From assembly GCA_024102725.1 (NCBI GenBank), contig JAGFJL010000010.1, forward strand, positions 1-64,000: a stretch of DNA of 64,000 bases, given 5' to 3'. Position 1 is the stretch's first letter, and each line of letters begins with the position of its first letter. This DNA is from Nitrococcus mobilis. Lineage in GTDB: Bacteria; Pseudomonadota; Gammaproteobacteria; Nitrococcales; Nitrococcaceae. Shown piece by piece: positions 1-64,000 of this stretch. Both the position numbers and the translations under genes were made by a program. A model generated the notes under the pieces. That model was not told where the DNA came from. It made no database searches and saw nothing but the letters and a program-made list of their open reading frames with translations.

Positions 1-45
1 AAATCGCATCTTCCGGATCTCCTGTAGCAGCTCTGTCGCTCTCAT
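1..45 (-). mobile_element. 5' tip of an IS transposase (ISNCY-like), cut by window edge
   Basis: Reading leftward from an ATG at 45, the first 15 codons give MRATELLQEIRKMRF. An ideal Shine-Dalgarno GGAGGGAG lies 5 bases upstream (about 50-57). From memory, this start resembles ISNCY-type transposases that open with a 'LLxEIRxMRFEE' stretch before a helix-turn-helix. Only 15 residues are visible, so the family call is tentative. No terminal inverted repeat could be fixed between 46 and 167. The next gene, rhlB, is divergent. Confidence 0.55.
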
Positions 46-167
46 CGCGCTCCCTCCAGCAAGAGAGACAATGAGAACCGGACAGATCGTGTGCTACAAC
101 TCCGGACAAGTTACATGCTCCCAACACCCCCCAAGAAAAACCCTAACGAATCCGTTATCCTAGGGGC

Positions 168-1481
168 ATGAAAAATGATCTCCTCACCGATGTTCGCCTC
201 GATTCCTTAGGCCTCCATGAATCACTGCTGCTCGGCCTCAAGGAGGCCGGCTTCAGTCATTGCACCCCGGTACAAGCCGCCGCGCTACCCGTCTTGCTCC
301 AACACCGCGATGTGGCCGCACAAGCCCAAACCGGAACCGGCAAATCGGCCGCCTTCCTGCTCGCCACCATGCACTATCTGATGACCACGCCGGTCGCGGA
401 AGACAAGGCAGGCCCTTGGGCGTTGATTCTGGCGCCGACCCGAGAGCTTGCCCTACAGATCCACCGCGATGCCGAAAAACTGGGCTATTTCACCGGAATG
501 CGTTGCACCGCCGTCTACGGTGGGATCGGTTATGAGCCGCAGCGCGCTGAGCTCACGCAAGGAGTCGATATCATCGTCGGCACACCGGGGCGCATCATCG
601 ACTTCTACAAGCAACGTGTCTTTAGCCTGGACAACATCGAGGTCGTGGTCCTGGATGAAGCCGACCGTATGTTCGACATGGGATTCATCACCGATGTCCG
701 CTACCTCCTGCGCCGCATGCCGCCGGCCTCTCGCAGGATCAATATGCTGTTCTCCGCCACGCTCTCCGAGCGGGTCAAGGAGCTGGCCTATGAGCATATG
801 AACGCTCCGGAGACTATTGCCATCGAGCCCGAGCAGGTAACGGCCGAAAAAGTCCGCCAATCCCTCTACCACGTGGCGAGCGCGGACAAGATCGGTTTAC
901 TCCTCAGTGTGCTACGCCAGCAGGACGCCACCCGCACCTTGGTGTTCGTCAACACCAAGCGCGACGCCGAGCGGGTAACCGCTTATCTGGTCAGCAACGG
1001 CTTCGAGGCGGAAGTCATCTCCGGAGACATCCCACAGAAGAAACGCGAACAGCTGCTGCAGCGATTTCAGGAGGGAAAGCTCTCCCTACTGGTAGCAACC
1101 GATGTTGCGGCACGCGGGCTGCACATCCCCGATGTCAGCCGTATCGTCAACTACGATCTGCCGCAGAATGCGGAAGATTATGTCCACCGCATCGGCCGTA
1201 CCGCCCGTGCCGGAGCCAGCGGCGACGCGATCAGTTTTGCCTGCGAGGCCTATGTTTACTCCTTACCCGAGATCGAGGCGTACATACATCAAAAGATTCC
1301 GGCCGAAATGGCCTCATCCGAGCTGATCGCCACCGACATCAACCCGCCCCGGCGCACACCACGCCGCAAGCCGCCGCAAAGTGGCTCGCAGAACCGAGGC
1401 GGGCGTCGCGGCACCGGGCGTGGCACCAAGAAGACCACCTCGGCCAAACCCGCCGTGAGCGAAGATCACGCCGATAGTTGA
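168..1481 (+). CDS. rhlB: ATP-dependent RNA helicase RhlB-like (DEAD-box)
   Basis: A 437-residue DEAD-box helicase. The Q-motif region (about 30-40) is followed by Walker A AQTGTGKS (about 52-59), PTRELA, the Walker B DEAD in VLDEADRMFDMGF (about 160-172), SAT in LFSATLS, and motif VI HRIGRTARAG (about 340-350). The order and wording of the blocks, such as the 'YGGxGY' and 'ATDVAARGLHIP' stretches, match RhlB more than RhlE or SrmB. The last 60 residues are basic and rich in Arg, Gly and Lys, as in RNA-binding tails. RhlB unwinds RNA and in E. coli works in the RNA degradosome. The start ATG has AGGGG almost touching it, which is too close for a normal ribosome site. A strong stem-loop follows the stop. 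Confidence 0.9.
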   Translation: MKNDLLTDVRLDSLGLHESLLLGLKEAGFSHCTPVQAAALPVLLQHRDVAAQAQTGTGKSAAFLLATMHYLMTTPVAEDKAGPWALILAPTRELALQIHRDAEKLGYFTGMRCTAVYGGIGYEPQRAELTQGVDIIVGTPGRIIDFYKQRVFSLDNIEVVVLDEADRMFDMGFITDVRYLLRRMPPASRRINMLFSATLSERVKELAYEHMNAPETIAIEPEQVTAEKVRQSLYHVASADKIGLLLSVLRQQDATRTLVFVNTKRDAERVTAYLVSNGFEAEVISGDIPQKKREQLLQRFQEGKLSLLVATDVAARGLHIPDVSRIVNYDLPQNAEDYVHRIGRTARAGASGDAISFACEAYVYSLPEIEAYIHQKIPAEMASSELIATDINPPRRTPRRKPPQSGSQNRGGRRGTGRGTKKTTSAKPAVSEDHADS

Positions 1482-1485
1482 AATA

Positions 1486-1521
1486 CGGCCGGGTGATTCA
1501 AGCACGGCCCGCACCCGGCCG
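1486..1521 (+). terminator. Stem-loop after rhlB, probable terminator
   Basis: A perfect 10-base inverted repeat, CGGCCGGGTG at 1486-1495 and CACCCGGCCG at 1512-1521, with a 16-base loop. It begins 4 bases after the rhlB stop codon. No T-tract follows, so it may act with Rho or protect the 3' end rather than terminate alone. Confidence 0.55.
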
Positions 1522-1744
1522 ATAAACTATGGCAATCGCAAAGCGTGCCGACCGACCCCAAAGGACACGCCGGTAGCGCTGCCAGGGTGGCTCCGAATCC
1601 TTGCGCTCAGCCGCAGGCCCAGCGCCTGTGTGCACGGGTCGCAGCAGGCGGCCACCGGTTGATTCCAAGAGCTCCTAATTGACCGGCAACAAGGCCTCGT
1701 ACCACACTGGCACATTGACCACCAAGCGCAAAGGGACGGCGATT

Positions 1745-2173
1745 ATGAGCGAGGCCCGCACATTGCTCGAGGAGATCGAGCTCACGGTTCGCTGGGGTGA
1801 TATGGATGCGCTTGGCCATGTCAACAACGCCGTCTATTTCACCTATTTCGAGCAGATCCGCGTGGCATGGCTCGAACGCCTGTCGATGACAAGCGGCATC
1901 GGCGCCGGCGCGCATAGCGGGCCTGTAATAGTAACCGCTTGCTGCGTTTTTCATCGGCCGATCATCTATCCGGCGCGGCTGACCGTATGCATGTTCGGTG
2001 CCAATGTCGGCCGCAGCAGTTTTGAAACATTCTATGAAATACACGATGCCCAGCGACCGGATACCCATCATGCAAGCGGCAGCGCGAAGGTCGTCTGGGT
2101 GAATCATCGTGAGGGTCGCTCGATCCCGCTACCCGCTGAGCTGCGGCAGCTCCTGCCGAGCCCGACACATTAG
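1745..2173 (+). CDS. Acyl-CoA thioesterase, hotdog fold (YbgC/FadM-like)
   Basis: A 142-residue single-domain 4HBT hotdog protein. The sequence WGDMDALGHVNNAVY (about 16-30) carries the family's conserved Asp, Gly-His-Val-Asn signature, in which the Asp is catalytic in this family. Members hydrolyse acyl-CoA thioesters, often medium or long chain; the substrate cannot be read from sequence. The frame stays open upstream to a TTG at 1679, but ATG 1745 is preferred because AAGGGA lies about 8 bases upstream and the family block begins soon after. It sits 26 bases before acpH, a second enzyme acting on acyl carriers, so the two may be co-transcribed. Confidence 0.85.
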   Translation: MSEARTLLEEIELTVRWGDMDALGHVNNAVYFTYFEQIRVAWLERLSMTSGIGAGAHSGPVIVTACCVFHRPIIYPARLTVCMFGANVGRSSFETFYEIHDAQRPDTHHASGSAKVVWVNHREGRSIPLPAELRQLLPSPTH

Positions 2174-2199
2174 GACAGCGGATACAGAACGGCACTCAC

Positions 2200-2850
2200 A
2201 TGAACTATCTCGCCCATTTGTACTTGGCTGAAAACGACGACGCCGCGCTGGTTGGCAATCTGCTTGGCGATTTCGTCAAGGGTCGACTCGGCGCGCGGCT
2301 CGATTCGCCTATTTATCGAGGCATCAGGTTGCATCGGGCGGTTGATCGTTTCGCCGATGCACATCCGATCCATCACCGCAGTCGGCGACGGTTTAGCACA
2401 AAACGGCGCCGCTATGCCGGCATCATCGTCGATGTGGCTTACGATCACTTTCTTGCTCGGCATTGGTCTCGATTCCGCACTGAGCCGTTGGATCAATTCG
2501 CAAAACGCGTCTATGCGGCTTTGTATCGTTATCATGCCGAGCTCACGCCACGCCTGCGCCAGATTCTGCCCTACATGGTACGGGAAAATTGGCTCACGGC
2601 TTACCGTGACGTGGACAACATCGGCCTGGCCTTGGATCGGCTCTCATTAAGGCTGTCCCGTCCATCCCCGCTGCCCGGCGCGGTTGCTGAGATTCGCAGC
2701 GCCTATGGAGACCTGGAAACGGATTTCATGCGGCTCTTACCCGAGCTAGAACACTTCACCAAAAGCCGCCACGACAGCAGGCTCGTGTTGTCGCACCCTT
2801 TGCCTTATCGGCTTGGGAAATGGCCGCAGCGAGAGGGCGATCGCCGGTGA
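2200..2850 (+). CDS. acpH: Acyl carrier protein phosphodiesterase
   Basis: A 216-residue protein of the AcpH family (DUF479). It opens with MNYLAHLYLA and continues with GNLLGDFVKG (about 19-28), both hallmarks of the family. Further HD-like metal residues appear in LHRAVDRFAD and VDVAYDHFLARHW. AcpH removes the 4'-phosphopantetheine arm from holo-ACP to give apo-ACP in the cytoplasm. The length is close to E. coli AcpH (193 residues), with a slightly longer C-terminus. No clear ribosome site is visible. The stop overlaps the next gene's likely GTG start by four bases (GTGA), implying coupled translation. Confidence 0.92.
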   Translation: MNYLAHLYLAENDDAALVGNLLGDFVKGRLGARLDSPIYRGIRLHRAVDRFADAHPIHHRSRRRFSTKRRRYAGIIVDVAYDHFLARHWSRFRTEPLDQFAKRVYAALYRYHAELTPRLRQILPYMVRENWLTAYRDVDNIGLALDRLSLRLSRPSPLPGAVAEIRSAYGDLETDFMRLLPELEHFTKSRHDSRLVLSHPLPYRLGKWPQREGDRR

Positions 2851-4154
2851 GCACCGTTCGTAGCCACATCGGCCGTATCATGCTGGTCGCCCTCGCGGCC
2901 GGGCTGGCCGGCTATGGGCTTGCGAAGCTCTACCTTTGGTCTCAGGCTCGACACGGCATCGAGGAATTGGCCAGACTCGTCGCACCCTACGCCGAGCTCG
3001 AATGGCAAGGCATAAGCACAGGACTGGATGCGCAGACACGGATTCATGGCCTAACCCTACAGCCACGAGGACTAAACGACACGGTATCGATAAAAAGCTT
3101 AACGATAAAAACACCGGCACACCTCGGAGCGGAGGAACTCGTGCATCGGCTCACTCTGGGCGAGTTAACCGACTCTCTGCGGATCGAGGCGCGCGACCTT
3201 ACGATCCGAGTGGAGGGGCCGCTGCTCCAGCGACTCAATCAGCTCACGGGCGGATATCTGTGGAAGACGCCGCTGGCCGCTTTAGGCTGCGGGGGGGATA
3301 TCGAGAAGTTGGATCGAGCCATCCTAATGCAGGCAAACGACGACCCGGCGGTTCATGCAAACGTAGCGCTGCGCCTGCGAATGCATCGTCCTGCGCGGCG
3401 AGCGAGGCTATTGCTGGACACCGACCTGCAAGGGCTTGCTACGATCCGTCTAGAAGCGACCGTGGATCTGGATCATCCGGTTGTTCCCTCGAACGGTCCA
3501 ACGGCCGAGGCCCTACCCATCAAGGTAATCGCTTTGCAAATCCGCTATACCGATCAAGGGTTCAATGCCAACCGCAATCTGGTGTGCGCAAGCCGGCAGA
3601 ACCGGCCCGTAGCCGCCTTTCTCGACCGGCACCTCGCCGCCGTGCGGACAATGTACCGCGCGCGCAAGCCGGGACCGAACGAGCAATTTTTCACCCAGTA
3701 TCGAGATTTCGCCACCCATGGCGGCGACATCCTGATCGATCTCAATTTCAACAAACCGATGGCTTTGACCGCACTGTACCGAATGGGCAAGCAACCATTG
3801 GTCACTCAGGCGCAACTCTCACTTGCAATCAATGGCGTATCAGTCCCTGGCCCCGCCGAGACATGGTATCCCTGGATAAAGCGGGAGCAAGCACGGCCCC
3901 TCCTCGCTGTCCAGAAGACGGCCGCCACGAAGCCGGTCACCGCGGCGCCGCGCTTTCACGAGATCGCAGTGGCCGATCTCATCGATCATATCGGCGAGCA
4001 AGCTCGCCTCATTACCAAAGACGGTTTGCGCCACCAGGGGATCCTCGAGCAAGTCAATGCCAGCGCCGTAACTTTACGTTGGGGAATGAGCGGCGGTTAC
4101 ATGCGCTTCTCCATCGCGGCCGAAAAGATCAAAGAGGCGCGGATTTACCGCTAG
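2847..4154 (+). CDS. Membrane-anchored protein of unknown function with possible Sm-like C-terminal domain
   Basis: Product not recognised. From the GTG at 2847 it is 435 residues; the frame is also open from an ATG at 2820 inside acpH, but GAGAGGG stands upstream of the GTG and the GTGA overlap is typical of coupled genes. A transmembrane helix near residues 9-27 places the rest in the periplasm. The body, with phrases such as 'IHGLTLQP' and 'LRIEARDLTIRVEGP', looks like an AsmA/DUF945-type beta-rich repeat protein. The last ~65 residues (LIDHIGEQARLITKDG...GGYMRF...IKEARIYR) resemble a small beta-barrel of the Sm-like or SH3 type: glycine turns and a final basic strand. Linkage to acpH suggests an envelope or lipid role, but this is inference. 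Confidence 0.7.
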   Translation: MSTVRSHIGRIMLVALAAGLAGYGLAKLYLWSQARHGIEELARLVAPYAELEWQGISTGLDAQTRIHGLTLQPRGLNDTVSIKSLTIKTPAHLGAEELVHRLTLGELTDSLRIEARDLTIRVEGPLLQRLNQLTGGYLWKTPLAALGCGGDIEKLDRAILMQANDDPAVHANVALRLRMHRPARRARLLLDTDLQGLATIRLEATVDLDHPVVPSNGPTAEALPIKVIALQIRYTDQGFNANRNLVCASRQNRPVAAFLDRHLAAVRTMYRARKPGPNEQFFTQYRDFATHGGDILIDLNFNKPMALTALYRMGKQPLVTQAQLSLAINGVSVPGPAETWYPWIKREQARPLLAVQKTAATKPVTAAPRFHEIAVADLIDHIGEQARLITKDGLRHQGILEQVNASAVTLRWGMSGGYMRFSIAAEKIKEARIYR

Positions 4155-4194
4155 AGCCAATGATTCAAGGCCCAGCCGACGGCGTTGGGCACGC

Positions 4195-4216
4195 GCGGCG
4201 GTGCCGCAACCGCCGC
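4195..4216. terminator. GC-rich hairpin between convergent genes
   Basis: GCGGCGGT at 4195-4202 and ACCGCCGC at 4209-4216 form a perfect 8-base stem with a 6-base loop. It lies between the stop of the upstream membrane-protein gene and the stop of phaB, which converge here, so it could end transcription from both sides. No T-tract on either strand. Confidence 0.45.
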
Positions 4217-4270
4217 TGCCACAAGACATGAACAAACCCCATAGTAATTGGCGCGCAACGCCATGCTGAC

Positions 4271-5017
4271 TCAGAAAGAGCAGAATAGGGCCCCATTGAT
4301 CGGAATATTGGCGCCATTAATGTATTGGGAGTCGTCGGACGCCAGGAATACGGCCACCCGAGCCACCTCACCGGGCTCTCCCATCCGCCCGGCTGGAATC
4401 TGCGCGACGATCGCTGCGCGAACCTTATCTGGGATGGCCTCGGTCATGGAAGTACGTATGTATCCGGGCGAAATAGTGTTGACGGTTATACCTTTAGCCG
4501 CGCTTTCCTTGGCTAACGCCATGGTAAAGCCATGCATACCCGCCTTGGCGGCTGAATAGTTGGTTTGGCCGAACTGCCCGGTTTGACCATTTACCGAGGC
4601 GATGTTGATGATACGCCCAAATCCCCGTGCCCGCATGTCGCCGATGAACTGGCGCGTCACATTGAATGCACTAATGAGATTGACCTCGATGACGGCATTC
4701 CAGCTCTCGGGCTCCATCTTGTGCAGGAATGCATCCCGGGTAATACCCGCCGCATTGACAATCACATCGACCTTACCATGCTCGGCCTCGAGCGCACTCG
4801 CCATGCTGACGCAAGCGTCATAGTCCGACACATCGCAGGCCACCCAATGGATTTCATAACCCAGCTCGCGTTGGATCGCTTGCCAACTGGCAATAGCTTC
4901 TTTCTCCGGATCAACGCACGTGGTTACCACCCGGTAGTCGGCGCCGGCCAACTGCTGGCAGATCGAGGTACCGATTCCACCGTTGCCACCTGTCACTAAC
5001 GCCATGCGTTTACTCAT
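4271..5017 (-). CDS. phaB: Acetoacetyl-CoA reductase (NADPH)
   Basis: A 248-residue short-chain dehydrogenase. The cofactor loop TGGNGGIG (about 9-16), NAAG (about 88-91) and the catalytic Ser, Tyr-x-x-x-Lys in NIASVNGQTGQ and TNYSAAKAG are all present. The phrase ALVTGGNGGIGTSIC and the block GQFGQTNYSAAKAGMHGFTMALA are typical of PhaB rather than FabG. PhaB reduces acetoacetyl-CoA to (R)-3-hydroxybutyryl-CoA, the monomer for polyhydroxybutyrate. GAGGA lies 7 bases before the ATG. The regulator phaR is upstream on the same strand, 0.48 kb away; phaA and phaC are not in the window. The C-terminus ends in GALFCSF, unlike the GGLHM-type ending usual in PhaB. Confidence 0.9.
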   Translation of the reverse strand: MSKRMALVTGGNGGIGTSICQQLAGADYRVVTTCVDPEKEAIASWQAIQRELGYEIHWVACDVSDYDACVSMASALEAEHGKVDVIVNAAGITRDAFLHKMEPESWNAVIEVNLISAFNVTRQFIGDMRARGFGRIINIASVNGQTGQFGQTNYSAAKAGMHGFTMALAKESAAKGITVNTISPGYIRTSMTEAIPDKVRAAIVAQIPAGRMGEPGEVARVAVFLASDDSQYINGANIPINGALFCSF

Positions 5018-5501
5018 GTGCCCGTCCTCTTAACTCGCTTGCGCTGCAAACGACGTTCTATCGGCTAGCATTCCATCCCGCCTGGCTCAGCGTCCTTTCT
5101 CGGCACGCCGGTGCAACACCGAATGGCTTTCTGTGCCCACAAGCCGCTGGTGCCAGTATTCTTGTGCGGCGCACCATGATATGCCGCATAATAGAGGGAC
5201 AAGACTCGCTGGGTCAATGCATAAACTGGCGTGCGGCCTGGGCGATGAGCCGCGCTCCATATGCTTGACAGTACGTTTTATGAAGGTTGCGGATATAAGC
5301 CCTCGTAAGAGGCTATTGTTTATCCTTCATGAAGCCGCGCCCGGTAGAGAGCGGTCAGAACGACCTTAAGTCGACCTCATAGGGGATTTTTGAATAAGGA
5401 GGTAGCACGGAGCACCGCACCCGGCCATGGAAGGCCAGCCAGATGGTCGGTCATTGCAGCAGCGGGGGCATAACTCGCCCCGACGGTCGATCCGCTTGCC
5501 A
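5018..5501. other. Intergenic region between phaR and phaB
   Basis: 484 bases without a convincing gene. A short open frame on the plus strand (from about 5133) has no family look. The region should hold the phaB promoter, but no clear -35/-10 pair was found on the minus strand. It contains the nested hairpin at 5280-5330 listed separately. Confidence 0.5.
5280..5330. repeat. Nested imperfect inverted repeat
   Basis: ATGAAGG at 5280-5286 pairs with CCTTCAT at 5324-5330. Inside it GGATA (5291-5295) can alternatively pair with TATCC (5321-5325), and ATAAGCC (about 5295-5301) with GGCTAT (5311-5316). The result is a folded arm of about 50 bases upstream of phaB. No T-tract follows, so a regulatory site or RNA structure is as likely as a terminator. 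Confidence 0.4.
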
Positions 5502-5993
5502 TTATTCCGACTTATCGCCCGAGGACCCGTGGCTTTTCCGCTCGGAGCGCTGCTCCGTATCCCCCGTATTGAGACCACTGATCGCCCGCCACATGGCAAG
5601 GTTGCGCTCTGCGATCTGGGTCAATATCTGCATCGGATTGGCATCTATGAAACTGCGCGTTCGCTCACGAAAGACACGCTGCTGCTCCGCCCAGAGCTCC
5701 ATGCTCTTCTCGAGATAGCTCGTGAGCATATTCTGCATGCTGCCACCGTAGGCGCGAATCAGCTGAGCAAGCAGCGCGCTGCTGAAAATCGGCTCACCGC
5801 CTTCCTCCTCCTCGGCGATGATCTGCAACAAGATGCTGCGCGTGAGGTTCATCTTGGTTTTGGCGTCAATAACCTCAAATTCGACGCCGTTGATAACCAG
5901 ATGCTTAACATCGGCGAGCGTAATGTAACTGCTGATGGCCGTATCATAAAGTCGCCGATTAGGATATTTTTTAATGATTCGTGTCTTAGCCAT
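5502..5993 (-). CDS. phaR: Polyhydroxyalkanoate synthesis regulator PhaR
   Basis: A 163-residue protein. The first 60 residues contain the PHB/PHA accumulation regulator DNA-binding block (IIKKYPNRRLYDTAISSYIT, then a VEVIDAKT-like strand), and the block after it, about 50-100, matches the PHB-accumulation domain (LTRSILLQIIAEEE; AQLIRAYGGSMQ). PhaR represses phasin and pha genes and leaves DNA when it binds nascent PHB granules. A good ribosome site GGAGG stands 6 bases before the ATG. It lies upstream of phaB on the same strand. A perfect 12-base palindrome at 6216-6227, about 220 bases before its start, is a candidate control site. Confidence 0.93.
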   Translation of the reverse strand: MAKTRIIKKYPNRRLYDTAISSYITLADVKHLVINGVEFEVIDAKTKMNLTRSILLQIIAEEEEGGEPIFSSALLAQLIRAYGGSMQNMLTSYLEKSMELWAEQQRVFRERTRSFIDANPMQILTQIAERNLAMWRAISGLNTGDTEQRSERKSHGSSGDKSE

Positions 5994-6470
5994 CGGGCGC
6001 CTCCAATGCTAAAGCGTTTACCGGCGCCAGCTCTGCTCATCCAGCTGTGTCCTGCCGGTGAGATCATCGTAGGATCTTCGCATGTCACACCCAACTCGTC
6101 TCGAGGGTTCGATATCGAACAGCGCGCATTGACCGTGCCGGCAGAGGGAGCTTGCCATCGTGCAACATGGTGTCGCTCGCGCTTGGACGCTGGCCGGGCG
6201 CCCTGCGCTCACACACTATTGCAATAGACCATAGTATGGCACTGTTGCCGATACCGCGTCGCGGCTATGCACAATAATTATGAATGGGCGCATCATTGAA
6301 AATGCCGCATCGGCTGCTTGGCGTAGAGCCTCGCCAAAGCCCAGCGAGGGCGCCGCTACAGGGCAGAATTTACGGGCCCCGCCCGGGGGTAAATAAGCCG
6401 CGCCTCACGGAGCAAAACGGCGGGGGCTGCAGATAGGCCGCCGAGCGCACACCTTGCTAGAAGAGCTCCT
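5994..6470. other. Intergenic region upstream of phaR
   Basis: 477 bases with no credible gene on either strand. It separates phaR from the 3' end of the broken HDOD gene, both on the minus strand. It contains the palindrome CTATTGCAATAG at 6216-6227 and a GC-rich run with CCCCG/CGGGG symmetry near 6375-6395. Confidence 0.5.
6216..6227. promoter_or_regulatory. Perfect palindrome CTATTGCAATAG upstream of phaR
   Basis: The 12 bases are an exact palindrome with a TTGCAA core, followed at 6231 by ATAGTATG. It sits in the phaR leader region. PhaR proteins in other bacteria bind TGCA-rich symmetric sites, so autoregulation is possible, but no direct match to a known operator is claimed. Confidence 0.35.
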
Positions 6471-7570
6471 TTACCCCGACAATAGGCGCTGCACGGCCGC
6501 GATCTCCTCATGTGCCTCTTCGAGAATCGGCGCACACTCGGAGATACCCAACTCGGCTAGCCCCAACCGATTATAGACCGGTAACTCATCGAGGCTCGGG
6601 TAATGCCGGCTCGCCTCAGCGCCGGAATAACTCTGTAGCTGAGAGGCAATGATCAGATCAGCGTAATCCGCCTGGCCTTCATACGTGCGGTACCAATTCT
6701 CAGCTTCCAGTACGGCTGTTATCAGCTCGTCCGAGAAATTCCAGCGTCGCAAGATCATGGCACCGAGCCGACCGCGGTAGGCCGTGATGGTACTTTCGAG
6801 AAACTCCGGGCCCTGGGTCAGCTCATCGTAATCGTGCGCATGGGCCAGAATAGGCACGGCCCCGATGTCGTGGAGCAGTCCGGCAAGCAAGGCGCGATCC
6901 GGAGAAGCCGCTTAGCTTACGCGAGAGTACCGCGCTGATGGCTGCAACGACGGTGCTATGGGCCCATAGCTCCACCATGCGCCGGCGCAACAAACTATAT
7001 TTAGTCTGGAAGACTTTGCGCATGGTGGCCGCAACGATCACCTCACGGACGTTTTCCAGCCCAAGCCGCACGATAAAAGCCCCGTTGAGACTGCCGCTGG
7101 CCTTTTGACCAAGGAAGATGACGCTATTGGCCGTCTGAATGATACGCGCGGCGACAACCGGATCCGCTTGAATGATCCGCGCCACCTCGTTTGCCCCGGC
7201 ATCGAGATCGTTAATGGCTTGGCGAACCCGTAATGCGATCTCCGGCATACTGGGCAATGCCAGCCGGTCCTGAATGAGTTGGCAAAACAGATGGTCACCG
7301 CCCGCCCCCGCCACTTCGTCCACTTGATACTCGAACAGCGGGCGAATATTGAGCTGCGCCCAATGCGCTGACGCGAGAGACAAATCAGCTTAACCTCAGT
7401 ACAGGCGATGGTATTGAAAGGATACGGGTCTTCCAACCCCAACGGGTCTACCGCAATCCCGGCATTGCCCATGCCGATGAGGCTGCGCCGGGAACCGTCG
7501 TTACCAACAACAAGCACCGCGACGCCATCTGAAGGCAGTCGCCGGCTCCACCTCGTCGACGCCCACCCAC
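6471..7570 (-). pseudogene. Broken HDOD-domain signalling protein (two frameshifts)
   Basis: Three reading frames together spell one protein. From the 5' end: a cNMP-binding-like segment (VLVVGNDGSRRSLIG ... CTEVKLICLSRQRI, about 7517 to 7385); then, after a shift near 7360-7385, a HDOD domain (LALPSMPEIALRVRQAI, VARIIQADPVVAARIIQTANS, VRLGLENVREV) to about 6905; then, after a second shift at about 6895-6905, the HD-like end (LLAGLLHDIGAVPILAHAHDYDEL ...) to the stop at 6471. The intact form would be a cNMP-domain plus HDOD protein, a class linked to signalling. An IS630 remnant lies directly at its 5' side, so the true start is lost. Sequencing error cannot explain both shifts and the missing start easily; decay is likely. 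Confidence 0.8.
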
Positions 7571-7589
7571 CGTCGCCCGCCCCAGTGAA

Positions 7590-8068
7590 GTGTCCCGAAA
7601 ATATAAGAAGAAACGCTTTCGAATTTGGCGAGGATAACCTCCGGGGTGACTCTCCATACGGAGAGTCTGGCGCGACGGTTGTTGTAGTGATCGATGAAGT
7701 TTTGAATATTCGCGATCAGCTCTTTGACGCTGGAGAGCGAGCCGCACCGGATGGCTTGCTGGGTAATAAGATAAGGCCAAACCAGCGTTCGATCTGATTG
7801 AGCCAAGAGGCATGGGTCGGGGCTGGATGCCGAAGAGCGTGAACCAACACTGGACCGTATTCTTTGAGTCCCCCGTGTGCTCGGCCGCCAGCAGACCGAT
7901 CCACTTCCAAAGTTCAGGATGCTTTGTTGCAAGCTGGCTGGCCATGGGATGCTTGCGAGTGGCGTAGTTGTCCACGCTCAGATGCAAGCCCAGCGCCCGC
8001 TCGGGCGGATTCAACTTTACAATTCGGCACGCTCGGCTTCGTTTAAGGTAATCTCTACGCTCATGCAC
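7590..8068 (-). pseudogene. Remnant of an IS630-family transposase
   Basis: Pieces of the C-terminal half of an IS630/Tc1-like transposase appear in three frames: LHLSVDNYATRKHP (the catalytic DN[Y/H] block, about 7940-7985), HASWLNQIERWFG (about 7780-7820) and SSVKELIANIQNFIDHYN ... VILAKFESVSSYIF (about 7610-7740). At least two frameshifts separate them, and the N-terminal half, including the first catalytic Asp, is absent. The 3' end near 7590 adjoins the broken HDOD gene. From 8069 to 8306 no further transposase or gene was recognised; that stretch should hold the yebC promoter. No intact terminal repeats or TA target duplication could be fixed. Confidence 0.8.
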
Positions 8069-8306
8069 GGAGGGACCACAGAGGTAGCGCCATGTTCCGA
8101 ACGCTACACCAGCGGCCGGTTTATAATGGTACGGTTGTCAAACCGATAAACTCTTGGCTGCCGCTGGAGCCATATAGTGCATAGCCTGACCTGATCAGCT
8201 GGCCGGCACAAAATCGACAACTTACGGTATCAACTCTTAATAACGGAAGCGACGTGCAAACCGGATTCATCCTCTCCGGCTGCGTGGGTGCACCTCGAGG
8301 CAAATC

Positions 8307-9050
8307 ATGGCAGGACATAGCAAGTGGGCGAACATCCAACATCGTAAGAAGGCCCAGGACGCCAAACGGGGCAAAATTTTTACCAAATTAATCCGGGAAA
8401 TCACGGTGGCGGCCCGGGTCGGCGGCCCGAATCCCGATTTGAATCCACGGCTGCGGCTTGCCATCGATCGCGCGCTCAACGTCAACATGCCGAAGGACAA
8501 TATCGAGCGGGCGACCAAGCGCGGTGCCGGTTCGGATGAGTTGGAAAGCTATGAGGAACCTCGTTTCGAAGGCTATGGACCGGCCGGGGTCGCCATTATG
8601 GCCGACTGCATGACCGATAACCGTAACCGCACGGTCAGCGAGGTCCGTTATGCTTTCAGCAAATACGGTGGCAACCTGGGTACGGATGGCTGCGTAGCGT
8701 ATCTTTTCCGCAAGCAGGGCGTTTTCGTCTTCCCGCCGCACAGCGACGAAGACCGCATCCTCGAGGTCGCCCTGGAGGCCGGCGCCGAAGACATCGCCAA
8801 TAGCGACGACGGCTCGGTGGAAGTACTCACCTCACCGGAGCACTATGATGCGGTCAAGCAGGCCCTGGAGCGCGCCGACCTACAGCCGGCGGATGCCGAG
8901 ATTACCATGCGCCCGGAAACCACCGTAACGGTCGGCGCCGAAGAAGGTCGTAAGACGCTGAAACTCATCGAACACCTGGAGGATTTGGACGACGTCCAAA
9001 ATGTCTACACCAACGCTGAAATACAGGAATCAGCCTACGACGAAGCTTGA
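8307..9050 (+). CDS. yebC: YebC/PmpR family transcriptional/translation regulator
   Basis: A 247-residue member of the YebC (TACO1/PmpR) family, matching the usual 240-250 residues. It begins with the signature MAGHSKWANIQHRK and continues with KIFTKLIREI, MPKDNIERA and YGPxGVAIM-type blocks typical of the three-domain fold. Family members are DNA- or RNA-binding; recent work on YebC proteins links some to relieving ribosome stalling at proline stretches. GAGG stands 7 bases before the ATG. It immediately precedes ruvC, ruvA and ruvB, as in most gammaproteobacteria, and its 3' end overlaps the longest ruvC frame by 50 bases. Confidence 0.95.
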   Translation: MAGHSKWANIQHRKKAQDAKRGKIFTKLIREITVAARVGGPNPDLNPRLRLAIDRALNVNMPKDNIERATKRGAGSDELESYEEPRFEGYGPAGVAIMADCMTDNRNRTVSEVRYAFSKYGGNLGTDGCVAYLFRKQGVFVFPPHSDEDRILEVALEAGAEDIANSDDGSVEVLTSPEHYDAVKQALERADLQPADAEITMRPETTVTVGAEEGRKTLKLIEHLEDLDDVQNVYTNAEIQESAYDEA

Positions 9051-9573
9051 GGATTTGCGGCACGACGGCGCGCAGCGCATCCTCGGCATTGATCCCGGCT
9101 TGCGGGTCACCGGTTTCGGTGTCATTGCAGTAAACGGCCCCCGGTTAGCTTACGTTGCTAGCGGCATCATCCGGATTCCGAACGGCGCTCTTCCCGAGCG
9201 GTTGAGTGTCCTATTTGAACAACTAGCACACGTTATGGCTCAATACGAACCGGTCGCCGCTGCGGTCGAACAGGTTTTCGTCCATCGCAATCCAAGTTCG
9301 GCGCTGAAGCTCGGTCATGCGCGCGGCGCGGCCATATGCGCCTGTGCCCGGGCCGGCTTGGCGGTTGCCGAGTACACGCCCCGGAGGATCAAGCAGGCCC
9401 TGGTCGGTACGGGTAACGCTGACAAGCATCAGGTGCAATACATGGTGCAGAGCTTGCTGCGCCTGCAGGGGAATCTGCAGGTCGATGCAGCGGATGCGCT
9501 GGCCACCGCCGTTTGCCATGCCCACGAACAGCGCTTCGACTGCGCTTGGGCCGGCGAGAAACTCATATCATGA
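9001..9573 (+). CDS. ruvC: Holliday junction endonuclease RuvC
   Basis: RuvC cuts Holliday junctions as a dimer with RuvAB. The four acidic residues of the RNase H-like site are seen: Asp in ILGIDPGLRVTGFG (about 31), Glu in AAVEQVFVHRN (about 93), and the pair in DAADALATAVCHA (about 165-168). From the ATG at 9001 the protein is 190 residues with an N-terminal extension of about 25 residues compared with E. coli RuvC (173). That start overlaps yebC by 50 bases. A TTG at 9055 would give a family-like start; neither has an ideal ribosome site. The stop overlaps ruvA as ATGA. Confidence 0.93.
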   Translation: MSTPTLKYRNQPTTKLEDLRHDGAQRILGIDPGLRVTGFGVIAVNGPRLAYVASGIIRIPNGALPERLSVLFEQLAHVMAQYEPVAAAVEQVFVHRNPSSALKLGHARGAAICACARAGLAVAEYTPRRIKQALVGTGNADKHQVQYMVQSLLRLQGNLQVDAADALATAVCHAHEQRFDCAWAGEKLIS

Positions 9574-10181
9574 TTGGCCGCCTACGGGGCATTCTACTTG
9601 AAAAGCAACCGCCACGGTTGCTCATTGACGTTCGGGGGGTGGGCTATGAAGTCGAGGCCCCGATGTCCACCTTCTACGAGCTGCCGGCCCAGGGCGAGCC
9701 GATTACTCTTCGCATTCACCTCGCCGTCAAGGAGGATGGGCATACCTTATACGGTTTCCACACCGAGCAGGAGCGGGCGTTATTTCGCAGCCTCATCCGA
9801 GTAAGCGGCGTAGGCCCTAAAATGGCACTGGCTTTTCTCTCCGGCATGCGCACGGAAGAATTCCTACGGTGTGTGCGCCGGCGTGATACCGCAGCGCTCA
9901 TACGCTTGCCCGGCGTAGGTAAAAAAACGGCGGAACGGCTGGTGATAGAGATGCAAGATCGGCTCTCTGCGTTTGAGATCCAGGCCGGCACGGCAGCGGG
10001 AGCCATCCCCTGCGCAACAGGTGGTACAAGCGAAACGTTCACCGAAGCCCTGAGTGCCTTGCTGGCGCTCGGCTACAAAACGCCCGAGGCTCAGCGGCTA
10101 TTGGCTGGGCTAGCCGAAGCTGAATTGAGCAGCGAGGAGTTGATCCGACTCGCTCTTCGCAAGGCCGTTCACAAACCATAA
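9570..10181 (+). CDS. ruvA: Holliday junction helicase subunit RuvA
   Basis: A 203-residue protein, the same size as E. coli RuvA. The N-terminal OB-fold opens with MIGRLRGILLEKQPP; two helix-hairpin-helix motifs follow (GVGPKMALAFLSGM, about 80-95, and LPGVGKKTAERLVIEM, about 113-128); the C-terminal domain III (EALSALLALGYKTPEAQ) binds RuvB. RuvA holds the junction while RuvB drives branch migration. The ATG at 9570 overlaps the ruvC stop as ATGA, so the longer open frame upstream is ignored. Confidence 0.95.
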   Translation: MIGRLRGILLEKQPPRLLIDVRGVGYEVEAPMSTFYELPAQGEPITLRIHLAVKEDGHTLYGFHTEQERALFRSLIRVSGVGPKMALAFLSGMRTEEFLRCVRRRDTAALIRLPGVGKKTAERLVIEMQDRLSAFEIQAGTAAGAIPCATGGTSETFTEALSALLALGYKTPEAQRLLAGLAEAELSSEELIRLALRKAVHKP

Positions 10182-10395
10182 ACCACGAGCAAACCGATGC
10201 ATGGTCTCTGCCCAAAGCAACCCAACGTCAGCCCCGCCGGCACCTATCGCCAATGCATCACTCGGGATTTAGCCATCGCTGTGCTAGCGCACGATACAGC
10301 GGTAGCCGCAACGCCCCCTCGAACTATTAGGCATTAAATACGGGCAATGCCCATACGCACGGCTGATTGTAAGCATGCCTGAGGATACACGGGCC

Positions 10396-11439
10396 ATGAT
10401 TGAGCCGGATCGAGTCGTTCAAGAACAGGCGGCGGGCGAAGACGAGGCCATCGATCGGGCCATCCGCCCGCGCCGGTTAGCCGATTATGTGGGCCAACCG
10501 GCGGTTAGAGAACAGCTGGGAATCTTCGTCCATGCCACGCGGCAACGCGGCGAGCCGCTTGATCATGTCCTGATCTTCGGCCCCCCCGGCCTGGGCAAAA
10601 CGACCCTGGCCCACATCGTCGCCCATGAGTTGGGGGTGGGCCTGCGGCAAACCTCGGGACCGGTGCTCGACAAACCCGGCGACCTAGCAGCGCTGCTGAC
10701 CAATCTCGAACCCCAGGACGTGCTGTTCATCGACGAAATCCATCGGCTCTCACCGGTGATCGAGGAGGTTCTCTATCCTGCAATGGAGGACTTCAAAATC
10801 GACATCCTGATCGGCGAGGGGCCGGCGGCGCGCTCCATAAAACTCGATCTGCCACCGTTTACGCTGGTGGGCGCCACAACCCGAGCGGGCCTGCTCACCT
10901 CGCCCCTACGCGATCGCTTCGGCATCGTGCAGCGTCTGGAGTATTATTGTGTGGAAGATCTCGCAGCCATCGTGCAGCGCTCCGCGACATTGCTGGCGCT
11001 GACTATAGACGATCGCGGGGCATTGGAAATCGCGCAACGCTCCCGGGGGACCCCGCGAATTGCCAACCGGCTGCTGAGACGGGTACGCGATTTCGCTGAA
11101 GTCAAGGCGGATGGGCGCATCACGATGGAGGTAGCAAAAGCCGCCATGAATTTACTGAATGTGGATGGCAACGGCTTCGACGTCCAGGATCGACGGCTAT
11201 TGCTGACCATCATCGAGAAATTCGATGGCGGACCGGTGGGACTGGACAGCTTAGCGGCGGCGATCGGCGACGAACGCGGCACCATCGAGGACGTGCTCGA
11301 GCCCTATCTGATCCAACAGGGGTTTATCATGCGCACGGCGCGGGGGCGAATGGCAACGCGCAACGCTTATCTGCATTTTGGCTATCCCCCGCCTGCGCGC
11401 AGCCATGAGGCGACGCCGGATCTGTTCGACGACGCCTGA
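10396..11439 (+). CDS. ruvB: Holliday junction branch-migration ATPase RuvB
   Basis: A 347-residue AAA+ ATPase. Walker A GPPGLGKT (about 63-70), Walker B DEIH in [12 protein letters not shown] (about 114-125), sensor 1 ATTRAG and an arginine-finger region [11 protein letters not shown] are all seen; the C-terminal winged helix ends with RTARGRMAT. The start at 10396 (MIEPDR) matches the MIExDR opening of the family; an upstream in-frame ATG at 10375 adds 7 residues. The 190-base gap from ruvA contains a small imperfect stem (CGCTGT ... ACAGCG, about 10276-10300) and probably its own promoter. glrK starts 17 bases after the stop. Confidence 0.95.
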
Positions 11440-11456
11440 GTGCGGCCATTCGCACG

Positions 11457-12914
11457 ATGAAGTTATACCACCCGCGATCCACCCTTACCCTGATCCTCTA
11501 TGGCTTTGGGGTCGTATCATTGCCGCTGTTCTTTGCCCTGGCCTACGCCGGTGTCTATGTTGACCGGCTCTCTGAGCAAGCCCAGACGGCCGTCTACAAC
11601 GCGGCCCAGGCAATTCAAGGCAGCCGCAGCCTCGTGGAGGCACTCACCGGGATGGAGCGCACGGCGCGGCAGTATTTGTTGCTGGGTGATCACTCGCTGT
11701 TCAAAGTTTACAAAAAGGCTCATGACGAGTTCCAATCCATCGTCAAACACCTCAGTATTCTCACCGCCGAAGCGCCGCATCGACGCCATATCGAGAACAT
11801 CGGTCGCCAGGAAACCGAACTGTTCCAACGCTTATCGGATGAAAACGCGCGCCAGCAGATGACGCAGCAGGAGACTGCGGATATCTTCATTACACTGCAC
11901 AAGCTCGCCGATCAAATCAGCCGGGGGAGTAACCGGCAGATCGACCACGAGGTTCAAGTAATGCAGCAGACGGCCACGATGGCTCAACGCGTGCTATTCT
12001 GGCTGGCGATTGCGCTTATCCCGCTGACTCTTATCTCAACGGCGATTTTCACTGTACTGATCTCGCGTCCCGTACGCCAGGTGGACAACGCCATTCGCGA
12101 ACTCGGTGCCGGCCGTTTCGGCTCGCCCATCGAAGTTTCCGGGCCCCAGGATCTACATGCGCTGGGTGAGCGTCTTGAGTGGCTGCGCCGTCGATTGATC
12201 GAACTCGAGAGCGAGAAGACGCGCTTCCTGCGGCATGTCTCCCATGAACTCAAAACGCCGCTCACCACGATTCGAGAGAGCACGGCTCTGCTGGGAGATG
12301 AAATAGTTGGCACGCTCAACGACGAACAGCGGGAAATTACCCAGATTCTCCATGCAAGCGGACATCGCCTACAGATCCTCATAGAGGATCTGCTCGATTT
12401 CTCCCGTATGCAGGCGCACCGCCCCGCGCTCAATCTCGCCCCGGTGGACATGAGCGTGCTGGTGGAAAACGTGCTGCAGAATCACAAGTTGGCAATCAAA
12501 GCGAAGTCGCTGCTGGTAACGACTAAACTCGCCGAATGCCGATTGATTGGCGATGCCGGAAAGCTACGAACCGTCGTAGACAACCTGCTTTCCAACGCAA
12601 TCAAATTCTCGCCTACCCACGGCGCGCTTACCATCAGAACGCTGCAACTCGAAAATACCGCCGTGCTGGACGTCGCCGACCAGGGCCCCGGGATCACTGC
12701 CGCGGAACGCGATAGAGTATTCGAAGCTTTTTTTCAAGGTAGGCTCCAACCCGAAGGCTACGTCAAGGGCTCCGGGTTAGGGCTTTCCATTGCTCGCGAG
12801 TACGTACTCGCGCACGATGGACGCATCGACATCCTGGATAGGCCAGGCTCCGGGGCACGACTGCGGGTCATGTTGCCGTGTCGCGCGACCCCCAAACTGG
12901 CGGCGGTCAACTGA
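11457..12914 (+). CDS. glrK: Sensor histidine kinase GlrK/QseE-like
   Basis: A 485-residue membrane histidine kinase. Transmembrane helices at about 11-33 and 179-202 enclose a periplasmic helical sensor domain. A HAMP segment follows (about 203-255), then the H-box VSHELKTPLTTIRES with His263, and a HATPase with the N-box (VVDNLLSNAIKFSP), G1 (DQGPGI) and G2 (GSGLGLSIA) motifs. The assignment as GlrK (QseE) rests on its partners: a QseG-like lipoprotein and a GAFTGA-containing response regulator follow in the same order as in E. coli. In enterics the system reports on envelope state and drives sigma-54 promoters, notably glmY. The start at 11457 has only a weak ribosome site. Confidence 0.88.
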   Translation: MKLYHPRSTLTLILYGFGVVSLPLFFALAYAGVYVDRLSEQAQTAVYNAAQAIQGSRSLVEALTGMERTARQYLLLGDHSLFKVYKKAHDEFQSIVKHLSILTAEAPHRRHIENIGRQETELFQRLSDENARQQMTQQETADIFITLHKLADQISRGSNRQIDHEVQVMQQTATMAQRVLFWLAIALIPLTLISTAIFTVLISRPVRQVDNAIRELGAGRFGSPIEVSGPQDLHALGERLEWLRRRLIELESEKTRFLRHVSHELKTPLTTIRESTALLGDEIVGTLNDEQREITQILHASGHRLQILIEDLLDFSRMQAHRPALNLAPVDMSVLVENVLQNHKLAIKAKSLLVTTKLAECRLIGDAGKLRTVVDNLLSNAIKFSPTHGALTIRTLQLENTAVLDVADQGPGITAAERDRVFEAFFQGRLQPEGYVKGSGLGLSIAREYVLAHDGRIDILDRPGSGARLRVMLPCRATPKLAAVN

Positions 12915-12998
12915 ACAGCCGCAAACGGACCTTGAGGGAGCATCTGATTTATTCGTCACACCGGCGATGGTCGGTTTCCAGGCTCTTGATTTTACTGG

Positions 12999-13018
12999 AT
13001 TCCGGCTTTCGCCGGAAT
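12999..13018. repeat. REP-like hairpin ATTCCGGC-TTTC-GCCGGAAT
   Basis: A perfect 8-base stem with a 4-base loop in the 177-base gap between glrK and the lipoprotein gene. The wording 'GGATTCCGGCTTTCGCCGGAAT' is a common dispersed proteobacterial palindrome. It may tune or stabilise the transcript between the two cistrons, or may simply be a mobile repeat. A related piece, CACCGGCGATGG, lies just upstream at about 12959-12970. Confidence 0.6.
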
Positions 13019-13091
13019 AACGACAAGGTAACTGATCAGAGGTTCCTGAGCAGCCCAAAGCGCACTCTAAATTATCAATAGGCATTCATGC

Positions 13092-13643
13092 ATGAGCAAA
13101 ACGCCGCTCACGTTGATTCTTCTCATCCTCCCGCTGATGATGCCAGGCTGTCGATATTTTCCTCTCGAAAACGGCCAAGACGCGAGCTCCCAAGGCGCAG
13201 CGGAGCTTACTCGACCCGACCCGCGAGGAATCGCCGAACTGCTGGGTTACTATCGGGGCCTCGACGGGCTCGACGAGAACGGCCTGAAAACCCGCCTCAC
13301 TAGGCTCCAAAGCCGCTTACAAAAGGATGACTGCAGTACGGTTCGGTTGAAATCGGCTATGATACTCAGTAAGTTATCGGCCCACAGTGGCGGCCCGAAT
13401 AGCCAAACCATTTTAGACCCATGTCTGAATAATGCATTCAATCGGTATTCTGCTGCAGGCAAGCTCGCCTTCCTGCTGCAAGAGTTGATCGAAACCCGCA
13501 AGGCCGCCGACGGAGCTCAAGCCGAGCTACAAAATTACCATTACCGGATCAAAACGCTGCAAGATGAAAACGAAAAATTACATAAACAACTCGAGGGCAT
13601 AAAGGCTATTGAGAAAAGCATCCAGCAGCGTAACCAGCACTAG
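13092..13643 (+). CDS. qseG: QseG-like outer-membrane lipoprotein
   Basis: A 183-residue predicted lipoprotein. The signal peptide is residues 1-17 with the lipobox MMPGC (Cys18). The rest is helical, and the last ~50 residues (AELQNYHYRIKTLQDENEKLHKQLEGI) form a coiled coil. The middle has a Cys-containing stretch (KDDCSTVRLKSAMILSKL). In E. coli QseG sits in the outer membrane and contacts the sensor kinase periplasmic domain. Family likeness here is by position, size and architecture rather than strong motif, so the symbol is tentative. It lies between the kinase and regulator genes and ends 16 bases before glrR. Confidence 0.75.
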   Translation: MSKTPLTLILLILPLMMPGCRYFPLENGQDASSQGAAELTRPDPRGIAELLGYYRGLDGLDENGLKTRLTRLQSRLQKDDCSTVRLKSAMILSKLSAHSGGPNSQTILDPCLNNAFNRYSAAGKLAFLLQELIETRKAADGAQAELQNYHYRIKTLQDENEKLHKQLEGIKAIEKSIQQRNQH

Positions 13644-13659
13644 CGGAGTGGAACCCAAC

Positions 13660-15018
13660 ATGGCCAAAGACTACCGTATCCTGGTGGTCGACGACGACCC
13701 GGGAGTGCTGCGCCTGCTCTCCATTCGACTCAAATCCAACGGCTACGAAGTGGCAACCGCCCAAAGCGGTGAGGAAGCGCTATCGAATTTTGCGGGCATC
13801 AGGCCGCATCTGGTAATAGCGGATCTGCGCATGGACGGCATGGATGGCATGGCGCTGTTCCAGAACCTGCACAAACAGCATCCTACGCTGCCCGTGATCA
13901 TTCTTACGGCTCACGGGTCGATTCCGGATGCCGTAGAAGCAACCCAGAAAGGCGTCTTCGGCTTCATCACCAAGCCGTTCGAGGCCCCCGCGCTGTTGCA
14001 ACAAGTGGAAAGCGCCTTGCGCCTTTCGGGCATCGTGGAGCCGGACACCGCGGGCAAACAGACCAATACCTGGCGTGCCGAGATCATCAGCCGCAGCCCT
14101 TTGATGGAGGACGTCCTGCAGCGCGCTAAAATGATCGCTCCGAGCGAAGCCAGTGTATTCATACAGGGCGAGAGTGGCACCGGTAAAGAATTGCTGGCAA
14201 AAGCCCTCCATAATACAAGCCGGCGCAGCAAGGGCCCCTTCATCGCCGTCAACTGCGGCGCGATACCCGAACCACTGCTGGAATCCGAACTTTTCGGCCA
14301 TAAAAAAGGCGCCTTCACAGGCGCTAATCAAGACCACGAGGGCCTTTTCAAGGCCGCTGACGGCGGGACGCTGTTCCTCGATGAAATCGGGGATATGCCG
14401 CTTGCGCTCCAGGTCAAACTGCTGCGAGTGCTGCAAGAGCATCAGGTGCGGCCAGTCGGCTACACGCAGGATATATCCGTCAATGTGCGGATCATCTCCG
14501 CTACCCATCGTGACCTAGAACAAGAGATGGCCGAGGGTCGTTTCCGCGAGGACCTCTACTATCGGCTCAATGTGGTCACTTTATCCTTGCCCTCGCTCGC
14601 GCAGCGCCGAGAGGATGTGCCTGTTCTGGCCAACCACTTCCTTCATCAGCTGGCGCACAAGTATGAAAAGAATCTCAAAGGCTTCTCGCAGGAGGCCATG
14701 GAGCACCTGGTCAGCGCCCAATGGCCGGGTAATATCCGTCAGCTTTACAATGTAATCGAGCAGGTGGCGATTTTATCCACGACGCCGATCATTTCATACG
14801 ATCTGGTGCAGCAAGCCTTGCGGGAGGATGTCCCTGGTCTGCCGCCTTTTGCCGATGCCCGACGTGATTTCGAGCGCGGTTACTTAGTCAAGCTGCTGCA
14901 GATCACCGAAGGTAATGTCAGCCGTGCTGCCCGACTGGCGAAAAGAAACCGTACCGAATTCTACAAATTGCTCAACCGCCACGACCTCAACCCCAGCCTG
15001 TTCAAACAGGCACGTTGA
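13660..15018 (+). CDS. glrR: Sigma-54 response regulator GlrR/QseF-like
   Basis: A 452-residue NtrC-family activator. The receiver domain (about 1-120) has VVDDDPG and the phospho-Asp in [12 protein letters not shown]. The AAA+ domain has Walker A GESGTGKE, an intact sigma-54 contact loop KKGAFTGA (about 214-221), and Walker B LFLDEIGD. The C-terminus carries a Fis-type helix-turn-helix ([24 protein letters not shown]). Activates sigma-54 promoters when phosphorylated by the neighbouring kinase. ATG 13660 is preferred over an upstream in-frame codon at 13609 because GGAGTGG precedes it and the domain starts at once. No gene follows for 0.7 kb. Confidence 0.92.
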
Positions 15019-15749
15019 TGCGCGGGAGAACATCTCCGATGTCCGAACCGCAGAGCCTTTCGCTAGGCATTAGCCCACTCCGTCGGATACGCCATCAGCC
15101 AACAAACAAACGGCAAACTTGGCGTCTGCCAAAAGACGAAATGAAAGCGTGCGGGAGATCGCATGTGTGATCATCTCACGGCATATCTGTCTCCAAACAG
15201 CGACGCGCATTTGGCCGTCGCACCAGCTCATGCTTCTGTACCGATCGCATGGCGTGCTCTGCACATTTTTCTCTAAATTATCAATGCACTACCTATATCA
15301 AGATCCCGTGATTGCCAACCATTGCACATCCCGGCAAAGTCAAACTTGGCTGAATATCGCCATCAAGCATAGGCTTAGTACGCAGTCGATGGGAGGAACA
15401 TGACGGGATGCAGCTGCGGGAGGCAACTCCATGTCGCTATTCGGAGACAAATTTAGCGGCCATATAATTGGACCGACAGCGGCGGACAAGCACATTATAT
15501 TGATTTTATTTAATTTAAAAAAACAGGCATAACTTTTGCTTATAAAATAACTGAATAGCTGTGGCTATCCGCCCGCAGACGTACTTGCCGAAACAAACGT
15601 TGGTTAATAGAGGGTCCGACCACAAGCGCGCCTTTGCTGATTTCGCACCTGTAGGCTCTAGTAAGCCCCGTCACCCCCTCATTCCGGCCTGCAGGTGCTT
15701 TCTTCTCCCTACAACCCCTGTGTCGAAGCGCTATTCGAGGCAGGGGTTG
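15019..15749. other. Long convergent intergenic region, partly AT-rich
   Basis: 731 bases between the glrR stop and the sulP stop. No recognised gene. Base composition falls sharply at about 15495-15560, where runs of A and T stand out from the GC-rich surroundings. Two very small open frames (15400-15456 and 15431-15532) have good ribosome sites, and a strong hairpin lies at 15711-15750. A short TTGGC-GTCT-GCCAA hairpin is at about 15118-15131. No convincing sigma-54 promoter (GG-N10-GC) for a GlrR-controlled RNA was found. Confidence 0.5.
15431..15532 (+). CDS. Possible 33-residue small protein
   Basis: An ATG at 15431 preceded by GGGAGG with ideal 7-base spacing opens a 33-residue frame ending at a TAA. 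Residues 21-28 are hydrophobic (HIILILFN), followed by LKKQA. The C-terminal half lies in the AT-rich patch. A second, overlapping mini-frame (15400-15456, MTGCSCGRQ...) also has a GGGAGG just upstream. No homology is known to me. It could be a leader peptide or small membrane peptide, or chance. Confidence 0.25.
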   Translation: MSLFGDKFSGHIIGPTAADKHIILILFNLKKQA

Positions 15750-15750
15750 T
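15711..15750 (-). terminator. Strong stem-loop at the sulP 3' end
   Basis: ACAACCCCTG (15711-15720) pairs perfectly with CAGGGGTTGT (15741-15750), and TCGAA/TTCGA (15723-15727, 15734-15738) pair inside. The right arm touches the sulP stop codon. Position fits a terminator for sulP, but there is no T-run after the stem on the minus strand, so Rho-dependent ending or mRNA 3'-end protection is equally possible. Confidence 0.5.
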
Positions 15751-17519
15751 CAGTGCTCGGCACCATTGAACCCCTTCGAGCGCCCTGTATCGGCGAAGGC
15801 CTCGAATGCCTGCCCCGCGGTAAGATAAGTGCGCTCAGCAATCCGCTGCCCTAGACGAGTAGGGCGTAAGCGGTCCTGCACCGGCCCTTTTACCTCGGCT
15901 AGATACAAAACGATGCCGGCATGCGCCAGTGCCTCTTCCAGATGTTCGAGCATCTCCAGGCCGCTCGCATCGATGTAATTGACTGCGGCCATCACCAGCA
16001 ACAGTTTCTGCGTATCCGGTGCAGCCGCCAAGTGTCGGGTTATGAAATCCTCAACCTGGGCGGCGTTGGCAAAATAAATGCTTTCATCGATGCGTACCGC
16101 CAGCACCTGCGGGTTGGTCTGCGCCACGTAACGGTTGACGTTGCGGAAATGCTCGGTACCAGGAAGCCGGCCAACCACCACGATGTGCGGATGGCCGGTG
16201 CGCCACAAGTACAATGCCAGCGACAGGACGATGCCCATCAACAAACCCAGCTCGATACCGAGTCCCAGCACCGCCACGCCCGTTACCGCCAAGGCGGCGC
16301 CGTCGGCACGGTCGTAGGCCCAAACCCGGCGCGCGCCAGCCACGTCGATCAGCTGCGCAACTGCGACGACGATGATCGCCGCCAACACCGCATCCGGTAA
16401 GGAGTAGAACCAGCCCGTGAAAAACAAAGCGACCACGCCGATCAGCCCGGCGGTGATGATACCGGCCAGCTGAGTACGGGCACCGACGTCGAAGTTGACC
16501 ACCGAGCGCGAAAAACCACCGGCCACCGGCAGGGTGCCGACCACAGCGGCGGCGAGGTTGCTCATGCCAAGGGCGACGAGCTCCCGGTTGGCATCGACTT
16601 TCTGGCGTCGGCGCGCGGCCAATACCTTGGCGAGCGATACGCTTTCCACATAACCCATCAAGGCGATCAGCACCGCTGAGGGCAGCAGCGCGCGCCAGCC
16701 CGGCGCGGAGAGGAAATCAAGCGACGGCACCGGCAGCCCCGCCGGCACGGTGCCTACCACGGCCAGCCCATAGATGCTCTCGGCATCGAGTAGTGCGGCC
16801 GCTAGCGTAGCCAAAATTACGACGACCAGCGGGATCGTGCGTACAATCAACCCGGCGCCACGAGCGTCCATACCGATCCGTTGCAATAGGCGCATGAGCG
16901 GGCTGCGCCCCGCCAGCAACACTATGAGGGCAGCCAAGCCAAACGTTAGGGTTGGAACGTGCAGCTCATCGAAATGGCTTGTGAGCGCCTGCAGTGTCTC
17001 GAAGACGCCACCACGGGCCAAATCGATACCCAGCAGATGCTTGATCTGGCTCGTTATGATCAGCACCGCCGCGCCGCTGGTAAACCCTGAGAGCACGGGG
17101 TGGCTGATGAAGTTGACCAAAACACCGAGCCGGAATATCCCGAGCAGCGCGAGAAACAGCCCTCCTTCGGCAGCCAGAATAACGGCGCCGCTCAGCCAAA
17201 GCTGCCGATCTCCACCGCTGTAGTCGTTGAGCGCGTTGGCCACCATGAGCGCAAGCACCGCCACGGGGCCTACCCCCAGCACCCGACTGGTGCCGAACAA
17301 AGCATACGCGAGCGGCGGGATGATCGACGCATATAGCCCCATTTCCGGCGGCAGGCCGGCCAGCACAGCATAGGCCATGCTCTGCGGCACCAGCAGAATG
17401 GCGGCTATGATTCCGGCGATCAGATCGTCCGACCAAGCGCCACGGCCAGTGGCGCGCAACTGTCCGAGCAGAGGCAGCAAGCGCAACAAGGCATACTGTG
17501 CCCTGGTACCCCCCCTCAT
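15750..17519 (-). CDS. SulP-family anion transporter with STAS domain
   Basis: A 589-residue inner-membrane protein with 10-12 hydrophobic segments and a cytoplasmic STAS domain at the end (about 450-560; MAAVNYIDASGLEML is the STAS signature). The SulP hallmark VPQSMAYAVLAGLPPEMGLYASIIPPLAYALFGTS (about 43-78) is clear. SulP proteins carry sulfate, bicarbonate or other anions. The gene starts 7 bases after the persulfide dioxygenase gene, so the two form one transcript. In this context export of sulfite or sulfate made by sulfide oxidation, or sulfate/bicarbonate exchange, is plausible but inferred. Confidence 0.92.
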   Translation of the reverse strand: MRGGTRAQYALLRLLPLLGQLRATGRGAWSDDLIAGIIAAILLVPQSMAYAVLAGLPPEMGLYASIIPPLAYALFGTSRVLGVGPVAVLALMVANALNDYSGGDRQLWLSGAVILAAEGGLFLALLGIFRLGVLVNFISHPVLSGFTSGAAVLIITSQIKHLLGIDLARGGVFETLQALTSHFDELHVPTLTFGLAALIVLLAGRSPLMRLLQRIGMDARGAGLIVRTIPLVVVILATLAAALLDAESIYGLAVVGTVPAGLPVPSLDFLSAPGWRALLPSAVLIALMGYVESVSLAKVLAARRRQKVDANRELVALGMSNLAAAVVGTLPVAGGFSRSVVNFDVGARTQLAGIITAGLIGVVALFFTGWFYSLPDAVLAAIIVVAVAQLIDVAGARRVWAYDRADGAALAVTGVAVLGLGIELGLLMGIVLSLALYLWRTGHPHIVVVGRLPGTEHFRNVNRYVAQTNPQVLAVRIDESIYFANAAQVEDFITRHLAAAPDTQKLLLVMAAVNYIDASGLEMLEHLEEALAHAGIVLYLAEVKGPVQDRLRPTRLGQRIAERTYLTAGQAFEAFADTGRSKGFNGAEH

Positions 17520-17526
17520 CGCCGCT

Positions 17527-18234
17527 TCATGCTCGCTGTCCGCAAGCCAGATTGGCCGGCACCGCCACGTCCATCATCTTGGGATCGGGCAGGTTCAGGC
17601 TGCGCATGATCTCGGCATATTGCTCAGCGCTCTTGCCGGCTAGACGCGGGTTGAAACGCCGCTCCTCCCAGATGGTGGAGACCGTGAAACCCTTATAATC
17701 GTGAGCCGGGTACACCCGCGTTTCCTCACCCAACGCAAACAATTTGTTCACGATCGAATCGTACGATGCGTAAGGATCGCCGCCCTGGAAGTCCGTGCGC
17801 CCCGAACCGCGGATTAGCAGTACATCACCGGTGAACACGGCATCCTCACATTCGCCACGCCCATCGCGCACAAAACTGAACGATTCGTTCGTATGACCCG
17901 GTGTGTACAGCGCCTTGAGCCGGACTCCGTCGACATCGACGATCTCACCCTCGCGGACATGTTGCGAGACACACTCGGCTCTCGTGAACTCGCCCATGAG
18001 GGTCACACAACCGGTGGCATCACGCAGATCGCCAAGCGCGGTAATATGGTCGGCGTGCGTGTGCGTATCGATGGCGCGCACGAGCTTAAGATCAAGCTGC
18101 TCGATCAAGCCGAGATAAACTGGCATCTGCTCTTTGACCGGATCGATGATCAGCGCTTCCCGGCCCTTGCCGGATGCGATCAGATACGTATAGGTGCTGG
18201 ATTGCCGGTCGAACAATTGACGGAACAGCATCAT
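17527..18234 (-). CDS. Persulfide dioxygenase (ETHE1-type metallo-beta-lactamase fold)
   Basis: A 235-residue cytoplasmic enzyme. The metal-binding HTHADH (about 58-63), the second His in TPGHTNES (His114), the Asp in FTGDVLLIRGSGRTDF (Asp137) and the His in YPAHDYKG (His178) match ETHE1-like persulfide dioxygenases; the SGRTDFQGG block separates them from glyoxalase II. They use iron and O2 to oxidise glutathione persulfide to sulfite. The gene is divergent from sqr, whose product generates the persulfide, and is followed by sulP. GGGGG stands just before tandem ATG codons. Both promoters share a palindromic control region at 18249-18278. Confidence 0.92.
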   Translation of the reverse strand: MMLFRQLFDRQSSTYTYLIASGKGREALIIDPVKEQMPVYLGLIEQLDLKLVRAIDTHTHADHITALGDLRDATGCVTLMGEFTRAECVSQHVREGEIVDVDGVRLKALYTPGHTNESFSFVRDGRGECEDAVFTGDVLLIRGSGRTDFQGGDPYASYDSIVNKLFALGEETRVYPAHDYKGFTVSTIWEERRFNPRLAGKSAEQYAEIMRSLNLPDPKMMDVAVPANLACGQRA

Positions 18235-18248
18235 GTACCCCCAATCAC

Positions 18249-18278
18249 CATATTCATTTTTGGAATATGCTTATTCCA
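18249..18278. promoter_or_regulatory. Two overlapping palindromes, probable sulfide-responsive operator (BigR/SqrR type)
   Basis: CATATTC-N7-GAATATG (18249-18269) and TGGAATA-N4-TATTCCA (18261-18278) are both perfect 7-base inverted repeats sharing the GAATA half. They lie in the 99-base gap between the divergent persulfide dioxygenase and sqr genes. ATTC...GAAT symmetry is what ArsR-family persulfide sensors of the BigR/SqrR group recognise, as I recall it. Binding would cover both promoters. No ArsR-type regulator gene is in the window. Confidence 0.6.
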
Positions 18279-18333
18279 TTTACACTAGTACACTATGCCC
18301 CGGCGGGCAACCGTTTATGAGAGGAGATTCGCT

Positions 18334-19578
18334 ATGACATCCCCGCAAGCCACAAACAAGCGCCACGTCGTGGCCATCGTCGGTGGCGGCACGGCTGGCC
18401 TGGCGGTAGCCGCGGCGCTGCTGCGCCGACAATCCGATCTCGACGTCGCGGTAATCGAGCCGAGCGAGGATCACTACTATCAGCCTGGCTGGACCCTGGT
18501 CGGTGGCGGCGATATGCTGGCCGTCCAGACCCGACGCAGTGAAGCGGAGGTGATGCCGCCCAAGGCGACCTGGATCAAGGACGCGGTGGCCTCCTTTCAA
18601 CCCGAGGAGAACCGTCTCACGCTGGCCTCCGGCGGTACGCTCGAATACCGCTTCCTGGTCGTCGCCGCAGGCCTGCAGATCAACTGGGATGCGATCGAGG
18701 GGCTGCCCGAGACGCTCGGCAAGAACGGCGTAACCTCCAACTACCGCTACGATCTGGCTCCCTACACTCACCAACTGACCGAGTCATTCGACGGCGGCGC
18801 GGCGCTGTTCACCCAACCGGCGATGCCGATCAAATGCGCCGGAGCGCCACAGAAGGCGCTGTATCTGTCGGCGGACACCTTCCGGCGCCGCGGCATCAAA
18901 GCCAACATCGGCTTCTACAATCAGGGCGGCGCCATGTTCAGTGTGCCCGCCTACGCCAAGGCGCTGGACAAGATCATCGCGGGCTACGGCGCCACACCCT
19001 ATTTCAAGCACGATCTGATCGCGGTGGATGGCGACAAGCGCGAAGCCACCTTCCAGACCGAAACCGGCACCGTGACCCGGCATTTCGATTTGCTGCACGT
19101 GGTACCGCCACAGTCGGCGCCGGATTTCGTCAAGACCAGCCCGCTCGCCGGTGCGGCCGGCTGGGTCAGCGTGGACAAGCACCGTCTGCGTCACACTCGC
19201 TACGACAATGTCTTCGCACTCGGCGACTGCACCGACACCCCCAACGCCAAGACCATGGCGGCAGCACGGCGCCAGTTCCCGGTCGTGGTCGCCGGCCTGC
19301 TCCAAGCGCTCGGCCACATCAACGAGGCGGCCGAATACGACGGCTACGGGGCCTGCCCGCTGACCACCGCGCACGGCAAGGTCATGCTGGCCGAGTTCCG
19401 CTACGACGGCGAGGTGATGGCGAGTTTCCCACTCGATCCGCGCGTTCCCCGCCGCACGTATTGGGCGCTGAAACGCCACTTCTTCCCCTGGCTGTACTGG
19501 AATGTAATGCTCAAGGGCCGCGATTGGAGTTGGCCGGAGCATAAGCCATGCCCGCGGCTCACGGCACAACCGGCGTAA
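18334..19578 (+). CDS. sqr: Sulfide:quinone oxidoreductase (SQOR-like, type II)
   Basis: A 414-residue FAD enzyme. The dinucleotide-binding loop VGGGTAGLAVA (about 16-26) is followed by HYYQPGWTLVGGG; the two redox cysteines appear as IKCAGAPQK (Cys168) and GACPLTTAHGKVMLAEF (Cys341), the pattern of mitochondrial SQOR-type enzymes rather than the type I SQR of phototrophs. FALGDC marks the second FAD contact. The enzyme oxidises sulfide to a persulfide and passes electrons to ubiquinone at the inner membrane. GAGGAG stands 7 bases before ATG 18334; an in-frame ATG at 18295 lies within the likely operator-promoter area. It diverges from the persulfide dioxygenase gene. Confidence 0.93.
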   Translation: MTSPQATNKRHVVAIVGGGTAGLAVAAALLRRQSDLDVAVIEPSEDHYYQPGWTLVGGGDMLAVQTRRSEAEVMPPKATWIKDAVASFQPEENRLTLASGGTLEYRFLVVAAGLQINWDAIEGLPETLGKNGVTSNYRYDLAPYTHQLTESFDGGAALFTQPAMPIKCAGAPQKALYLSADTFRRRGIKANIGFYNQGGAMFSVPAYAKALDKIIAGYGATPYFKHDLIAVDGDKREATFQTETGTVTRHFDLLHVVPPQSAPDFVKTSPLAGAAGWVSVDKHRLRHTRYDNVFALGDCTDTPNAKTMAAARRQFPVVVAGLLQALGHINEAAEYDGYGACPLTTAHGKVMLAEFRYDGEVMASFPLDPRVPRRTYWALKRHFFPWLYWNVMLKGRDWSWPEHKPCPRLTAQPA

Positions 19579-19610
19579 GCGACGTGCCGGTCTGGAAACC
19601 TTCGCAACCG

Positions 19611-19724
19611 CCAACGGCAAGGAGAGCGAGCGGCCGTAGCCGGCGCGGCCATGCACCTTGCCGTTGGGCGACCGGCGCGAGCGCAACCCAGCCCGCTGGG
19701 GCAATGTTTGGGCTGGCGTTGCGC
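19611..19724. repeat. Two tandem large stem-loops between convergent sqr and regA
   Basis: Stem 1: CCAACGGCAAGG (19611-19622) pairs perfectly with CCTTGCCGTTGG (19656-19667), with further GGCC/GGCC pairing inside. Stem 2: GCGCAACCCAGCCC (19681-19694) pairs with GGGCTGGCGTTGCGC (19710-19724) with one bulged base. They fill the short gap between two convergent genes and have no T-tracts. Likely a bidirectional barrier to transcription or overlap of messages. Confidence 0.6.
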
Positions 19725-19737
19725 GCGCCTTACCGCG

Positions 19738-20298
19738 TTACTCTTTGCTCGGGCGTTTGCCGAGCTTGCGCTGCAGCGTGCGCCGGTGCATGCGCAAGGC
19801 GCGCGCAGTAGCGGATATATTGCCCCCGTGGGCTTTTAGCACCCGCTGCAGATGCTCCCACTCCAAACGCTTGACCGAGGTCGGGTGCGCGGGCGGCACG
19901 ACCTCGGTGTTCGCTTTTTGACAACCCAGCGCGGCGACAATCTCATCGGCATCGGCGGGTTTGGCGAGATAATGCACGGCCCCGAGCTTGATCGCCTCCA
20001 CTGCCGTAGCGATGCTCGCATAGCCGGTGAGCACCACGATCCGCATCGTCTCTCGCAGCGCCAATAATCGTTGCACCACGGGCAGCCCCGAATCCTCTCC
20101 GAGCCTAAGATCAACGACCGCGCAGCTCGGCACCCGATGCAGCGCCACCGCCAGCGCTTCAGCCGCGGTCTGCGCCACATCGACCTCGAAGCCCCGCCGA
20201 GTCAGCGCTTGCGCCAAAACCCGGCAAAACACCGGATCATCGTCCACCAGCAAAAACGTCTCTCGATCGAGTACCATCATCAACGCGCATCCGGTCAC
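19738..20298 (-). CDS. regA: Redox response regulator RegA/PrrA/ActR-like
   Basis: A 186-residue response regulator. The receiver has LLVDDDPVF, phospho-Asp in VVDLRLGEDSG (Asp63, the same number as in Rhodobacter RegA) and Lys in LAKPADADE. The end is a Fis-like helix-turn-helix (HGGNISATARALRMHRRTLQRKLGKRP) almost identical in style to the family. RegA controls respiration, carbon and sulfur genes under changing redox. The start is probably the GTG at 20298, two bases after the regB stop; ATG codons at 20280 and 20277 are alternatives. Confidence 0.9.
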   Translation of the reverse strand: MTGCALMMVLDRETFLLVDDDPVFCRVLAQALTRRGFEVDVAQTAAEALAVALHRVPSCAVVDLRLGEDSGLPVVQRLLALRETMRIVVLTGYASIATAVEAIKLGAVHYLAKPADADEIVAALGCQKANTEVVPPAHPTSVKRLEWEHLQRVLKAHGGNISATARALRMHRRTLQRKLGKRPSKE

Positions 20299-20300
20299 GT

Positions 20301-21584
20301 TCAGGCCGCCGCCCGCAGCCGCTCCAACGGCAGCAATACCTGCGCTACCGTCCCGCCACCGCTGCGCGGGCTCAGTGTGAGCGCACCGCCCAGGCGCTCT
20401 ATGATGCCCTGGGTCAAATAAAGCCCCAAACCATTGCCGGTTACCTTGGTAGTCACCGGCGCCCGTCCCAGTACGGCAGCGATCTTGGGACTGAGCCCCG
20501 CACCACGATCGGCCACAGTCAGCTCCAGCGTGTCGTCTGCCACCTCGGCTGCCACGCTGATCTGGTGGGGCGAGGCATCCGCCGCATTATGGAGCAGATT
20601 GACGAGGGACTGGGTGAGCGTGCGATCGGCGACGATTCGCAACCCCGATGGCAGCATGGAGCCGTTGTATTCCACGCGCACGCCTGGGCGCAGCACCTGC
20701 CATTGGCTGAGCAAATCCTGCAGATAACGATCCAGCGCCACGGCGCAACCGGATTCGGCGCGCACTTCACCCGCCGAGGCCGAAATCGTGGTCAACGCCT
20801 GTCGGCAACGCCCGATTTGCGCTTGCAGAATACCTAGGTTCTCCTGATCATCCGGCGGGCGCGGCTGCGCTTGCATCTCCTTTAGCAAAACCGCCATAGT
20901 ACCCAACGGCGTCCCCAACTCGTGGGCCGCCCCGGCAGCCAGGGTGGCCAAACTGAGTAGACGCTCGTCGCGCAAAGCACGTTCGCGTGCTCGCGCCAGA
21001 GCATGCTCCTGCTCGCGCAGCGTCTGCCCCATCCCGGCGACGAAATAAGCAATCAAGGCGGCACTGAGCATAAACCCCAGCCACATACCGAGCACATGCA
21101 TCTGGAAGTGGCCACCGGCTCCGCCGGCACCCGATAGTGGCCGGTACAACACCATAAGGCCGGAGTAGCAGGCGATCGTCACGGTGGCAATGATCCAGGT
21201 CTGCCGGCGTGAGAGCACGGTGGCGGCAATGGTCAGGGACAGCAGCAACAACCATACGAATGGATTGGTGGCGCCGCCGGTAAAGTAGAGCAAAGCGGTC
21301 AAACCCAGCACGTCGGCCAATAAATGGACCATGAACTCATGGCTGCCGGGTTGCTGACGCTTGAGCCGCCGCCACGCCACGGCGTTGAGCAAAGCAAGCC
21401 CGGCGATAATGAGACCCACGTCGGCAAGCGGCACGGCCATATTCAACGCGAACGCGGCCACGAGCACGGCCACCGTCTGTCCGGCGATCGTAAAATTGCG
21501 CAGCATTAACAGCCGGCGCAGGTTGATCCGCGTGGAGGCTTCGTGCATACCTGTCATTTGGATTGGCATGGACGTCTCGCTCAT
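20301..21584 (-). CDS. regB: Redox sensor histidine kinase RegB/PrrB-like
   Basis: A 427-residue kinase. Six hydrophobic segments occupy residues 25-185; GGATNPF (103-109) is the ubiquinone-binding motif of RegB. The H-box AAHELGTPLGTM has His221, and the redox cysteine is conserved in GRCRQAL (Cys260). The HATPase end has VNLLHNAADASP and GNGLGLYL. RegB senses the quinone pool; placed next to sqr, which feeds electrons into that pool, it probably ties sulfide oxidation to redox state. regA follows at once in the same operon. No clear ribosome site; ATG codons at residues 6, 10 and 13 are possible later starts. Confidence 0.9.
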   Translation of the reverse strand: MSETSMPIQMTGMHEASTRINLRRLLMLRNFTIAGQTVAVLVAAFALNMAVPLADVGLIIAGLALLNAVAWRRLKRQQPGSHEFMVHLLADVLGLTALLYFTGGATNPFVWLLLLSLTIAATVLSRRQTWIIATVTIACYSGLMVLYRPLSGAGGAGGHFQMHVLGMWLGFMLSAALIAYFVAGMGQTLREQEHALARARERALRDERLLSLATLAAGAAHELGTPLGTMAVLLKEMQAQPRPPDDQENLGILQAQIGRCRQALTTISASAGEVRAESGCAVALDRYLQDLLSQWQVLRPGVRVEYNGSMLPSGLRIVADRTLTQSLVNLLHNAADASPHQISVAAEVADDTLELTVADRGAGLSPKIAAVLGRAPVTTKVTGNGLGLYLTQGIIERLGGALTLSPRSGGGTVAQVLLPLERLRAAA

Positions 21585-21733
21585 CGCTCAAGTACACACC
21601 CAACTTATTAATTTAACACGACCGGCCATCTGGCTTACGAAGACGGGCTCGCAATGGCGCGGTCCATTTTAAGTCGTCACCGCGATGAAGACGGCTGTGT
21701 GTGAGTGAATCCATTGAATTGGGGAGAAGAAAA

Positions 21734-22624
21734 ATGCGATGGCCTGCCTTGCGTGCAGCGCTGCTGGCGCTCATCAGCGTCTTGCCGCTGAGCGCCGACG
21801 GACAAGGGTTTGCCGGTAAACGACTTTTCCCTGCAACCCCGAGCGTCGTAGATCCTTTTTTCATCGATGAACTGGATATGCTGTTCAGTCATCGAGCTGA
21901 CGCCAACGCAGACGGCGCACAAGTGGACACTGCACAAGCCACGCTGAATTTTTCCAAACGCATCACCGAACGGCTGACGCTGACGCTGGCGAGCGGGTAT
22001 ATTCACCTCGACCAGGCGCAGGGATCCAAACAAAATGGCTTCAGCAATACGACGCTCGGAGTCAAGTTCATGGGACCGATCAGCGCCGAGCGCGAATCGG
22101 TCGTGGCCATCGGCTTGGATGCAAAAATTGGTGGTACCGGCAGCCAAGCAATCGATCGAGACTCGTTCTCCACCCTCTCGCCTGCCTTTTTCCTCGGCCA
22201 AGGCTTCGGCAATCTACCAGAGAGCGTTAAATATTTACGGCCCTTGGCATTCAACGCCGCCATCGCCTACAATTTTCCCACCCGTGGTCGCGAGCCGGAA
22301 ACCCTCTCCAGCGGCTTTGCTTTACATTACAATCTCGGCTATTTGACCTCTTTCGTGCGCGACATCGGTCTACCGGCCTGGCTGAATCACGTGATCCCCG
22401 TAGTCGAGGCACCTCTGCGGTTCTGCATGGAAAGCGGCTGCGAGGGTCTGACCGGCACGATCAACCCCGGGGTTATTTGGTTCAATCATCTCGGGCAAAT
22501 CAGCATCGAGGCGAGCATTCCGGTGAACAAGCGCACCGGCGACCGCGTGGGAATGCTGCTCCAGCTGCACCTCTATATGGAAGATTTGTTCCCCAACTCC
22601 CTAGGCAAACCCTTTTTCGACTGA
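21734..22624 (+). CDS. Outer-membrane beta-barrel protein of unknown function
   Basis: 296 residues from ATG 21734, preceded by GGGGAGAAG; the frame is open further up to 21701 without a better site. A signal peptide is likely (residues 1-21; ALLALISVLPLSADGQG). After it come alternating beta strands (LTLTLASGYIHL; NTTLGVKFMGPI; VVAIGLDAKIGG) and a terminal aromatic residue typical of barrels. Resembles the 'putative MetA-pathway of phenol degradation' type of barrel, but no specific family can be named. Two cysteines (FCMESGCEG) stand in a late loop. It diverges from regB. Confidence 0.65.
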   Translation: MRWPALRAALLALISVLPLSADGQGFAGKRLFPATPSVVDPFFIDELDMLFSHRADANADGAQVDTAQATLNFSKRITERLTLTLASGYIHLDQAQGSKQNGFSNTTLGVKFMGPISAERESVVAIGLDAKIGGTGSQAIDRDSFSTLSPAFFLGQGFGNLPESVKYLRPLAFNAAIAYNFPTRGREPETLSSGFALHYNLGYLTSFVRDIGLPAWLNHVIPVVEAPLRFCMESGCEGLTGTINPGVIWFNHLGQISIEASIPVNKRTGDRVGMLLQLHLYMEDLFPNSLGKPFFD

Positions 22625-22831
22625 TATCGCTCGCCATGGATACTGTGCTGAGCTGGTGCAGCACTGGCAGTGCCATGCTCACCGCCACCCCTTATCGGCG
22701 GAGGCGGGCCAGCGCCGCATAGCTCTCGCCGGCCAGCGTTGGCTATGCCTCTGGCAGGCACCCTGTTGCATCATACCGCTCACCGGTTGTTCATACGCTG
22801 TCATAGAGTATGGTTACCAGCCGACGCCTCC

Positions 22832-25141
22832 ATGCCGGGTTTGACCATGATACCTAGAAATCCTCGCCCCACTCGCAGCAAGCACACGGCGCAGATCATC
22901 AACCGCGCCGAAATCGTCGATCGGAACTTTCTCCAGCTCCTGCAGACATGGGACGAACCGCTGCCACGCCGCCCCGCACTTACCGAGCCGGTCCGCAACG
23001 ACTCGACGCTCAGCGGTACGGCCTTCCTCGAGCTGTTCGAATCACAGATGCTCTCACGCCATCTCGACTTCGAGGCGCGCGCCATGCGCGCCCGCAACGA
23101 GGGCTTTTACACGATCGGCAGCGCCGGACATGAAGGCAATGCCGCACTCGGGCGCCTCACGCGCCATACCGACCCCGCATTCCTGCATTACCGATCCGGC
23201 GGCTTCATGATGGAGCGCGCGCGCAAGCTTGCGCACATCGATCCGGTATACGACGCGGCGCTGTCGTTGGCGGCCAGCGCCGCGGATCCGATCTCGGGTG
23301 GCCGCCACAAGGTCTGGGGCTCCAAACCGCTGTGGGTATTGCCGCAGACCTCGACCATCGGTTCGCAGCTACCCAAGGCGGTGGGCATGGCCATCGCACT
23401 CGCACTCGCGCGGCGCGGCGGCACCGCGCTGCCGGTTCCACCAGATGCCATCATCGTCTGCAGCTTTGGTGATGCCTCCGTGGACCACGCCGCCGCACAG
23501 GCGGGGTTTAATGCCGCCGCCTGGACAACCCACCAGCACTTGCCCTGCCCGATCCTGCTCGTCTGCGAGGACAATGGCTTGGGCATTTCGCTGCGCACGC
23601 CGGCGGGTTGGGTCGAGGCCAGCCTGCGCGGCCGTCCGGGCATCCGCTACTTTGCCGGCGACGGCGTGGACCTCATCGCGGCCCACACCGCCGCAGAAGC
23701 GGCCGTGGAGTATGTCCGCCGCACCCGCAAGCCCGCCTTCCTGCACCTGCATATGCAACGCTTGCTGGGCCATGCGGGCTCGGATCTAGAAGACAAGTAC
23801 CGCAGCCTGGCACAGATCGAGGCCGGCGAGGCACAAGACCCGCTACTTTATAGCGCGCGCACGGCGCTGCGTGCGGGTCTGCTGAGCGCGACGCAGATTC
23901 TGGACCGCTATCAAGCGGCCCGTCAGCGGGTGCGCAAAGCGGCGTTTCGCGCGGCACGGACGCCCAAGCTCGAGCGCCGCACGCAGATCATGCGCCCGCT
24001 CGCGCCCTACGATGCCGCGGCGGTCAACATCGAGGCGAGCCGGGCCGATTATCAAACCGAACGCCGGCGCGTGCTCGGCGGCTCGAGCGGACTGCCAGAG
24101 CGAGAGCCGCCCCGCCACTTCGCCGTTCAGCTCAACCGCGCCCTGCACGAGCTGCTGGTGAAATACCCACAGGCCATCGTCTTCGGCGAGGACGTCGCCC
24201 AAAAAGGCGGTGTCTACACGATCACCGCCGGGCTCTACGAGACGTTCAAAGGCCACCGCGTATTCAATACCTTGATCGACGAGACCGCCGTGCTCGGGCT
24301 GGCTCAAGGCGCGGCCTACGTGGGACTGCTGCCGATCCCGGAGATCCAATACCTCGCCTATTTTCACAACGCCTGCGATCAGATCCGCGGCGAGGCGGCC
24401 TCCCTTCAGTTTTTCTCCAACGGCCAATACGCCAACCCCCTGCTGATGCGCATCGCTGCGTTCGCCTACCAGAAGGGCTTCGGCGGGCACTTTCACAACG
24501 ATAATTCCATCGCGGCGCTGCGCGACATCCCAGGCCTGGTCATCGCCTGTCCGGCGCGCGGCGACGATGCGGTGCGCATGCTGCGCACCTGCGCGGCGCT
24601 GAATGTAGTAAACGGCCGCGTGGTGGCCTTCCTCGAGCCGATCGCGCTTTATATGACCAAGGATCTCTACCAACCCAACGACGGCAAATGGCTGTTTCCT
24701 TATCCTGAGCCTGGCCGCGCTATTCCTCTTGGTTCAGCGCGGATCTATCATACGCAGGCACGGGAGTTGCTGATCATCACCTATGGCAACGGCGTTTGGC
24801 TGTCGCTGCGAGCGGCAAGACGGCTGCGCCGGGAGAGCGGGACACGGACCCGTATCGTCGATCTGCGCTGGCTCAAACCATTGAACCGCAAACTCATCGC
24901 TCGGCACGCGCGGTCGATCGGGCGGGTTCTGGTGGTCGACGAGGGCCGGCGCACCGGCGCACTCTCGGAGGAGATCGTCACCGCCATTGTCGAGACCTGC
25001 GGTCGCAGCATTCAAATTCGGCGTGTCGTCGGTGAAGACAGCTATATCCCTTTGGGGAAGGCGGCACAGCAGGTTCTGCCGGATGAAGAGCAGATCATCG
25101 CAGCCGCTCGCTCCATGCTGGCTGCCACAAGCGACCGATGA
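22832..25141 (+). CDS. Fused alpha-beta 2-oxoacid dehydrogenase E1 component
   Basis: About 769 residues, with both halves of a thiamine-diphosphate E1 in one chain. The N-terminal half (about 60-340) has SAGHEGNAAL, the TPP-binding GDASVDHAAAQAGFN ... VCEDNGLGIS stretch and the LLGHAGSD phosphorylation-loop region. The C-terminal half (about 410-765) has the beta-subunit VFGEDVAQKGGVY, VFNTLIDE, a transketolase pyrimidine domain and a C-terminal domain. It resembles the branched-chain or 'alpha-ketoacid dehydrogenase subunit alpha/beta' fusion. No E2 or E3 gene lies in the window, so substrate is open. The ATG at 22832 or 22847 could be the start; neither has a ribosome site, and the frame remains open to 22670. 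Confidence 0.85.
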   Translation: MPGLTMIPRNPRPTRSKHTAQIINRAEIVDRNFLQLLQTWDEPLPRRPALTEPVRNDSTLSGTAFLELFESQMLSRHLDFEARAMRARNEGFYTIGSAGHEGNAALGRLTRHTDPAFLHYRSGGFMMERARKLAHIDPVYDAALSLAASAADPISGGRHKVWGSKPLWVLPQTSTIGSQLPKAVGMAIALALARRGGTALPVPPDAIIVCSFGDASVDHAAAQAGFNAAAWTTHQHLPCPILLVCEDNGLGISLRTPAGWVEASLRGRPGIRYFAGDGVDLIAAHTAAEAAVEYVRRTRKPAFLHLHMQRLLGHAGSDLEDKYRSLAQIEAGEAQDPLLYSARTALRAGLLSATQILDRYQAARQRVRKAAFRAARTPKLERRTQIMRPLAPYDAAAVNIEASRADYQTERRRVLGGSSGLPEREPPRHFAVQLNRALHELLVKYPQAIVFGEDVAQKGGVYTITAGLYETFKGHRVFNTLIDETAVLGLAQGAAYVGLLPIPEIQYLAYFHNACDQIRGEAASLQFFSNGQYANPLLMRIAAFAYQKGFGGHFHNDNSIAALRDIPGLVIACPARGDDAVRMLRTCAALNVVNGRVVAFLEPIALYMTKDLYQPNDGKWLFPYPEPGRAIPLGSARIYHTQARELLIITYGNGVWLSLRAARRLRRESGTRTRIVDLRWLKPLNRKLIARHARSIGRVLVVDEGRRTGALSEEIVTAIVETCGRSIQIRRVVGEDSYIPLGKAAQQVLPDEEQIIAAARSMLAATSDR

Positions 25142-25277
25142 GCGGCGCTTACGCGAGAGGTAACCGGATTTTGTCGCCCGATCGAGCGCCACAGCACGCA
25201 ATCGGCTTCGAATTAGCGGGCACCGCGGCTACACTGGGTGCCTCGCTACGATTTGCAAAAGAGGATCCATAAAAGCC

Positions 25278-25649
25278 ATGGCCGAACATCGCAACGTACT
25301 GGGCAGTGAGCTGGAGCCTTGTTGCTACGATCCTATGACCGGGTTTTACCGCGACGGCCACTGTCGGGTAGGGCCCGAGGATCTTGGCGTACATGCGGTT
25401 TGTACTCAAGTAACGGAGGCCTTTCTCACCTTCTCGCGTGCCCGGGGCAATGACCTGACCACCCCGCTGCCCGAAGCCGGCTTCCCCGGGCTCAAACCCA
25501 ACGATCGCTGGTGTCTTTGCGCAGCCCGTTGGCAGGAGGCGCTGGAGGCAGGCTGTGCGCCACGAGTGGTGCTCGCAGCCACCCATGAGGCCGCTCTGGA
25601 GGTGGTGGCATTGGAGGATCTCAAGCGCTTTGCGCTGGATCTGTGCTGA
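25278..25649 (+). CDS. DUF2237 family protein
   Basis: A 123-residue protein of the DUF2237 family. The opening NVLGSELEPCCYDPMTGFYRDG (about 5-26) and the later GLKPNDRWCLCAARWQEA (about 74-91) with paired cysteines are its hallmarks. Function is unknown; the Cys-His-Asp pattern suggests metal binding. It is 136 bases after the E1 gene; GAGGA lies upstream of the start. Confidence 0.88.
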   Translation: MAEHRNVLGSELEPCCYDPMTGFYRDGHCRVGPEDLGVHAVCTQVTEAFLTFSRARGNDLTTPLPEAGFPGLKPNDRWCLCAARWQEALEAGCAPRVVLAATHEAALEVVALEDLKRFALDLC

Positions 25650-25814
25650 TCGCGAATCCATTTGCCGAACGGCATTTTAGCCCCTCGCCTGGTGCCCTTT
25701 TCCCGGGGGCGAAGCTGGCTGCTTTTGAGTCGAGCGGCCCGCCCGTATAGCTATTACGCAACCGCGATGGCGGTTATCATGCGCTCCTGAGCCCACCGAC
25801 ACGAGGCATTTTCC

Positions 25815-26135
25815 ATGGATTCCACGCTGAAAGCGCATCTCACCCGCCGGCAGACCTGGCTGCGGGGGCTGTTCATCGTGTTATTTTCGGTCATTTACAG
25901 TACCGCCGGAATGGTGCTGACGGCCATCGTGGTCTTCCAGTTCGTCGCCACACTGCTCAGTGGGGCATGCAACCCCCGGCTGTTGGCGTTCGCACGGCAA
26001 CTGAGCACGTACCTCTATCAGGTGCTGCTCTATGTCACCTTCAACCGCGAAGCACGACCTTGGCCGTTCGACGCTTGGCCTACCGCCGAGCTGGCCGCAC
26101 TTACCGCTGGCCAACAGCACAACAATACTAGCTAA
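25815..26135 (+). CDS. DUF4389 small membrane protein
   Basis: A 106-residue protein, with a long hydrophobic segment at about 18-52 (FIVLFSVIYSTAGMVLTAIVVFQFVATLLSG) likely forming one or two helices, and then LSTYLYQVLLYVTFNREARPWPF, the conserved end of DUF4389 proteins. Function unknown. It precedes an alpha/beta hydrolase by 3 bases, so both are co-transcribed. Confidence 0.85.
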   Translation: MDSTLKAHLTRRQTWLRGLFIVLFSVIYSTAGMVLTAIVVFQFVATLLSGACNPRLLAFARQLSTYLYQVLLYVTFNREARPWPFDAWPTAELAALTAGQQHNNTS

Positions 26136-26138
26136 CTC

Positions 26139-26639
26139 ATGAGCACGAGTGTCTACTTCGCGCACGGCAAGGAGAGCGGGCCTTGGGGATACAAGGTCAC
26201 GGCACTGGCCGAGCGCGCCCGCCGCCGTGGGCTCGCCGTTGAAAGCCCGGACTTCCGCTTTACCTACAACGCCGACGAGCGGGTGCGTTATCTATTATCC
26301 CTCAACCCACCGATGGGTAACACATTGGTGCTCGTCGGCTCGAGCATGGGTGGCTACGTGACCACCGTGGCGAGCCGCACCCTCAATCCGCTGGGGCTTT
26401 TCCTGATCGCGCCCGCTCTGCTCATGCCCGGTTATCAGGTGGATACACCGCCGCGCGCCAACCTCGTGGAGATCGTGCACGGCTGGGCCGACGATGTCAT
26501 TCCCATTGAGCATAGCTGGCGCTTTGCGCAGCAACATCGCGCCCGACTGCATGTGCTCGACGGTGACCATACACTCAATGCCCACCTGCCGCTGCTCGAG
26601 CGGCTGTTCGAGACCTTTCTCGACGAACTGCAATTGTAA
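26139..26639 (+). CDS. Small alpha/beta hydrolase (YqiA/RBBP9-like)
   Basis: A 166-residue single-domain hydrolase. The nucleophile elbow GSSMGG (about 68-73), an acid in GWADDVIP (about 115-122) and the His in GDHTLN form the catalytic triad. The opening FAHGKESGPWGYK is a typical oxyanion region of such short hydrolases. Substrate unknown. It overlaps in operon style with the DUF4389 gene and converges on the MotB-like gene. Confidence 0.85.
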   Translation: MSTSVYFAHGKESGPWGYKVTALAERARRRGLAVESPDFRFTYNADERVRYLLSLNPPMGNTLVLVGSSMGGYVTTVASRTLNPLGLFLIAPALLMPGYQVDTPPRANLVEIVHGWADDVIPIEHSWRFAQQHRARLHVLDGDHTLNAHLPLLERLFETFLDELQL

Positions 26640-26680
26640 ACTGCGATCATCTTTGCGGGTCGGCTGTCCGAACCACTCGA

Positions 26681-28000
26681 TCAGCGGCTCGTCAGCCGCA
26701 GCTCGATCCGGCGATTGCGCGCAAAGGCTTGTGGTGAATCGCGTGAATCGAGCGGATCGTATTGGCCGTATCCCGCCGCCGCCAACCGGTTTGGCGGCAC
26801 GCCCCGGGTGACGAGGTAATGCACGATGGATAAGGCGCGGGCCGTCGAGAGCTCCCAGTTGGAAGGAAATCGAGTCGTGTGGATGGGGCGCCGGTCGGTA
26901 TGACCATCGACCTGCAACACCCAGTCGACATCGTCAGGAATGCGCCGAGAAACCTCCTCGAGCACGGTGGCGAGACGGTCGAGCTTATCCTTGCCCGGCG
27001 CTGCGATTTGCGCCGAGCCGCTGGGAAAGAAGAGCTCGGACTGGAACATGAAGCGATCGCCGACGACCCGGATCTCCGGCACATCGCCGAGCACCTGACG
27101 CAATCGGCCGAAGAATTCCGAGCGGTAATACGACAGCTCCTTGACTTTCTTCACCAGTGCCACGTTGAGCTGCTCGCCGAGGCGGCGGATCTGCACCTTC
27201 TGCGAGGCCACCGTTTGCTTGGAGCTCTGTAGCGCGGCGGCCAGCGCGCCGATCTGCTCTTGCAAGGCTTGTATCTGCCGGCGCAATGCACTGAGCTTGT
27301 CATCGGCAGCGGCGCTTAGCCGATGCTGGCGCGCAAGTGCCTTTTGCCGCTCCTCGACTTGGGCCACCAGATCCTGAATACGGACCTCCCGCCGTCGCAA
27401 CGTTTGCTGGGCCAGCTGAGTGCGCTGTTGCGCCTCGGCAAGCTGCGCCTTAAGCGCCTTAGTACGATCCCGAGCCGCGGCGAGCTGCCCCCGGGAGTGT
27501 GCAAGATGCGAAGCCAACTCGCCGACTTTCGCCTCGAGCGTCTCACGCACCTTCCGCAGCGTGTCGATGTCCGCCTGCAACGAGGCAATCTCGCTGAGCC
27601 GCAGCTTGAGCTGGCGCTGCGAGACACTGACTCGCTCATTGGCTTGGGCTATATCAGCCTGAAGTTGGTGGACTTTGGCCTGGCTCAGCTGCAAATCGCT
27701 ACGCAGCTGAGCCCGCTCCGCGAGCGTGGCATGCAGCTGCTGGTAGACGCGGGATAGCCTCGCCTCGACCTGGGCCTTGCGCTCCCGTTCGAGCGAAAGC
27801 GTCTGGGCAAGCTGGTCCACCTGCGCGTGCAGCCGCTCCAATGCCTGACTCTGCCCTGTCAACACATAACTGAGATAGGATTGGCCGACCACGAACAGCA
27901 GCAAGACAAAGACGAACACCAGCAAAACAGTGGCCAAGGAGTCGACGAAGCCCGGCCAAATATTGAGACTGTAACGACCGCGGCGCTGCGCTTCGAACAT
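26681..28000 (-). CDS. MotB-like stator protein with long coiled coil and OmpA domain
   Basis: 439 residues in three parts. One transmembrane helix (about 17-38) begins with FVDSLATVLLVFVFVLLLF, in which Asp19-20 sits where MotB has its proton-carrying Asp. A periplasmic coiled coil of about 240 residues (50-290) follows, rich in Gln, Leu, Arg and Ala heptads. The OmpA/Pal peptidoglycan domain closes it (FPSGSAQI, VDGHTDRRPI, NWELSTARA, RNRRIELRL). Such proteins couple an ion channel to the cell wall. The gene lies 9 bases after its MotA-like partner. The coil is far longer than in flagellar MotB. Confidence 0.85.
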   Translation of the reverse strand: MFEAQRRGRYSLNIWPGFVDSLATVLLVFVFVLLLFVVGQSYLSYVLTGQSQALERLHAQVDQLAQTLSLERERKAQVEARLSRVYQQLHATLAERAQLRSDLQLSQAKVHQLQADIAQANERVSVSQRQLKLRLSEIASLQADIDTLRKVRETLEAKVGELASHLAHSRGQLAAARDRTKALKAQLAEAQQRTQLAQQTLRRREVRIQDLVAQVEERQKALARQHRLSAAADDKLSALRRQIQALQEQIGALAAALQSSKQTVASQKVQIRRLGEQLNVALVKKVKELSYYRSEFFGRLRQVLGDVPEIRVVGDRFMFQSELFFPSGSAQIAAPGKDKLDRLATVLEEVSRRIPDDVDWVLQVDGHTDRRPIHTTRFPSNWELSTARALSIVHYLVTRGVPPNRLAAAGYGQYDPLDSRDSPQAFARNRRIELRLTSR

Positions 28001-28009
28001 GCCTTTGCG

Positions 28010-29158
28010 TTACTGATTCGAGGGCCGATCCACACTGCCCAAATGGGCCACCGTGCGTGTCAGTAGGCGTACTTCTTCGCGCAGCTCGTTGTTCAGACGT
28101 TCTCGATCCACGGTAAGCTCCTGGCGCAAGTTCGTGATGCCGTGCGCGATATGACGCAGGGACTCACTTGCCTCTTGGGCGTGCTCCTCGTTACCCGCGA
28201 GCCCATCAGCAAGCCGAGTCAATAGGCCTTGCAGCTCGGCCTGCATCCGAGTCAAACCGAGCAGGCCCTTCTGCTCGCTGCGTGCCTGCTCGGAGAGGTT
28301 CGCGATTTGCTCGGTGAGGCTCAGTAGCTTTTGATCAGCAGCGCGCCGCTCATGCTCACTGCGCGTCATCACACGCTGCAACTTATCCAAACTGTCCGCG
28401 GTCTGCTCCAGCAAGGCATGGATATAGGCGGGTAGCGTGCCCTCACCTTCTCCAGTGAAAGCCCCCGAGGATAATCGGGTCTGACCGGAGAGCCATTCTT
28501 CGAGGTCGTTGTAAAACCGGTTTTGGGCGTGGCCCGCCTGCAGATCGATAAAACCCAACACCAACGCACCCGCCAAACCGAACAGCGAGGAGCTAAACGC
28601 GGTGCCCATACCGGAGAGCGGCCGCTGCAATCCCAGTTTGAGCTCGCTGAACATGGCCTTCGTGCCCTGAGCTTGCACATCCAACTCGCCGATCACGCCC
28701 GCCACAGCGCGCAGGGTCTCGAGCAGACCCCAGAACGTGCCGAGCAATCCCAGAAAAACCAGCAGCCCGACAATATAACGAGACAAGTCGCGGGCCTCAT
28801 CCAACCGGGAGCGGATTCCATCCAGCAACGCGCGCAAGGACAGCGCCGAGAGGCTGAAGCGCTCCCCATAGCGACCCGTCAGCATGCGGGCCATCGAACC
28901 AAGCAACCGACTGCTCGGCAACGGCATCTCGCCTTCGGCGCGGCGAAAGGCTTCGATCCAGCGCACTTCAGGGGCCAGCACCAGCACTTGTCGATAATTG
29001 ATGACAAGCCCGATGACCAGCACGGTTAGGATCATGCCATTGAATACCGGATTCGCCATGAAGGCACTGCGCAGCGGGGCCGCCAGCATAGCGCCGGCGA
29101 GGGCCACGGCGAGTAGGAACAGGCTCATCCAGATCAGAACACGATACGGATTACGCAC
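28010..29158 (-). CDS. MotA/TolQ/ExbB-like proton-channel protein with coiled cytoplasmic tail
   Basis: A 382-residue protein. Hydrophobic helices lie at about 8-30 and 37-57, then a MotA-like pair near 123-146 (IVGLLVFLGLLGTFWGLLETL) and 182-208 (GTAFSSSLFGLAGALVLGF). The remaining C-terminal 150 residues form a polar, Glu/Gln/Arg-rich helical tail. The pairing with a MotB-like protein makes a stator-like channel, but no flagellar or gliding genes are nearby. ZorA proteins of Zorya defence have a similar plan; the other Zorya genes are absent. Confidence 0.82.
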   Translation of the reverse strand: MRNPYRVLIWMSLFLLAVALAGAMLAAPLRSAFMANPVFNGMILTVLVIGLVINYRQVLVLAPEVRWIEAFRRAEGEMPLPSSRLLGSMARMLTGRYGERFSLSALSLRALLDGIRSRLDEARDLSRYIVGLLVFLGLLGTFWGLLETLRAVAGVIGELDVQAQGTKAMFSELKLGLQRPLSGMGTAFSSSLFGLAGALVLGFIDLQAGHAQNRFYNDLEEWLSGQTRLSSGAFTGEGEGTLPAYIHALLEQTADSLDKLQRVMTRSEHERRAADQKLLSLTEQIANLSEQARSEQKGLLGLTRMQAELQGLLTRLADGLAGNEEHAQEASESLRHIAHGITNLRQELTVDRERLNNELREEVRLLTRTVAHLGSVDRPSNQ

Positions 29159-29496
29159 TGTGGGCCTCCTGATAAGGCTGTGCGCTCGGCGCGCCGCCTA
29201 CACAACCCCCTGGTAGCAGTGGGTTTCAAACCCGCCCTCTCCTACAGAAACCTTTGGATGCGGTCATGCCGGCACCCATCTGTTATAGTCCTATTCCCCC
29301 ATGGCAGACTAACAAAAAATACGGCTCCTCAAGCTCCTCTACCACAAATTAGCCGCTTAAAAGATCTGGGGGAGAGCTGCGGCATCATGTGGATACGGCC
29401 CATGATTACACACTGCGCTAGGGACAACCCTCGTTGTTCGACCAGCCTCACTCGAGGCAAGGCCGGGTTTGTTCATTGCCGGCGTAAAACCTGGCC
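29159..29496. other. Divergent intergenic region of the motor-like pair and the perM gene
   Basis: 338 bases without a recognised gene. It should contain both divergent promoters. GTTATAGTCC at about 29281-29290 is a plausible -10 element reading rightward, but no matching -35 was clear. No larger repeat was noticed. Confidence 0.4.
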
Positions 29497-30645
29497 ATGA
29501 CAACTCCCTTTGACCCCCCCGATCTGAGACCGGAAACGGATCTAAAGACGCGCCTCCCCGATCGCCGGGCTTGGCCGCTCCTGCTGGCTCTGGCTCTGGG
29601 CGGTGTGCTGGTCTATTTGTTGCGGCCCATTCTGATGCCCTTTCTCACCGGTGCGCTGCTCGCCTACCTTGCCGACCCCTTGGCCGACCGTCTGGAGCGA
29701 TTGCGGTTGCAGCGCACGGCCGCGGTCATCGTCGTATTCACCGGACTGAGCCTGGTCGGCGTCGGCGCGCTATTGCTGCTTCTACCTATCCTTGGTAGTC
29801 AAATCGACTCCCTACGCTCGCTACTGCCACAAATGGTGGATTGGGTGTATCAGATCGGGCTGCCCTGGTTGCGCACCCACGCTGGGGTCGACATCGAATC
29901 GCTGGATTTTGCAACCCTGCGTGGGGCGATCGCCGAGCACTGGCAGTCCACTGGCAGCCTTGCGGCCCAAGTGATCGCTCAAGCAACAAGCTCCGGTCTG
30001 GCACTGGCCGGCTTGCTGGCCAACCTGGCCCTCATCCCCGTAGTGGCCTTTTATTTGCTACGGGACTGGGATGTGCTGATCGCGCGCATTCGTGACCTCT
30101 TGCCGCGTCGGATGGAGCCGAGCGTCAGCGCACTGGCGAGCGAGTGCAATGAGGTTGTGGCGGCGTTTCTGCGCGGCCAGCTCCTGGTCATGCTCGCGCT
30201 GGGTGTGATTTATGCGTTCGGTTTATGGCTGATCGGACTCGATCTGGCATTGCTCGTGGGGCTGCTGGCGGGTATCGCCAGCATCGTGCCCTATCTTGGC
30301 TTTATCGTCGGGATCGGCTCGGCGGCATTGGCTACGGTGTTTCAGTTCAGCGACTGGCTGATGCCGCTCGGCTTGGTCTGTGGCGTGTTCTTGGTCGGTC
30401 AATTGCTCGAGAGCCTGCTGCTGACACCGTTACTAGTCGGTGATCGCATCGGTCTGCACCCCGTGGCGGTTATCTTCGCTGTACTCGCCGGCGGGCAGCT
30501 GTTCGGCTTTACTGGGGTTTTGCTGGCACTGCCAATCGCCGCGATCGTCATGGTGCTACTGCGGCATGCCCATGATCGTTACCTGCGCAGCAGCCTCTAC
30601 GACGAGCCGCGAGTAGGCGACGAGCAGGAGGGCTCGGAACGCTGA
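29497..30645 (+). CDS. AI-2E/PerM family transporter
   Basis: A 382-residue membrane protein with 7-8 hydrophobic segments. The start region RPILMPFLTGALLAYLADPLADRLE (about 45-69) and the later IASIVPYLGFIVGI and LLTPLLVGDRIGLHPVAVIFAVLAGG (about 310-335) are standard for this family. Some members export autoinducer-2, others sodium or unknown solutes; the substrate here cannot be told. Confidence 0.9.
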   Translation: MTTPFDPPDLRPETDLKTRLPDRRAWPLLLALALGGVLVYLLRPILMPFLTGALLAYLADPLADRLERLRLQRTAAVIVVFTGLSLVGVGALLLLLPILGSQIDSLRSLLPQMVDWVYQIGLPWLRTHAGVDIESLDFATLRGAIAEHWQSTGSLAAQVIAQATSSGLALAGLLANLALIPVVAFYLLRDWDVLIARIRDLLPRRMEPSVSALASECNEVVAAFLRGQLLVMLALGVIYAFGLWLIGLDLALLVGLLAGIASIVPYLGFIVGIGSAALATVFQFSDWLMPLGLVCGVFLVGQLLESLLLTPLLVGDRIGLHPVAVIFAVLAGGQLFGFTGVLLALPIAAIVMVLLRHAHDRYLRSSLYDEPRVGDEQEGSER

Positions 30646-30776
30646 GCCCCGCCCCACCCTTAACGCGTATCGGCTTTTGCCGCCGCCCATACGCATAAAT
30701 AAAGCGTTACGCAGCTGAAAGCCGCTGTTATCGTACTGGCGAGCAGTATCCGCTACTGATTCGGACGGACCAATTC

Positions 30777-32954
30777 ATGGCGCAAAATATCGCGCAGTGT
30801 ATCGCTTTGGAACTGCAGGTAAGCTCCAAGCAAGTGGCGGCGGCGATTGAATTGCTCGACGAAGGTGCCACCGTGCCCTTCATCGCCCGTTATCGCAAGG
30901 AGGCGACAGGTGGGCTCGATGACAATCTGCTGCGGGTGCTGGAGAAGCGGTTAAGTTATCAGCGCAGCATGGAAGAGCGCCGTGAGGTAATTCGCAAGGC
31001 CATTGCAGAGCAGGGCCAGCTCACAGCGGAGCTCGCCCGCTCGATCCAGCAGGCAGACACCAAGACCCGCCTGGAAGATATCTACCTACCATTCAAAAAG
31101 AAGCGCCGTACCAAAGGTGAAATCGCGCGCGAGGCGGGCTTGGCGCCACTTGCACAGACTTTGTTGACTGACCCGTCGCAGGATCCGCAAATTCGGGCAG
31201 CGCATTACCTTAACCCGGCGCAAGGAATCAATGCTCCGGCCAGCGCTTTGGAAGGCGCACGATTTATTCTCGCCGAGCGCTTCGCCGAGGACGCGGGGCT
31301 GTTGGATCGTCTGCGCGAACACGCTTGGCAGCATGGCCTGCTGATCGCCGAAGGTACCGAGCAGGCGGCGCAAAACGATGCTAAATTCTCCGACTACGCT
31401 CATTATCGCGAGGCCATCTGCAAAATTCCCTCCCACCGAGCCCTGGCGCTGCTCCGGGGCCGGCGCACGCGCGTGCTGAGGGTACGTCTGGCCATGCCGG
31501 ATGAGCTCGAAGAATCCCGCCGTGCACCCAGCATCGGGGAACGCATGGTCAGCGCCTATCTTGGGCTGCGCGAGGGCACCCGGCCCGGCGATCACTGGCT
31601 CGCCGAAGTAGTTCGGTTTACCTGGCGAGTGAAGCTGCTCCCCCGGTTGGAGACCGACCTGTTCGGTCGTCTCAAGGCGGCGGCGGATTCAGAAGCCATC
31701 CAAGTGTTCGGCCGCAATCTGCGCGATCTGCTGCTCGCTGCGCCGGCCGGGGCGCACGTGGTGCTGGGTATCGACCCCGGTCTGCGCACGGGCTGCAAAG
31801 CTGCTGTTGTGGATCCAACCGGCAAGCTATTGAGCACGACCACAGTCTATCCGCATGCACCAAGGCACCACCGGGCTGAAACGCTTACCACTCTGGCCGC
31901 GCTCGTACAAGCGCATCGGGTCACGCTGATCGCCATCGGCAATGGAACCGCCTCGCGCGAGACCCAGAGGTTGATCGACGACTTGCGTCGTGCGCACCCG
32001 GAGCTCGGCTTGACGGACATCATGGTCTCCGAGGCGGGGGCTTCAGTGTACTCCGCCTCGCAACGAGCCGCCGACGAGCTGCCGAACCTGGACGTTTCCC
32101 TACGCGGTGCGGTCTCCATCGCCCGCCGAGTGCAGGATCCGCTCGCCGAGCTGGTCAAGATCGAACCCCGCTCGATCGGCGTCGGCCAATACCAACACGA
32201 CGTTGATCAAACGGAGCTCACGAGCGCCCTACGAGACGTGGTCGAAGACTGCGTCAACGCCGTGGGCGTCGATCTGAACACGGCTTCGGCCGCGCTTCTG
32301 GCACACGTCGCCGGACTCTCGCCGGCGCTGGCCAAGCGGGTGGTCGCCTATCGCGACAACCAAAAGGGCTTTCGCTGCCGAGAAGAGCTCAAGGCCGTAC
32401 CGCGCTTCGGTGCCAAAGCCTTCGAACAGGCCGCCGGCTTCTTGCGGATTCGCAATGGCAAGCAGCCTCTGGATGCCTCTGCCGTGCATCCCGAGGCCTA
32501 TTCACTGGTCGAGCGCATCGCTACGACCATGGGCTACCCCATTCGATCATTGATTGGCAATGCCGAACTGCTGCGCACCGTCAAACCCGCCAATTTCACC
32601 GATGCACGCTTTGGCATTCCCACCGTAACCGATATCCTGCGGGAGCTGGAGAAGCCGGGACGCGATCCGCGCCCGGAATTTCGCACCGCCCACTTTCGGG
32701 ATGGAGTGGAGCATCCGGGAGACCTCACCTCCGGTATGATTCTCGAGGGCGCCGTGACCAATGTCACCAACTTCGGTGCCTTCGTGGATATCGGAGTTCA
32801 TCAAGATGGCCTGGTCCACATCTCGGCCATGGCCGAGCATTTCGTACGCGATCCGCGCGAGGTGGCCAAACCAGGCGATGTCGTAACGGTCCGGGTGGTG
32901 AGCGTCGATCTCAAGCGCAACCGCATCGAGCTTTCCATGCGCCTTATCAGGTGA
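30777..32954 (+). CDS. tex: Tex-family transcription accessory protein
   Basis: A 725-residue RNA-binding protein. The helical N-domain opens with VATVPFIARYRKEATGGLDD-like text (about 30-49); the YqgF/RNase H-like domain has VLGIDPGLRTGCKAAVVD (about 328-345); helix-hairpin-helix motifs appear near LNTASAALLAHVAGLSPALA (about 500-520); and an S1 domain at the end has MILEGAVTNVTNFGAFVDIGV. Slightly shorter than E. coli YhgF (773), lacking part of the basic tail. Tex supports transcription and RNA processing in other bacteria. Confidence 0.93.
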   Translation: MAQNIAQCIALELQVSSKQVAAAIELLDEGATVPFIARYRKEATGGLDDNLLRVLEKRLSYQRSMEERREVIRKAIAEQGQLTAELARSIQQADTKTRLEDIYLPFKKKRRTKGEIAREAGLAPLAQTLLTDPSQDPQIRAAHYLNPAQGINAPASALEGARFILAERFAEDAGLLDRLREHAWQHGLLIAEGTEQAAQNDAKFSDYAHYREAICKIPSHRALALLRGRRTRVLRVRLAMPDELEESRRAPSIGERMVSAYLGLREGTRPGDHWLAEVVRFTWRVKLLPRLETDLFGRLKAAADSEAIQVFGRNLRDLLLAAPAGAHVVLGIDPGLRTGCKAAVVDPTGKLLSTTTVYPHAPRHHRAETLTTLAALVQAHRVTLIAIGNGTASRETQRLIDDLRRAHPELGLTDIMVSEAGASVYSASQRAADELPNLDVSLRGAVSIARRVQDPLAELVKIEPRSIGVGQYQHDVDQTELTSALRDVVEDCVNAVGVDLNTASAALLAHVAGLSPALAKRVVAYRDNQKGFRCREELKAVPRFGAKAFEQAAGFLRIRNGKQPLDASAVHPEAYSLVERIATTMGYPIRSLIGNAELLRTVKPANFTDARFGIPTVTDILRELEKPGRDPRPEFRTAHFRDGVEHPGDLTSGMILEGAVTNVTNFGAFVDIGVHQDGLVHISAMAEHFVRDPREVAKPGDVVTVRVVSVDLKRNRIELSMRLIR

Positions 32955-33146
32955 TGGGCAAGGGCTGCCGTGCAACCAATGCAAAGGCAGTGCTAACAAG
33001 GAGTGTCGTCCAACGACGGCGCTAGCCACCGCTTTTCAAAAACATTAACGGTAGTAAATAACAGACGATCGGGGAGGCGTCGCGACGAGTTGCTGCCATA
33101 CTGGCGGTATGAGTCGCCGCTAGGGCAGGATACGAAGAGAATACGA

Positions 33147-33659
33147 ATGCAAAACGTAGTGTACATCACACGCGAAGATGCCCTAACGGTGCTGGAAACT
33201 CAGTACGGTATTCAAGGCCATGAGATCTACCTTCTTGAGCTGATTCCGCTCATCGAGATGGTATGGGCCGACGGCCGGAGCAAACCCGCGGAGGCTGCCC
33301 TCGTCTACGAATTCGCCTTACGGCGGCTCGCTGAGCTGGACCAAGAAGCACAGGGCTTGAGTGTGCTTACCGCCGAGCAGGTCAATGCCTTCGTCGAGCG
33401 CTTCCTCAGCAAACAGCCGAACCCCGCGTTGCTGCGTGAGCTTCGGCAATTGGCCATGCCCGTGATTTTCGATCACTCGGATCCTCGGGTAAATGACAAA
33501 CGGCGCCGAATGATCCTTGAGTACTGCCTCGATATCGGGTCCGCCACGGTATCCCGCTATCCCTATGATGCACACGAGCGCTTCTCGCCACCCGAGAAAG
33601 CGCTGCTACTGGATCTGGTCGAAGCGCTGCAGCCAGCGACTCTGGCAACCGCCGCCTGA
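33147..33659 (+). CDS. TerB-like protein of unknown function
   Basis: A 170-residue protein. The block ELIPLIEMVWADGRSKPAEAALVYEFA (about 26-52) resembles the acidic helices of the tellurite resistance TerB fold, and a second helix bundle follows (RRRMILEYCLDIGSATV). No resistance genes are adjacent. The ATG at 33147 is preferred; the frame is open to 33003 but the added part is Arg-rich and unlike the domain. Confidence 0.7.
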   Translation: MQNVVYITREDALTVLETQYGIQGHEIYLLELIPLIEMVWADGRSKPAEAALVYEFALRRLAELDQEAQGLSVLTAEQVNAFVERFLSKQPNPALLRELRQLAMPVIFDHSDPRVNDKRRRMILEYCLDIGSATVSRYPYDAHERFSPPEKALLLDLVEALQPATLATAA

Positions 33660-33832
33660 GCCGCTTAAGGCATCGATGCACCCGGCTGCTTGCCCGGCTC
33701 GGTAATGCCCCCGCCTCTACCGGTTTATCACGCCTGCCTTGAAAGAGAGTTCACATCCAAGCAGGCGATAACGACTGCGGTCTCGTCAATGACGGCCAAA
33801 CCTTCGCCTCGATAACCAGAATTATTTGCGTC

Positions 33833-34969
33833 TCACACATAAATACGCCCTTTCCAGTGCGAGCGTATCCCGCGCCAGTAACGCATGGCCGACGTCCAGG
33901 TCATGGCCAGATACAGCGTAGCGATGATCGGCAACAACAACGCCCACAGCGGGCTCAATCGATAATACAGCAACGTCGGTAAATAGCTTACACATAAGGC
34001 AAACCAACCGGCCAAACCGACCCATCGAATCATCCCCTCCCCCAACGCTAGCCCGACAACGGGCCCCCAGAAACCAATCATCATTATGAGCGTGCATGCA
34101 AGCAGGAGGACGGTTGAATAGCGCAGCTGAGTAAACGCCGAACGCGCGACCATATTCCAGAGCTCGCTCAGGCGCCGGTAGCTGCGCAGGCTCCACGCGC
34201 TGCGCGTCAGACCGATCCAGGTCAGCCGCCCGGCCACCTTGAATCGCCGTGCCAGCGTACAGTCGTCAATGAGCGCACCACGCAAGGCGGCGAAGCCGCC
34301 GATGCGGTGCAGGGCTTCGGTACGCAGCAGGATGCAGCCGCCTGCGGCGGCGGCCAAACGCGCCGAGCCGGAATTGGCGAGCCGAAACGGGTACAGCAAC
34401 TTGAAAAAAAAGATAAACGCCGGGATGAGCAGCCGCTCCCAAAGCGTCTGCATGCGCAACCACGGCATGACCGAAATCAGATCCAAGCGCTGCTGCAAGA
34501 GGCGAGCACGCAATGTGGCCACCATACCGGGAGCCAACACAATATCGGCATCGAGCAACAAAATAAGCGGCGTGCGAACCCGTTGCAGCCCTTGCTCCAA
34601 GGCCCAGAGCTTGCCGGCCCAACCCTCCGGCAGCGGCCGCCCGGAGATAACCTCGAGGCGTAGCGCGGGAAGCGCGAGAATGGCCGCAGCGGTACCGTCC
34701 GTGGACTGATCGTCAACGATCACAACCCGCAAGTCCTTGCCCTGCGCACCCAGCGCAGACAAACAGCGAGCGATCACCTGCACTTCGTTGCGCGCTGGAA
34801 TCAAAACCGTGATATCACTTAGACCAACGCCTTGCCCGACGCCGCCTTGAGCCTCCAGCCGTTCCTGCGTGCTCCAGGGCCGCCACGGCGCCACAAGCAC
34901 GCCCAGCCATAAAACCGCCCCCAACAAAACCGGACAAGCCGTCCAGAGCACCTCAAACGCGACGCTCAC
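33833..34969 (-). CDS. hpnB: Hopanoid-associated glycosyltransferase HpnB
   Basis: A 378-residue family 2 glycosyltransferase. The N-terminal helix, then IPARNEVQVIARCLSAL (about 61-77), VVIVDDQSTDGTA (about 85-97) and the DxD LLLDADIVLAPGM (about 137-149) make up the catalytic part, with three or four membrane helices at the end. The family is linked to hopanoid biosynthesis clusters, but its exact sugar acceptor is unsettled. The GTG start at 34969, 4 bases after the hpnH stop, matches tight operon spacing; the frame runs on upstream inside hpnH. Confidence 0.85.
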   Translation of the reverse strand: MSVAFEVLWTACPVLLGAVLWLGVLVAPWRPWSTQERLEAQGGVGQGVGLSDITVLIPARNEVQVIARCLSALGAQGKDLRVVIVDDQSTDGTAAAILALPALRLEVISGRPLPEGWAGKLWALEQGLQRVRTPLILLLDADIVLAPGMVATLRARLLQQRLDLISVMPWLRMQTLWERLLIPAFIFFFKLLYPFRLANSGSARLAAAAGGCILLRTEALHRIGGFAALRGALIDDCTLARRFKVAGRLTWIGLTRSAWSLRSYRRLSELWNMVARSAFTQLRYSTVLLLACTLIMMIGFWGPVVGLALGEGMIRWVGLAGWFALCVSYLPTLLYYRLSPLWALLLPIIATLYLAMTWTSAMRYWRGIRSHWKGRIYV

Positions 34970-34973
34970 TGAG

Positions 34974-36125
34974 TCAGCGCTGTGCCCCGGGTGGCACAGC
35001 CACGCGCGGCTCGCTCCGAGTGATGCGCTCCACTGGTATCCGAACCTCAGCGCCGCGGGCCGCAAACTCCTCCCGGATATAACGAATCGGCACCTCCGGC
35101 GCCATCGGACCTCGGGTCCGCGGGCCGCGCAAACTCACCCCAAGCGCTTTCCAAGGGTGTAACAGGGTATCGGCTACCGCGCTTCCCTCGTAACCGCAAT
35201 GGGCCATGCAATTGTCGCATTTTGGATTTCGTCCGGTACCATAGCGCTCCCAGTCGGTCTCTTCCATGAGTTCCTTGAACGTAGGCGCATAGCCTTCGTC
35301 CGCTAGGAGGTAGCATGGTTTTTGCCAGCCGAAGACGTTGTAGGTGGGGTTGCTCCAAGGTGTGCACTCGTAGGTTTGATTGCCCGCCAAGAAATCCAGG
35401 AACAACGCGGAATGGCTCAGCGGCCAGCGCCGGCGACAGCCGCGACGGAAGACCTCACGAAACAGCTGCTTGCTCTGGCTGCGAGCTAGAAAAACATCAT
35501 GGCGCGGCGCGCGCTCGTAGCTATAGCCTGGGGAGACCGTGATACCCTCGACGCCGAGTTCGGTAACGAAGTCGAAGAAATCGGCGACCTCCGCCGGGTC
35601 TTCGCCCTGGAAAAGGGTACAGTTGATGTTGACCCGAAAATCCCGATCCCTCGCCTTGCGGATGGCGGCGACCGCCTTGTCGAACACCCCTTCCTGACAA
35701 ACCGATTCATCGTGCCGCTCGCGGTTGCCGTCCAAATGCACCGAGAACGTCAAATACGGCGAGGGTCGGTAGTCACCCAACTTCTTCGCCAACAAAATTG
35801 CGTTCGTGCAGAGATAGACGAACTTTTTGCGCGCGATGATCCCCTCGACGATGCGCGGCATTTCTTTGTGGATCAAGGGCTCACCCCCGGGAATGGAGAC
35901 TACGGGCGCATCGCACTCGTCCACCGCGCCGAGTGCCTGCTCGACACTCAAGCGCTTGCGCAGAATCTCGCTGGGATAGTCGATCTTGCCGCAACCAGCA
36001 CACGCCAAATTGCACTGGAACAACGGCTCGAGCATCAACACCAGCGGGTAACGCCGTTCGCCCTTGAGCCGCTTGGAGAGGATATAACGACCGATCCGGT
36101 ACTTCTGGATCAGCGGGATGCCCAT
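34974..36125 (-). CDS. hpnH: Hopanoid radical SAM enzyme HpnH (adenosyl hopane synthase)
   Basis: A 383-residue radical SAM enzyme. Cys-x3-Cys-x2-Cys appears in QCNLACAGCGKIDYP (about 37-51), and SIPGGEPLIHKE is the GGEP motif. The SPASM-like end has Cys in NPKCDNCMAHCGYEG. HpnH joins 5'-deoxyadenosine to diploptene, the first step to extended bacteriohopanepolyols. In one operon with ispH upstream and hpnB downstream. Confidence 0.95.
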   Translation of the reverse strand: MGIPLIQKYRIGRYILSKRLKGERRYPLVLMLEPLFQCNLACAGCGKIDYPSEILRKRLSVEQALGAVDECDAPVVSIPGGEPLIHKEMPRIVEGIIARKKFVYLCTNAILLAKKLGDYRPSPYLTFSVHLDGNRERHDESVCQEGVFDKAVAAIRKARDRDFRVNINCTLFQGEDPAEVADFFDFVTELGVEGITVSPGYSYERAPRHDVFLARSQSKQLFREVFRRGCRRRWPLSHSALFLDFLAGNQTYECTPWSNPTYNVFGWQKPCYLLADEGYAPTFKELMEETDWERYGTGRNPKCDNCMAHCGYEGSAVADTLLHPWKALGVSLRGPRTRGPMAPEVPIRYIREEFAARGAEVRIPVERITRSEPRVAVPPGAQR

Positions 36126-36190
36126 AATAAACTTCCTTCCCTAGATGCGGATAGGGGTAAGTTTAAGATTCAAATGCTCGCGCCGCTCGA

Positions 36191-37111
36191 TTAATCTAGC
36201 ATGGATGGTAACCGGAAGCGTGTCGCTTCCTTCACGCCATCGAGCTCGGCGACCGCCTCAACGCCAAACGCATGCAAGCGCTCGAGTACCTGCTGTACCA
36301 GCACTTCCGGGGCCGACGCCCCGGCGGTTATACCCACCCGGGTGCAGGCAGAAAACCACTCCGCCTCCAGATCATCCTCGGTCTGCACGAGGTAGGAACG
36401 AACCCCCAGCTGTTCGCCAACCTCGCGCAAGCGGTTGGAATTGGAGCTGTTGCGAGCACCGACCACAAGCAACACGTCGACTTGCACAGCCAGTTCACGC
36501 ACCGCGTTCTGGCGATTTTGAGTAGCGTAACAGATGTCGTTCAGACCGGGGCCTTGAATTTTAGGGAATCGGGCCTTGAGTGCCGCGACGACCTCACGGG
36601 TGTCATCGAGGCTCAAGGTCGTCTGAGTGACATAGGCAAGCGCTTGCGGGTCCTGAACTTGCAATGCATCGACTTCCTCCGGTGTAGCAAGCACGTGCAC
36701 CGGCCCCTCCACCCGACCGCGGGTACCCTGCACTTCGGGGTGCCCACCATGGCCTATGATGATAAGTTCATAGCCTGCGTCACGATAGCGCTGCGCCTGC
36801 CGATGGACTTTGGTCACCAGCGGACAGGTCGCATCGATAATCCGCAGGCCCCGCCCCCTGGCTCGCTGAGCTACGGCATTGGCGACCCCGTGAGCGCTGA
36901 ATATGATGACTGATTGCACAGGAACCTCCTCGGGGGACTCCACGAAGATTGCGCCGCGCTCGCTGAGATCCTGAACTACGTGCTGATTGTGCACGATCTC
37001 GTGCAGCACGTAGACCGGGGCGCCATGGATTGCCAAGGCACTTTCGACGATCTCGACGGCGCGAATCACGCCGGCGCAAAATCCACGGGGTTGAGCCAAT
37101 ATCACGTCCAT
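36191..37111 (-). CDS. ispH: 4-hydroxy-3-methylbut-2-enyl diphosphate reductase (IspH/LytB)
   Basis: 306 residues from ATG 37111, where the family opening [15 protein letters not shown] begins. The three iron-sulfur cysteines are in GFCAGV, DATCPLV and [19 protein letters not shown] and AGASAPE line the substrate pocket. It makes IPP and DMAPP in the last step of the MEP pathway, supplying the hopanoid genes beside it. The frame is open to 37165 but the added 18 residues have no family match. Confidence 0.95.
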
Positions 37112-37299
37112 TGCATATCCACGGCTCAGTATTGGGTCAGGCAGTTTGTCGGCAATTCGCCACACTCATAGCGGCAGGACTGTGGTAATTTTGCGTCCCA
37201 GCGACTCGTCCGCGCAACGAAGGCAACAAGGCCCAAACCAACAAGCCGTGCGCGTTGTGTCACGTTTAGCACTAGACCGCTTGATCATTCAAGCCTAAG

Positions 37300-37327
37300 T
37301 TGACGGATGAAGTCGATTTTCTATGTC
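37300..37327 (+). promoter_or_regulatory. Possible sigma-70 promoter for dxs
   Basis: TTGACG at 37300-37305 and TATGTC at 37322-37327 with a 16-base gap, about 135 bases before the dxs start. The -10 is a weak match. The 350-base ispH-dxs gap holds no gene that I recognise. Confidence 0.3.
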
Positions 37328-37461
37328 CCTGTAGTGCGGCTCGATTCGTGGCCGGTGGTATACGGCCGATTGGACTGGCGGTGGCTGTTCATCGCAACCG
37401 CAGTCACAATGGATGCTAAGAAACGACCAAGGTTAACCGCTGAGTATGGAAGGTGTTCGCT

Positions 37462-39411
37462 ATGGCGCGCTCCCTGCTGGAATCCGTGATGTATCCCGAG
37501 GACCTTCGGCAATTGCCCGAAGCGCAGTTACCGGTTCTCGCACGGGAGCTACGGGAATTTTTGCTGGAGACGGTTTCCGGTAACGGCGGTCACCTCGGTG
37601 CCGGACTCGGTGCCGTAGAGCTGACAATCGCGCTGCACTACGTATTCGAAACCCCGGAAGACCGGCTAGTGTGGGATGTTGGACATCAAGCTTATCCACA
37701 CAAGATTCTGACCGGTCGGCGGGAGCGGCTGCACACGATCCGCAAGCACGGCGGCCTAGCGCCTTTCCCGCACCGCGACGAAAGCCCGTATGACACGTTC
37801 GCCGTAGGTCATGCCGGTACCGCGATCGGCGCGGCACTCGGCATGGCCCTTGCTGCCGCGCGGCACAACTCACAACGGCGGGCCGTGGCGGTGATCGGCG
37901 ATGGGGGCATGACCTGCGGAATGGCCTATGAGGCCCTCAACCATGCAGGTGATCGGTATCCGGATCTACTGGTGATCCTCAACGACAACGAGATGTCCAT
38001 TTCGCGTAACGTCGGCGGTCTGACCAACTATCTTGCCCGCTGCGCCTCGAGCCGACAGTACACAGCCTTGCGCGAAGGCGGCAAACGTATCCTGCAAACG
38101 GTACCGCCGATGTGGGAGCTCGCCAAACGGGTCGAAACGCATACCAAGGGGTTGGTCGTGCCCGGCACACTGTTCGAGGAACTCGGCTTTCGTTACTTTG
38201 GGCCGATCGACGGCCACCATCTGCCAACGTTGATCCACACGCTGCGCAATCTGCGCTTTCAGCAGGGGCCGCGGCTGCTGCACGTGGTGACTCGCAAAGG
38301 CAAAGGCTACCCACCGGCAGAGGCCGATCAGGTCCAATACCACGGTGTCTCGCCGTTCGACCCCAAGGTTGGAATACGCAAGTCGAGCGCACCGCCCTCA
38401 AGCCCTACCTACAGCCAAATATTTGGCGATTGGCTCTGCGAGATGGCGCTCCGTGATCAGCGCTTGGTGGCCATCACCCCGGCGATGCGCGAAGGCTCAG
38501 GGTTGGTGCGTTTTTCCGAACGCTTTCCGGAGCGTTACTTCGATACCGCCATAGCCGAGCAACACAGCGTAACGCTTGCCGCCGGCATGGCCGCTGATGG
38601 CCTGAAGCCCGTGGTGGCTATTTATTCCACCTTCTTGCAACGGGCCTATGATCAGCTCATCCACGATGTGGCTCTGCAGAATCTCCCGGTACTCTTTGCA
38701 GTGGACCGCGCCGGTGCGGTAGGCGCCGATGGCGCGACCCACCAAGGCGCCTTCGATCTGAGTTTCATGCGCTGCGTGCCGAACATGGTCATTATGGCGC
38801 CGGCAGACGAACACGAGTGTCGCCAGATGCTTTATACCGGTTTCCTGCTCGACGGACCGGCGGCCGTGCGCTACCCACGCGGCAAAGGGCCAGGAGTGGC
38901 GGTCGACCCGGAGATGCGCGCGCTGCCGATCGGCAAGGCGCAAATACGCCAGTCGGGTTCGGGTATTGCCATCCTCGCCTTCGGCACTCTCCTATCGGCG
39001 TGTCTACAGGTAGGCGAGCGCTTGGGGGCAACCGTGGTCAATATGCGTTTCGTAAAGCCGTTGGATACGAAACTGCTCATCGAGCTCGCCGCCAGTCACG
39101 GGCTCATCGTGACCGTCGAGGATAATGCCGTCGCCGGCGGCGCGGGCAGTGCCGTCGGCGAAGCTTTGTCCAAAGAAGGCATCAGCATCCCGCTGCTGCA
39201 GATCGGGCTACCCGATCGCTTTATCGAACATGGTAGCCAGGAAGAGCAATTAGCAGATATCGGACTCGATGTCGACGGAATCCTGGCCACACTGCAAAAC
39301 GATAGCCGAGCACAGCACATACTCGGCACACGGTCCCGCCGCAAACACCGGCTACACGGTCCGGCAAAGATCAGCCCAGACACCCAAAATCAACCGGCGG
39401 CCAAGCCGTAA
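37462..39411 (+). CDS. dxs: 1-deoxy-D-xylulose-5-phosphate synthase
   Basis: A 649-residue thiamine-diphosphate enzyme that makes DXP from pyruvate and glyceraldehyde 3-phosphate, the entry to the MEP pathway. It shows [17 protein letters not shown], the cofactor motif [19 protein letters not shown] ... NDNEMSIS, and [14 protein letters not shown] and [18 protein letters not shown] in the transketolase domain. Odd point: the usual GHSSTSIS block reads [14 protein letters not shown] stands 7 bases before ATG 37462; a GTG at 37453 is also in frame. Divergent from ispH, convergent with hpnG. Confidence 0.94.
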
Positions 39412-39480
39412 GAGAATCTCGCCGCTGATCGAGGATGCAAAAAAAGCAGCGACAATGATCAGGAGGCCATGGGGCAGATT

Positions 39481-40227
39481 TCAAGGGGGTAAAGAGAGAT
39501 TGCCCTCAGCGGCAGCCGAGGGCCAAACACCATGATCCGTCACCATTGGCGCAATCCGCCGCAAGGTCGAAGTGGCGATCCGAACATTCCAAGCGAGTTC
39601 AAACAATGGCCAAAGTATGCTCGGCCGGCGAATCAGGAGTCTGGTCAGGCGAGATAGATGCACTCCACCATCACGAGCCACGAGCTCGGCAAGCGCCGGG
39701 GGCAGCGCCATGTCAGCCGGGTCCACAACCACCCGCAGCACCAATAACGGCAATCGATGCCGATTTGCCACGCAAGCGATGGCACCGCTTTCCATATCTA
39801 CGGCGACCGCCGCATAACGGTGCCGCAATACGGTCTTGGCCGCGGAGGTTGTAACAAGGTTGTCGCTCGCAAGCAACAATGCTTCGCGCACCGCCACCCG
39901 TCTTGGGAGGGCTGAGAGGAAGCGTTGCCGCCAACCTTTGTCGGTGGCATATCCAGTACCACGAGCAACCACCACTCGATCGGCGACGATCAGCGTGCCG
40001 GGGGCAATCCCCGGATCCAGTCCACCCGCCAATCCCCAACTGACCAGTTCCGTAGCGCCTCGCGCTACCAATTGCTCGGCCATGCGCTGTGCGCCTATGG
40101 CGCCGGGGCCGGACAAGCCCAGCATAGCCTCGCCGGGCAGCGCATTCCGCCACCCAAACAAACCGCGGCGCCCCGGCAGGCAGCGGGCTTCGACCGCCAG
40201 GGCGCTCACTATGCCGATTCGGCTCAT
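39481..40227 (-). CDS. hpnG: Hopanoid-associated nucleosidase/phosphorylase HpnG
   Basis: 248 residues, of the purine nucleoside phosphorylase/MTAN superfamily. SRIGIVSALAVEARCL begins the domain, GLAGGLDPGIAPGTLIVAD (about 65-83) and the ribose-binding Glu in AVDMESGAIACVA (about 142-154) are conserved. HpnG removes adenine from adenosyl hopane to give ribosylhopane. Its ATG overlaps the shc stop as ATGA, so it is translated after shc. Confidence 0.92.
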   Translation of the reverse strand: MSRIGIVSALAVEARCLPGRRGLFGWRNALPGEAMLGLSGPGAIGAQRMAEQLVARGATELVSWGLAGGLDPGIAPGTLIVADRVVVARGTGYATDKGWRQRFLSALPRRVAVREALLLASDNLVTTSAAKTVLRHRYAAVAVDMESGAIACVANRHRLPLLVLRVVVDPADMALPPALAELVARDGGVHLSRLTRLLIRRPSILWPLFELAWNVRIATSTLRRIAPMVTDHGVWPSAAAEGNLSLPP

Positions 40228-42191
40228 GCATCATTGTCCAAAACACAGTTTCGGTAACGGGCCAGCGCCATTAGCGGGAAATACGCATCATAGCCATGAT
40301 ATTTGAGATAAAAGACCCGCGGAAATCCCGGCGCTGTAAACCAAGGGCAGCGCCAGAGCCCGTCGGGGCGCTGATGGCGCAGCAGATATTCCACTCCCCG
40401 CCATACTTCGGGCGAGTGGCACTCCCCGGCGGCAATGAGCGCAAGCACCGCCCATGCCGTCTGAAACGGCGTGCTCTCGTCGGCTTGCTTGCCCCGGCTC
40501 CGGTGGTCCAGATAGGTATCGTTGCTCTCTCCCCAACCGCCGTCATCCCGCTGCATACTCTTCAGCCAAGTCACGGCCTTGCGCACCCAGGGCGCAGCAA
40601 AATCGCAGCCAAGTTGCTCGAGTGCAGTCAGAACTGACCACGTGCCGTAGATATAGTTGGTACCCCAGCGCCCATACCAGCAACCCTCGGCTTCCTGCTC
40701 GCGACGCAGAAACGCAATAGCGCGATCCAAGGCACTGCGATTGTGCAGTTGCCCATCCAAACTACCGAGCAATGCCACTACACGGGCGGTCACATCGCTC
40801 GTCGGCGGGTCAAGCAACGCCCCGTGGTCGGCGAAGGGAATTTCGTTGAGATAATACCGCGTATTGTCGGAATCGAATGCTGCAAAGCCGCCGTTGGCCG
40901 ATTGCATGCCGAGCAGCCAAGCCGTCGCCCGGCGGATGGACTCGCCATAGCGCTCGGGGTCCGAGGCACGCTGCATAGCCCAGGCCACGATGGCGGTGTC
41001 ATCCAGATCCGGGTAATGGTCGTTGCGAAACTGAAACGGCCATCCTCCACCCGGAAGGCTCGGGTGCTGCTCGGACCAGTCTCCCGGCGTGTCCAACAGC
41101 TGACGGGCCTGCAACCAATCCAGAGCGCGGCGGACCGGCGCGCAACTGCTGCCACGGTCGGCTTCCTGCAGGGCGAGACAAGCCAGCGCGGTATCCCAAA
41201 TCGGGGATAAACAGGGCTGGCAGTAGGCTCGATCGGCTTGTTCGACTACCAGATCGCGCAGCCCCTTGCGAACCTGCCGCCGAAGGGGATGATCGGCTGC
41301 ATACCCCAGCAGCTCGAGTGCCTCGTAAGAGTTGACCATCGCCGGAAAAATAGCACCTAAGCCGTGCTCACCGTTGAGACGCGCGATAAACCACTCGGCG
41401 GCCCGGCGTAAGGCCTTGGCACGCACCGACCGGGGAATGAGCGGCTCGATACGCCGCCCCAGCGTATCGAGGACAATGAACAAGCGGTTAAGGCGGGAGC
41501 GTGCCTTGAAATAACCGGTCTCAAGCTGCGGATCGGTAACGAAGAGCTCGCCGATATGTATCGCGCGCGGATTGCGCGCACGCGGCTTGTACGCGGCCAG
41601 GATGAACAAAGGCACCATAACCGTACGCGACCAATAGGAGACCTTGCTCAGATGGAACGGAAACCAACGGGGCAAAAGCAGGATCTCCGGCGGCATGAAT
41701 GGCACGCCGCGCCAGGGAATTTCACCAAAAAGGGCCAGCGCGATGTGCGTGAAGACATTGGCGTTGACCGCGCCACCGCGCTCAAGAACAGCCTTGCGTG
41801 CGCGGCGCATATGCGCCGCATCGGGATCGTCTCCGGCCAGCTTCAAGGCGAAATACGCCTTGACCGAGCAGCTGATGTCCATAGCACCGCCGTAGTAGAG
41901 CGGCCAACCGCCCTCCTTGAGCTGATGTTCACGGATATAGCGCGCCAGCTTCAGCTCCAGAGCCGCCTCGATTTCTCCGGTGTAATGCATCATCATGATG
42001 TACTCGGCCGGAATGGTGCAGTCGGCTTCGAGCTCAAAGCACCAGTAACCGTCCGGGTGCAGACGGGCCAACAAGGCCGCGCGCGCCGCAAGGATCGCGG
42101 CCTCGATCGCTTGCGTGTCAAGATCCCATGGATAGGCGACACCACCGATCCCGGCTGAAATCAGCTCGGGCTGTTGCTCCATTGATCTCAT
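40224..42191 (-). CDS. shc: Squalene-hopene cyclase
   Basis: 655 residues, the normal size. The catalytic DxDD motif is YPDLDDTAIV, and several QW repeats appear (e.g. DGGWGESNDTYLD, QRPDGLWRCPWF, QSANGGFAAFD). The enzyme sits on the inner membrane and turns squalene into hopene and diplopterol. ATG 42191 has TTTGGAG 7 bases upstream and is preferred to the longer frame to 42296, which overlaps the squalene synthase gene. hpnG overlaps its 3' end. Confidence 0.96.
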   Translation of the reverse strand: MRSMEQQPELISAGIGGVAYPWDLDTQAIEAAILAARAALLARLHPDGYWCFELEADCTIPAEYIMMMHYTGEIEAALELKLARYIREHQLKEGGWPLYYGGAMDISCSVKAYFALKLAGDDPDAAHMRRARKAVLERGGAVNANVFTHIALALFGEIPWRGVPFMPPEILLLPRWFPFHLSKVSYWSRTVMVPLFILAAYKPRARNPRAIHIGELFVTDPQLETGYFKARSRLNRLFIVLDTLGRRIEPLIPRSVRAKALRRAAEWFIARLNGEHGLGAIFPAMVNSYEALELLGYAADHPLRRQVRKGLRDLVVEQADRAYCQPCLSPIWDTALACLALQEADRGSSCAPVRRALDWLQARQLLDTPGDWSEQHPSLPGGGWPFQFRNDHYPDLDDTAIVAWAMQRASDPERYGESIRRATAWLLGMQSANGGFAAFDSDNTRYYLNEIPFADHGALLDPPTSDVTARVVALLGSLDGQLHNRSALDRAIAFLRREQEAEGCWYGRWGTNYIYGTWSVLTALEQLGCDFAAPWVRKAVTWLKSMQRDDGGWGESNDTYLDHRSRGKQADESTPFQTAWAVLALIAAGECHSPEVWRGVEYLLRHQRPDGLWRCPWFTAPGFPRVFYLKYHGYDAYFPLMALARYRNCVLDNDA

Positions 42192-42252
42192 ACAGTTCTC
42201 CAAACTATAGACACGCCGGAGCCAGGCGCAGGCGATCATGGGAAAGAGCAGG

Positions 42253-43338
42253 TCACACCCTGACCTGCCTATGTTCCACCCTCGTGCAGTCCACACTGCG
42301 TAATGGTAATCCGCGGGCCGCCCAGTCGAAGAGGCACCGCAGCATGGTATCCCGCCCGGCCGCCAAGCCGAAGCTCAGCACCGTTGTGCGAACGGTGCGC
42401 CGCGAGATCTTCACCTCACTGCCCGAACGATAAGCGGGATTGGCATTCAGCCGCTGCAGGGTAAGCGCCGCCATCGCCAGCGCCCACAGACAGAACCGCC
42501 GTATGCCAATCTCGCCCGGGGGAAGCAACTGCACGTAAGTCAATGCGTTGCGAAGATGGCCATGAGCCCGCGCCACCAACTCTCGAATCCCGGCACCGAA
42601 GGCCGGATCATAATGCGCCTCGCTCAAATCACGCAGCTCGAATCCAAACTGCTGGAATACATCGCGGGGCAGCCAACACGCACCCCGCCGACGATCCTCC
42701 CATACATCCTTGAGTATGTTGGTCATCTGCAGGCCCGCCCCGAACGAGACGCTCAGGGCATACAACCGCTCTCGTTGACGGGCAATGTCGATGGAATATT
42801 GGCAAAACAAATCTGTCAGCATCTCTCCGACTACGCCAGCAACGTAATAGCAGTAACGCTCGAACTCGGATATGTCATCGAGTCCGCCCTGCCGTCGATT
42901 ACGCTGGAACCAAGGCATGCCTTCGCACATGATCCGCACACATCGCTCCAGGGCAGCCCGCTCCCCCATAGGCAGCGAATGGGTGATCGCGATCACTCCG
43001 GGCAGTTGCCGGATGAGCTCGCGCTCATCGGCCAACGTCGTCTCCGATAGCAACGGGTAGAGATCGGCCGCGAAACGGTTGGGCGATTCGTCATCCCCCG
43101 CAACGATAGCGTGGAAGCGGTCGTGAAAAGTCTGCTTCTGCCGGGCACTCAAGGCGGGTTCGTCCTCGATCGTATCCGCAATCCGGCATAGCAGATAAGC
43201 ATTGGTGACCGAGGTTCGAAGCGGTTCGGGAAGTTGCGGAATGGTAAGAGCAAACGTGCGCGAGACACCCGGCAGCAGCTGCTGCTGAGCAACTGCGGAG
43301 CCCCCATCCCGCGGATGTTGCTGGTCGCTGGCTTGCAT
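42253..43338 (-). CDS. sqs: Squalene synthase (one-enzyme Sqs type)
   Basis: 361 residues from ATG 43338 (AAAGG upstream). Two Asp-rich motifs are seen: RIADTIEDEP (about 48-57) and NILKDVWEDRRRG (about 205-217). The opening GVSRTFALTIPQLP and CRIADTIED match single squalene/phytoene synthases of the bacterial Sqs group, as in Methylococcus, rather than HpnC or HpnD. It condenses two farnesyl diphosphates via presqualene diphosphate, then reduces to squalene. No hpnC, hpnD or hpnE is in this cluster. shc begins 61 bases downstream. Confidence 0.88.
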   Translation of the reverse strand: MQASDQQHPRDGGSAVAQQQLLPGVSRTFALTIPQLPEPLRTSVTNAYLLCRIADTIEDEPALSARQKQTFHDRFHAIVAGDDESPNRFAADLYPLLSETTLADERELIRQLPGVIAITHSLPMGERAALERCVRIMCEGMPWFQRNRRQGGLDDISEFERYCYYVAGVVGEMLTDLFCQYSIDIARQRERLYALSVSFGAGLQMTNILKDVWEDRRRGACWLPRDVFQQFGFELRDLSEAHYDPAFGAGIRELVARAHGHLRNALTYVQLLPPGEIGIRRFCLWALAMAALTLQRLNANPAYRSGSEVKISRRTVRTTVLSFGLAAGRDTMLRCLFDWAARGLPLRSVDCTRVEHRQVRV

Positions 43339-43703
43339 ATCGGGCCTTTTTTCACTCCATGATACTGCAGAGCAGGCGGGCGACGAAAAGTTCGGCGCGT
43401 TTGTTCGCCTGCCGTGTCCTAGAATCCGCCCACCACTATTGGTCGAGCACCCCGTTCGTGGATTACCCAAATTATCTTATCCAACCCCGAGCCAGCCGTA
43501 AGGAGTGTAAGCTGCGCGCCGGGCGCTGGCAAATGAGCCACCCCGGTCGGGGCGGCGGATCGACCCGGCTACGCTCTATCTCGTATAGTTCACCCAGGCG
43601 CTCGAAGCTGCTGGGGCGACAAGCCCAGGACTCTCTCTGGCTACCAGCTTCGCATGACCGCTTTCCCGATGGCCCTGCTCCATTGCTTTATGGATGCACG
43701 TCA
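43339..43703. other. Divergent intergenic region of sqs and the J-domain gene
   Basis: 365 bases; an open frame runs through it on the plus strand to the J-domain protein but its composition is unlike a protein. Promoters for both genes should lie here. CTCGTATAGTT at about 43580 looks like a -10, without a clear -35. Confidence 0.4.
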
Positions 43704-44420
43704 ATGGCTCAACTGCTCCTGCTCACCGCCGTCATCGCCACCTTCGTCCTCTGGCTCTCCACCAAGGCACGCACGGCGCTGCGACGGCGTTTACCACGGC
43801 TATTGGGCTACACTGGCCTGGGCTTGTTCGCCCTGCTGGTTGCGACCGGGCGCCTGCACTGGATATTCGGGCTCATCCTCGGCGCCGCTTTGCTGGGGCG
43901 TCGACTACTCGTTAAAGTGAATAATCCGGCTAAAGGCGCGCGCCCCCAGACGGAAGGCCATTGTTACCTGCAGGCGAAAAATTTAGCGATTACAATCGAT
44001 CCGCATAGCGGGTGCATCGACGGCACAATCCTCGACGGCCGTCTGCAGGGCCGCCGGCTGAGCGGGTTTGCGCTGAGTGAACTGCGGGTATTGCATAACT
44101 CTTATCTAGCACTCGATGAGGAAGCGGCAGCGCTTTTGGCCGCCTACCTCGATCAAGCCCATATGGGCTGGCGGACTAATGGCGCCGGCCAAAGCGCTGA
44201 GAACCCAAGCTACGGTCCCGGCGGCGGTCGAGCCTTGTCGGATAGCCAGGCGTACGCCATGCTCGGGCTTGCGAATGGTGCCGACCGGGCCCAAATTGTG
44301 GCGGCCCATCGGCGGCTGATACAACGGCTGCACCCGGACCGTGGCGGATCCGGTTATCTCGCTGCGCGCCTCAATGCGGCTAAAGCGCAGCTGTTACGCA
44401 CACAGCGGCCGAGCACATAA
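43704..44420 (+). CDS. Membrane-anchored J-domain protein
   Basis: 238 residues from ATG 43704. Two hydrophobic helices open it (LLLLTAVIATFVLWL and YTGLGLFALLVA, with GLILGAALLG next), then a cytoplasmic part and a J-domain at about 188-238: ALSDSQAYAMLGL ... HRRLIQRLHPDRGGSG, with the essential HPD. Plan resembles the Tim14/DnaJC19 type. It should stimulate DnaK at the inner membrane; client unknown. The start is a guess, because the frame is open to 43359; only weak ribosome sites exist. Confidence 0.78.
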   Translation: MAQLLLLTAVIATFVLWLSTKARTALRRRLPRLLGYTGLGLFALLVATGRLHWIFGLILGAALLGRRLLVKVNNPAKGARPQTEGHCYLQAKNLAITIDPHSGCIDGTILDGRLQGRRLSGFALSELRVLHNSYLALDEEAAALLAAYLDQAHMGWRTNGAGQSAENPSYGPGGGRALSDSQAYAMLGLANGADRAQIVAAHRRLIQRLHPDRGGSGYLAARLNAAKAQLLRTQRPST

Positions 44421-44493
44421 TCGAATCGCCGCCCTCTCGGTAGTGCACTATGCACTACACTAACACCCTTAAGCTTTAAGGGGGGAGGCCGCA

Positions 44494-45921
44494 TTGCACG
44501 GAAGTTACCAGCCACTCATGGCATTCGCCCTGGCTGCTGCCAGTGCAGTGGGTGCAGCGACGGCTCGCTCACTGCCTGCCGACTGCACGAGCCCGCAACC
44601 GGTTGCAGCCACGACCGGCCACGACGCTACCGAAAACCACCGTGCGCTAACCCTAACGATTTATCAAAACGGCCTGGGCCTAGTGCACGATGCTCGAGAA
44701 CTTTCCCTCTCTCGGACCCGTAAACAGCTCACACTCCTCGATCTACCGGCGCGTCTACAGCCGGATACCCTAGCCGTTACCCTGGACTCGACTGTTCATG
44801 TCCAGCGGCAACGGTTTCGCAATGCGAAGTGGACACCCGACACGCTATTGCAAGCTTATCAAGGCCGCACGGTGCTGCTCGTGCCCCGCACCGAAGAGAA
44901 AGGCCAGCCGCGCAGAGGGGTACTCGTCAGCGCCGAGGGGAATAGCCCGATCGTTCGAATCGGCGAGCGGCTGGAAATCGGTGGACCCGAGGCCCCCTGG
45001 CGCATTGCCTTGCCGCTGAATCCGCGTGTCGATGTGGCCGGTCCCGCACTTGATTTGCAGCTATCGGACGCTATAGGTGGCCACCACAAACTGGATTTGA
45101 TTTATCTGAGCGACGGCCTCGGCTGGCAAATGAACTATTGGGCTGAGCTGCAAGCTAAGCGGCTTCGGCTCGAGGGCTTCGCGCGGATTGTCAACCACAG
45201 TGGCGGAGACTACCCGAGCGCCAAGGTGCGCTTGATCGCCGGAGACATCGCCCGCTCCGACCGGGTAAGCCCCGTCATGACGAAAGCCCAGCGCATGCTC
45301 CCCCCAGCCGAAGCGGCCGCGGTCGAGCCGGCATTCGCATGGCATTTATACCGCGTGGATCAGCCGGTGAGCCTACCCGATTCCGCCGCCCTGAGCCTGA
45401 AATTGCTCCGTGCGGAGGACTTGGCGGTACAACGGCGCTATCGGGTTACCGGCAGCGCCACGGACAATGGTGGTGAAACGCCGGTTCGAGTGCGCCTGCA
45501 TGTGGCTACCGCCACTGCGGAAAAAGCCCTTGCGCTTCCAGCCGGAACGGTACGCATAAGGGAGGTGGGCGCAAATGGCGAGCCGCGTTATCTAGGGGCC
45601 GACCGGATCGATCATACGCCCGCCGGCAAGCCGCTGGAGCTCGTCCTCGGCACGGCCTTTGATATCACCGCCCGTCGCACACGCACGCTGTTCCGACGCC
45701 TGGGCAAAGATCACTACGAAGTCGGTTGGCGCATCGAGCTGCGCAACGCCGGGGCGCAACCGGTCACGGTGCAACTCCGCGAACATCTGCCCGGTGACTG
45801 GGAGATCGTGCAGCAAAGTGCACCACACGAACGCGTATCCTCCGCGCTCGCCCAATGGGCGGTTGCGGTGTCTGCAGGCGGCACAGCCGCAATGAGTTAC
45901 CAAGCCCGTTATCAGCGCTGA
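44494..45921 (+). CDS. DUF4139 domain protein, exported
   Basis: 475 residues from a TTG start with a very strong ribosome site (GGGGGGAGG, 6 bases upstream). A signal peptide covers about 1-25. The rest is beta-rich with the DUF4139 block (LSDGLGWQMNYWAELQA ... LEGFARIVNHSGGDYPSAKVRLIAGD, about 204-250) and an end stretch YEVGWRIELRNAGAQPVTVQLREHLPGDWEI. The function of this family is unknown. A short AAGCTTTAAGG-type spacer separates it from the J-domain gene. Confidence 0.85.
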   Translation: MHGSYQPLMAFALAAASAVGAATARSLPADCTSPQPVAATTGHDATENHRALTLTIYQNGLGLVHDARELSLSRTRKQLTLLDLPARLQPDTLAVTLDSTVHVQRQRFRNAKWTPDTLLQAYQGRTVLLVPRTEEKGQPRRGVLVSAEGNSPIVRIGERLEIGGPEAPWRIALPLNPRVDVAGPALDLQLSDAIGGHHKLDLIYLSDGLGWQMNYWAELQAKRLRLEGFARIVNHSGGDYPSAKVRLIAGDIARSDRVSPVMTKAQRMLPPAEAAAVEPAFAWHLYRVDQPVSLPDSAALSLKLLRAEDLAVQRRYRVTGSATDNGGETPVRVRLHVATATAEKALALPAGTVRIREVGANGEPRYLGADRIDHTPAGKPLELVLGTAFDITARRTRTLFRRLGKDHYEVGWRIELRNAGAQPVTVQLREHLPGDWEIVQQSAPHERVSSALAQWAVAVSAGGTAAMSYQARYQR

Positions 45922-45979
45922 CTCGGATGAGTTCGACCTCCGCGCAGCGAGCGGGGTAACCTGCAACAAAGTTCGGCGG

Positions 45980-46792
45980 CTATTTCATGGCACGGGCCCG
46001 CTTGATGGAATCATAAGCGGCCCGTATCGCCTGGGTGCGTTGCTGTGCTATTTTGATCATCGCCTCAGGCAAACCCCGCGCAACCAATTTGTCCGGATGA
46101 TGTTGATTCATCAGCCGTCGATAAGCCTTTTTTACCTCGGAAGCACTGTTGCTCGGGCTAACGCCCAATGTGCGATATGCATCCGCAAGCCTATCGCCCC
46201 GGGCGCCCGGAGGATTTGCCTGGGCGCGCTGGTAGCTGCCGGCCAAAAAAGCCTCCAAACGGGCACACTCACTTTCCTGTAGGCCGAGTCCCCGGGCGAT
46301 ATAGAGCAACGCGCTGCGCTCGGCCTCGTCGATGCGACCATCGGCCAGGGCCGCCTGGATCTGGATTTCCAGAAACATCCGCAACAGATTGATCTGCCCC
46401 CGGCCGACCCGGCGAAACTCGCTCAGGGCTCTATCCAGATCGAAATCGGCGCGCTTACCGGCGTTAAAGTAGCCAATCGCCGCACGCCGTTGCTCCGCAG
46501 AGAGGTTCATTTGGGCCATGATCGATTCGGCTGCGGCAATCTCGGCTTCGCTGACGCGGCCGTCGATCTTGCACACATGGCCCATAATGCCAAACGTGGA
46601 ACGAAAAAAAATCTCGTGGATACGCCCCAGATCACCCAGAACAAAGCGGGAAACGGCCAGACCTCGATCGATCAGATGCCCCAACAGCACCCCGAGCAGT
46701 GCACCGAATAGCCCTCCTAGCCAATATCCGAGCAGACCACCGATTAGCTTTCCCGCCCACATCGTCGCGCCTACGATCATCCCCCTGGCCAA
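45980..46792 (-). CDS. djlA: Co-chaperone DjlA (TerB plus J domain)
   Basis: 270 residues. The N-terminal glycine-rich membrane helix (WAGKLIGGLLGYWLGGLFGALLGVLLGHLID, about 12-42) is the dimerisation segment. A TerB-like domain follows (IHEIFFRS ... VCKIDGRVSEAEI ... AALADGRIDEAE), and a J-domain ends it (YRTLGVSPSNSASEVKKAYRRLMNQHHPDKL). Same layout and size as E. coli DjlA (271). It works with DnaK at the inner membrane. Converges on the DUF4139 gene. Confidence 0.94.
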   Translation of the reverse strand: MARGMIVGATMWAGKLIGGLLGYWLGGLFGALLGVLLGHLIDRGLAVSRFVLGDLGRIHEIFFRSTFGIMGHVCKIDGRVSEAEIAAAESIMAQMNLSAEQRRAAIGYFNAGKRADFDLDRALSEFRRVGRGQINLLRMFLEIQIQAALADGRIDEAERSALLYIARGLGLQESECARLEAFLAGSYQRAQANPPGARGDRLADAYRTLGVSPSNSASEVKKAYRRLMNQHHPDKLVARGLPEAMIKIAQQRTQAIRAAYDSIKRARAMK

Positions 46793-46933
46793 ATCAGGCT
46801 GGCCGCGCCCTAACGGCAGCCACGCTGACCGATCAACCGTGCAACAGCCTTGCCATACTCCTGCTATACGGACAGTATGCTCCTATAGGCATCACCGCGG
46901 CAGGGCACAGTCACACCACCGGAAGGGTTGCTT

Positions 46934-47548
46934 ATGGCGATTAAATCAGCACACCTCACCGCTGAGGGATTGGATTATCTACGCGAATTGTTTGCTGCAA
47001 ACGAGCCGCGCGAGGCTCGCGTGATTCGCTCACGCGCGCTTGTGCTCGATCCCTACGGCGGCGATGCCGAATGCCTGCAGCTCAAGCTCGAACAAGGCAA
47101 TTACGTCTTTGATTTCAAGCTCTACGTGGAGCATCCAACGGCCGGCGCGCCGGTGGCCCTGCGCTTTAACTATCCCACCATCATCGAGCGCTATGGGACC
47201 GAGCGAGCGGTTCGTGTTCACCCCTACCACCACCAGGGCGATAGATGGGTGATCGACAGCCAGGGCCTGTTGCAAACGCCCAGGGTACGCGATCTCTCCG
47301 CCACGGGGCTGTCACTGACCGACCTGCCCTCCACCCTTACCCGCCCGGGGCGCCACCCCATTTATCTGCGCGCCCAGCTCAGCAACGCCGAACGCTTCGT
47401 ACTCAAAGGCCAGGTAGTTCGGATAAACCGGGACCCTACCGATGCCAGGCGCCGGACCCTCGCTATCCGTTTTGAGGATATTACCGCCGAATCGCAAGCG
47501 ATCATCAATCGTTATGTCTTCCGCCAACATACGCAAGCGCGGCACTGA
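46934..47548 (+). CDS. PilZ-like c-di-GMP-binding domain protein
   Basis: 204 residues from ATG 46934, with GGAAGGG 7 bases upstream. The N-terminal half is unassigned; the C-terminal half (about 110-200) has RVRDLSATGLSLTDLP, fitting the PilZ D/NxSxxG signature, and later RINRDPTDARRRTLAIRFEDI. A clear RxxxR pair sits before the DLSATG motif less neatly than usual, so binding of c-di-GMP is probable, not certain. No motility gene is adjacent. Confidence 0.78.
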   Translation: MAIKSAHLTAEGLDYLRELFAANEPREARVIRSRALVLDPYGGDAECLQLKLEQGNYVFDFKLYVEHPTAGAPVALRFNYPTIIERYGTERAVRVHPYHHQGDRWVIDSQGLLQTPRVRDLSATGLSLTDLPSTLTRPGRHPIYLRAQLSNAERFVLKGQVVRINRDPTDARRRTLAIRFEDITAESQAIINRYVFRQHTQARH

Positions 47549-47624
47549 CAACGCGCCAGACGCCAGAGTGCACACCCAAAATTGCAAGCCGGCGCATCGC
47601 GCGCCTGAGCACGGCGCGACCGCC

Positions 47625-48587
<963 letters not shown>

Positions 48588-48665
48588 TCAACGCTTTCCC
48601 CACCAACAGCTCACTACCTATCGGGCCGATCGACGGCCGGCTCTCGGCCATCATGGAATGCGAGC

Positions 48666-49232
48666 TCATTCACGCAGGATCTCCCCCGAGCGCGCATCGA
48701 GAATCGGGGTAGGACGATCGAGCCCGCCGAGCTTACCCGGCACGACCGCATCCAAATCAGAGCCGAACAATAACCGCGTGCGCAACGCCGTGCGTGCCGG
48801 AGCGCCTCCGGCACGATTGGCGCTGGTCGACACCAGCGCTCCGCCGAAGGCCCGGCACAGGGCGCTGGCGATGGGATGCGCCGTCACTCGCAGCGCGATG
48901 GTCTCGCGGCCACCGGTCAGCCAAATGGGTACTCGGGCCGCAGCCGGCACCACCCAGGTCACCGGACCCGGCCAGCTCGCCATCATTCGCGCCACCGTCG
49001 CCTCGCTGAGGGGAGCCATATATTCAGCGAGCCAACCCGCCTCCGGAGCGATCAATATCAATCCCTTGCGCGCCGAGCGCCCCTTCAGTGCCAGCAAACG
49101 GCCAACGGCATCACAGCGCCGCGGATCACAGCCTAAGCCATAAACGGCCTCCGTGGGATAGGCGATGACACCGCCGGCGCTCAATAATGCCGCATAGCGG
49201 CGCAGACGAAAACCGGCCAGAGCACGCACCAT
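48666..49232 (-). CDS. tsaC: Threonylcarbamoyl-AMP synthase TsaC/YrdC
   Basis: 188 residues. VIAYPTEAVYGLGCDP (about 19-34), KGRSARKGLILI and TSANRAGG are the YrdC-domain hallmarks. Forms threonylcarbamoyl-AMP from Thr, bicarbonate and ATP for the t6A37 tRNA modification. The start codon shares one base with the topA stop. Confidence 0.94.
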   Translation of the reverse strand: MVRALAGFRLRRYAALLSAGGVIAYPTEAVYGLGCDPRRCDAVGRLLALKGRSARKGLILIAPEAGWLAEYMAPLSEATVARMMASWPGPVTWVVPAAARVPIWLTGGRETIALRVTAHPIASALCRAFGGALVSTSANRAGGAPARTALRTRLLFGSDLDAVVPGKLGGLDRPTPILDARSGEILRE

Positions 49233-51556
49233 CAGCCGCTCTTACGTCGGTGCCCGCCCCCGCGCCGCCCGCTCTTACGTTCCGGCACCTTGTCTAACAG
49301 TCGGCGGCACTCCTCGAGATCGAGCTCACTGGGGTCACTCCCCTTGGGAATACGTGCGTTTTTCTTACCGTCGGTGATGTACGGCCCAAACCGACCGCGC
49401 AGAATTTCCACCTCAGCGCCATCGAAGCGACGAATAAGCCGATTCGCCTCGGCTTCCTTCTTCTCGGCCACCCGTTCCAACGCCCGCTCGCGGGTGAGCG
49501 TATAGGGGTCATCTTCGCGCTTCAGGGAAACGAACTTGCTGCCATAGCGCACATAGGGACCATAACGACCGATGCCGACCACAAGTTTTTCCCCCTGCGG
49601 CGTCTCGCCCAGATCCCGAGGCAGCTTGAATAATGCCAAGGCCTCCTCGAGCGTGATCGTGTCGATGCTCTGCCCTTGAACCAGCCCGGCAAAGGCTGGC
49701 TTTTCCGAATCGTTCACGCTACCGATCTGCACATAGGGGCCATACCGACCCAGCCGGGCAGTCACGGGTCGACCGCTGGCCGGGTCGACGCCCAATTCGC
49801 GCGCCTGCATCACCTCGCCACGCGAAACCTTGCTCTTATCCTCGATACGCTCTTTGAACGGTTCCCAGAATGCGCGCAGCACCGGAATCCAATCCCGTTC
49901 GCCGCGGGAGATGGCGTCCAGATCGTCCTCCATGCGGGCCGTGAAATCGTAATCCACATAGCGATCGAAGTGCTCCTTGAGAAACTTGATCACCACCCGG
50001 CCAGTATCCGTGGGGCGGAAACGCCGATTCTCCAACACAGCATAATTACGCTGCTGCAGCGTCGACAAAATGGCGGCGTAGGTGGATGGGCGACCGATGC
50101 CCCGTTCCTCCAACGCCCGCACCAAGCTCGCTTCGGAATAGCGCGGTGGCGGCTCGGTAAAGTGTTGCTCGGGTCGGATTTCCCACAATTTGATCTCATC
50201 GCCGACCTGCATAGACGGCAGAGTCCGCTCGTTGTCTTCGGCGACATTGGCATCGTCGGTGCCTTCCGAATACACCGCCATGAAACCCGGATCCGCGATC
50301 GTGGAACCGGTGGCGCGGAATACGCCCTCACTGCCACAGGCGAGGTCCACCGCCACCGTATTGATCGTGGCATGGATCATCTGACAGGCAACCGAGCGCT
50401 TCCAAATAAGCTCATAGAGCCGATATTGATCCTGGGTAAGAAAGGCTTTGAGCTCATCGGGCAGGCGCCAAGCGTCGGTCGGCCGAATGGCTTCATGCGC
50501 CTCCTGGGCATTTTTGGCCCGAGTTCGATACCGATGCGGACGCTCCGGCAGTTTGTCACGGCCGTATCGCTCGGTAATCACCTCTTGGATATTCGCCACG
50601 GCCTCCTGGGCCAGATTGACCGAGTCGGTGCGCATATAGGTAATCAAGCCGCCGGCGCCGCTGCCGGTGTCGATGCCCTCGTAGAGCTGCTGTGCCACTC
50701 GCATGGTTTTCTGGGTGGAAAAACGCAGTTTGCGCGAGGCCTCTTGCTGTAAGGTCGAGGTGATGAAAGGGGCAGCCGGGTTACGCCGCCGCTGCTTGCG
50801 CTCTACTTTAGCAACCCGCAGGCGGCCGTCTGCCGCTTGCCTGAGCCGAGCAGTCACCTCGCTCGCTTGCGTATCCGTATTGATCGAGAACTGCTCGACC
50901 CGCTCCCCGGCCAGGGTGGACAATCGAGCGATGAAACGTTGCTGCGATTTCTCCAGCTCGGCCTCGATCGTCCAGTACTCGCGCGGAGTGAAGGCCTCGA
51001 TTTCCTGCTCGCGCTCCACGATCAGGCGCAGTGCCGGACTCTGGACTCGGCCGGCAGAGAGTCCGCTGGTGATTTTTTTCCATAGCAAGGGCGAGAGCTT
51101 GAAGCCGACCAGATAATCCAGCGCCCGGCGGGCCTGCTGCGCATTGACGAGATCTGTCGATAACCCACGGGGATGTGCCATGGCCGCCTGGATAGCGCGC
51201 TGGGTAATCTCATAGAAGACAACCCGATGGATGGGCTTATCGTCGAGCACGCCACGCTCTCTGAGCAACTCCGAGAGATGCCAGGAAATGGCCTCCCCTT
51301 CCCGATCCGGATCCGTTGCCAGATAAACGGTATCGATCTTCCGGATGGCCTTGGCGATGGCATCGACGCGCTTCGCATTGCGCTCGATGGTCGTGTACTT
51401 CATGGCAAAGTCGCGCTCGGTATCCACCGCTCCTTCCTTGGGCACCAGATCACGCACATGCCCGTAAGAGGCCAGCACCTCGAAATCGGTCCCCAAGTAC
51501 TTGTTGATCGTGCGCGCCTTGGCTGGTGATTCGACGATTACCAGGTTTTTTGCCAT
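49232..51556 (-). CDS. topA: DNA topoisomerase I
   Basis: 774 residues. The Toprim opening KNLVIVESPAKARTINKYLG, the DPDREGEAISWHL metal block and the active-site Tyr in GLITYMRTDSVNLA are clear. After the core come C-terminal topoisomerase repeats (YGPYVQIGS, YGPYVRYGS, FGPYITDG) in place of the Cys4 zinc ribbons of E. coli TopA (865), then a Gly/Arg/Lys tail. It relaxes negative supercoils. The start is enclosed in a GTTTTTT/AAAAAAC inverted repeat (about 51550-51571). Confidence 0.95.
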   Translation of the reverse strand: MAKNLVIVESPAKARTINKYLGTDFEVLASYGHVRDLVPKEGAVDTERDFAMKYTTIERNAKRVDAIAKAIRKIDTVYLATDPDREGEAISWHLSELLRERGVLDDKPIHRVVFYEITQRAIQAAMAHPRGLSTDLVNAQQARRALDYLVGFKLSPLLWKKITSGLSAGRVQSPALRLIVEREQEIEAFTPREYWTIEAELEKSQQRFIARLSTLAGERVEQFSINTDTQASEVTARLRQAADGRLRVAKVERKQRRRNPAAPFITSTLQQEASRKLRFSTQKTMRVAQQLYEGIDTGSGAGGLITYMRTDSVNLAQEAVANIQEVITERYGRDKLPERPHRYRTRAKNAQEAHEAIRPTDAWRLPDELKAFLTQDQYRLYELIWKRSVACQMIHATINTVAVDLACGSEGVFRATGSTIADPGFMAVYSEGTDDANVAEDNERTLPSMQVGDEIKLWEIRPEQHFTEPPPRYSEASLVRALEERGIGRPSTYAAILSTLQQRNYAVLENRRFRPTDTGRVVIKFLKEHFDRYVDYDFTARMEDDLDAISRGERDWIPVLRAFWEPFKERIEDKSKVSRGEVMQARELGVDPASGRPVTARLGRYGPYVQIGSVNDSEKPAFAGLVQGQSIDTITLEEALALFKLPRDLGETPQGEKLVVGIGRYGPYVRYGSKFVSLKREDDPYTLTRERALERVAEKKEAEANRLIRRFDGAEVEILRGRFGPYITDGKKNARIPKGSDPSELDLEECRRLLDKVPERKSGRRGGGHRRKSG

Positions 51557-51611
51557 GTTAAAAAACGGTCTGAAGATGAAACAAGCAATATAGGCTTGCT
51601 GCGAAACAGGT

Positions 51612-52085
51612 TCAGTGGAGAAAATGCGCCGGATTGTCGAATATCAGGTTCTCCATCCAGGCATACGCCTCTTCATGTCCTGGCTGACTGAAAAGAACCA
51701 TAAGGACCACCCATTTCAAGGTATCCAGATCAATTTCATCATCTAGGGCCATCATACGGTCGATAACCAGCTCCCGGCTGACTGAACTCAGGATACCAAC
51801 CTGCTCCAGATAGAGCAGAAAGCCGCGACAATCCGCCGCCAACTTAGTTAGCTCCGGCTCGGTGAACAACCGGATCGAGCGCTTGCTGCCGGGTTCCAAA
51901 ACAGGGACGTTACGGCCATCCGCAAGCGCATCGAGCCAATCGAACGCCTTACGAATCTTGAGCTGGCTAAACCCCGCCTCGAACAGCTCCGTCTCGATAA
52001 ACTCCCGATCTGGACCCAACTCTTCCTCGTTATAGAGGTCATTTTCGAACAGATACATCAAAACGTCGAAAACGTTCTCTTTCAT
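51612..52085 (-). CDS. smg: Smg/DUF494 family protein
   Basis: 157 residues from ATG 52085; a TTG at 52097, right after the dprA stop, is in frame and adds four. The opening KENVFDVLMYLFEN is the family signature, followed by an acidic helical middle and RIDLDTLKWVVLMVLFSQPG-like text. Its role is unclear; in several gammaproteobacteria it lies between dprA and topA as here. Confidence 0.9.
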   Translation of the reverse strand: MKENVFDVLMYLFENDLYNEEELGPDREFIETELFEAGFSQLKIRKAFDWLDALADGRNVPVLEPGSKRSIRLFTEPELTKLAADCRGFLLYLEQVGILSSVSRELVIDRMMALDDEIDLDTLKWVVLMVLFSQPGHEEAYAWMENLIFDNPAHFLH

Positions 52086-52097
52086 CCTCACGTCCAA

Positions 52098-53210
52098 TCA
52101 CTCCCGGCGCGCATACCGGCCGCCAGGACAGGTCGCTACATAGCCCATTAATTCCAGTTGCAAAAGCATGGCGGAAAGCGTATCGGGCGTCAATCCGGTG
52201 CGCTGGAGCAGCACGTCCGCCGGAACGGGATCGTACCCCAATGCCGTTAACACACGCCGATAGTCCCGATCCAAAAAGGGCGTCTTTCCGGGGTCGGGCG
52301 AGGCGGGCCTCTCGGCCATAGCCTCCGCAAAAGGGGGGAGCTCCTCCAGCACATCAGCCGCGGACTCCACCAGCTTCGCCCCCTGGCGGATCAGCGCATG
52401 GCAACCTCGCGCGAGCGGATTGTGGACCGAACCGGGGATGGCGAACACCTCCCGTCCCTGCTCGAGCGCATGCTGCACCGTGATCAATGAGCCGCTGCGC
52501 GGGCTCGCCTCGACGACCAACGTGCCTAAGGCCAAGCCGCTGATGATGCGGTTGCGCCGTGGAAAATGCTCACGTCGCGGTCGACTGCCGATCGGCAACT
52601 CGCTGATCAGCGCGCCCCGCTCGGCGATGGCGTGCGCAAGATCACGGTGGCGCGCCGGATAAATGCGATCCGGCCCGGTACCCAAAACGGCGACGGTAAG
52701 CCCATCGGCCTCAAGTGCGCCCCGATGGGCGCCGGCGTCGATCCCGAGCGCCAAACCGCTGGTGACCGTCAATCCGGCGCTTGCCAAATGCGCCGCGAAA
52801 GCGCAAGCGTTGCTCATGCCACCCGGGGTCGGATTACGGCTGCCCACTATGGCAAGTTGTGGCTGGTTCAAAACAGCGGGCTGGCCGACGACAAACAGCA
52901 GCGGCGGCGGTACCGGGATGCGCCGTAACAATTCGGGATAATCTGGATCGGTACAGCACAATAAATGGTGGCCTTCGCCCTCCAGCCACCGCAGATCCGC
53001 CTCTACCCCGGCCTCGTCGATGCGCGCCAGAGCAGCGAGCACCTCGGCGGCAAGCCCCGCCTGCGCTTGCTCTTCACGCGAGGCGGCCAGGAAAGCCGCC
53101 GGGGTCCGGAAACGCTCGAGTATGCGCTGAAAGGTCCGAACGCCGAGACCCGGCGTGCGATATAGGCGCAACCAGGCCACTCGTGATTCGCCCCGCAAAC
53201 GATTCGGCAT
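52098..53210 (-). CDS. dprA: DNA-processing protein DprA
   Basis: 370 residues. The Rossmann core (VGSRNPTPGGMSNACAFAAHLASAGLTVTSGLALGIDAGAHRGAL, about 128-170) and SELPIGSRPRREHFPRRNRIISGLA (about 197-220) identify it. The last 60 residues are a winged-helix domain. DprA loads RecA on incoming single-stranded DNA in natural transformation; other roles are known too. No other competence genes are in the window. Confidence 0.95.
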   Translation of the reverse strand: MPNRLRGESRVAWLRLYRTPGLGVRTFQRILERFRTPAAFLAASREEQAQAGLAAEVLAALARIDEAGVEADLRWLEGEGHHLLCCTDPDYPELLRRIPVPPPLLFVVGQPAVLNQPQLAIVGSRNPTPGGMSNACAFAAHLASAGLTVTSGLALGIDAGAHRGALEADGLTVAVLGTGPDRIYPARHRDLAHAIAERGALISELPIGSRPRREHFPRRNRIISGLALGTLVVEASPRSGSLITVQHALEQGREVFAIPGSVHNPLARGCHALIRQGAKLVESAADVLEELPPFAEAMAERPASPDPGKTPFLDRDYRRVLTALGYDPVPADVLLQRTGLTPDTLSAMLLQLELMGYVATCPGGRYARRE

Positions 53211-53281
53211 GATGCACTGCCCTGTTGCGGCCGCCGGAACCAGCTAACGGAATACGCGCTGACATCACCAACTTAATATGG

Positions 53282-54364
53282 CTAGAGCGGCGCCGGTAAA
53301 CCGGCACGCTGCAGCGGCCGTTGTGTAGCGGGGTTGCGGACCCGATCATGAACGCTCATGGCACGGGTAGCCTCCATGATCAATCCGAAACTCAGCTGGG
53401 GAAACGTACGAAAAATGATCATGCTCCCCGCCCGTTCGTCCGGCAACTCCACCCGATCACGGCGCCCATCGAAGCGATCGACTACTTGCCGCCCCGATTT
53501 GTAGACCAGCAGCACATCTCCGGGTTTGAGAGCTTGTGCCTCACCACGGTTGATGGCCACCACATTATATTGACCGATCTGTGAGACGCCACCCATAACC
53601 GCAACGATCACCCCTTCGACCGCTTGCGTCGGCGGGCGCGGGTAGAAACGGCCTCTGAGCGCCTTTTCTTCTACGCGCAGCAAACGATCTCCCGGCAATA
53701 TCTCGCGATTGCTGCGTCTGATGGTACACGTTGCGGGCTCGCCACTTGGCCCACACAAAGCATGGCCGACGTGGGTGGCTTGATAGCCGAGCACCGCGCC
53801 GCTTTCCGGATCCACCAGCGGCCCTCTTTTGCGCAGAATACCGTAGAGGCGGTTCGCCCCATCCTGGTCGAGACCGCGCACGTAAATCAAATCCCCCCGC
53901 GCCCCCATCACGTGCTCATCGGCGGCGGCCACAATGTGGGCCGCTTGGCGCCATTGTTCAGCCGAAACCATGCGATCGCCGGTAAGAAACGGCCGCAGGG
54001 CACTGATCGGAATGGCAGGAATGGCCTCTTCCAGCTCTTCCACTCGAACCTGCGGTGACAACTTTATAGTGCCGCCTTGCCGTTCGACCACGAGCCGAGG
54101 TCGGCCGCCGACCATGGTAAACTTGATTATATTGCCCGGGTAAATCAGGTGCGGGTTTTTGATAGCCGGATTGACGTACCAAAGCTCAGGCCAATACCAA
54201 GGGTCTTTTAGAAAGCGGGCCGAGATATCCCACAGATTATCACCGGGCTGTACGGTATACTGGCTCGGGTGTCCCTGCTTAAGCGGGAGCTCGGCTGCTA
54301 TGAGCGGGGAGGCGAGCAAGAGCAGAGTACACAGTACCCAAGCAAACTTGTTTTTGACGAGCAT
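53282..54364 (-). CDS. LysM domain protein, exported
   Basis: 360 residues. Signal peptide at about 1-23 (WVLCTLLLLASPLIAAE), then a LysM domain (YTVQPGDNLWDISARFLKDPWYWPELWYVNPAIKNPHLIYPGN, about 36-78). The rest is beta-rich and typical of the LysM proteins upstream of dprA in gammaproteobacteria. Probably binds peptidoglycan in the periplasm. Divergent from def, with 130 bases between them. Confidence 0.92.
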   Translation of the reverse strand: MLVKNKFAWVLCTLLLLASPLIAAELPLKQGHPSQYTVQPGDNLWDISARFLKDPWYWPELWYVNPAIKNPHLIYPGNIIKFTMVGGRPRLVVERQGGTIKLSPQVRVEELEEAIPAIPISALRPFLTGDRMVSAEQWRQAAHIVAAADEHVMGARGDLIYVRGLDQDGANRLYGILRKRGPLVDPESGAVLGYQATHVGHALCGPSGEPATCTIRRSNREILPGDRLLRVEEKALRGRFYPRPPTQAVEGVIVAVMGGVSQIGQYNVVAINRGEAQALKPGDVLLVYKSGRQVVDRFDGRRDRVELPDERAGSMIIFRTFPQLSFGLIMEATRAMSVHDRVRNPATQRPLQRAGLPAPL

Positions 54365-54494
54365 TGACGTTCCCTGTTTAAGGCCTTATCCATGGTAGCG
54401 GCAACCGAGTTGAATTCGTTATATAGTTAGTTCGTGTTCGCGTAATCAGCGTTCAGATTAGCAATGAAGTGTCGCCAATCGCAACGGATCAAAT

Positions 54495-55028
54495 ATGGCA
54501 ATCTTGGATATCCTGCATTATCCCGATCCGCGACTTCGCACTCGGGCACAACCGGTCGCAGAGGTGACCGATGAGATACGTCGCTTGGTGGACGACCTCT
54601 TCGAGACCATGTATGACGCCCCTGGTATTGGCCTGGCCGCCACCCAGGTGAACGTACACCGGCGTATTGTGGTGGTCGATATCACCGAAGCCAAAAACGA
54701 ACCGCTCGCCTTTATCAACCCACAGATCCTGGAGCGCAGGGGCGAAGAGGAGATGCAGGAGGGCTGTTTGTCGGTACCGGGTTACTTTGACACGGTGCGT
54801 CGTGCCGAGTGGGTTAAAGTCCGCGCCCAAGACCGCAGCGGCGAGCCGTTCGAGCTCGAAACCGACGGCTTACTGGCGGTTTGCATTCAACACGAGATCG
54901 ATCATCTCGAGGGCAAGCTCTTCGTTGATTACCTCTCCGAGCTCAAGCGCAAGCGTTTGCGTAAGAAACTGGAGAAGCAGGCGCGTCAAGGCACGTTGCC
55001 GGCGCATCCGAAACAACGGGTGATCTGA
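54495..55028 (+). CDS. def: Peptide deformylase
   Basis: 177 residues. The three metal motifs are GIGLAATQV (about 43-51), EGCLSVPG (about 88-95) and QHEIDHLEG (about 131-139). Removes formyl from nascent peptides. Followed by fmt after 12 bases, the usual order. Confidence 0.96.
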
Positions 55029-55040
55029 GCCACTTCCTCG

Positions 55041-55985
55041 ATGAGCGATACCCCGCTGATCGTCTTCGCGGGCACGGCCGAATTTGCGGTACCCGCCTTG
55101 CAGCGGCTAAGCCGCGGTCCGCAGCGACTGATCGGCGTCTACACGCAGCCGGACCGGCCCGCCGGCCGAGGTCGACGACCGCGCCCAAGCCCTGTCAAAA
55201 TAGCCGCACAGGCTTACAACCTGCCTGTATATCAGCCGACGAGCCTGCGCAGCGCCACGGTGCAAGCAGAACTCGCGGAGTTGACTCCGGAGCTTATAGT
55301 GGTCGCAGCCTATGGGCTGATCCTGCCGCCGGAAGTGCTGGCGATTCCAGCGCGGGGATGCTTGAACATCCATGCCTCGCTGCTGCCGCGCTGGCGCGGC
55401 GCGGCCCCCATACAGCGCGCGATCGCCGCCGGCGATAGCCGAACGGGAGTCACTATCATGCACATGGATGCCGGCCTGGACACCGGTGCTATTCTAGCTC
55501 AGCGGGACTGCGCGATTCAGGCGAACGACACCGCTGGCGCCGTCCACGACCGGCTTGCTGAGCTGGGAGCCGAGCTCATCACGGCCACTCTACCGCGCTG
55601 GCTGGCTGGTGAGATCGAACCACGCCCCCAAAACCCGACCGAAGCCACGTATGCCGCGAAGCTACACAAAGAGGAGGCCGTCATCGACTGGCAGCGTCCA
55701 GCCACGGAGATTGCCCGCCGGATCCGGGCCTTCAATCCCTGGCCGGTTGCATACACTCAACACCATGAGCGTATCCTTCGGGTGTGGTCGGCACGGGTGC
55801 TGACCACCAAGTCGCCGATCGCCGCCGTAGGCAGCATCGTAGAAATCAGCGATGCCGGCATCGATGTGGCCACGGGCGAGGGGTTGCTGCGCATCGAAGA
55901 GTTGCAAATCCCGGGCCGTCAGCGCCAGCACGCTAAGGCGTTTCTCAACGGTTACCCCCTCGCCCCGCGTGACCACCTGGGCTAA
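55041..55985 (+). CDS. fmt: Methionyl-tRNA formyltransferase
   Basis: 314 residues (E. coli 315). FAGTAEFAVPAL opens it; the formyl-THF site includes INIHASLLPRWRGAAPIQRAI-type text, seen here as LNIHASLLPRWRGAAPIQ, and GVTIMHMDAGLDTG. Formylates initiator Met-tRNA. rsmB follows after 4 bases if it starts at the GTG. Confidence 0.96.
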   Translation: MSDTPLIVFAGTAEFAVPALQRLSRGPQRLIGVYTQPDRPAGRGRRPRPSPVKIAAQAYNLPVYQPTSLRSATVQAELAELTPELIVVAAYGLILPPEVLAIPARGCLNIHASLLPRWRGAAPIQRAIAAGDSRTGVTIMHMDAGLDTGAILAQRDCAIQANDTAGAVHDRLAELGAELITATLPRWLAGEIEPRPQNPTEATYAAKLHKEEAVIDWQRPATEIARRIRAFNPWPVAYTQHHERILRVWSARVLTTKSPIAAVGSIVEISDAGIDVATGEGLLRIEELQIPGRQRQHAKAFLNGYPLAPRDHLG

Positions 55986-55989
55986 GCCC

Positions 55990-57309
55990 GTGCCTGGTGG
56001 ACACCCCAGCCCCGCCACATCATCACGCCAGGCGGCCGTGCAGACCTTGCAAAATGTCCTGACGCACGGCCGTACGCTACCGAATGCCTTAGCGGATTCC
56101 GTAGCCGCACTACAGGACAGCCGTGACCGCGCGCTCTGTCAGGAGCTTTGCTATGGGGTACTGCGCTGGCACTCTCGACTGGAGGCGTTGGTGCTTAATC
56201 TGTTGGAACAGCGCCCACGCAATCGCGACCGCGATCTCACCCTGCTCCTCGAGCTCGGCTTGTATCAATTGCTGTATACGCAGATACCGCCGCATGCGGC
56301 CGTCTCAGCCACGGTGGACACCGCACGGGCACTGGGCAAAAGCTGGGCGGCCGGCTGGATCAACGCCGTCCTGCGACGCTTCCAGCGCGAGCGCGCTAGT
56401 CGGCTCCAAGCCGTAGATCTTGATTGCGCTACCCGCCACGCCATGCCGCCCTGGTTGCTGGGGTGGTTGGGTACGGATTGGCCGGCCGACTGGCCGTCAC
56501 TGGTGCAGGCAAGTAATGCGCGCGCACCGCTTACGGTGCGAGTCAATCGCCGCCGATGCGACCGCGATGCCTGGTTGGCGCAATTAGGCGCCGTTTCGCT
56601 TACCGGCACGCATCTCACGGAACTGCCACAGGCGGTAATACTGAGTCGAGCACTACCGGTGACTGAGCTGCCGGGCTTCGCTGACGGCGAGGTCTCGGTA
56701 CAAGACGCCGCTGCGCAGTTCGCCGCTATGCTCCTGGCTCTGCAGCCGAAACAACGTGTGCTCGACGCCTGCGCTGCACCGGGCGGTAAAACGGCTCATA
56801 TCCTGGAGCACACAGAGGTGGCTCTGACGGCGTTGGATATCGATGCGCGACGCTTGGCTCGAGTAGCAGAGAATCTGGCACGACTTGGTCTGCAGGCGAA
56901 TCTCCTGGTCGGTGACGCCACGGATCCCGCAAGCTGGTGGGACGGGCTGGCCTTCGACCGTATCCTGGTGGATGCGCCCTGTTCGGGCACCGGAGTCATC
57001 CGCCGGCATCCCGACATCAAATGGCTGCGTCGTCCTGCTGACCTGCCGGCGCTGACCGTCACCCAGCAGCGGCTGCTCAACCAGCTCTGGCCGTTGCTGA
57101 GCAGCGGCGGTAGGCTGATCTACGCTACCTGCTCCGTGTTGCGGGCCGAAAACGACGCGGTCATCGAGTCGTTTCTGCAGAGACACGAGGATGCCCTCGT
57201 CCGCGCACCCGATATTCCGCTGGGGCGCGCGCTCCAGTTCGGTCACCAGATCCTGCCCGGAGAGCGGGACATGGATGGATTTTACTACGCGTGCCTGGAA
57301 AAAGATTGA
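55990..57309 (+). CDS. rsmB: 16S rRNA m5C967 methyltransferase RsmB
   Basis: About 439 residues from GTG 55990 (E. coli 429); a longer frame overlaps fmt. The N-terminal NusB-like domain (RALCQELCYGVLRW, about 40-53) is followed by the catalytic part with DACAAPGGKTAHILE (SAM), VDAPCSGTGVIRRHPDIKW (the PC motif) and ATCSVLRAENDAVIE (the TCS motif, catalytic Cys). Methylates C967 of 16S rRNA. Confidence 0.93.
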   Translation: MPGGHPSPATSSRQAAVQTLQNVLTHGRTLPNALADSVAALQDSRDRALCQELCYGVLRWHSRLEALVLNLLEQRPRNRDRDLTLLLELGLYQLLYTQIPPHAAVSATVDTARALGKSWAAGWINAVLRRFQRERASRLQAVDLDCATRHAMPPWLLGWLGTDWPADWPSLVQASNARAPLTVRVNRRRCDRDAWLAQLGAVSLTGTHLTELPQAVILSRALPVTELPGFADGEVSVQDAAAQFAAMLLALQPKQRVLDACAAPGGKTAHILEHTEVALTALDIDARRLARVAENLARLGLQANLLVGDATDPASWWDGLAFDRILVDAPCSGTGVIRRHPDIKWLRRPADLPALTVTQQRLLNQLWPLLSSGGRLIYATCSVLRAENDAVIESFLQRHEDALVRAPDIPLGRALQFGHQILPGERDMDGFYYACLEKD

Positions 57310-57902
57310 CAACTGCGGCGTCGCATTTGCAGCGCAACAACCGGGTGCAGCTGCTCGCCTTCCTGCTGGCGCTGGTAACGACGCTGGCCAGCGCCGGAGC
57401 GGATGGCGGGTTCCGCATCCGTGCCGGCGCCATCTCCCTGCATGAGGGCGTTTATTATCTCAATGCCGAGGTGGAGTATCACCTGAGCGAGGCTGCGCAG
57501 GAGGCGCTGGACAACGGCGTGCCGCTATACGTGGAACTGGAGATCAATGTTATCCGCCCGCGCTGGTGGTCGTGGGGGTGGTTGGACGAGGTGGTCGCGG
57601 AGCTCACCCAACGCTATCGTTTGCAATACCATGCCTTGAGCCAGCGCTATATGCTCACCGCCATCAACAGCGGCGAGACGCGTAGCTTCCGTCGCCTGCA
57701 GACCATGTTGGTGGAACTCGGAAACATCCAAGGGCTGCCGGTAATCGACGCCGAACTATTGCAAGCACCGCAGCAATATCGAGTCCGTGCCCGCGCTCGG
57801 TTGGATCTCGATGCCTTACCCCGACCGTTGCGAACGGTCATCTATTTATCGCCGGAATGGCGACTGGTAAGTGATTGGCAGCAATGGCAGCTCGAATCTT
57901 GA
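57291..57902 (+). CDS. DUF4390 family exported protein
   Basis: 203 residues from GTG 57291, overlapping rsmB by 19 bases; TTG 57306 is an alternative. A hydrophobic segment (LLAFLLALVTTLASA) is a probable signal peptide or anchor. The body, VEYHLSEAAQEALDNGVPLYVELEINVIRPRWW and FRRLQTMLVELGNIQGLPV, is DUF4390. It precedes ntrYX in many gammaproteobacteria; function unknown. Confidence 0.88.
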   Translation: MPGKRLTTAASHLQRNNRVQLLAFLLALVTTLASAGADGGFRIRAGAISLHEGVYYLNAEVEYHLSEAAQEALDNGVPLYVELEINVIRPRWWSWGWLDEVVAELTQRYRLQYHALSQRYMLTAINSGETRSFRRLQTMLVELGNIQGLPVIDAELLQAPQQYRVRARARLDLDALPRPLRTVIYLSPEWRLVSDWQQWQLES

Positions 57903-60106
57903 AGCGACTGCTACTGCGTGAAGGCACGGTTCGAATCGGGCTGTGCGCGCTGCTCCTGGCTTCGCTGTATCTGCTCACGGCGGCCACGGAGAACTCGGCC
58001 CGCTTCGGTCGCCTTTACAGCTGGCTGCTGCTATTCAATACCGTCGGATTGGTAGCGCTGCTGGGACTGATCGGCCACAACCTCTGGCGGCTGATCGTGG
58101 CGTTTCGCGCGAGGCGCGCCGGCAGCCGCCTCACAGCAAGGTTGCTGTTGCTGTTCCTAGTGCTTGCGGTAGTCCCCGGCACAGTCGTATACGCCTTTTC
58201 CATGCAGTTTCTGCGCAGCGGAATCGACAGCTGGTTCGATATCCGCGTGGAAGAGGCACTGAACAACGCGCTCAAGCTCTCTCAGGCCTCGCTGGATTTA
58301 CGCATGCGCGATGTACTGAAACGCGTCGAGTCGGCCAGACACCAACTCATCGATGTGCCGGACGGCATGTTGGCGCTTACCCTCGGCGATCTACGGGAGC
58401 GGATAGAGGCCTCCGAGCTGACGCTGCTTGGTAACAACGGACGCATTATCGCCTCAAGCAGCCAGGATCCAGCCGCGATTCTTCCCCACCGTCCGGAAAA
58501 GGAGATCCTACTGCAGTTGCGCCAAGGCCGTCCCTATGTTGGTCTGGACCCGATCGACAACTCGGGCTTACAAATTTACGCGGTTATCCCGGCACCCGAT
58601 CCAACCAATCCTCAGAACAACCGCATCCTCCAGGCGCTCTTTCCGATCTCACCACACCTTGGAATTCTGGCTGGTGATGTCCAGCGGGCATTCGCCGATT
58701 ATCGCGAAATCACCTATCTGCGTGACCCACTCAAGGAGAGTTTCATTCTCACCCTATCACTGGTCCTGCTGCTGTCATTGCTGTTCGCCGTCTGGTCGGC
58801 GTTTTTCCTGGCAAAACGGCTGGTCGCACCCATCAGCGGTCTGGTCGAAGGTACCCGAGCCTTGGCGCAAGGCGATTATGGGACGCAACTGCCCTCGGCC
58901 GGAAAGGACGAACTCGGTTTCCTGGTTCAATCCTTCAATGATATGAGCCGCCGTGTGGCCCTAGCCCGTAACGCGGCACGGCAGGGTCAGGCGCAAGCCG
59001 AAGCGCAACGTGCCTATCTCGAGACGGTTCTCGGGCGGCTCTCCTCCGGCGTGCTGGCGGTTGACCACGAAGGCGTTTTGCGCACGCATAATCAGGCGGC
59101 GGACCATATCCTGACAGTGCATCTGGCCGACAGCATAGGCAAGCCGCTGATAGCAATAGCGCGGACTCATGCGAATATCGCCCCATTCGCGGATTTAGTC
59201 GCCGAACGCATGGCCAGCGGCACGGCCGAGTGGCGCGCGGAGCTGACTCTGAACACCAGCGAGGGCCGCCGGGTGCTCATCTGCAGTGGCGCCGCGCTGC
59301 CAGCCGACATAGCCTCCGGGGGCCATGTGATCGTCTTCGACGATGTCACGACGTTGATTCAGGCACAACGCGATGCCGCGTGGGGTGAAGTAGCTCGGCG
59401 TCTGGCTCATGAGATCCGCAATCCGCTGACGCCGATCCGGCTCTCCGCCGAGCGCATCCGCCATAAATACCTGCCGCGAGCCGATGCACAGAATGCGGCG
59501 GTACTCGAGCGGGCCACCCGAACCATCATTGCGCAAGTGGATAATATGCAGGCCATGGTCAAGGCATTCTCGGAGTATATGCGCCCGCCCAAGCTGGAAA
59601 TCCGGCCGCTGAACCTCAATGTGCTTATCCAAGATGCGGTAGAACTCTACCGCGGCAACCCGGATCAGCCCGAATTCGAGCTTATGCTTGCCCACAACCT
59701 CCCGACCCTGTACGCCGATGCGGGACGCTTGCGCCAACTGCTGAACAATCTGATCCGCAACGCTCTGGAGGCCAACCCAGCCGATCGCCCTTGTCGGGTC
59801 ACTATAGTCACCCGCCTGGATGGAGGTCACGATAGCGAGGCAGTGGAGCTGATAGTGAGTGACAACGGGCCGGGCTTCGCCGAAGACGTGCTCAATCAGC
59901 TCTTCGAGCCCTATGTCACTACCAAACCGAAAGGAACCGGGCTCGGCCTGCCGATCGTCAAGCGTATTGTCGAAGAACACCACGGACGCATTTCCGCACG
60001 CAATACCCGGCTGGGCGCTCAGCTCATCGTCCGCTTTCCGGTGCCGGATCACCGCCGGGATCAATCCCCGCGCCGCGCCAAGACCAGCAAAGAGACATCC
60101 CTATGA
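57884..60106 (+). CDS. ntrY: Sensor histidine kinase NtrY-like
   Basis: 740 residues from ATG 57884 (TTG at 57875 also possible). Membrane helices near 13-33, 45-66, 84-108 and 285-307; a HAMP segment after the last; a PAS domain (about 370-480); and the H-box EVARRLAHEIRNPLTPIRLSAERI (about 498-521) as in NtrY. The ATPase has LNNLIRNALEA and GTGLGLPIV. NtrY is tied to nitrogen or redox signalling. The stop overlaps ntrX by ATGA. Confidence 0.92.
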   Translation: MAARILKRLLLREGTVRIGLCALLLASLYLLTAATENSARFGRLYSWLLLFNTVGLVALLGLIGHNLWRLIVAFRARRAGSRLTARLLLLFLVLAVVPGTVVYAFSMQFLRSGIDSWFDIRVEEALNNALKLSQASLDLRMRDVLKRVESARHQLIDVPDGMLALTLGDLRERIEASELTLLGNNGRIIASSSQDPAAILPHRPEKEILLQLRQGRPYVGLDPIDNSGLQIYAVIPAPDPTNPQNNRILQALFPISPHLGILAGDVQRAFADYREITYLRDPLKESFILTLSLVLLLSLLFAVWSAFFLAKRLVAPISGLVEGTRALAQGDYGTQLPSAGKDELGFLVQSFNDMSRRVALARNAARQGQAQAEAQRAYLETVLGRLSSGVLAVDHEGVLRTHNQAADHILTVHLADSIGKPLIAIARTHANIAPFADLVAERMASGTAEWRAELTLNTSEGRRVLICSGAALPADIASGGHVIVFDDVTTLIQAQRDAAWGEVARRLAHEIRNPLTPIRLSAERIRHKYLPRADAQNAAVLERATRTIIAQVDNMQAMVKAFSEYMRPPKLEIRPLNLNVLIQDAVELYRGNPDQPEFELMLAHNLPTLYADAGRLRQLLNNLIRNALEANPADRPCRVTIVTRLDGGHDSEAVELIVSDNGPGFAEDVLNQLFEPYVTTKPKGTGLGLPIVKRIVEEHHGRISARNTRLGAQLIVRFPVPDHRRDQSPRRAKTSKETSL

Positions 60107-61452
60107 ATGCAGCGTACGTTCTGGTCGTTGACGACGAGCCGGATATTCGACAACTGGTAAAGGAGATCCTAGAGGACGAAGGCTACCAGGTAGCGACGGC
60201 GGGCAGCGCCGCCGCCGCACGAGAAGCGCGGCGGCGACGCTGCCCGGATCTGATCCTACTCGATATTTGGATGCCCGACGAAGACGGTGTCACTCTACTC
60301 AAAGAGTGGAGCGAAAATGACGCAAACCGTTGTCCAGTGGTAATGATCTCCGGGCACGGTACCGTGGAGACGGCGGTGGAGGCTACCCGTCTCGGGGCCA
60401 TTGACTTCATCGAAAAACCACTATCGATGGCCAAGTTGCTCGTGACGGTCCGTCAGGTCCTTGCCGAGAGCACCGCGAAGACGGCGCAAAGCCTCCCCCC
60501 GACAGCGACCGAACCGCTGGAGCCCATCGGCCATAGCCGCTGGCTCGTGGAATTGCGCAAGCAAATCCGACGACTCGCAGCGAGTGAAAGTCGGGTTCTT
60601 TTCAGCGGCGAGGCCGGCAGCGGCAAGACGTGTTTCGCCCGCTATCTACATACGCTGAGCGAGCGCCGGCGGGGACCGCTAGTCGAGCTCGCCGCCGGCG
60701 AAAAGGCGGCTGTGGAGTTGTTCGGCTACGAAGACACCCCCGGCCGTCTGGAAGCGGCTAGCAACGGCACCTTGGTGTTGGACGAAGTAGCCGATCTCGA
60801 GCCAGAGGCCCAGATCCGATTGGCCTCGGCACTGGAAAAACAGGGATTTCAGCGTATCGACGGCAGCCGATCACAGCCTTTGACAACCCGTATTATCGCC
60901 CTGACGCGCATCGATCTCGCCGCAGCGGTACGCGCCGGTCACTTTCGCGAGGACCTTTATTACCATCTCAATGTCGTACCGGTGCCCATACCACCGCTGC
61001 GCGAGCACATTGAAGACATCCCCGATCTGCTCAATTTCTACGTGAACCATCTAGTAGAGCAGCAAAGTCTGCCCTATCGCCGGTTCAGCGTGGCGGCCCA
61101 AAATCGGCTGCGCAACTACGCCTGGCCCGGCAATGTGCGGGAGCTGCGCAACTTGGTGCAACGCTTGCTGATCCTTGGCGAACGCTTGGAAATCACGGTC
61201 TCCGAGGTAGACAACACACTCACTGCCTCCGCGCCGACCGGTGAGATGGATGCCGCCACGAGCTTACCAAATCTGTCGCTGGACCGGCCTTTACGCGAGG
61301 CACGCGAGGAGTTCGAGCGTCTCTACCTCCAACATCAGCTCAAGCGCGCCGCCGGCAGCGTCGCCCGACTGGCCCGGCTCACCGGGATGGAACGCACACA
61401 TCTCTACCGCAAGCTGCGCGCGCTCGGAATCGATCCGAAGGAAAACGCCTGA
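60103..61452 (+). CDS. ntrX: Response regulator NtrX-like
   Basis: 449 residues. Receiver with [14 protein letters not shown] and phospho-Asp54 ([11 protein letters not shown]). The AAA+ domain has Walker A GEAGSGKT (169-176), but where NtrC proteins have ELFGHxKGAFTGA this reads [15 protein letters not shown] (205 on), so the sigma-54 contact loop GAFTGA is missing, as reported for other NtrX. The end has a Fis-type helix-turn-helix ([25 protein letters not shown]). Likely acts on sigma-70 promoters. Confidence 0.92.
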
Positions 61453-61532
61453 ACCCGCGCGGAGCGTCATTGGTACGCATCCACGTACCCGGCCATCATT
61501 ATGCCAACAACGCTTATGTGACTTATATCTTC

Positions 61533-62909
61533 ATGAAAATCATAATCCTCGGCGCGGGGCAGGTTGGCCGGACGGTTGCGCAAGAGCTGACCAGTGAAGC
61601 CAACGACATCACTGTCATCGATCTCAACTCGCAACTCCTACAGGAGCTTCAGGATCGGCTCGACCTTAGGACGATCGTGGGCAGTGGCACTTATCCAACC
61701 ACTCTGGCGAGCGCTGGCGCGGACGATGCGGACATGATCATTGCCGTGACCGATAGCGACGAAACCAATATGATCGCCTGTCAGGTCGCCGACACACTGT
61801 TCCACACGCCAACCAAAATCGCTCGCATTCGTGCGATGGAATACCTAAGCTGCCCGCAGCTTTTCTCTCCGGAGGCGTTGCCGATCGATGTACTGATCAG
61901 CCCCGAACAGTTGGTTACCCAATACGTCAAGCGGCTACTGGAGCATCCCGGCGCGCTACAAGTCCTGGATTTCGCTGATGGCAAAGTCCGCCTGGTGGCC
62001 GTACGCGCCTACTACGGAGGGCCTTTAGTCGGTCATGAGCTCAGTACGCTCAAAGAGCATATGCCGGGTGTCCACGCTCGAGTCGCAGCGATTTTTCGGC
62101 GTGGTCGGGCCATTATCCCGGAAGGCAATACCGTTATCGAGGCGGGCGACGAGGTATTCTTCGTGGCCGCGCAAAAGAACATCCGCGCTGTGATGAGCGA
62201 ACTCAGGCGTTTGGAAAAGCCGGTCAAACGCATCATACTCGCCGGCGGCGGCAATATCGGCAAGCGGTTGGCCGGGTCTTTGGAGGGACGCTATCAGATC
62301 AAGATCATCGAACATAATCTGCCACGCTGCCGTCTTCTATCCGAGGAGCTGAAGAAAACCATAATCCTATGCGGCGATGCGGCCGACGAAGACCTGCTAC
62401 TGGAGGAGAACATCGAGAATACCGATATTTTCTGTGGCTTGACCAATGACGACGAAGCCAACATCCTCTCGGCCATGCTGGCGAAATGGCTTGGCGCACG
62501 CACGGTTATGGCGCTGATTAACCGACCCGCCTATGTAGACCTGGTGCAATCGACCGAGGGCATCGATATCGCCTTTTCACCCCAACAAGCGACCATCGGC
62601 AGCCTGCTCGCGCATATCCGCCGTGGTGATATGGTCAATGTGCACAGCCTGCGCCGCGGCGCGGCCGAGGCGATCGAGGCGGTCGCCCACGGCGACGCAT
62701 CCAGCTCTCGGGTGGTTGGCCGGCGCATCGAGGAGATCAAGCTGCCGCGCGGTACCACCATCGGGGCGATCGTTCGTGGCGAGGAAGTGCTCATGGCACA
62801 CCACGACACCGTCATCGAGTCCGAAGACCACGTCATTTTATTCTTGGTGGACAAAAGCCGAATCGATGAGGTGGAGCGGCTGTTCCAGGTCGGCGTGACC
62901 TTCATCTGA
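61533..62909 (+). CDS. trkA: Trk potassium uptake protein TrkA
   Basis: 458 residues, the same as E. coli TrkA. Two RCK units: [15 protein letters not shown] (about 2-16) and [20 protein letters not shown] (about 232-251), each with NAD-binding Gly loops and acidic ends (VIDLN; IIEHN), and each followed by a TrkA-C domain. Cytoplasmic gating subunit of TrkH. ATG 61533 fits the family opening; the longer frame to 61470 is not supported. Confidence 0.95.
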
Positions 62910-62922
62910 GAGCCGGCTATCG

Positions 62923-64000
62923 ATGCACTTCGATGTCATCCAGCGAATCCTCGGAATGCTGATGATGGTGTTCAGCGCCACCATGCTGCCGCCCATCAGC
63001 ATTTCGCTGTGGACGCAAGATGGCGCCCTTGACTCCTTTCTTATTGCTTTTTTCGCCATTCTCGGAATCGGTGCGGGGCTGTGGTTACCTATGCGCACCC
63101 GGCACCGAGATCTGCGCTCGCGTGACGGCTTCTTCATCGTCACCCTGTTCTGGGCCGTGCTGGCCGGCTGCGCGGCGTTGCCGCTGATATTTTCCGAACA
63201 CCCCCATATGTCGCTGGCCGATGCCTACTTCGAGAGCATGTCCGGGCTGACGACCACCGGTGCGAGTGTACTAGCGCAGATCGATGCACTGCCCCCCTCC
63301 ATCCTCTATTACCGCCAGCAGCTCAATTGGCTCGGTGGGATGGGTATTATCGTGCTCGCGGTTGCCATCCTCCCCATGCTCGGCATCGGCGGTATGCAGC
63401 TCTACCGTGCCGAGACCCCGGGCCCCGTCAAGGATGCCAAGCTCACACCGCGCATCGCCGAAACGGCGAAAGCGCTCTGGTATCTCTACCTCGGGCTGAC
63501 TGTAGCCTGCGCGTTGGCTTATTGGGCCGGCGGAATGACGCTGTTCGATGCCATCGCGTACAGCTACTCCACCGTGTCGACAGGAGGGTTTGCGCCGCAC
63601 AGCGCCAGTATGGCCTATTACGAGCAACCCCTGCTCAGCTGGTTGGGCATGGTGTTTATGTTCATTGGCGGGGCTAATTTTGCACTGCACTTCAGCGTCT
63701 GGCACCGGCGCAGCCTGCGCCTTTATCTTACGGATCCGGAGTTTCTTTATTATTTGCTGATCAGCCTGGGGAGCATCGCCGTCGTCAGCACCGCTTTATA
63801 CGCCTACGGCACGAATTCCTTGATGGATGCGTTGCGCCACGGCGCCTTTCAAGTAGTGAGCTTTTCTACCAGCACTGGTCTGACTACGACAAACTATTCT
63901 ACTTGGCCAAGTTTCCTACCGGTGTGGCTGATGCTCATCAGCATCATCGGCGGCTGCGCCGGGTCCACGGCCGGCGGGGTCAAGGCAATACGCTTTCTGC
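62923..64000 (+). CDS. trkH: Trk potassium transporter TrkH, partial at right edge
   Basis: At least 359 residues from ATG 62923, in frame to the last base with no stop. Multiple membrane helices and repeats of the pore-like half-units are seen: SMSGLTTTGASVL (near 107-119), STVSTGGFAPHSAS (near 215-230), FSTSTGLTTTNY (near 318-330) and GGCAGSTAGGVKA near the edge. Forms the K+ channel of the Trk system with TrkA, its upstream neighbour by 13 bases. Confidence 0.95.
   Translation, partial: MHFDVIQRILGMLMMVFSATMLPPISISLWTQDGALDSFLIAFFAILGIGAGLWLPMRTRHRDLRSRDGFFIVTLFWAVLAGCAALPLIFSEHPHMSLADAYFESMSGLTTTGASVLAQIDALPPSILYYRQQLNWLGGMGIIVLAVAILPMLGIGGMQLYRAETPGPVKDAKLTPRIAETAKALWYLYLGLTVACALAYWAGGMTLFDAIAYSYSTVSTGGFAPHSASMAYYEQPLLSWLGMVFMFIGGANFALHFSVWHRRSLRLYLTDPEFLYYLLISLGSIAVVSTALYAYGTNSLMDALRHGAFQVVSFSTSTGLTTTNYSTWPSFLPVWLMLISIIGGCAGSTAGGVKAIRFL

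Follow-up and report, generated by a model that had tools for sequence, protein, structure and literature searches.

The 99-bp gap that separates divergently transcribed genes for a persulfide dioxygenase (pdo) and a sulfide:quinone oxidoreductase (sqr) in the window, the whole 64,000-nucleotide stretch of DNA analysed here, is probably a real divergent control element of an ordinary kind, conserved within the genus Nitrococcus, as judged by sequence comparison. We arrived at a shared control element from the statistics of two overlapping dyads in the gap, their conservation in four Nitrococcus genomes, and their position over the only space that could hold a pdo promoter. Our preferred reading, held tentatively, is that of a genus-specific divergent promoter and operator for sqr on one side and for pdo with its neighbouring sulP gene on the other, bound by a dimeric regulator outside the SqrR/BigR, CstR and FisR kinds.

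Gene context of the gap

On the minus strand at 17,527–18,234, pdo encodes an ETHE1-type persulfide dioxygenase, assigned by its matches to ETHE1-type proteins (best E 8.6e-73; human ETHE1, E 9e-57). A gene for a SulP-family anion transporter (15,750–17,519, minus strand) comes 7 bp behind pdo, an order that is kept in relatives; the two genes probably belong to the same operon. Across the gap (18,235–18,333), sqr (18,334–19,578, plus strand) encodes an enzyme of the SQOR kind, which matches human mitochondrial SQOR with E 1.8e-98 and keeps the KCAGAPQK stretch. The gene names proposed in a preliminary description of this DNA hold in the light of these matches. The nearest relatives of the SQR come from a same-genus assembly (94%) and from Nitrococcus mobilis (93%), which places the window in the genus Nitrococcus. 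Both of these close relatives carry an identical block, consisting of sulP-pdo, the divergent sqr, and then convergent regA/regB-type genes. These RegA/RegB (ActR/ActS)-type redox two-component genes, found at 19,738–21,584 in the window and convergent to sqr, keep their place in two other Nitrococcus genomes. RegB acts in other bacteria as a sensor of the quinone redox state, and SQR reduces quinone.

Two overlapping dyads between pdo and sqr

Two perfect 7+7 palindromes that share a GAATA are present in the gap, exactly as the preliminary description had stated. Dyad 1 (18,249–18,269; CATATTC-N7-GAATATG) has a spacer of 7 (CATATTC-ATTTTTG-GAATATG), dyad 2 (18,261–18,278; TGGAATA-N4-TATTCCA) has a spacer of 4 (TGGAATA-TGCT-TATTCCA), and their overlap of 9 bp (18,261–18,269) includes the common GAATA. 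The pair thus contains half-sites a′ (TATTC, 18,251–18,255), b (GAATA, 18,263–18,267, common to both dyads) and c′ (TATTC, 18,272–18,276), with a′ and c′ forming direct repeats 21 bp, or two turns, apart and b in between. The dyads are located 14–44 bp before the pdo ATG and 55 bp before sqr.

These are the only dyads in the 99-bp gap with arms of at least 6 and a spacer of up to 12. When the gap was dinucleotide-shuffled 5000 times, 3.2% of the products contained one such dyad or more and 0.02% contained two, the latter figure overstating the surprise since the common half makes the dyads non-independent; across the window, dyads of such size occur at about 1.2 per kb. An RNA hairpin in either leader was not notable (z −1.4 and −0.7).

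Conservation of the site in Nitrococcus

Allowing up to two mismatches, the three half-sites with their N7/N4 spacing occurred in four of the five Nitrococcus genomes, each of which has a single copy. The site was located between sqr and pdo in three of them, and in another (G004) it adjoins pdo at the end of a contig, where the sequence reaches the start of sqr; the fifth genome (G002) showed neither an sqr match nor the site. Across the four genomes, all from one genus, 13 of 15 half-site columns were invariant (4/5 in a′, 4/5 in b and 5/5 in c′) compared to 33 of the 84 other gap columns (one-sided Fisher P 0.0007), and the four positions separating b from c′ varied freely. In N. mobilis, dyad 1 reads ATATTT instead of ATATTC, making it imperfect; its spacer of 7 is kept in all four genomes. 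Dyad 2 is present in three other Nitrococcus genomes with 1–2 mismatches, and the site copies of N. mobilis and G004 are imperfect dyads. Separately, the start of sqr appears in two contexts in G004 (contigs C157 and C214), one adjoining pdo and carrying all three half-sites, the other following msrB and carrying only b and c′; a duplication could account for this, as could a mixture of strains (6% contamination).

The preliminary description had looked to relatives for the same site upstream of sqr, and this was borne out within the genus (four of five genomes) and not outside it, the three-half-site pattern being absent upstream of sqr in the examined Salinisphaera, Marinobacter and similar loci. 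A search of 369 genomes of the class returned six further matches to the pattern, none near sqr or pdo. The genome scan for the same palindrome that had also been proposed did not reveal a regulon: with dyad 2 and up to two mismatches, the extra matches that were checked lay in long open frames, one match in G002 adjoins an unrelated gene, and a further conserved site between genes did not emerge.

Search for a matching regulator

We searched the five Nitrococcus genomes for a BigR/SqrR/YgaV-type gene using the BigR model, the HTH_20 family and an 11-protein alignment (E. coli YgaV, nine BigR-like proteins and the window genome's ArsR), and found none. No genome of the class sample passed the curated BigR cut-off of 155 bits, so scores well below it were used together with the YgaV alignment. 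N. mobilis, estimated to be 100% complete, was among the five genomes, and roughly 4% of the window genome is unassembled. The two-cysteine, ArsR-type persulfide sensor that the preliminary description had deduced from the ATTC...GAAT symmetry was accordingly not detected in any of the five genomes, including N. mobilis. In the window genome, the arsR helix-turn-helix family gave three matches, of which one is a real ArsR and two are other winged-helix proteins (SufR-like and MarR/CudC-like). The window genome has no ArsR/SmtB-type repressor other than that ArsR, which is an arsenical one, scoring 97.5 bits against the PRK10141 ArsR cut-off of 97 and adjoining arsC; the N. mobilis match resembles this arsenical ArsR, and the G003 match is another ArsR/SmtB-type protein. 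The SufR-like winged-helix protein (L002:1027–1704, on contig C160 of G000) scored 61 bits where the SufR cut-off is 178.8, has four C-terminal cysteines and adjoins an ABC-transporter permease-like gene; it is possibly an Fe-S sensor. The ArsR genes of sphingomonad sqr loci, tried as a positive control, were rejected, having neither the cysteine pair nor ATTC-N-GAAT dyads.

At the operator level, the SqrR consensus has been reported as ATTC-N8-GAAT (PMC9774250), whereas the gap dyad has N7 in all four Nitrococcus genomes. Regions upstream of BigR-like genes of the class did not contain ATTC-N8-GAAT either, and E. coli ygaV did not have it in exact form; we therefore did not rest the rejection of BigR/SqrR on the N8 consensus alone. 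Upstream of 25 gammaproteobacterial BigR-like ArsR genes (loci L149–L178; 23 of the 25 two-Cys by motif), we instead counted 15 copies of TTAG-N6-CTAA in 10 of the 25 regions, with zero copies at spacings of 3–5 and 7–11 and 0–1 for control half-sites. This motif had been noticed in the same sequences before counting, the exclusive N6 spacing being the independent sign, and it is a candidate autoregulatory operator of these repressors. None was found in the Nitrococcus gap.

Taken together, the reading of the gap as a divergent BigR/SqrR operator survived as far as a shared control element is concerned, supported by dyad statistics, conservation and position, and failed in its identity. The ATTC...GAAT symmetry does resemble the reported consensus and the target genes would suit such a repressor, but the lack of such a gene in five genomes, the arsenical nature of the window genome's sole ArsR/SmtB repressor, the spacer of 7 and the absent TTAG-N6-CTAA make binding by a persulfide-sensing SqrR/BigR/YgaV-type repressor hardly probable. 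Since neither the regulator nor its likely operator was found here, the BigR/SqrR reading appears largely refuted and is not supported by our comparison.

We also inspected the gap for the sites of other sulfide regulators. The CstR/CsoR-type box (ATACCC/GGG(G)TAT) is absent from it, and neither strand contains the sigma-54 pattern GG-N9..11-GC. In Salinisphaera and others (L019–L024, L030), ATACCC-N4-GGGGTAT boxes resembling CsoR/CstR operators occur 40–45 bp before sqr, which suggests that another regulator controls these close relatives of sqr. Among the window genes scanned (one set of 6 and another of 40), the only specific DNA-binding transcription regulators were the RegA-type response regulator (19,738–20,298) and an NtrC/GlrR-type protein (13,609–15,018).

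Discussion

Our preferred operator reading would work as follows. Half-sites a′, b and c′ would act as three alternating GAATA half-sites, building two overlapping dyads that fill the only room for a pdo promoter and lie near the likely −35 of sqr. A dimeric helix-turn-helix regulator probably binds these dyads; we infer this binding, as well as the direction of control and the effector. With b common to both dyads, separate dimers would be unable to fill both at once, and one bound complex would then set both genes together. The rarity of two overlapping dyads in shuffles, the conservation with fixed spacing, the kept gene order and the negative searches for BigR/SqrR/YgaV-type genes, a CsoR box and a sigma-54 pattern speak for such an operator, whereas the failure to find a regulator gene for the gap, the missing second conserved intergenic site and hence regulon, the restriction to four genomes of one genus, the imperfect dyads of N. 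mobilis and G004, and the coincidence of the half-sites with possible promoter hexamers speak against it. A bolder version would place Nitrococcus sqr and pdo under a sulfur or redox sensor from a protein family so far unconnected with sulfide oxidation, acting through a switch of three half-sites whose overlapping dyads compete for the half common to both; in our judgement it is unlikely.

The main rival, which we consider possible if somewhat doubtful, holds that two sigma-70 promoters overlap here in opposite directions and that there is no dedicated operator: an sqr −35 (TTGGAA) would face a pdo −35 (TGGAAT, on the other strand), producing the inverted repeats, and a pdo −10 (GAATAT) would lie 17 bp from its −35. 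Promoters must indeed lie in the gap, two genomes keep TGGAAT-17-GAATAT on the pdo strand and two others come close to it, and no regulator was found; however, the hexamers match the consensus poorly (3–4 of 6), a consensus scan returned no promoter-like site, and a perfect 7+7 symmetry occurring twice is more than hexamers need. Chance palindromes without function would be consistent with the single dyad seen in 3% of shuffled gaps and with the background of such dyads in the window, yet we regard them as very improbable given how rarely two overlapping dyads arose (0.02%) and how the half-sites are conserved at fixed spacing. As a special case of the operator reading, a LysR-type regulator could activate or repress both genes from dyad 1 and a weaker site around c′. 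The TTC-N7-GAA of dyad 1 fits T-N11-A, the LysR-type recognition motif (PMC12609908), and the a′/c′ repeats lie 21 bp apart, but T-N11-A is a loose motif and no LysR gene was seen among the window genes scanned; we regard this case as quite improbable.

The persulfide responses known from bacterial sqr and pdo genes run through SqrR/BigR, CstR or FisR. Nitrococcus, whose members are marine nitrite-oxidising bacteria, retains both enzymes and a divergent control site that is conserved, without the operator types of these regulators there and without a BigR/SqrR-type gene found. If protein binding is confirmed, the site would point to another sulfur sensor in this genus. The comparison additionally yielded TTAG-N6-CTAA as a candidate operator for gammaproteobacterial BigR-like repressors.

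Set against known systems, the gap differs from each in part. Activation of sqr-pdo by FisR and sigma-54, as described in Cupriavidus and Acinetobacter (PMC7315123), concerns the same target enzymes, but the Nitrococcus gap is without the sigma-54 GG-N10-GC. CstR/CsoR control has the same target gene in close SQR relatives, whereas Nitrococcus lacks the box and only one of its five genomes has CsoR-family genes. Compared to SqrR/BigR/YgaV systems, no such regulator gene was detected, the spacer is 7 rather than 8 and the dyad seen at BigR-like genes of the class is TTAG-N6-CTAA instead; the likeness consists of an AT-rich dyad in a sulfide-oxidation promoter with ATTC/GAAT half-sites as in R. 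capsulatus SqrR. Unlike LysR-type systems, the Nitrococcus gap has no adjoining regulator gene, but it resembles their sites on divergent promoters in its T-N11-A dyad and in half-site repeats two helical turns apart.
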